Notes under the pieces: generated by a model
Database searches by the model: none
Seen by the model: only the letters and a program-made list of their open reading frames with translations
Told to the model about the DNA's origin: nothing
Shown: piece by piece, positions 1 to 25,748 of the stretch
Layout: each line of letters opens with the position of its first letter
How positions within the stretch are numbered: position 1 is the first letter of the stretch
Translations under genes and position numbers: made by a program
Origin: a virus
Reading direction: 5' to 3' (one strand)
DNA length: 25,748 bases
IMG/VR virus record: IMGVR_UViG_3300046484_000008
Coordinates: 1-25,748 of that record

Positions 1-82
1 GACACTTGCCACCGTTGAGTTCACACTTGCTGCATTTAATACAAACAGACTTGTGACTGATGGGACTGATAGGCGTTGTCAT
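1..82 (-). CDS. partial small Cys-rich protein (N-terminal 27 aa visible)
   Basis: A leftward reading frame opens with ATG at 82 and runs off the window edge. A strong ribosome binding site (AAGGAGC) lies 6-7 bases upstream. The visible protein starts MTTPISPISHKSV and carries C-x2-C-x2-C followed by a further Cys at residue 27, so it looks like the start of a small zinc-binding knuckle or ribbon. It lies 29 bases downstream of the ligase stop and probably belongs to the same leftward operon. The family is not recognised because only 27 codons are present. Confidence 0.6.
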   Translation of the reverse strand, partial: MTTPISPISHKSVCIKCSKCELNGGKC

Positions 83-111
83 AGTTAGCTCCTTATAAGT
101 TAGCTGTTTAA

Positions 112-972
112 CTACATATCCCATACTTCTCTAAAGCCTTTCATACTTGGGTGGCGTGGCATATCATAACCACCTTGCTTAAAGCACTGATATACAATTA
201 CTTTACCTACGTAGTTCCAAGGATGATACCAAGCTTCTTTACGAAACTCATCAGTCCACCCTTGCCCTACTCCAATCTTAAACACTAACTTTGTTTTAAT
301 ATCTTTTACAACAAACCCACCCAATATGTTCTTTAAAACCTTTCCTTCTTGTTTGTAAGACCTTGATGTTGTACCTAACTCGTTAGTAAACTGTTCATTA
401 GTGTTCTGTTCCTGTTCGTAACAATCTAATATCACAGCCTCAGCATCAGAGAACTGTTTTACTTTGAGCAAGTAACCTTCCTTTAGTGTAGACCTACCAC
501 ACTTGTAAGGAGAATCAATTGCTCGTAATATTACACCCTCAAACCCTTTAGCCAAGCACTCTTGTTCAAACGTGTTCAACTGCTCTTGGTTATATATTAT
601 TACTTGGGGTACTACTGATACCCATTCAGGTAAATAAATAGATTTAAGGGTAGAGTATCGTTCTTTAAACGGTATGTTTAGAGCCGTGACCAGATCAAAT
701 ACCCAATAGATAAAGTCTGGCTCACCATCATAAGAACGTAACGCGGAACTTGACGTTCTAAAATCCCCAACGGTTAGTTCACCATCAATGCCATCGGGTA
801 GTTCTTTAATCATCCGCCTAACGTACTTATTGGGTTGCTCTTTACCAGACCGGGTAAGTGCTTTGCCCTTTGCTTTATAACAACGCAACCCATCTATCTT
901 CGGAGAACAAAACACAGGAAAGACTAACTTGCTTGGGTCGTAATCTACTGCTAACATAGGTCGCGTTATCAT
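112..972 (-). CDS. ATP-dependent DNA ligase, T7-like
   Basis: This 286-aa protein should seal nicks in duplex DNA using ATP, through an enzyme-adenylate on a lysine. The nucleotidyltransferase motifs are present in order: motif I KIDGLR with the adenylated Lys25, an RSGK stretch near 41, IDGEL with Glu65, motif III VFDL (91-94), motif IV EGVILR (145-150) and motif V LLKVKQF (168-174). Residues from about 175 to the end fit the OB-fold domain and end in the usual phage PRxPxxxGFR pattern (272-281). At 286 aa it is a minimal ligase, shorter than T7 ligase and near the smallest viral ligases, with no extra DNA-binding domain. A GGGAGAA ribosome binding site precedes the ATG at 972. It sits at the downstream end of the leftward cluster and likely serves phage DNA replication or repair in the cytoplasm. 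Confidence 0.95.
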   Translation of the reverse strand: MITRPMLAVDYDPSKLVFPVFCSPKIDGLRCYKAKGKALTRSGKEQPNKYVRRMIKELPDGIDGELTVGDFRTSSSALRSYDGEPDFIYWVFDLVTALNIPFKERYSTLKSIYLPEWVSVVPQVIIYNQEQLNTFEQECLAKGFEGVILRAIDSPYKCGRSTLKEGYLLKVKQFSDAEAVILDCYEQEQNTNEQFTNELGTTSRSYKQEGKVLKNILGGFVVKDIKTKLVFKIGVGQGWTDEFRKEAWYHPWNYVGKVIVYQCFKQGGYDMPRHPSMKGFREVWDM

Positions 973-1002
973 TTTAGTTTCTCCCTAACGCTGTTAGTTC
1001 AA

Positions 1003-1089
1003 CTACTTACGTTTAATCTTGATTGCTATTACTAAAACTATTAAAGGAAGAACAAGGTAACACACAAGGAATATCTGTTCATCTGTCAA
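1003..1089 (-). CDS. 28-aa single-pass membrane microprotein, TTG start
   Basis: A 28-codon frame begins at TTG 1089, 6 bases after the stop of the upstream Cys-rich gene. An AAAGGA ribosome binding site lies at the end of that gene, so translation is probably coupled. The product has an acidic N-terminus (MTDEQ), one continuous hydrophobic stretch of about 17 residues (IFLVCYLVLPLIVLVIA) and a basic tail (KIKRK). This is a textbook single transmembrane helix with the tail expected in the cytoplasm. It fills the gap between two genes of the operon exactly. No family is recognised; a role in membrane perturbation, lysis timing or exclusion is possible but unproven. The doubt is mainly the short length and the non-ATG start. 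Confidence 0.5.
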   Translation of the reverse strand: MTDEQIFLVCYLVLPLIVLVIAIKIKRK

Positions 1090-1095
1090 AGATTG

Positions 1096-1299
1096 TTATC
1101 CTTTCCTTTGGATTATTTTATTTCCTTTTGAAGTTAGTTTAGATTTATATCCAGGGTACGTAGTATCTATCACATAGTAAGATTTTTTAACAGCATCCTT
1201 TACAGTAGTGTGAAATGCTTTTACACATAACTGACAATTAGGAAAATTTAGAGGTTTCTCTTTGTAAAGACAAGTATCACAATTTATAGCTACCACCAC
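1096..1299 (-). CDS. small Cys-rich (putative zinc-binding) protein, 67 aa
   Basis: The protein has a C-x2-C pair at residues 7-10 and a second at 22-25, about 11 residues apart, which is the spacing of a small zinc ribbon. A basic, lysine-rich C-terminal half follows. The start is a GTG at 1299 (a second in-frame GTG is at 1296) with a weak GAAGAG upstream. The gene overlaps the 3' end of the 200-aa gene by 10 bases in another frame, which suggests translational coupling. It could bind nucleic acid or a host protein; no family is recognised and the zinc-binding claim rests only on the cysteine pattern. Confidence 0.7.
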   Translation of the reverse strand: MVVAINCDTCLYKEKPLNFPNCQLCVKAFHTTVKDAVKKSYYVIDTTYPGYKSKLTSKGNKIIQRKG

Positions 1300-1892
1300 A
1301 CACCAGACTCTTCATCTATATCTTGAAATGTTTCAAAGGTACTGTTAAGATTATCTGTTACGCAGAAGTGTTGCGTCCCAAGAATAGGAACAGCTAACTT
1401 CATCTGTATTAGAGCCTGTTGTAACAAGGCTTTAACATCATCCCGCTTGACCAGACTGAGTGCTTCCTGAATAAGTTTCTCGGGATCGTGCGCCTTTGCT
1501 GGTTTGGAAAGTCTTTCTTCTTTTGCTCCCTTTGATTCACGTGTTTTCTTCTCGCCTTCGGCTTGGCTAACAGCGTTAGCTACCTTAGTCGCGTCAAAAT
1601 CATCTACTTCTTTCGCTTTACGCCGACTGAAAGCCATAGCTGTACGGTGAAAGCACTGGATTAGCTTCTTGTCCGCAGGAAGCATAGTTTCTACTGCTTC
1701 CCTGTAGACTTCGTTGTACTTCTCGAACTGAACAGCATCCCCAACAAACAGGATACCGATCAGAGTCTTTTGAATGTTCTGCTTCTGACTCGCGGTCAAT
1801 GCGTTGTATACCATGTCGTAAAGGTCAGTCGCTTTCCTTTCCATATCGAAAGCGTCTAACAGCATCCGTTTGTAATCAGGTATAGCTGACAT
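1290..1892 (-). CDS. hypothetical phage protein, 200 aa
   Basis: The ATG at 1892 is preceded by a strong AAAGGAGAT ribosome binding site. The protein is soluble, with no signal peptide or membrane segment. Residues 1-95 look helical and mixed-charge. Residues about 96-135 form a highly charged Lys/Glu-rich linker. Residues 135-170 are again helical (HDPEKLIQEALSLV) and the chain ends in an acidic tail finishing with two Trp. The family is not recognised. It is co-transcribed with the ligase and small Cys-rich genes, so an early accessory or nucleic-acid-related job is plausible, but nothing in the sequence fixes it. Confidence 0.8.
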   Translation of the reverse strand: MSAIPDYKRMLLDAFDMERKATDLYDMVYNALTASQKQNIQKTLIGILFVGDAVQFEKYNEVYREAVETMLPADKKLIQCFHRTAMAFSRRKAKEVDDFDATKVANAVSQAEGEKKTRESKGAKEERLSKPAKAHDPEKLIQEALSLVKRDDVKALLQQALIQMKLAVPILGTQHFCVTDNLNSTFETFQDIDEESGVWW

Positions 1893-1917
1893 ATTATATC
1901 TCCTTTTTAAACGAATT

Positions 1918-2055
1918 TTAATGATAACACGGATAAGGTGGAGCGTGCTTAAACAGTTTGCTATCCAAATGTTTACACAATCTAAGAGCGTATGTTAGGT
2001 GTGGAACAACTATCCTTTTAAACCTGGGTGTAAAAACTATCACTTGAAATCTCAT
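1918..2055 (-). CDS. small basic hypothetical protein, 45 aa
   Basis: This 45-codon frame starts at ATG 2055, with a GGAGA ribosome binding site inside the end of the preceding gene. Its ATG overlaps the preceding stop as ATGA, a typical translational-coupling junction. The product is small and rich in basic and aromatic residues (MRFQVIVFTPRFKR at the N-terminus, ending PPYPCYH). It stops 25 bases before the next gene. No family is recognised. The packing and the ribosome binding site are the main evidence that it is real. Confidence 0.6.
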   Translation of the reverse strand: MRFQVIVFTPRFKRIVVPHLTYALRLCKHLDSKLFKHAPPYPCYH

Positions 2056-2213
2056 GTTAAATCTCCGATGATGTGTGCGTAGTTACAATTCCACATCCTG
2101 ATTGGTTCTCCTTCAAGGTTGTGTACCATCATATCTCTAAGCAACCACTTGAAGAAGAAAACAAAATGATCTTTTGAATCCCGGCAGATGATTGTCTTTT
2201 GTTTAACTGTCAT
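2052..2213 (-). CDS. hypothetical protein, 53 aa
   Basis: A 53-codon frame starts at ATG 2213 and overlaps the upstream gene by 4 bases (ATGA). GGGTGGTGAT upstream can serve as ribosome binding site. The protein has a basic start (MTVKQKTIICRD), an aromatic patch HFVFFFKWLL near residues 16-25, and a later GEPIRMWN stretch. The aromatic patch is too short and too mixed to be a confident membrane helix. It is part of the tightly packed leftward microgene chain. Function is unknown. Confidence 0.6.
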   Translation of the reverse strand: MTVKQKTIICRDSKDHFVFFFKWLLRDMMVHNLEGEPIRMWNCNYAHIIGDLT

Positions 2214-2380
2214 ATCATCACCACCCTTTTAACTGTGTTTGGATTGATGCGAGTGATGCTTGACTTGTTGTTGACGCAAGGAACTACGTTAGGTGGTGCT
2301 TGCCTTTGTCCCAGATTGTAACAGCGTGAAGTTCCTGAAACGTGAACATACAACTTAGTGCCTTTGGGTGAATGTTTCAT
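2210..2380 (-). CDS. small basic hypothetical protein, 56 aa
   Basis: The 56-codon frame starts at ATG 2380, 8 bases downstream of an AAGGAG ribosome binding site that sits next to the stop of the Gly-repeat gene. The product is basic and polar (MKHSPKGTKLYVHVSG, later QRQAPPNVVPC and TRINPNTVKRV) with two Cys. It overlaps the next gene by 4 bases. No family is recognised. Strong spacing, ribosome binding site and overlap make it a likely real gene. Confidence 0.62.
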   Translation of the reverse strand: MKHSPKGTKLYVHVSGTSRCYNLGQRQAPPNVVPCVNNKSSITRINPNTVKRVVMI

Positions 2381-2400
2381 GGTGTTATCTCCTTAAAATG

Positions 2401-2586
2401 TTAGTTGCCGTAGCCGTGGCCGTTGCCGTCGCCGTAGCCGTCGCCGTAGCCGTAGCCGTAGCCGTTGCCGTCGCCGTTGCCGTCGCCGTAGCTGTCGCCG
2501 TAGTCGTTGCCGTAGCCGTCGCCGTAGCCGTTGCCGTAGCTTGTTTGGCTCGATTCTCCTTTATTTATACGAGTTGGCTTTCCCAT
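2401..2586 (-). CDS. (Tyr/Asn/Asp)-Gly dipeptide repeat protein, 61 aa
   Basis: Residues 1-16 form a polar head (MGKPTRINKGESSQTS). Residues 17-61 are almost wholly X-G dipeptides where X is Tyr, Asp, Asn or, once, His. The chosen ATG at 2586 has GAGG at the right distance and overlaps the end of the DUF6948-like gene by 22 bases; an upstream in-frame ATG at 2649 has poorer context and would overlap far more. Comparable YG/DG-rich small proteins occur in many phages without known function. The coding DNA is a hexanucleotide repeat, so length can change in steps of two residues without a frameshift. The protein is probably disordered or phase-separating rather than enzymatic; that is inference. 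Confidence 0.7.
   Translation of the reverse strand: MGKPTRINKGESSQTSYGNGYGDGYGNDYGDSYGDGNGDGNGYGYGYGDGYGDGNGHGYGN
2404..2538. repeat. hexanucleotide tandem repeat (GCCGTN)n
   Basis: About 22 degenerate copies of GCCGT followed by A, T, C or G run without interruption, with a few single-base changes. On the minus strand they encode X-Gly dipeptides of the 61-aa protein. On the plus strand the same DNA reads as an artificial Ala-Val repeat. The patch is far more GC-rich than its surroundings and is a likely site of replication slippage. Confidence 0.95.
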
Positions 2587-2903
2587 TTTGAATCCTCGCA
2601 ATCTATCATAGCAATAGTGGTGAGTTCGTTGAATGTAACTACTCCGCAAGGATCAAGTACAGTCTGAGAAAGGGGGCCTTTTAAAGCCAGTTCTCCGAGA
2701 CCTTTTATTGTACCCCAACGACGGATAACAGCAGCATTTTCCAGTTTGCACTGTTCACCCTCTTTCGAGAAGTAGCCAACCATACACCAACCTCTCTGAA
2801 GAATGACGATTTTTATCTTACCTGTTGGTTTGGGTGCATTCTTAACGTCTGCTTCCCTGATGTACCTGGCGTTGTCAATCATAATCGTTTTCGGATTTGC
2901 CAT
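2565..2903 (-). CDS. conserved phage protein, DUF6948-like, 112 aa
   Basis: The start at ATG 2903 has a strong GGGGGAGAA ribosome binding site; a longer in-frame start at 2972 lacks one and is rejected. The body carries the pattern IVILQRGWCMVG, then CKLENAAVIRRWGT and GLGELALKGP, then LDPCG and IDCEDSKW. I recognise this pattern from a widespread small phage protein annotated as DUF6948. Its biochemical role is not known. It overlaps the upstream 51-aa gene by 29 bases and the downstream Gly-repeat gene by 22 bases, so it is embedded in one operon. The family name is from memory; the gene call itself is firm. Confidence 0.85.
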   Translation of the reverse strand: MANPKTIMIDNARYIREADVKNAPKPTGKIKIVILQRGWCMVGYFSKEGEQCKLENAAVIRRWGTIKGLGELALKGPLSQTVLDPCGVVTFNELTTIAMIDCEDSKWESQLV

Positions 2904-3030
2904 GATGTTCTCCCCCGCCGCTTTGCGGCTTTTGCAATCTAAAGATTGCTTTGGCATAGTTAAATAACTCAAGAAACTCCTCTCGTAGTTCGTGTAACTC
3001 CTGCTTTAAAGCGTAGATGATTTCACCCAT
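2875..3030 (-). CDS. small helical protein, 51 aa
   Basis: An AAAGGAG ribosome binding site precedes ATG 3030. The 51-aa product begins with an amphipathic, charged helix (MGEIIYALKQELHELREEF) continuing to about residue 33, then a Gly-rich and acidic tail. The tail is encoded by DNA that also holds the ribosome binding site and start of the next gene (29-base overlap). The helix could form a coiled-coil dimer. No family is recognised. Confidence 0.6.
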   Translation of the reverse strand: MGEIIYALKQELHELREEFLELFNYAKAIFRLQKPQSGGGEHHGKSENDYD

Positions 3031-3124
3031 AAGACTCCTTTATTTTTGTGTGTGTTAGTTGACTAATATGTATATTAGCTTGACTAACTCCGTTAGCTAG
3101 CAATCTTTTTTGTGAGTTTGCCAT
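3023..3124 (-). CDS. small hypothetical protein, 33 aa
   Basis: This is the first gene of the leftward operon after the terminator at 3268-3303. ATG 3124 follows an AAAAAGGAG ribosome binding site, and the frame overlaps the next gene by 8 bases. The product is polar (MANSQKRLLANGVSQ), with no membrane segment or motif. It could be a short leader that opens the mRNA for the next gene rather than a functional protein. The ribosome binding site is convincing but the length is marginal. Confidence 0.5.
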   Translation of the reverse strand: MANSQKRLLANGVSQANIHISQLTHTKIKESYG

Positions 3125-3168
3125 AGTGAACTCCTTTTTAAAGTTTGTGTTGGGGTGGCTCCGTTTGT

Positions 3169-3210
3169 AGCTAATGAAACGATCCATCTAGTTTCACGAA
3201 ATCATTAGCT
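3169..3210. promoter_or_regulatory. 42-bp two-tier inverted repeat upstream of leftward operon
   Basis: Perfect 9-base arms AGCTAATGA (3169-3177) and TCATTAGCT (3202-3210) enclose a second, shorter pair GAAAC/GTTTC. The element lies in the non-coding gap between the moron terminator and the first gene of the leftward operon (start 3124). It has no U-tract on either strand, so it is not a standard rho-independent terminator. It may be an operator for a dimeric repressor or a folded 5' leader; which one cannot be told from sequence alone. Confidence 0.6.
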
Positions 3211-3267
3211 CGCACACTCCACTTAGGTGACTTACGGTCTATGACCGGCACTACCACCCCTCTACGC

Positions 3268-3303
3268 AAAAAAGGCGAGAGAGCTTTGGTAGCCTCTCCC
3301 GCC
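3268..3303 (-). terminator. rho-independent terminator of the 98-aa gene
   Basis: Read leftward, GGCGGGAGAGGC, a short loop and GCTCTCTCGCC form a GC-rich stem with one mismatch, followed at once by six T. It lies 25 bases after the stop of the 98-aa gene and separates that unit from the leftward operon. Confidence 0.88.
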
Positions 3304-3328
3304 TCTATCGTGCTTGCCTACGTTGGGG

Positions 3329-3625
3329 CTAGATGCTGCCCCTTTCGATCACGTAGGCGTTGAAGTCGTACCCCTCACCTGTGGGCTTGTGGAGAGCCGT
3401 GCCCCGCGTTTCCGCCAGGTACGCGTCTTTGCCGTTCCGCAGAGCCTTGGGCTCCTTGAGCAGGGGCATGACAACCGCGATGTGCCCCTTCGGGACGGTC
3501 AACGTTTCCGTTTCCTTGACGACTCCTGCCTGATAGACCTTCGCTTCGGGTGTCTTTGCGCTGGCGAGCTGGGCGGTGAGGGCTTCGATCTGCTTCTGCA
3601 ACTGCGCGAGTGTGGGCTTGCTCAT
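3329..3625 (-). CDS. 98-aa protein of an autonomous GC-rich unit (moron-like)
   Basis: The ATG at 3625 has an excellent AAGGAGG ribosome binding site; the longer in-frame start at 3766 lies upstream of the promoter and is rejected. Residues 1-25 form a heptad-like helix (LAQLQKQIEALTAQLA), probably a coiled coil. Residues 30-98 look beta-rich and include TVPKGHIAVVMPL and a GYDFNAYVIE end. No membrane segment or known motif is seen. The gene has its own promoter and terminator and is much richer in G+C than either neighbour, which points to separate acquisition. Family and function are not recognised. By analogy with morons it could be expressed in a lysogen and benefit the host or exclude other phages, but this is inference. 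Confidence 0.82.
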   Translation of the reverse strand: MSKPTLAQLQKQIEALTAQLASAKTPEAKVYQAGVVKETETLTVPKGHIAVVMPLLKEPKALRNGKDAYLAETRGTALHKPTGEGYDFNAYVIERGSI

Positions 3626-3707
3626 GGTCTTTCCTCCTTGGGTGTGTGCGCTGTGCGCTGTGTGATACGGGGCAAGCGGGGCAGAGCCTTGTCCCGATGT
3701 TGAAGCC

Positions 3708-3736
3708 ATCCTAGCACAACTAGCTCGGCTTGTCAA
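3708..3736 (-). promoter_or_regulatory. sigma70-like promoter for the 98-aa gene
   Basis: Read leftward, the sequence has a perfect -35 box TTGACA (3731-3736), a 17-base spacer and a -10 box TAGGAT (3708-3713). The -10 box matches the TATAAT consensus at 4 of 6 positions, including the key A2 and T6. Transcription would start near 3700, giving a leader of about 75 bases before the ATG at 3625. Confidence 0.82.
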
Positions 3737-4040
3737 GTCTGGGGGGTAGGGGGTTAAGAAGGACACAGGCCTACAGGCCCACTACACGGGGGTCTACGAG
3801 CATCCATAGGGGTGTTACACGCTAGATATACCTTAAACATGCACGACATAGGGATTTAGAGTGGATTAGAACAAGAAGCAAGTACAAAAATAAGTTAATC
3901 TTAAAAAGACTTATAATATACACTTTTACATAACTTTTACAATATACGATTAAAGATTTAAAACTAAGTGACGATTATACATATAAAGATAGGATACAAA
4001 TCTATAGAGAACAGGACATACTGAGAGGAGACCTGAACCA
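3737..4040. other. AT-rich divergent intergenic region
   Basis: No convincing gene is seen on either strand. The first 90 bases are GC-rich like the adjacent moron, then composition changes sharply to very AT-rich from about 3835. A perfect TATAAT is at 3912-3917, but there is no acceptable -35 box 15-18 bases upstream. TATAAAGAT and ATTAAAGAT occur near 3950 and 3982. The rightward packaging operon probably starts here, perhaps from a promoter needing a phage-encoded factor, but I cannot fix its position. Confidence 0.4.
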
Positions 4041-4187
4041 ATGACCCAAGGTAAAGCTAAAAGAGATGTGAGAGGTAGTCTTTTAGCTGGTAATGATTAC
4101 ATCACATATCAGAAACTCGAAACAGCAAGGGAGCTTAAGCGTCCTGCGAGGGTAAACGAAAGAAGCCTGATATGGTCTACATGTTAA
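4041..4187 (+). CDS. small basic hypothetical protein, 48 aa
   Basis: The first rightward gene has a GAGAGGAG ribosome binding site 8 bases upstream of ATG 4041. The 48-aa product is strongly basic (MTQGKAKRDVRGS, later RELKRPARVNERS) with no membrane segment. It may bind nucleic acid. After it, 4188-4431 holds only a doubtful 19-codon frame (4181-4240) and AT-rich leader sequence before the small terminase gene. No family is recognised. Confidence 0.6.
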   Translation: MTQGKAKRDVRGSLLAGNDYITYQKLETARELKRPARVNERSLIWSTC

Positions 4188-4431
4188 AATCATTCTTATC
4201 TTGGATAGGTTTAAGCCAGTCTAAACGACTCATCAGCTAGTAAGCTAGCTTGTCTTGGGGTTAGACATTAAATAACCTACTGGTACAGAACTCTCTATAG
4301 ACACATACTATATATACTATATGATGAGTAAACCTCCTCTCAAAAAGACAACTATGTAAAAAGCTAGAAGAATATAAACTATTGAAAAATAAAGAAGTTG
4401 TATTCAGATAACAAATAGAAAGGCAAATATA

Positions 4432-5112
4432 ATGACTTTCCAAAGACAACATAAAGAATATGTAACAACAGATGAAGATTTTTCTGCTACAAAATTAATT
4501 AGAGAAAAGAACCTAGCTAGAGCAAAGTACGCAAAAGAAGACAGAGATAATGAAGCAGATCCAAAACTCCTGAAGAAAGCAAATCAGATTGTAACACGTC
4601 CCATCACAAGATTATACAAACCAGGCCGCCCTCGAAAATTTACACCAACTAAACTTAGAAACAGAATCAACGATTATTTCTGCGATTGTGAAAAACGAGA
4701 TAAGGTTCCTAATCTGAAAGGTATGATGTTGTATCTTAAACTTAACCCGCAGTCCGCTTATTCCTACGCAAAGTACACAGAGTTTGAAGATATATTCCAG
4801 CAAGCTAGATTGGTTATCAGTGAGTGGTTGGAATCTGATATTTACACCACCAAAGGACAAGGAGCAGCTACAGGTAAAATAGCTTATATGCAAAATTTGC
4901 AAGGTTGGAGTAACAAGACAGAAGTAGAGACTTCTCAACGAGAGATGACAGTAGAGGAAGCTAGGGCTAAAATAGAGGCAGCGGCTCCAGCTATTCTTGA
5001 AATGTTGAAGAACAATCCAGAATTACTTGCTGCTTTGCTTCCAAAACAGTTATCTTCAGATAACAACCAATTAGATGTTGTAGTAACTGAGAGCGAGGAA
5101 GTAAATGAGTAA
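4432..5112 (+). CDS. terS: terminase small subunit
   Basis: The small subunit recognises the packaging start site on concatemeric phage DNA and regulates the large subunit. This 226-aa protein has a basic N-terminal arm, a GRPRKFTP turn at about 65-72, a helical DNA-binding core (70-125), a stretch with the family-like pattern GAATGKIAYMQNLQGWSNK (about 145-163), and an oligomerisation helix, then an acidic tail. The layout matches the small terminase/DNA-packaging gp3-type family. Its last 8 bases overlap the large terminase gene, the usual terS-terL pair. An AAAGG ribosome binding site precedes the ATG. The pattern match and the position immediately before terL together give high confidence. 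Confidence 0.88.
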   Translation: MTFQRQHKEYVTTDEDFSATKLIREKNLARAKYAKEDRDNEADPKLLKKANQIVTRPITRLYKPGRPRKFTPTKLRNRINDYFCDCEKRDKVPNLKGMMLYLKLNPQSAYSYAKYTEFEDIFQQARLVISEWLESDIYTTKGQGAATGKIAYMQNLQGWSNKTEVETSQREMTVEEARAKIEAAAPAILEMLKNNPELLAALLPKQLSSDNNQLDVVVTESEEVNE

Positions 5113-7657
5113 AATATTAGAAACTCTTACAAAGAGTCTTGTAGATACTTACACCAATAAAAAAGATTATCAAGAACAGCAAGAACTAATCAAGGCTATA
5201 GAAGTTATAGCTAAGTTTCAGAAGTACAACAAGTTTGAGAGTATGTTTAGAGATGACGGGGAGTTTAGGAGAGAACTCTACAAGAAACACATGGAGTTTA
5301 TTAATGCAGGTGGAAAATATAGAGAACGACTCTTTATGGCAGGAAACCGAGTGGGTAAGGAATTACCTTATTCAGCTAAAGTATTAACTAAAACAGGTTG
5401 GAAAACATTTGGCGATTTAACTCTAGAAGATACTGTATTAACACCTAAAGGTAAAAGTACAAGTTTAGCGTATATAACTGAACAAGGTGTAAAAGATATT
5501 TATAAACTTACCTTTGATGATGGTTCTGTAGCTGAGTGTGGTTTAGAACATTTATGGCAATGTATGGGGCCAACAGAGCGATTCAGAAAAACGTACACAA
5601 AAGGAAATAAAACGTGGAATAATCCCACACACAATCAATGGCAAGTAAAAACTCTAGAAGATATTATTAAACAATCTGGTTACACACCTAAACCTAGACA
5701 AAGATTTTGTATACCTATAGTAGAAGAATTAAAGTACATAGGGAGAGAGCTACCTATTGATGCTTATTTAGTTGGTGTTTTATTAGGGGATGGCTCAACT
5801 ACTCAGCATTGCTGTATACACTCTAATGATATAGAAATTATTAACTCTATAACTTTACCATCTGATTGTGAGTGGGGTACTATATACCATAAACCTAATA
5901 CTACTTGTAAGAGTTACTCTATAAAAGGTTTGAAACCTTATCTAGAAGAAATAGGCATGCAATATACTAATTGTTACAATAAAATAATTCCGATAGATTA
6001 TTTACACTCCAATGTCCGATTAGCCGTTCTACAAGGATTAATGGATACTGATGGATACACGGATGGACACAGACATGAATTTGTTTCAGTATCAGAGCAG
6101 TTAGCTAAAGACGTTGTTCAATTATGTTATTCCTTAGGTATTAAATGCTCTTTAACTGAAAAGAAAACTATATGGAAATATAAAGGTACTAGAAAGGAGT
6201 CAAAGGCATGGCGTGTTTCTATATGGAGCACATCAGTACCTTTATTTAGATTAACTAGAAAAAAAGATAAGCAGATATTAGATGCGCAAAAGAAGAATGG
6301 AGAATATCGTATATTAGTCTCTATTGAAAAAGTTAGACAGGAACAAGCTAGATGTATTGCGCTTACAGATGAAGAACACTTATTTATAACTAATGATTAT
6401 GTGGTAACTCATAATTCAGAACTTGGTGCTTTTGAACTTACTTGCCATGCTACAGGAAATTACCCCCCTTGGTGGGAAGGTAAGAGATTTACTAGACCAA
6501 TTCAGGCATGGGTAGGCGGCGACACATCCATTACAGTTCGGGATATTTTACAGCGCAAGCTATTGGGGGATATAGGTGACCTTGGATCAGGAATGTTACG
6601 AAAGGATGATATCGTGGAGACTAAGACGCGCCGCAATCTACCTGATGCTATCGAAACAATCCGCGTCAGACATAGATCGGGAGGAGTATCTACGATTGTA
6701 CTTAAAACATACGAACAAGGCAGAGAAGTTTGGCAAGGAACTGAGCAAGATATTATCTGGCTAGACGAAGAACCGCCTGTAGATATTTATTCAGAAGCTC
6801 TTATAAGAACCATGACAACTAACGGTATTGTCATGCTTACCTTTACACCTCTTCGCGGTCTTTCCCAGGTTGTTCTTTCTTTTATGGAGAACGATCACCA
6901 AGCAAAAGACAGCGCAAGCAAGTACACAGTTATAGCAACTTGGGATGATGTACCACATCTTTCTCAACAAGCAAAGGATGAGTTACTCCAAACTATACCA
7001 ATAAACGAAAGAAAAGCTAGATCTGAGGGTATTCCTAGAATTGGCTATGGTATGATCTACCCTGTGGATTTAGATGAGGTTATAACCAAAGATATAGCAG
7101 TTCCTAAATTCTGGCCTAAAGCTTTTGCACTAGATGTTGGGTGGAACAGAACGGCGGCTCTTTGGGGAGCTTTGAACAGAGAAACAGATACCCTCTATAT
7201 TTATTCAGAACACTATGCAGGAGAACAGGAACCTCTTTTACACGCCAAAGCTATCAAAGCAAGGGGTGCTTGGATACGGGGAGTAGTAGATCCTGCTGCT
7301 AGGGGGCGTTCTCAGGTAGATGGGCAGAGACTTTTCGATATCTATGCTCTTTCAGAGGAAAGAGGCGGTTGTGGTCTTAAATTGGGTCTAGCAGAAAATG
7401 CTGTAGAGTCGGGAATATACGAGGTTTGGCAAAGATTTCAAACAGGGCGATTAAAGATTTTTAAATCTTGTCCGAATTTAATTAAAGAACTATCTCTTTA
7501 TCACAGAAATGAAAAAGGAGATATAGTAAAAAGAGATGACCACCTTGTAGACTGTCTGAGATATCTTATTGTTTCTGGTTTAAAAGTAGCTTCTTGCCAA
7601 ATAGAACAGATAGGAATGAAAAAAGATATCAAGGTTGATTACGCGGCCTGGTGTTAG
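5105..7657 (+). CDS. terL: terminase large subunit, intein-containing precursor
   Basis: TerL is the ATP-driven packaging motor and headful nuclease. The 850-aa frame is a precursor. Residues 1-85 and 438-850 (498 aa after splicing, a normal terL size) are terminase; residues 86-437 are an intein. Splicing joins GNRVGK to SELGAFE and restores the Walker A loop GNRVGKS. Walker B is IIWLDEEP with Asp554-Glu555. The RNase H-like nuclease domain has LDVGWN (Asp677), VVDPAA (Asp729) and RDDHLVDCLRY (Asp811, Asp812, Asp816). The gene overlaps terS by 8 bases. Without splicing the ATPase should be dead, because the P-loop is split between Lys and Ser. Numbers refer to the precursor. Confidence 0.95.
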   Translation: MSKILETLTKSLVDTYTNKKDYQEQQELIKAIEVIAKFQKYNKFESMFRDDGEFRRELYKKHMEFINAGGKYRERLFMAGNRVGKELPYSAKVLTKTGWKTFGDLTLEDTVLTPKGKSTSLAYITEQGVKDIYKLTFDDGSVAECGLEHLWQCMGPTERFRKTYTKGNKTWNNPTHNQWQVKTLEDIIKQSGYTPKPRQRFCIPIVEELKYIGRELPIDAYLVGVLLGDGSTTQHCCIHSNDIEIINSITLPSDCEWGTIYHKPNTTCKSYSIKGLKPYLEEIGMQYTNCYNKIIPIDYLHSNVRLAVLQGLMDTDGYTDGHRHEFVSVSEQLAKDVVQLCYSLGIKCSLTEKKTIWKYKGTRKESKAWRVSIWSTSVPLFRLTRKKDKQILDAQKKNGEYRILVSIEKVRQEQARCIALTDEEHLFITNDYVVTHNSELGAFELTCHATGNYPPWWEGKRFTRPIQAWVGGDTSITVRDILQRKLLGDIGDLGSGMLRKDDIVETKTRRNLPDAIETIRVRHRSGGVSTIVLKTYEQGREVWQGTEQDIIWLDEEPPVDIYSEALIRTMTTNGIVMLTFTPLRGLSQVVLSFMENDHQAKDSASKYTVIATWDDVPHLSQQAKDELLQTIPINERKARSEGIPRIGYGMIYPVDLDEVITKDIAVPKFWPKAFALDVGWNRTAALWGALNRETDTLYIYSEHYAGEQEPLLHAKAIKARGAWIRGVVDPAARGRSQVDGQRLFDIYALSEERGGCGLKLGLAENAVESGIYEVWQRFQTGRLKIFKSCPNLIKELSLYHRNEKGDIVKRDDHLVDCLRYLIVSGLKVASCQIEQIGMKKDIKVDYAAWC
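5360..6415 (+). mobile_element. class 3-type intein with LAGLIDADG homing endonuclease, in terL P-loop
   Basis: The 352-aa insertion begins ELPYSAKVLTKTGW and ends VVTHN before Ser438, the +1 residue. Intein block A is clear except that its first residue is Glu, not Cys, Ser or Ala. Block B ends EHLWQC with Trp66, block F is ARCIALTDEEH with Cys332, and block G has Thr350 in VVTHN (intein numbering). Trp, Cys and Thr at these places are the WCT signature of class 3 inteins, which use the block F Cys as first nucleophile. Two LAGLIDADG dodecapeptides, VGVLLGDG (Asp144) and QGLMDTDG (Asp231), suggest an active homing endonuclease. The exact start is set by the need to rebuild GNRVGKS. The frame is intact throughout. 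Confidence 0.93.
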
Positions 7658-7687
7658 CAATTCACGAATAGTAAATGGAGAAAAATA

Positions 7688-8122
7688 ATGGCAAATCCTA
7701 AAATAGTTATGAAAAAAGCTTTAGATTCTGATAATGACTATGATAATAGTCCCCCTTCAGAGCCTTTTATCTGCGAATTGATCTCAAAAGCCTTCACTAC
7801 ACGTAATTTGCTCCATTTTGCTCACTGGAACACCAAGTCTTTCTCGCAACATATGGCTTTAGGGGATTTGTACGATGATATTATTAGTGATATTGATGAT
7901 ATTGTTGAGTCTTACCAGGGGAAGAACGGACTTATAGACGATCTTTGCACTGATGAAGCTGAATTGACCCCTGATATAGTGAAAAGGGTTAAAGATGAGG
8001 CTAAATGGGTGGAAGATAGTCGTTCTGCTATTAGTGGAGGCGATCCTACTATAGAAAGTCTTATAGATATTCTTGTAGCTCATTATTACAGAACAATTTA
8101 TAAACTAGAGAATCTTGCTTAA
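7688..8122 (+). CDS. ferritin-like/DUF5856-like phage protein, 144 aa
   Basis: The protein has the pattern LLHFAHWNTKSFSQHMALGDLYD (about 41-63) followed by IDDIVESYQGKNG, with His and Glu/Asp spaced as in Dps/ferritin-like four-helix bundles. A further helix with LVAHYYRTIYKL lies near the C-terminus. Small proteins with this H-x2-HW...H...E.YQG arrangement are common in phages and are labelled DUF5856 as far as I recall. Whether they bind metal or form a shell is not established. A GGAGAAA ribosome binding site precedes the ATG. The gene sits between terL and portal, an unexpected but intact position, so it is late-expressed. Confidence 0.75.
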   Translation: MANPKIVMKKALDSDNDYDNSPPSEPFICELISKAFTTRNLLHFAHWNTKSFSQHMALGDLYDDIISDIDDIVESYQGKNGLIDDLCTDEAELTPDIVKRVKDEAKWVEDSRSAISGGDPTIESLIDILVAHYYRTIYKLENLA

Positions 8123-8134
8123 TAGGAGATAGTC

Positions 8135-8353
8135 ATGGGAATTTTAGATGGTGGTATTCTTGACACGTTGAAGAAGGGACTTGGTATGGGAAAAGGAGAT
8201 ACTACACCTCCGGCTCCTAAATTTAATCCAGTAGCTAATGATGATGTTAGTGACGAAGCTAAAGCTAAGATTATGTCTTCTCCTAAAATGAAAAAAGCAG
8301 TAAAAACTAATGCTGTCAAACAACTTCAACCTTCAGTAGCAGATAACGACTAA
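8135..8353 (+). CDS. small hypothetical protein, 72 aa
   Basis: AGGAGA lies just upstream of ATG 8135, and the gene is packed 12 bases after its neighbour and 11 bases before the portal gene. Residues 1-20 are Gly-rich with an amphipathic look (MGILDGGILDTLKKGLGMGK). A proline-rich turn (TPPAPKF) and a lysine-rich helical tail follow. The N-terminus resembles short Gly-rich membrane-interacting segments, but nothing more can be said. No family is recognised. Confidence 0.7.
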   Translation: MGILDGGILDTLKKGLGMGKGDTTPPAPKFNPVANDDVSDEAKAKIMSSPKMKKAVKTNAVKQLQPSVADND

Positions 8354-8364
8354 AAGGTAAACCT

Positions 8365-10497
8365 ATGACTATTGACAGCAAGAGTTTAGAAGAAACAGTA
8401 GCACACGAAAAGAAACTTAAAGATCTTCGTGATGCAGAAGATGCTACTTTGCAGATTAGAGAAGATGATCCCAATAAACATCTTATAGACAAGTTATCCA
8501 AACACTTTGCTCAAGTTTGGAACAAGAACAAGGATGCTAATAGGGATATCCGAACAGAGATGATAGCTTCTTTGCAACAGTGCAAAGGGCGGTACTCAGA
8601 CGCTAAACTTGCTGCCATCAGATCGTTTAAAGGTTCTGAGCACTTCATGCGGAACGCAGAAAATAAAGCGCGTGCTGCTGAATCTTGGATAAAAGATATC
8701 TATAGGAGTGATACAGATCTACCTTGGAGTTTGGAACCTACGGCAGTACCTGATCTTCCTGATGAGACTATGGAAGGTATTGTTTCTCAGGTGCAAGCAA
8801 AAGCTAGCGAACTGTCACAACAGCAACAGACTCTATATCAGCAAACAGGGGTAGTAGTCCCGGATGAGGCTATTGCTCTTCAATTGAACAATATGCAGAA
8901 TCAGTTGATAGGTAATGCAACTACCGAACTTCAGCAGGATGCGTTACAGCGTTGTCGCAGGGCTGCACTTCTTATTCGGGATCAGAACGAGGAAGGTGGT
9001 TGGAACAAAGCTTTCAAAGATTTCCTTTGGTACTTTACTCGTGTTAAAGCGGGTATCATAAAAGGCCCCATTCTATCAAAGAAAAAGAAACAGACTTGGA
9101 AGAAAGACTCGATGGGTCAGTTTCAACTCACTACAGAAGATGCTCTTGTTCCAGATGTTTATTCCGTTTCTCCTTTTAATTTCTTTCCTACAGCAGGTAT
9201 GACTGATCCCAATGATGGTGATATCATTGAGATACACGAACTTACCAAGCAAGCTATTACAGATTTGATTGGAGTTCCTGGTTACTCTGAAGAACGCATT
9301 CGTGCTGTACTTATCGGAATTGAGAAGGGTGAGATTAAAGAACAATGGATTAAACTTGACGATGAAGATCAGATTCGTAGAATTGAGAAGAGTGTTAAAC
9401 AACAGCAAAATGTTACACAAGCTATTACTCCCATTAAAAAAGTACAGGCTATGGAACTTTGGGGAACTGTACCTGGAAAGTTTCTTATAGAATGGGGTAT
9501 GGAAGGTGAAATAGATGCTGAGATGCAATATCAGGTTAATTGCTGGAAGATAGGTGAGTACGTTATTAAAGCAGTTTTTAATCCAGATAATCTTGGGCGT
9601 AAACCTTACCATGTGAGTTCTTGGGCTAAGAATCCTGCCTGGATTTGGGGTGAAGGTCTTGTTGAATTTATTAAAGATATTGAAGAAATCTGCAATGCTA
9701 TTGTTCGTGCTCTTGTTAATAATGTTGGTATCGCTTCGGGGCCTCAAGTCGAGGTCAATAAAGATAGATGTGATGACAAATCACCTATCTATCCCTGGAA
9801 GCGTTGGGAGTCCACTTCAGCACAGATGAAAGATTCTAAAGCTGTTGAGTTTTACCAACCACAGATGCAAGCAGAAAGTCTTATTAATGCTTATCAGTTC
9901 TTTGGGAAACTTCTTGACGAACACTCCGTTCCTGCTTATGCGCAGGGGGCCAGTCAAAGTGGTGTGACAGCGGGAACAGCAACAGTATTTACACAACTCC
10001 TAGCTGCCGCCTCACGTTCTATTAAAGCAGTTGTGGCTAATATTGATGATGACGTTATTACTCCTTATATTTCGATGTGTTACGACTATAATATGCGTTT
10101 TAGCACTGATCCGTCTGTCAAAGGCGATGCGCGAGTTGTAGCTAAAGGCGTAGCGGGTCTTCTTGCTAAAGAACAAGCTGCTAATCGTAAAACTGAGTTC
10201 TTGCAAGTTACAGCTAATCCCACATTCTCTCAGATTCTTGGGACAAAGAATATTGGATATATGCTTAAAGAGATTGCTAAAGCTAACGATCTTAATCTTC
10301 CTGATGAAGATCACTTTGATGAAGTTGCAGATGTTATGGATAAGCAGATGATGGCTAATCTGATAGGTCAGAATAATGGTGGGGATATGAACGGTCAAGT
10401 ATCTGCCGGGGGTTCTCCACCTAATTCCGCTGCTCTTAATCAAAATGGGGATCATATGGGTGCTCCCGAACTACAATCTAAAAACAAAGGAATGTAG
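8365..10497 (+). CDS. portal protein
   Basis: The portal is the dodecameric ring at one capsid vertex through which DNA is pumped and later ejected. At 710 aa it is in the size range of P22-like and other podovirus portals. Recognisable features include the SPFNFFPTAG region (about 270), an YHVSSWAKNPAWIWGEGLVEF segment (about 413-433), the following conserved helix, and a Gln/Asn/Gly-rich C-terminal tail likely to be disordered. An AAAAGGT ribosome binding site precedes the ATG. Position after terL and before scaffold and capsid supports the call. I cannot assign it to one named portal family from sequence alone. Confidence 0.88.
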   Translation: MTIDSKSLEETVAHEKKLKDLRDAEDATLQIREDDPNKHLIDKLSKHFAQVWNKNKDANRDIRTEMIASLQQCKGRYSDAKLAAIRSFKGSEHFMRNAENKARAAESWIKDIYRSDTDLPWSLEPTAVPDLPDETMEGIVSQVQAKASELSQQQQTLYQQTGVVVPDEAIALQLNNMQNQLIGNATTELQQDALQRCRRAALLIRDQNEEGGWNKAFKDFLWYFTRVKAGIIKGPILSKKKKQTWKKDSMGQFQLTTEDALVPDVYSVSPFNFFPTAGMTDPNDGDIIEIHELTKQAITDLIGVPGYSEERIRAVLIGIEKGEIKEQWIKLDDEDQIRRIEKSVKQQQNVTQAITPIKKVQAMELWGTVPGKFLIEWGMEGEIDAEMQYQVNCWKIGEYVIKAVFNPDNLGRKPYHVSSWAKNPAWIWGEGLVEFIKDIEEICNAIVRALVNNVGIASGPQVEVNKDRCDDKSPIYPWKRWESTSAQMKDSKAVEFYQPQMQAESLINAYQFFGKLLDEHSVPAYAQGASQSGVTAGTATVFTQLLAAASRSIKAVVANIDDDVITPYISMCYDYNMRFSTDPSVKGDARVVAKGVAGLLAKEQAANRKTEFLQVTANPTFSQILGTKNIGYMLKEIAKANDLNLPDEDHFDEVADVMDKQMMANLIGQNNGGDMNGQVSAGGSPPNSAALNQNGDHMGAPELQSKNKGM

Positions 10498-10743
10498 ATG
10501 GATAAAAGACTTATTAGAGCATTGTACAGGATAAAGAATTCCTCAGATGGCCCAGAATTGATGGAATATTTGGCTAATTTATCCAAAGAAAACTACAAAA
10601 TATTTAAATATTGTGACCCCACACTACGAGATATTTATGCTGGTAGAGCACAAGCATTTGATGAAATTAAAGATTTTTTACAAAATGTCGATATACTGAG
10701 TATAGAATCAGCAAAATTAGACCCATCTGATTGGAGTCTGTAA
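10498..10743 (+). CDS. small acidic protein between portal and scaffold, 81 aa
   Basis: ATG 10498 follows the portal stop with no gap, and the ribosome binding site AAAGGA lies inside the portal gene's end. The product is helical and acidic (KRLIRALYRIKNSSDG, then MEYLANLSKENYKIF). Similar small proteins of the form ALYRI-S-DG-LEYL-LSKENY occur in head modules of other phages as far as I recall, without known function. A strong terminator follows directly. Function is unknown; a virion-assembly role is inferred from position. Confidence 0.75.
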   Translation: MDKRLIRALYRIKNSSDGPELMEYLANLSKENYKIFKYCDPTLRDIYAGRAQAFDEIKDFLQNVDILSIESAKLDPSDWSL

Positions 10744-10744
10744 C

Positions 10745-10780
10745 GATACCTTACCCCTTCGGGGGCGGTAACGTATTTTT
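10745..10780 (+). terminator. rho-independent terminator before scaffold
   Basis: The arms ATACCTTACCCC and GGGGCGGTAACGTAT pair around a TTCG tetraloop, with one mismatch and one bulge, and are followed by TTTTT. It starts one base after the stop of the 81-aa gene. The scaffold and capsid genes downstream therefore need read-through, antitermination or their own promoter. Confidence 0.85.
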
Positions 10781-10824
10781 GAATAGGGAGTACCGTTAAG
10801 TCGGCCCCGGAAATGGAGCAACAA

Positions 10825-11754
10825 ATGAGTAAATCAGAAAATGATACACAGACCCCATCGCAGGTAGATGAGGCCGCAGAACTGGCAGAACAACTTTACA
10901 AAAAGATGTACCCAGATGCAGAGGAAGAAAAAGAAGTACCAGCAGAGACACACTCTGAGGATGAACCCGAAGATACCTCTGACGAAGATGAACCGGACGA
11001 AGATGAGGAAGAAGAACCTGAAGTAGATCCTAAAGAGTTGAAGAAATGGCGTGATCGCTACCTTACACTCAAAGGGAAATATGATGCTGAAGTCCCACGA
11101 CTCGCATCTCAGGTCAAAGACCTCATGGAGAAGGCCACATCTGGTACTCCTAAAGAGAAAGTAGAACCAGACGCCAAAAATGAGATTGATGAATTTGAAG
11201 AGGTTTATGGTACAGACTTTGTGAACAAGATTCGCAAAGTAATAGACCAGGAAGTACAAACCAGAATACATCCTGTTACCGAAAAAGTAGACTCAATTGC
11301 TACTATGCAGGATGAGGCAGCTTCAGAGAGTTTCAAATCATATTTGGATGACAACGCAGTAGGTTGGCGAGATCTGTGGGATGGAAAAGACAAGGGGTTT
11401 ATAAAGTTCCTTGGACAGAAAGATCCTATGGGTTTAAATACATATGGGGAATATCTTACGCGATTCAATAATGATTGGGATGCGGAAGGTATGACTAAGA
11501 TTTTTAACATTTACAAAGAAAATAAACCAACTAAAAAGTCTAACGATCTTTCTAAAGAGCAGGAAGCTATGATAGCACCTTCAAGAACCAAATCTACGAA
11601 CACACCAACAGCAGGTGAGAAAACGATTTGGACTGAAGAAACTATGAAACAATTTGAGTCCGATGATCGCAATGGTAAATACTCTGATGAAGAGAGCCAA
11701 GCAAAATGGGCTGATCTTTTAGCTGCTGCCTCCGAAGGTCGAATTAGACGTTAA
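10825..11754 (+). CDS. capsid scaffolding protein
   Basis: The 309-aa protein should guide capsid assembly and leave before maturation. It is highly charged and largely helical. A run of Asp/Glu (roughly residues 30-70, e.g. DEDEPDEDEEEEPEVD) is followed by helices with LKKWRDRYLTLKGKYD, and the C-terminal part is mixed-charge. Its position directly before the major capsid gene is diagnostic. I prefer ATG 10825, which has GGAG 8 bases upstream, over the in-frame ATG at 10813, which overlaps that ribosome binding site. The call rests on composition and context rather than a sequence motif. Confidence 0.83.
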   Translation: MSKSENDTQTPSQVDEAAELAEQLYKKMYPDAEEEKEVPAETHSEDEPEDTSDEDEPDEDEEEEPEVDPKELKKWRDRYLTLKGKYDAEVPRLASQVKDLMEKATSGTPKEKVEPDAKNEIDEFEEVYGTDFVNKIRKVIDQEVQTRIHPVTEKVDSIATMQDEAASESFKSYLDDNAVGWRDLWDGKDKGFIKFLGQKDPMGLNTYGEYLTRFNNDWDAEGMTKIFNIYKENKPTKKSNDLSKEQEAMIAPSRTKSTNTPTAGEKTIWTEETMKQFESDDRNGKYSDEESQAKWADLLAAASEGRIRR

Positions 11755-11764
11755 TTTATTAACG
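11749..11764 (+). promoter_or_regulatory. small inverted repeat next to the capsid ribosome binding site
   Basis: CGTTAA, loop TTTA and TTAACG pair perfectly across the scaffold stop codon and abut the GGAGG of the capsid gene. Folded in mRNA, it could tune translation or protect the capsid transcript 5' end after processing. The stem is short and may have no role. Confidence 0.4.
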
Positions 11765-11777
11765 GAGGAATACTACT

Positions 11778-12743
11778 ATGGCTGTTTATCCTGTCGCACC
11801 TGGCAATCCCGATTATAGTTCAACTGGGACTAATGCTTATATCCCTGCTATTTACTCTGCCCTTCTTATCAAAAAGTTTTACCCCGCAACTGTTTGGGGT
11901 GAGATTTCTAATACCTCTTATGAGGGTGATATTAAGGCTTCTGGCGATACCGTTTATATCCGTACTCGCCCAACGATTGAAACCTTTACCTATAAAAAGG
12001 GTATGGTTCTCCCGGTTCAGAATCCTGAATCCCCTTATGTAACTCTGAAGATTGACCAGGGCGAAGGCTTTAGTTTTGCTCTTGATCGTGTTGATGAGTT
12101 CCAGAGTGATATCAAACTCATGTCTACTTGGGCAGAAGATGCTTCTGAGCAGATGAAGCAGGTTATTGACCGCAAGGTTCTTTCTCTTCTCTCTCGTGGT
12201 ACTATCAGTGGTGCTTCTAATGTAATGGCTGGTTCTTACACCTCTCTGCTTGGTACTGCTGTTACTCTTGGTACTTATGCTTCCCCGGCTACCTCTATCT
12301 ATTCTGCCACTACTGCGACCTACGCTTCTCAGCTTCTGGCTCGTATTCTTACCTATTCGGAAATTCTTGATGAGAATAACGTTCCTGAAGAGGATCGTTT
12401 CGTTATTCTCCCCCCGGCAGCTATTCAGGTGCTCAAGCAGTCCGATTTGAAACTTGCTTATCTGACTGGCGATAGCGCGTCTCCTCTTCGTAATGGTAAA
12501 GTTGGTATGATTGACCGCTTTAAGATCTTCTCCTCGAACAACCTGGATCGTAAAGCAACTAATCAGGCTGGTATTATCTTCGGGCACAAATATGCCACCA
12601 CCTTTGCTACCCAGATTACTGAATCTCGTATCATTGAGAATCCGTTCTCTTTCGGTAAGATGATGCAGGGCCTCCAGGTCTACGGAATGTCCGTAGTGAA
12701 AGCTAATATGATTGGTGTTGACTACCAGCAGGTTAGTGCGTAA
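11778..12743 (+). CDS. major capsid protein
   Basis: The 321-aa protein is the main shell subunit (HK97-type fold expected). It begins MAVYPVAPGNPDYSS and has a long helix with DEFQSDIKLMSTWAEDAS and KQVIDRKVLSLL (about 107-137). Beta-rich segments follow, with EDRFVILPPAAIQVLKQSD (about 209-227) and a C-terminal YGMSVVKANMIGVDYQQ. Patterns like FVILPP and VDRKVL...G are typical of P22-like and related phage coat proteins. A CGGAGGAA ribosome binding site is near-perfect, and the codon choice differs from neighbours (more C-ending codons), as expected for the most abundant late protein. Scaffold upstream and a decoration-like gene downstream support it. Confidence 0.9.
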   Translation: MAVYPVAPGNPDYSSTGTNAYIPAIYSALLIKKFYPATVWGEISNTSYEGDIKASGDTVYIRTRPTIETFTYKKGMVLPVQNPESPYVTLKIDQGEGFSFALDRVDEFQSDIKLMSTWAEDASEQMKQVIDRKVLSLLSRGTISGASNVMAGSYTSLLGTAVTLGTYASPATSIYSATTATYASQLLARILTYSEILDENNVPEEDRFVILPPAAIQVLKQSDLKLAYLTGDSASPLRNGKVGMIDRFKIFSSNNLDRKATNQAGIIFGHKYATTFATQITESRIIENPFSFGKMMQGLQVYGMSVVKANMIGVDYQQVSA

Positions 12744-12755
12744 GTTGACAAAATG

Positions 12756-12777
12756 GGGAGGGGTTTATTCCCCTCCC
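12756..12777 (+). terminator. hairpin after capsid gene, weak terminator or attenuator
   Basis: GGGAGGGG and CCCCTCCC pair perfectly around a six-base loop, 13 bases after the capsid stop. The following AAACTTTAAT has no clean U-tract, so it probably acts as a partial terminator or 3' stabiliser allowing transcription into the next gene. It closely resembles the hairpin at 13284-13305, which does have a U-tract. Confidence 0.65.
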
Positions 12778-12809
12778 AAACTTTAATAGATTAAAAAGGA
12801 GATACAATT

Positions 12810-13271
12810 ATGGCCGCTTTTGGTGCATCAACGGTTACTGCTACTGAAGTGAAAGGTCGCTACGCCTCTTCTGCGACTAAATTTCAGAAAGTCTATGCCC
12901 GAACTTTTCAGTTCACTATTCCTGCTAGTGTTACTGTAGCTGCTGCTACTCTCACTGGTCTTACTCTTCCTCCGGGTTCCTTTATTCTTGGGGGTGTGGT
13001 TTCCCCCTCGCAGAGTCTTGGTTCTACTACTCTCGCTTTTACTACGGTAACTTCTAATGTTATCTTTAGTGCTGCTACTGCTTATACGGCGGAAGCTGCT
13101 CTCACTAACAGTATTTCGCTTTGTGTCCCCTCTTCGGCAACTGCTGACGATACTGTAACCTGTACTACTGCCGCTGCTACTGCACCGGGTACTGATACCG
13201 TTGTGACGGTGACTTTGTTCATCGCTCCCTTTGGTAAAGAAACTCCGGCTTATACAACCTATAACAACTAA
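12810..13271 (+). CDS. putative capsid decoration protein, 153 aa
   Basis: AAAAAGGAG precedes ATG 12810. The product is Thr/Ala/Ser/Val-rich and looks all-beta (e.g. RTFQFTIPASVTVAAATLTGLTL is split between strands), with no charged helices and no membrane segment. Codon choice resembles the capsid gene, which suggests high expression. Its placement just after the capsid gene, between two hairpins, fits a head decoration or head-fibre protein. No sequence motif proves this, so function is inferred from context and composition. Confidence 0.72.
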   Translation: MAAFGASTVTATEVKGRYASSATKFQKVYARTFQFTIPASVTVAAATLTGLTLPPGSFILGGVVSPSQSLGSTTLAFTTVTSNVIFSAATAYTAEAALTNSISLCVPSSATADDTVTCTTAAATAPGTDTVVTVTLFIAPFGKETPAYTTYNN

Positions 13272-13283
13272 GTTGTACTCGAA

Positions 13284-13315
13284 GGGGAGGGTTTACCCCC
13301 TCCCCAATTTTTTAT
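13284..13315 (+). terminator. rho-independent terminator after decoration-like gene
   Basis: GGGGAGGG and CCCTCCCC pair around a short loop and are followed by AATTTTTTA. The stem is G+C-only and the U-tract is good. It closes the high-expression capsid/decoration segment. Confidence 0.85.
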
Positions 13316-13335
13316 CAAGAAAGAGAGATTAATCC

Positions 13336-13719
13336 ATGCCCAAATTTATGCGGAGACTTGGAACAGAGTTATGCGGACCTTTTGATGCTGATATTTACAG
13401 CAACAATAGCGAAGAATACGCTGTGTTCAATACTGAAGAAGAATTGCTTGCTAGTTACAAAAAACTTGATGTACAGAAAGAACAAAAAGATATCTCGTAC
13501 AAAGATCATATAGCTAACAACCTGGTTATGAAGGAAGAAGATAAAATCAATTCTATTAAGAATGCAATAAAAATTCTTCCTCCTAATCTGTTTATAACTT
13601 ACCAGGGTAGAAAACAACCTAAACTTTCTGATGTTGAAGCACTTGTTGGGTTTAAGGTATCTGCTGCTCAATTGAAAGACGCTATGGATGAGGTATCTGA
13701 TGAATCTGAAGCAACTTAG
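13336..13719 (+). CDS. hypothetical head-module protein, 127 aa
   Basis: The start ATG 13336 has only a weak purine-rich AGAGAGA upstream. The N-terminal part is polar with acidic/lysine-rich helices (KKLDVQKEQKD). The C-terminal 40 residues contain TYQGRKQPKLSDVEALVGFKV, which has the look of the small helix-extension-helix domain seen in Mu-like head-module proteins (pattern G-x-P-k-x-LE-lLGf-Vs). That similarity is by eye and weak. The gene overlaps the following adaptor gene by 20 bases. Function is unknown; a head-completion role would fit its position. Confidence 0.75.
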   Translation: MPKFMRRLGTELCGPFDADIYSNNSEEYAVFNTEEELLASYKKLDVQKEQKDISYKDHIANNLVMKEEDKINSIKNAIKILPPNLFITYQGRKQPKLSDVEALVGFKVSAAQLKDAMDEVSDESEAT

Positions 13720-14473
13720 AGAAGAGGCTTGGGATGTCGCTCGTGAAGTATCCGAAGTAGATTCCCAACGTCTTTGGTCTACTAAAGAGATGAACAGATA
13801 CATTAATCGTGTCTATCGTTATATCGCTAGAGAGACAAAGTGCATCAGAGATGCTGCACCATCCGCTATTACTAGAATCTCAGTAGCACCTCCTGCTAAT
13901 TTAGGCGCGCTAGAGGCACTAGCTGCAACGGATGATTATGCTGTTCAAGATCTTGCATATTTTAACGATGTTAATTCCTGGTTGTATCTAACTCTTGTAG
14001 CTCCTTACGTTTTTCCTTTGGATGATAGAATTCTAGATATTGACGAGTGCAAATGGACTTCTAAACAGTGGAGATTGGTTAAAGTATCTTCAAGTAAATG
14101 GCAAGTTAATCCCTGGTGGGAACAGGTATTGGGGATGCCTACAGAATACAGCACAGATTTCTCTAATAAGACTATAGCAATAAATTTTAGAGCTACGGAT
14201 AGTGATACTTTGAAACTTATTGTGCGTAGACTTCCCCTTAATGATTTGGTAAATGATACGGATAGTCCAGAATTTAGAGAGTCTTATCATGATTTTATGT
14301 TGAACGGTATTCTTTGGAGGATGTATTCAAAGCAGGATGCTGAGAGTATAGACCTTGAGAAAGCTGCGCAATATTACAGTCTTTTTTTAAGTGATGTAGA
14401 TGAGATTAAACAACAGGAAACTATATTGGATCAACGCCTGAAACCTAATTTCAGCATGGATGCTTTCCGATAA
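13700..14473 (+). CDS. head-tail adaptor/connector protein
   Basis: I choose ATG 13700, which has GATGAGG at the right distance, over the in-frame ATG at 13688, giving 257 aa. The start has the adaptor-like pattern LREEAWDVAREVSEVDSQRLWS followed by EMNRYINRVYRYIARET: a helix, a D/E-x-x-x-LWS turn and a second helix. Many phage gp6/gp4-type connectors that sit under the portal begin this way. Later parts contain a WW-rich segment (KWQVNPWWEQVLG) and a C-terminal helix ending the protein. It overlaps the preceding gene by 20 bases and the next by 1 base. The call is from N-terminal pattern plus position. Confidence 0.75.
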   Translation: MNLKQLREEAWDVAREVSEVDSQRLWSTKEMNRYINRVYRYIARETKCIRDAAPSAITRISVAPPANLGALEALAATDDYAVQDLAYFNDVNSWLYLTLVAPYVFPLDDRILDIDECKWTSKQWRLVKVSSSKWQVNPWWEQVLGMPTEYSTDFSNKTIAINFRATDSDTLKLIVRRLPLNDLVNDTDSPEFRESYHDFMLNGILWRMYSKQDAESIDLEKAAQYYSLFLSDVDEIKQQETILDQRLKPNFSMDAFR

Positions 14474-15555
14474 TGACTGTTGTAATTAATAATAAAGCAT
14501 TTGAAAAACCAACAGGGGAGAATAAACTTCTTGAGATCTTCTATTCTTTTAGAGGAATCAATAATGTTGATGACCCTGTTAATGTTGGTGCGCCTAATGA
14601 GCAACCAGATACTGTTTTTTATACGGAAGCAGTTAAGTTGGTTAATGTAGACCCCTCTAATAGAGCGGGGGTCACACTTAGAACTGGTCGAATTAGTAAA
14701 ATATCTAGTGCATTAATACACTCAGGTTGGAGTAACCCATATAATCCATCAGAAGGCTATTTTGCAAGTGGATCATTATTGTACCACATGGATGTTAACG
14801 AGAATTTGAGTATTATAAAATATGATCTTATCCCTGGGCGAACTGTTGATTTTTGTCAAGTAAATGATGTTATTTATTATACTAATGGACTTCAATCGGG
14901 TATTATAGAAAAGGGTATAGACACTACTTTATTTATCCCTAGTTTACCTTTTAAACAACACATGGTAGCTGGTTATTTTCCTACGTTTTATAATGGAAGG
15001 CTCTATGTTATGGTTGATGGTTATCAGATGAATGATAACACATCTCTAATATGTTCGGATTCATTGGATACTCCAGGCGGTATTGAGAGTATGGATGAAC
15101 GATTTAATATAGTAGCTAACTTTGAAGGAAAAGCTACTATGGTATTTAGAGTTGATAACGGTTTATGGATTGGAACAGATAGGGAAATATTCTTTCTTTT
15201 TGGGGATGATGCTTTATTTGAGGAACATTCAAATTGGTCTGGTAATAGTTATCGAGGTGGGTATAAATCACAGAAATCTATAGCACCCTACGGAGTTGTG
15301 TCAGGGACAGTAAGACCAATAGAAGGGGAACTAACTAGTATTGAAAATTTGAAAGGCAATTGTGGCATATTTATGTCTAATCGTGGTATTTGTATTTGTG
15401 GTCCTGATGGATATTTTACTAATCTTACTCAATTTACTGCTGCTTTAGAGTCAGGTACAAAAGGAACAGCGATAGTTCGAGAAGATAAAGGGGTTGTCCA
15501 CTATATTTGTTGCGTACAAAATCCGCAAGATGCATATAACCCCTGGAGTCTTTAA
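14473..15555 (+). CDS. tail hub/packaged-DNA stabilisation protein, P22 gp10-like
   Basis: This 360-aa protein follows the adaptor gene with a 1-base overlap (TAATG), so translation is likely coupled; no clear ribosome binding site is seen. It looks all-beta, with repeated strand segments such as GYFASGSLLYHMD, DFCQVNDVIYYTNG, FYNGRLYVMVDG and GLWIGTDREIFFLFG. The recurring 'N-G-x-hydrophobic' turns and overall layout match the beta-propeller-like P22 gp10 family that plugs the portal below the adaptor. It is shorter than gp10 of P22. Confidence in a tail-hub role is moderate; a related tail protein of the same fold is possible. Confidence 0.62.
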   Translation: MTVVINNKAFEKPTGENKLLEIFYSFRGINNVDDPVNVGAPNEQPDTVFYTEAVKLVNVDPSNRAGVTLRTGRISKISSALIHSGWSNPYNPSEGYFASGSLLYHMDVNENLSIIKYDLIPGRTVDFCQVNDVIYYTNGLQSGIIEKGIDTTLFIPSLPFKQHMVAGYFPTFYNGRLYVMVDGYQMNDNTSLICSDSLDTPGGIESMDERFNIVANFEGKATMVFRVDNGLWIGTDREIFFLFGDDALFEEHSNWSGNSYRGGYKSQKSIAPYGVVSGTVRPIEGELTSIENLKGNCGIFMSNRGICICGPDGYFTNLTQFTAALESGTKGTAIVREDKGVVHYICCVQNPQDAYNPWSL

Positions 15556-15618
15556 TGGTTATTCCTAAAAATAATTGTTAGTAATACTCATAAGGGAACG
15601 TAATTTAGGAGGTCTACC

Positions 15619-16611
15619 ATGTTGAAAATTTATTCCGACGCTGCATGTACTCAGGAAGTTTTACCAACTCAATCGTTTCCCGGTACAGGGGCACAGACCT
15701 CTTTTACTCTGACGGCGTTTCCAGGGGCAAGTCTTCAGAGTGTGTACTATGAAACTCAGGTGAGCCAATCAGGTGTAACTTTTGCCTCCGGTGTTGGATC
15801 GGGGTTTTCCGGGCTTACAATCAACGCTCTCATCGGCCAAAGGGTAATCCATAACGGTACTTTCCGTGGGACGGTGGTGAGCAATACGGCTACAACTGTC
15901 ACCATTTCCGACCTGACGTATACCTATGCGACAGGAACGACTTGTATCATCAGTTCCTACGCCAAAAAGGTGCTGAATACGGATTACACGGTTTCCGGCA
16001 ATACAATAATGACCATGAGCACTACACTCACTTCTTCGCAGAATATTCACTGCATTCCGGTGGGTGTGTTAGCCGTCCCATTCGGCGGTAATCAAGGGGA
16101 TACGAAAACTTCCGCGCTTCCGTTCTGGCTGAAAAGATCACCTCTGCCGGATGGCGTGGATAAAGACTACAACAACATCCAGGTACAATGCCTCGATCTT
16201 TCACAGACACAGGCGTCTTTGGCGCAGGCAAGCGTGACATTTGCAAGCGGTGTCGGCTCGGGCTTTTCAGGCCTCGTAGCTGGTACGCTCATCGGCAGGG
16301 CGCTGACTCACGGCGGGACTTACAAAGGGACGGTGACGGCGAATACGACTACGACCGTCACGATTTCCGATACGTCATACACCAATGCTACTGCTGCATC
16401 TGCAACCCTGTTCACCGTGGGAAGTGCGGAGTTTGCCCCTGATGTCTCCGGTTCTCCCGGTACTTATGTGAAAGTGCTTCAGCCTTCCGCGATCACCACG
16501 AATACCGCGGTAAAGTTCTGGATGGATGACACAATCATCGTCCCGGCATCAGCCATGAACTACCCGAACAACGTAATTAACGTTTACGCCCTGGAATCGA
16601 TCTCGGCGTAA
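15619..16611 (+). CDS. putative virion surface/tail protein with internal duplication, 330 aa
   Basis: A perfect AGGAGG ribosome binding site lies upstream of ATG 15619. The protein is Thr/Ser/Gly/Val-rich and beta-type. Residues 51-102 and 204-255 are two copies of one domain, sharing VTFASGVGSGFSGL and later TVTISD. Each copy resembles a small beta module often found in phage surface proteins. From about 15690 the DNA is clearly GC-richer than upstream genes, marking entry to a compositionally distinct island. No enzyme motif is seen. A fibre, collar or tail-surface role is inferred from composition and position. Confidence 0.7.
   Translation: MLKIYSDAACTQEVLPTQSFPGTGAQTSFTLTAFPGASLQSVYYETQVSQSGVTFASGVGSGFSGLTINALIGQRVIHNGTFRGTVVSNTATTVTISDLTYTYATGTTCIISSYAKKVLNTDYTVSGNTIMTMSTTLTSSQNIHCIPVGVLAVPFGGNQGDTKTSALPFWLKRSPLPDGVDKDYNNIQVQCLDLSQTQASLAQASVTFASGVGSGFSGLVAGTLIGRALTHGGTYKGTVTANTTTTVTISDTSYTNATAASATLFTVGSAEFAPDVSGSPGTYVKVLQPSAITTNTAVKFWMDDTIIVPASAMNYPNNVINVYALESISA
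15769..15924 (+). repeat. internal domain repeat, copy 1 (residues 51-102)
   Basis: This segment and 16228-16383 encode the same domain, starting with VTFASGVGSGFSGL. The protein copies are much more similar than the DNA copies, which differ at many third positions, so the duplication is old and selected. Confidence 0.85.
16228..16383 (+). repeat. internal domain repeat, copy 2 (residues 204-255)
   Basis: Second copy of the domain at 15769-15924, offset by 153 codons. It keeps VTFASGVGSGFSGL and TVTISD exactly. Confidence 0.85.
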
Positions 16612-16624
16612 AGAGGAGTACATT

Positions 16625-16828
16625 ATGGGACTCATTCAGCTTATCATCGTTCTTGTCGTCATTGGGGTTATTCTCTGGCTCGTAAACACCTATCTGGCGG
16701 CGTACATCGACGTTAAAATCCTCAAGATCATCAACGTGGTTGTGGTTATTCTGGTGATTCTCTGGATTCTGTCACTGTTCTTCGGTCCGATCGGCAGTAT
16801 CGGGAATATCCACGTCGGGAGACAATGA
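16625..16828 (+). CDS. small two-TM membrane protein, Thivi_2564-like (possible holin)
   Basis: The 67-aa protein has two long hydrophobic segments, about residues 4-25 and 35-54, separated by a short loop with DVKILK, and a short polar C-terminal tail. The start MGLIQLIIVLVVIGVILWLV and the LWLVNTY...KILKIINVVV layout match a small phage/bacterial membrane protein family annotated as Thivi_2564, recalled from memory. Size and two TM helices suit a class II holin, but no endolysin gene is adjacent, so lysis is only one option. An AAGAGGAG ribosome binding site precedes ATG 16625. It ends directly at the next gene's GTG start. Confidence 0.78.
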   Translation: MGLIQLIIVLVVIGVILWLVNTYLAAYIDVKILKIINVVVVILVILWILSLFFGPIGSIGNIHVGRQ

Positions 16829-18388
16829 GTGAACGTCATCACGTTGCCCGATGGTTCGGTGATTTACGATTACAGCGGGGATCAACCGGCTAATCAGCAG
16901 GATTTTAATGCCTTCACGATGAAGACGTTGAATACCCTGTTCCCGTCTGTAATCGGGACGACTTCCACGTTGACCAAGACCAATACCAAGATAATCCTGA
17001 AAGATTCCGGTGGCACGGTTCTCGCCTATTTCCCGATAACAACTCCTGATGTGCCGGGGGAGGGTTCTCCGTTTTCGGTTGTTCGCAATCAGGCGTTTTT
17101 TCTTGATAGTAAAGTCTTTGCCACGTCCGAATATCTCAATGGCTCCAGCACACAGCGTCTGATTACCAACAGTGACAATTCCGGGGTGAATTGGGATACT
17201 CCGGCAGTAATTCCAGTATTTCACAATGATACAGGAAGTCACGTCTGGTCTACCGTAATCGGTTTTACGTTGGCGGGTAACTCGATAATAGCATCCACGA
17301 ATGATCCCGGCGCGGAACTCGGGGATTTCACGCCCAGATTCTCAACGGATTATGGAGCGACCTTCAACCCCACGTCTCCCACATATCCAGGTCTTTATCG
17401 TTTCAGGTGCAGCGACGGTAGTGCGGTGTACCTGTGTGACAGTGATCATGTAGGCACCCTGCGGACTATTGTCAAAATCGAATCAAGCGGAGCGGCTACG
17501 AAGTACACGGACGTCATCCCGCAGATCGATGGAAACACCTATGCGCCAATGGGCATGGCTGCAAACGGCGATACGGTCATTGTCATACTCTCGTATTACG
17601 ACAGCGGGACGGACACGACCTATCCCGCTTACGCCTACTCAAATGACGGAGGAGCTTCGTTTACCACTCATTCGATCACCTCTGGGATTAACCCGGCATC
17701 TCTTACCTTCTGTAATGGGAATTTCATCTATTATGACTCGAATAATTATCAAACGTATCTTTCACCTACCGGCATAGATGGCAGCTGGACGGCCGGGAGC
17801 ACACTGACCTTGAATTGGGACTCTCCCCCCACAATCATGTATGGAATTAGTAAATATATCTATTACGGGCAAGTTTGGGACGAGACGTGGCCGACAGAAT
17901 CATACGCAATGTACGTGAGTGATGATGGCCTGACGGGATGGACTCAAAAAACTGTGCCGGTTGGGGCCAGTCCCGTTGCCAGCGTTTACGATTCAGCCAA
18001 TGATGTGGTTATCTTCCAGGACACAACTGATGCAAACAAGGTCACACGGTTGTTCCCCGATGGTCACTTGGATTACGTTACCTGTTCTACCGGCGGTGCG
18101 GATGTCCCAGGAGACCCATTGACTATTCCTCCGCTTCCTCCTGGATATCCTCAACCGGCTTTACCCGAATTAACACTGGTCTGCGCAGGGGCGATTCTTG
18201 ACGTGACGGCTCCACCTCTACAGGCTTCTTTTGAATACGGGATGCTCGATGTAACAGCGCCACCTCTTCCGTATCAGAGTACTGGTTGTATGGTTGAACA
18301 GATAGGAGTGAGCGTTCTCGATCTCGATTTGATGGTTTCCAGTGCGGTGGTGGAACAAATGGGCCAGCCGATAAGCGTAAAAGGGTAA
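16829..18388 (+). CDS. Asp-box beta-propeller surface protein (putative receptor-binding), 519 aa
   Basis: The start is GTG 16829, directly after the previous stop, with GGGAGA 8 bases upstream. The protein contains several sialidase-type Asp boxes: SDNSGVNW (115-122), STDYGATF (172-179), SNDGGASF (271-278) and SDDGLTGW (364-371). These mark a BNR-like beta-propeller. A Pro-rich linker (about 426-447) leads to a C-terminal segment with LDVTAPPL twice (457-464, 473-480). The catalytic Arg triad and Tyr of true sialidases cannot be assigned, so enzymatic activity is not claimed. A glycan-binding or tail-fibre role is inferred. The gene lies in the GC-richer island. Confidence 0.75.
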   Translation: MNVITLPDGSVIYDYSGDQPANQQDFNAFTMKTLNTLFPSVIGTTSTLTKTNTKIILKDSGGTVLAYFPITTPDVPGEGSPFSVVRNQAFFLDSKVFATSEYLNGSSTQRLITNSDNSGVNWDTPAVIPVFHNDTGSHVWSTVIGFTLAGNSIIASTNDPGAELGDFTPRFSTDYGATFNPTSPTYPGLYRFRCSDGSAVYLCDSDHVGTLRTIVKIESSGAATKYTDVIPQIDGNTYAPMGMAANGDTVIVILSYYDSGTDTTYPAYAYSNDGGASFTTHSITSGINPASLTFCNGNFIYYDSNNYQTYLSPTGIDGSWTAGSTLTLNWDSPPTIMYGISKYIYYGQVWDETWPTESYAMYVSDDGLTGWTQKTVPVGASPVASVYDSANDVVIFQDTTDANKVTRLFPDGHLDYVTCSTGGADVPGDPLTIPPLPPGYPQPALPELTLVCAGAILDVTAPPLQASFEYGMLDVTAPPLPYQSTGCMVEQIGVSVLDLDLMVSSAVVEQMGQPISVKG

Positions 18389-18391
18389 CGG

Positions 18392-19879
18392 ATGGGTAAT
18401 CAGAAAATCACATTAATTGGAGATACGGCGAGTGATTATATTGGTCACGCCATTGCTCTGATGCGGAATCTCTCTTTAATAGGGGGGAAACGGACAGTAG
18501 TAATAGACCGGGCGCTTATTATGCTCAAATCGGGAAATGGGGTTGATGAAATAAAAATACAAACATCCCCACGGTTCAGTATTTCATTTGACAGTACATA
18601 TTATTCGTTTTATGATTCAGTCCCTTCCGAGTTTCCGTTAATTCAGGATAGAGCTTTCTCTGGGACTCCCCCGGTCTGGCCGGACATATCGGGCGAAGGG
18701 TACATAATCCCGGATTATCTCGGTCTGTCTTTCAGGTCTTTGGCGGACAATGCAGAGAAAAGCCGACTGACGTTCTCTGTTCCTTTCGTTTCTTCCGGGT
18801 TTTCGGATAACCTTGAGTACATTCAGCAAATGGATTCTTGCCTAGTGACCGCACTGTTCGACGGTTCGGTGAATACTGCGGTCAAGTTTGACGGAGCCGG
18901 GAATGAAAACACGGTGACAATTCCTAATTCTTTTCAACTTGGGGCTTTCCTGACCTTTAGGGGTCATTATCCTTGTCTGTTCGATGATGATATGATGATG
19001 TTCTACCTACAGGATGGAACGCGGAGAGGAACGCTCTATGGCCTCAAGAATGACACCACTCTGACTGCTGTTGACGTTCCTACCTTGTCGGATGGGGCGG
19101 TCGTCTCCCAAATGCCTTCATGGGGCGGGTATCTCAGGACAAGTAATTTTTACCGGGCGATAAGCTCTCCCGATGCCAAACATATCTATCTTGTCAAATC
19201 ATTCATCCCGGTTTATGCCGTGGTAGACAATGAAAACTCCGTAAGCAATGCCGCGTCTGTGAAAAATACCGTTTCGATCACTGTGGAAAAAAGATTGAAA
19301 GCGGATATGTCGCTCATATCGACATTCAACTTAGCGAACACTTCTGCGGCATTCAGTTTTTCATCAGGAGTCCATAACTGGTTTTATATCCTAGACGGGG
19401 CGATAAACTCAGCAGTAGGGACTCCAGAACTGGTATATTTCGCCTGTACGGGAGGGACAGTGCTTGTTGGACCCGATGGCACGGAATACCCTGTTTTGAC
19501 CGGGAATATCATCATCCAGGGCTATAACGGGACTCACTACATCAACCAGGCTGAACCGATTATCCTCTGGCTTGGCGGTACGACTGCGGCTGACGCTCTA
19601 GCCTGTACGGGATTCGATGCTGTGGCGCTCCAAATTTCTTCTCAAGACCCGTCGATGACTCCTTCGACTTTGCCGAATGTCGCTGATTTCGGATGCAGAA
19701 TAGACTGTATGGGTGACTCAGATACGGCGCTTATGAGATTGTTCACCGGAGGCTACGACTCTACTTACCATATCCCGACGGTCTCTGACGGACCTCTGGT
19801 GCAGTGTAAAATAGTTGACAATCGCCCGGTTTTGGTACAGATTACAGGAAATGTGAATTACGAGTTATTCAACAGTTGA
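18392..19879 (+). CDS. hypothetical surface/tail-region protein, 495 aa
   Basis: The gene starts 3 bases after the previous stop, with AAGGGT overlapping that stop region. It encodes a mostly beta-type protein with many Gly/Ser/Thr/Asp residues and no TM segment. Segments such as HIYLVKSFIPVYAVVDN and YVFAC-like strands suggest repeated beta blades, but no Asp box is seen. Base composition is the same as the flanking GC-richer genes. I do not recognise the family. It sits between two genes whose facing ends carry similar repeat motifs, so it may belong to the same surface complex. Confidence 0.7.
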   Translation: MGNQKITLIGDTASDYIGHAIALMRNLSLIGGKRTVVIDRALIMLKSGNGVDEIKIQTSPRFSISFDSTYYSFYDSVPSEFPLIQDRAFSGTPPVWPDISGEGYIIPDYLGLSFRSLADNAEKSRLTFSVPFVSSGFSDNLEYIQQMDSCLVTALFDGSVNTAVKFDGAGNENTVTIPNSFQLGAFLTFRGHYPCLFDDDMMMFYLQDGTRRGTLYGLKNDTTLTAVDVPTLSDGAVVSQMPSWGGYLRTSNFYRAISSPDAKHIYLVKSFIPVYAVVDNENSVSNAASVKNTVSITVEKRLKADMSLISTFNLANTSAAFSFSSGVHNWFYILDGAINSAVGTPELVYFACTGGTVLVGPDGTEYPVLTGNIIIQGYNGTHYINQAEPIILWLGGTTAADALACTGFDAVALQISSQDPSMTPSTLPNVADFGCRIDCMGDSDTALMRLFTGGYDSTYHIPTVSDGPLVQCKIVDNRPVLVQITGNVNYELFNS

Positions 19880-19888
19880 GAGGATGAA

Positions 19889-20617
19889 ATGATTTATGTC
19901 GTAACTCCGACAATCCAGAAGAAATCAGGGATAATCGAAACGATTGTCCCGATGATTAGCGTTCGTGGCGCACTATGCGAGACAGCGGTGATTAACCAGA
20001 CTGTAAAAGCAGGATTTGTAGAAATGACGGCTATCCCTGTCCAGATTCTAACTGGAACATTGGATATTATCTCGATTGCCGTAAAAATCTTGGCAGGAAC
20101 GATTGATATTTTGACCCCCTCTCCTGCGCTTGCTCCTGTATTTAAAGCTTTTATAATGAACACTAGGACAGGTGGTGTTGCAACCTACACAAATTTCCCT
20201 TTTTCTTCTATCTTTGCTATTAATAAAAAATATTATGGTGTAATTGACGGTGCAGGTTTATATGAACTTACAGGGACTAATGATGCTGGTGTAAATATTG
20301 ATGCTGAAATAGAATCCGGTGTTTCTAACCTAGGTAGTGATAAAACAAAATCACCTATTGATGCTTGGTTAGAGTTGAGGGGTTCCGGTAGTTATGAATT
20401 TGTTACAGTGCACAACGAGGATTTATCAGATATAGCAACATATACAGTAGACGGGGATAATGATTTTAAACACGGGTTTAAACGTATTAAGTTATCTAAA
20501 GGTGTACAAGGAACGCACATCCAAATTAAGTTTAAAAATGTTGACGGTTCCAATTTTGATTTACAAACCATACGCGTAATGGCAGCTTTATTTAAACGTA
20601 GAAAATACGGACGATAG
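19889..20617 (+). CDS. phage tail-associated protein, chimeric composition, 242 aa
   Basis: Residues 1 to about 84 are short beta repeats (VQILTGTLDI, then VKILAGTIDILTPSP). Residues about 85-242 form a domain with the pattern FIMNTRTGGVATYTNFPF, YYGVIDGAGLYELTG and ending RVMAALFKRRK. I recognise this C-terminal domain from conserved phage proteins that join similar repeats to the same 'MNTRTG...YTNFPF...GLYEL' domain; they are structural but without assigned function. A GAGAGGATGAA ribosome binding site precedes ATG 19889. DNA encoding the first part is GC-richer, and from about 20145 it turns AT-rich, so the gene spans a mosaic boundary in frame. Confidence 0.78.
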   Translation: MIYVVTPTIQKKSGIIETIVPMISVRGALCETAVINQTVKAGFVEMTAIPVQILTGTLDIISIAVKILAGTIDILTPSPALAPVFKAFIMNTRTGGVATYTNFPFSSIFAINKKYYGVIDGAGLYELTGTNDAGVNIDAEIESGVSNLGSDKTKSPIDAWLELRGSGSYEFVTVHNEDLSDIATYTVDGDNDFKHGFKRIKLSKGVQGTHIQIKFKNVDGSNFDLQTIRVMAALFKRRKYGR

Positions 20618-20629
20618 TAGGGAGAACCT

Positions 20630-21754
20630 ATGCCTAGTTCAACAGACGTAACCCAACAAGTTAATTCGTATATATTAGCATTTCAAAGTCAAGTTGTGAA
20701 TGCTATTAATGCTGTGCAATCAGCAGCTACATTACCGTATTTATCTTTCTTTGATTTTAGTAATGTAGTACCCCCAGATTTAACCACTATTTCTCCTATT
20801 GATATCCCTTTTACCAATGTAAGACCTATATCTTTGGATTTATCAAGAGAAAAACTATCTATTTACAATTTAGATAACTTACCACAACTCAAATTAGCTA
20901 CAGAAGATATGGCTAGTTTAGACCAAATATCTACAGATGAGTTTCAAGCTTTTAATGCCCTGGTTATGGATTTTATAACTTCTGTAGGTCAAAACATTTC
21001 TCCTGCCGTACAAGATGCTATTTTTAACAGTGGTATTGAAAGAGCAAGATTAGTTTACCAAGATGCTCTTGATATGGCTGGTGCTAGGACAGGTAGTAAA
21101 GGTTTTAGATATCCTAATTCTATGACTAAAGCATTTGAAAAAGAAGTAACATATAATTATACAAACCAACTATATGATGTTAACAGAGAGATTATAAAAA
21201 CAATGGGGGATCTTGCCCAAAAGAATATAGCAATGGCAGTTAGTGCTGGTGTTGAAACTAATAAAGCCCTAACTGAAATAGCCATTAAAAATCTCACATA
21301 TCTTCTGGAAGCTCAAAGACTTGTTCTTGATAAGTTTAAGGTAGAACAAGAAGCTTATACTGCGCAATTCAACGCACAGATGCAAGCTATTATAACTTCT
21401 ATTGATGCTCAAATTAAAGAAGCAACTTTTAATTTGGAAAAACAAAAATTAGATTTGGAAGCACAACGAGTAACAGCAACAATTGCTATAGAATTTGATA
21501 AGTTAGACCTTGAAATAGCAAGAGTTTCTAAAGAAATTATTATAGCCGTCGATAAGTTACATTTAGAAGCTTGGAAAGAGAATGCTAATATACTACTTGA
21601 AAAAGGTAAAGCTGTTATTACAGAAATGGTGCAGGCTAATCTTCTTAAAATGGAAGGGTTAAAGAGTATTGCTGAAACGTATTCCAAACTTATGACTTCA
21701 CTTTCTGCACAATCTGTGTCAATAGTTACTCAGAGAGCTGCAACAATTGTATAG
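20630..21754 (+). CDS. long-helical structural/internal virion protein, 374 aa
   Basis: AGGGAGAAC precedes ATG 20630. After a beta/proline-containing N-terminal part (1-105), residues about 110-374 are almost entirely helical with heptad-like patterns (e.g. EAQRLVLDKFKVEQEAYTAQ, then KQKLDLEAQRVTATIAIEFD in repeats). The segment GARTGSKGFRYPNSMTKAFE (about 149-168) is a pattern I recall in conserved structural proteins of other phages. No TM segment is present. It likely forms a coiled-coil oligomer inside the virion or in the tail. The exact role is unknown. Confidence 0.75.
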   Translation: MPSSTDVTQQVNSYILAFQSQVVNAINAVQSAATLPYLSFFDFSNVVPPDLTTISPIDIPFTNVRPISLDLSREKLSIYNLDNLPQLKLATEDMASLDQISTDEFQAFNALVMDFITSVGQNISPAVQDAIFNSGIERARLVYQDALDMAGARTGSKGFRYPNSMTKAFEKEVTYNYTNQLYDVNREIIKTMGDLAQKNIAMAVSAGVETNKALTEIAIKNLTYLLEAQRLVLDKFKVEQEAYTAQFNAQMQAIITSIDAQIKEATFNLEKQKLDLEAQRVTATIAIEFDKLDLEIARVSKEIIIAVDKLHLEAWKENANILLEKGKAVITEMVQANLLKMEGLKSIAETYSKLMTSLSAQSVSIVTQRAATIV

Positions 21755-21764
21755 GGAGACTACT

Positions 21765-23282
21765 ATGACTGGAGCACAACCTTGGCAGATGGCAGAAGGA
21801 GAAGAGTTAGGATTTAGTCCTCGGGGTTCTGCTCTTCCTAATACACCTAGATTCACTAATTTTACACCTACCCAAAATGCCTTTCCAGGGTATAATCCAC
21901 AACCTAATTTGGGTGGGGGTGCGCCTCCTATAAATCCTGCTGTTACTCCTTCGATAACCCCAAACAACAATAACTGGGGTTATAGATTAGGGCAACGATA
22001 TGCCCAACCTGGAAAGATAATGGGTGGTTTAGGTAAAATAGGTACTGGCATGGCTGCGGTTGGTATTGGCAATGCGCTAACCCCTAATGTGCCTAATACT
22101 GGAACTTACGAAGATCCCAAAATGTTGGGTACAAATCTTAGTGCGGATACTGTATCAAATACTCTGGGAGGATTAGGCCCTTGGGCGCAAGGAGTAGGTA
22201 AACTCTTAACAATTGCCCCAATAGTAAGTGGGCTTGCTAAACGAGCAGGTTATGCTATGGGTGGTGGTGTTTCTGCTGGAGACATGGCAGCAACTGACAA
22301 AAGATTAGCAGATGCGTGGGCTAAGACGCATTCTGTTGGTAAGATTCTTGCCGAAGCCGGGGAACCTTTACCAGGAGTTATGCCAGAAAACCCTGCTCTG
22401 ACTACGCCTCCTGCTTCTGGTTCCGCCGAAGATTTTCTCGCTACCAGGGGTATACCAGAAGTCAAGGATTCTCTTGGCCGGGTCATACCTCGTTCCATCC
22501 CAGGCCAACCTGTGCCTACCGGCGGAGGATATATTACCGATGACCGAGGCATCAGACATGATTTGCAGAGTGTTGGCGGTTCAGCGAATACGAATGTGCT
22601 GAATCTTCCTGATGATCGAGCGGCAAGCGATTTTAATCCTAATGGTACTGCGAAATCAAAAATACCAGCAATCACGTTTAGTAATCCAATTACAGATAGA
22701 AGTAATCCCGCTTATAATATGATGCAAGGTGCTACAGATAATCAGAACCAGATAGAAGCTTTAAATACTGCTATTAGACCCTATGCTCTTGAAGAAATGT
22801 CTTCTAAGAGTGCTATGCAAAGAGGAGCAGCAGCAAATTCTGCATCTGAGGCTAAAAATAGGGGTGCTCTTACAGAAGCTAATAAAGAACATCTATTAGG
22901 GCAAGCTCAGTATTTTAGGGAGCATGGTAATTATTTTGCTAATCAACCGAGTAAGCTTGAAACTAGAGAACTACAAAATGAGCAGATGAAACATGACCAA
23001 GCTATGAAGGCTGCACTTGCTGCAACTAAAGATGATAGTACCAAAAATTTTGACCAGGAATATTATAAAGCGTACATAGCACAAAAAAATGCAGAAGCAG
23101 GGATGAAACCAAAACAAGTACAAAAAACACCTGCTGTAAAAGGTTTCTTTGGTGGTGTTAAAACTCCAGCTACTTATGAAACTGAATGGGGTAATCCACA
23201 AGATGTAGCATTGCAGAATGGAATATCTCCTGCTGAGTTACAAGAATACTATAGGATGCATCCTGAACTTCAATCTAAATAA
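21765..23282 (+). CDS. putative internal virion (ejection) protein, 505 aa
   Basis: I choose ATG 21765, with AGGGAGACT upstream, over a TTG 18 bases earlier. The N-terminus is Pro/Asn/Gly-rich and likely disordered (up to about 70). A Gly/Ala-rich segment (GKIMGGLGKIGTGMAAVGIG, about 82-101; also 140-165) could insert in membranes. The middle is polar and loop-rich, and residues 330-430 form charged helices with many Gln/Asn/Lys. This mix, and its place between a helical structural protein and a very large protein, suits a DNA-ejection protein carried in the head. No enzyme motif is seen. About 22360-22640 is GC-richer than the rest of the gene. Confidence 0.68.
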   Translation: MTGAQPWQMAEGEELGFSPRGSALPNTPRFTNFTPTQNAFPGYNPQPNLGGGAPPINPAVTPSITPNNNNWGYRLGQRYAQPGKIMGGLGKIGTGMAAVGIGNALTPNVPNTGTYEDPKMLGTNLSADTVSNTLGGLGPWAQGVGKLLTIAPIVSGLAKRAGYAMGGGVSAGDMAATDKRLADAWAKTHSVGKILAEAGEPLPGVMPENPALTTPPASGSAEDFLATRGIPEVKDSLGRVIPRSIPGQPVPTGGGYITDDRGIRHDLQSVGGSANTNVLNLPDDRAASDFNPNGTAKSKIPAITFSNPITDRSNPAYNMMQGATDNQNQIEALNTAIRPYALEEMSSKSAMQRGAAANSASEAKNRGALTEANKEHLLGQAQYFREHGNYFANQPSKLETRELQNEQMKHDQAMKAALAATKDDSTKNFDQEYYKAYIAQKNAEAGMKPKQVQKTPAVKGFFGGVKTPATYETEWGNPQDVALQNGISPAELQEYYRMHPELQSK

Positions 23283-23309
23283 TATTTCCATTATAAAGGA
23301 AAGTGTTAT

Positions 23310-25748
23310 ATGGCTTTGACTCCTGAACAAATTTCATATTTAGATAGTTTACATGGAGTACAATCTGCTCCTGCTGAAGCATCTTCAGGTATGGGTGAAT
23401 TAGGTAAGTCACTAGGTAGGGGTGCTTTAAGTATACCTACAACTATACTTAATGCTGCTGCTGGTGTTACAAGAGCTATAGGTGGAGGCCCCAATAAAGT
23501 ATCTAATGCTATTGTTGGAGCTAGGGATGCAGTAGACCAGTTTGGTCAACCTCTTGCTGAGAATGCTCAGTATGCTCAAGAACATCCAATACAAAAAATA
23601 GCACAAGGCGCAATTGAAGGTGGTATGCAAATACTTCCTTCTCTTATTCCTGGCCCTGTTGGGCGTGCATATGCTGCCGGTCTTGTTCCTGCCTTTGCTG
23701 GTTCTACTCTTGAAAAGGGTTTAGAGAAACAAGATACTAATAACCCCGAAAGAACCGAACAGCAGAAGTTAGCAAGAGCAGCTATACCTGCTGCTGCTGA
23801 AGGTGCCCTGTTGCACTACATGGGGCCTATTGGTGAGAAGTTAGGGCTTGAGTCTGGTGCTGGTCTAGTAAAAAGTGTTGATGTTCTTAACAAAGGAACT
23901 GCACCTTCTTTAGTAGGTCAGATTGCTAAACGTGGTGCTTTCGATACTGGATATCTCACTGGGATGGGTAAAGCCGTTGGGGGTGCTGAAGTAGCAACAG
24001 GTATTCAAACACCTGATGAATACAAAGAAGGAGTTAAACCAGAGAACCTAATGCTTGAGATGGCTACTAATCTAGGTATGGGTTTGGGGTTCGGAGCACT
24101 TCATGGTGTTCAAGCTAAACAGCAAGCCAAAGCTTTACATGCAATGGCAACTAATGACATGCCAGGTCAACGGCAAGTTGGCTATGATGCTATAAGTAAT
24201 CTTCTTGAGCAGAAGGGTTATAAACCAGAAGCAGAGAACTTTAAGAACAATATGGGGGATCTTGAGAATCTTAGAGCACAGTCTGTGGCTCAGGGGGTAG
24301 ATCTTTCTAAAGTACCCAACAATCCTCTCTTGCACGTTAAGGATTATATAGCAGATCATATTTCCCTGTTAGATAAACCTAAGTTGGATAATACTATTGA
24401 TCCTGTAAGTATACTTGGAACTGATGGAGGAATAACAAATGATAAAGAAAACAAGCAAGGGATTCAAAGTAACCTCGGAGGAGGGCAAAAACCTATCCTC
24501 GGACAACCTCTCCAAAGCAGCAGCGGTGAAGCGGCTTCAACAGGTGGAATACTTCAAGCACAACAAGGGGAAAGGCAAGCCAGCCCTAGGGGAAAAATAA
24601 GAGAACTATTTGACCCAGTTGCTAATGCTCAAGGAATAGTAGATGCAGATAAGTCTGGCACTCCTCTTCTTACCCATGATGCTACCGGGCCTCTTGATAT
24701 GCTTACTAAGACCATGCTTGCTAATAATAAGTATATTCAACAGGATGAGTATGGCTATCATCCTTCAGATAAAGCTGTTGAAAAAGCACAGTCTATTCTT
24801 GATAAGCACACTAAGAATCAAGTTAGTACCCAAGAGAAATTAGCAACTCCTGAAACACGCCCTGTTCTTAGAGATGAGGTTGTGGGAGAAAGACCTACGG
24901 GAGAAGCAGCCCAAGAACTTAAAGTAGCAGCTTCTATGACACCGGCAGAGTATGTCCAACACGCTACAGGTAGAACTATAGAACAGAACTTGGCTCTTGG
25001 TGGTAAAACCGCTGTAGATTCTTTGTTAGCGGCTCATCAGCAAGCTGTCAACTTTTATAAAAAACCAGAAACAGTTATCAAAACATCGGCAGAGAAACCG
25101 GCAACTATTGAACCTGAACCTAGAGAAGCAGAGCAGACGGCTAAAGCCAGGGTTGCTACGGGAACTTCTGCAAAACCAAATGAGGAAATTCCTGTAAAGC
25201 CATTTATAGCAAATGAAAATACGCCTATTGAAAAATTTGTAGATCATATAACTAAAGGCACACTTGACAAAGATTCGCCGCATAATCAACAATATTATCA
25301 GAATAATACTAGTAATATAGAAGCAGAACTTCAAAAAAGAGCTGCCACGGGGACTATTAAACCAGAACCAGTGGGTAAAACATCAGCGGATAAACTGGCA
25401 ACACCCTCAAAAGAGGGTAAAATAGAAGGTAAAGACTTAGCTGCTTGGGGTAGAGAGAATGCTAAAGACTTGTATCAACAATGGTTTAAAGCAGATACTA
25501 AAGAAGGTAAGATAGCAGCTAGAACAGAACTAGAGAAAGCTTATAAAGAAGGTAAAACGGTTCCTGTTGAAAAACCTATAGTAGAAACTAAGACACCTTC
25601 TACAGAAGAAAAGATAAAGACTCCTAAACAGTGGAGAAAGAAAGTAGATAATATTGATAAGCTTATCAAAGATAAAGAATTTGATTCTTATCAAGAGATT
25701 AATAAACTTAAAAAAGAAGCAATGACTAAAGAAGAGGGTGGGGAAGGT
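23310..25748 (+). CDS. very large internal virion/polyvalent-like protein, 3' end outside window
   Basis: The frame opens at ATG 23310 (AAAGGAAAG upstream) and stays open for all 813 codons to the window end. Residues 1-270 are Gly/Ala-rich with helical hydrophobic stretches (e.g. GRGALSIPTTILNAAAGVTR, QILPSLIPGPVGRAYAAGLV) that could be membrane-active. From about 330 on, the protein alternates short ordered blocks (KIRELFDPVANAQGIVDAD, MTPAEYVQHATGR) with Lys/Glu/Pro-rich linkers containing repeats of the form KPE-x-x-x-KTS. Such multi-block proteins resemble large ejected 'polyvalent' phage proteins, whose enzyme domains often lie further on. No catalytic motif is visible in the part present. 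Confidence 0.75.
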   Translation, partial: MALTPEQISYLDSLHGVQSAPAEASSGMGELGKSLGRGALSIPTTILNAAAGVTRAIGGGPNKVSNAIVGARDAVDQFGQPLAENAQYAQEHPIQKIAQGAIEGGMQILPSLIPGPVGRAYAAGLVPAFAGSTLEKGLEKQDTNNPERTEQQKLARAAIPAAAEGALLHYMGPIGEKLGLESGAGLVKSVDVLNKGTAPSLVGQIAKRGAFDTGYLTGMGKAVGGAEVATGIQTPDEYKEGVKPENLMLEMATNLGMGLGFGALHGVQAKQQAKALHAMATNDMPGQRQVGYDAISNLLEQKGYKPEAENFKNNMGDLENLRAQSVAQGVDLSKVPNNPLLHVKDYIADHISLLDKPKLDNTIDPVSILGTDGGITNDKENKQGIQSNLGGGQKPILGQPLQSSSGEAASTGGILQAQQGERQASPRGKIRELFDPVANAQGIVDADKSGTPLLTHDATGPLDMLTKTMLANNKYIQQDEYGYHPSDKAVEKAQSILDKHTKNQVSTQEKLATPETRPVLRDEVVGERPTGEAAQELKVAASMTPAEYVQHATGRTIEQNLALGGKTAVDSLLAAHQQAVNFYKKPETVIKTSAEKPATIEPEPREAEQTAKARVATGTSAKPNEEIPVKPFIANENTPIEKFVDHITKGTLDKDSPHNQQYYQNNTSNIEAELQKRAATGTIKPEPVGKTSADKLATPSKEGKIEGKDLAAWGRENAKDLYQQWFKADTKEGKIAARTELEKAYKEGKTVPVEKPIVETKTPSTEEKIKTPKQWRKKVDNIDKLIKDKEFDSYQEINKLKKEAMTKEEGGEG

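Follow-up and report, generated by a model that had tools for sequence, protein, structure and literature searches.

A predicted class 3 homing intein with glutamate as its first residue in the Walker A loop of a podovirus-like large terminase

RESULTS AND DISCUSSION

An insert that splits the ATP-binding loop of a phage large terminase and begins with glutamate raises two questions: what is it, and how might a working TerL be made around it? The locus lies in virus record IMGVR_UViG_3300046484_000008 (25.7 kb; the whole stretch that we analyzed, 25,748 nucleotides, is referred to as the window). Very probably the insert, which interrupts the P-loop of a podovirus-like TerL, is a full-length class 3 homing intein that would splice via its block F cysteine, Cys332. 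The features on which this reading depends are as follows.

5105-7657 (+), terL precursor ORF (850 aa)
5105-5359 (+), N-extein (85 aa), ending in the Walker A sequence GNRVGK
5360-6415 (+), intein (352 aa), from Glu1 to Thr-His-Asn
5360-5362 (+), Glu1, first residue of the intein (precursor Glu86)
5549-5557 (+), block B His64 (B:10) and Trp66 (B:12)
5744-6289 (+), LAGLIDADG homing endonuclease domain (approximately intein residues 129 to 310)
6353-6355 (+), Cys332 (block F:4), presumed initiating nucleophile
6407-6415 (+), Thr350-His351-Asn352 (G:5 to G:7)
6416-7657 (+), C-extein (413 aa), whose first residue is Ser+1

The terL gene and the boundaries of the insert

The precursor is encoded by one open frame of 850 codons without a stop or frameshift. 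Its product matches several large-terminase PHROG families as well as Pfam Terminase_6N (precursor residues 439 to 655, in the extein; E = 2e-19), and its closest annotated phage protein by tblastn is the TerL of EBPR podovirus 1 (49% identity). A small terminase gene precedes terL; downstream lie the genes for the portal, for a member of an uncharacterized PHROG family located where a scaffold gene would be, and for the major head protein.

About 30 intein-free relatives of this TerL read uninterrupted through Walker A, as ANRVGKTEG..., AGNRVGKTT..., or similar (AANRVGKTEGVGAYEVALHLTGN in EBPR podovirus 1 and AGNRVGKTTGGAYEMAMHLTG in MW202473). When GNRVGK is joined to SELGAFELTCHATGN, the product aligns to these proteins with a gap of at most one residue and the Walker A loop is restored, which places the junctions at Lys85/Glu86 and Asn437/Ser438. 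Because the empty-site TerLs fix the junction, the glutamate lies outside the extein and is intein residue 1; it aligns without gaps to Ala1 of most class 3 inteins. An earlier note on this DNA had placed an intein with a nonnucleophilic first residue at 5360-6415, splitting the Walker A loop between its Lys and Ser (GNRVGK/S). The intein-free TerLs bear this out, the codons give Glu1, Trp66, Cys332, and Thr350 as claimed, and the proposed sizes of about 352 aa for the insert and 498 aa for TerL agree with the ORF arithmetic (850 − 352).

In the C-extein, Walker B (LDEE), the TFTP motif, and the nuclease acids (DVGWN, DPAAR, and DHLVD) are intact by motif position; on this sequence evidence, a functional TerL after splicing is plausible. 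The G+C content of the intein (0.33; GC3, 0.20) is below that of the C-extein (0.42; GC3, 0.30), which fits a foreign origin but carries little weight, since the N-extein is also low (0.35).

Three other features of the window were noted. An ORF at 7688-8122 (+), between terL and the portal gene, encodes a DUF5856 protein that matches a PHROG family called "starvation-inducible transcriptional regulator." At 2407-2540, within overlapping low-complexity frames, the hexanucleotide GCCGTA is repeated in tandem about 22 times. A short ATP-dependent DNA ligase (286 aa), encoded at 112-972 (−), matches positions 221 to 502 of a 634-position PHROG profile and is possibly a minimal ligase.

Assignment to class 3

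Class 3 inteins are defined by Trp at B:12, Cys at F:4, and Thr at G:5 (PMC5222942, PMC7891396). All three are present here (Trp66, Cys332, and Thr350), together with the final His-Asn and a Ser at +1, where Ser or Thr is usual. Residue 1 is Glu rather than Cys, Ser, or Thr; in a class 3 intein, which needs no N-terminal nucleophile, it would be dispensable for the chemistry. A phmmer search aligned the intein to the MchDnaB1 structure (6rix; E = 1.5e-5), with Trp66, Cys332, and the final THN falling on their class 3 counterparts. Aligned through their N- and C-terminal halves, His64, Trp66, Cys332, and Thr350-His351-Asn352 correspond to His65, Trp67, Cys124, and Thr143-His-Asn of MchDnaB1 (numbering from PMC7664689). 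His340, which the earlier note had stated or implied, is present as well. Five of these positions (His64, Cys332, Thr350, His351, and Asn352) are invariant in a 12-sequence alignment, and Trp66 is nearly so. Among 93 class 3-type inteins, His B:10, Cys F:4, Thr G:5, and the final His and Asn are each found in 93/93, with Trp in 91; the +1 residue is Thr in 79 and Ser in 14. The WCT triad proposed in the earlier note thus sits at the class positions in all three block alignments (6rix, 12, and 93 sequences). A class 1 assignment was rejected on these residues.

The class 3 mechanism is published, with Cys F:4 obligate (PMC5222942, PMC4031507). On the model of characterized class 3 inteins, Cys332, activated by the neighborhood of His64 and Thr350, would make a direct attack on the peptide bond between Lys85 and Glu86; transfer of the N-extein to Ser+1 would follow, and cyclization of Asn352 would release the 498-aa TerL and the free 352-aa intein. 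Glu1 would have no nucleophilic part in this scheme, being one among several tolerated first residues.

We consider it scarcely credible that the insert instead follows a class 2 or new mechanism, in which Ser+1 makes a direct attack on the N-terminal junction or the Glu1 carboxylate is involved. The sole point in favor is that residue 1 is not Cys, Ser, or Thr. The class 2 inteins described, KlbA orthologues, have Ser at G:6 and a Cys+1 that attacks directly (PMC4031507), whereas the window intein has His351 at G:6, Ser+1, a TerL host, and the conserved Cys F:4, and its nearest relative has Ala in place of Glu1.

How unusual is Glu1?

We tabulated residue 1 in the 93 inteins, a nonrandom sample selected for resemblance to an alignment with the window intein at its head, hence biased toward relatives of that intein, and including two pairs of identical sequences. 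Ala predominates (n = 58), followed by Glu (12, window included), Ser, Asp, and Gly (4 each), Met (3), Leu and Cys (2 each), and Phe, Val, Pro, and Gln (1 each). Excluding the window, Glu1 occurs in 11/92. Five of these inteins lie in terL by Pfam or PHROG (L025, L032, L041, L063, and L096); that of L044 resembles L041 and has a truncated extein without a Pfam match. The other hosts are UvsX-like proteins (L042 and L048), SNF2 (L081), an AAA/UvrD-type helicase (L083), and DnaB (L086). Like the window intein, the Glu1 inteins with an assigned host carry the complete H-W-C-T-H-N signature, but they occupy different exteins or phages and share 32 to 37% identity with it where aligned. When column 1 was left out of the tree building, the Glu1 label took 10 changes, of which supported branches force at least 7, compared with 11.4 for shuffled labels; Glu1 is therefore close to randomly scattered on the tree. 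The suggestion that Glu1 is uncommon among class 3 inteins holds only to a mild degree: it is a minority state (12/93), but a recurrent and scattered one, and for that reason not a point of special interest. Change at residue 1 is evidently tolerated, as would be expected if Cys F:4 rather than residue 1 makes the first attack; it varies freely while the block B, F, and G residues do not, which modestly confirms the accepted mechanism.

Could Glu1 instead mark a decayed, nonsplicing intein? It does depart from the majority Ala1, and inactive inteins that retain most of the signature are known, which is evidence against our preferred reading; one example is Arth_1007 (PMC3196547). However, Arth_1007 lacks Cys F:4 and His B:10, both of which are present in the window. 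All catalytic positions here are intact, no frameshift is found, and other inteins with a complete signature also start with Glu. Moreover, because TerL is essential, a lytic phage would not survive with a dead intein in it. We regard decay as very improbable.

Two inteins with the class 3 signature (Trp, Cys F:4, and Thr), at 460-1512 of L005 and 1498-2565 of L084, begin with Cys; the N-terminal residue alone would therefore misclass both. The reported "Glu1" of AceL NrdHF (PMC7891396) was considered as a precedent and set aside, because it appears to be extein residue −1 (the native N-extein is SIRDE, and the intein starts with Ala).

Predicted fold and homing endonuclease

AlphaFold2, run with a 30-sequence alignment, predicted a HINT domain and a LAGLIDADG homing endonuclease with a mean pLDDT of 95.4. 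The best Foldseek matches in the PDB are the endonuclease-bearing inteins TliVMA and PI-SceI, with class 3 DnaB inteins and I-DmoI lower; the fold matches PI-SceI/VMA inteins over most of its length and class 3 DnaB inteins over the splicing half. Pfam (LAGLIDADG_3, E = 2e-8; Hom_end, E = 7e-6), conservation, and the Foldseek matches support the endonuclease domain. Two LAGLIDADG motifs with their catalytic acids, YLVGVLLGDG (Asp144) and VLQGLMDTDG (Asp231), lie inside the HINT domain; in an alignment of 30 inteins, Asp231 and Lys208 are invariant and Asp144 is at least 90% conserved. The endonuclease, which the earlier note did not mention, is apparently intact, and homing is a sufficient reason for the presence of the intein. 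As in characterized relatives, the enzyme would cut the intein-free terL Walker A coding sequence, allowing the element to spread. LAGLIDADG motifs occur in 82.5% of 1,701 class 3 inteins (PMC7891396).

Relatives and the question of regulated packaging

No close copy of the intein turned up when viral and genome contigs were searched with a single sequence, and relatives were then collected with an alignment query. By tblastn, a Vibrio phage intein matched at E = 2e-47 over 99% of the window intein, a similarity well beyond chance. Matches were found in 771 phage records, including annotated intein-containing terL genes (L011 and L013); in 528 records the match spans 80% or more of the window intein. 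Related terL genes carry inteins at the same site. The nearest relative, L018 (IMGVR_UViG_3300022689_000063; 46% identity over the intein), is of the same class, occupies the same terL site (ANRVGK/intein/T), and has the endonuclease; it differs in having Ala1 and Thr+1 where the window has Glu and Ser. The MchDnaB1 and Msm DnaB-1 mini-inteins (6rix, 6riy, and 6bs8) share the HINT fold, the His-x-Trp of block B, Cys F:4, the THN end, and insertion after the P-loop "GK" (PMC5222942), but they lack the endonuclease domain and reside in DnaB.

TerL is the commonest phage intein host, carrying about 40% of mycobacteriophage inteins; its P-loop Lys/Thr junction is a "classic" site, and phage TerL inteins include class 3 members (PMC5050341). 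The mycobacteriophage TerL1-a inteins also lie in TerL between the invariant P-loop Lys and Thr and have LAGLIDADG domains (PMC5050341), although mycobacteriophage TerL is of the Terminase_1 type, whereas the window extein matches Terminase_6N. The window intein adds another well-preserved member to the class 3 homing inteins of phage terL genes, real but ordinary; abundant relatives, a published Lys/Thr site, and a recurrent Glu1 all lower its interest.

Insertion between the Walker A Lys and Ser should block ATP hydrolysis until splicing, and mycobacterial class 3 DnaB inteins are reported to splice conditionally (PMC6195587, PMC7360933). Both points would suit a conditionally splicing intein used by the phage as a DNA-packaging timer, an idea equally applicable to any P-loop intein. 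However, the intein is missing from about 30 relatives of this TerL; its persistence is explained by the apparently intact endonuclease; class 3 inteins with an endonuclease have been suggested to be constitutive splicers and selfish elements (PMC7891396); and analysis of the window found no regulatory feature. We therefore give the timer very little credence. It is just as doubtful that an acidic residue 1 tunes splicing, for example to pH or metal, and so makes TerL maturation and packaging conditional in this phage. The best-supported reading, by analogy with known class 3 inteins, is of an efficient selfish homing intein that would splice through Cys332 and Ser+1, with its endonuclease aimed at intein-free terL.

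In several relatives, terL is interrupted at another place, near residues 245 to 250 at the ATPase/nuclease boundary, by unrelated sequence with stops.

L123, 1177-2501
L124, 2691-3249
L125
L127, 2149-2631
L129, 2053-2475
L038, 3090-3553
L134, possibly, after 3004

Rfam searches of the window and of the insert-bearing TerL relatives detected no RNA family, and no intron in the interrupted genes. The L124 interruption contains an ORF for an HNH_3 and AP2 endonuclease. This second site may be shared by free-standing homing genes or morons that split TerL in two, or by undetected introns.
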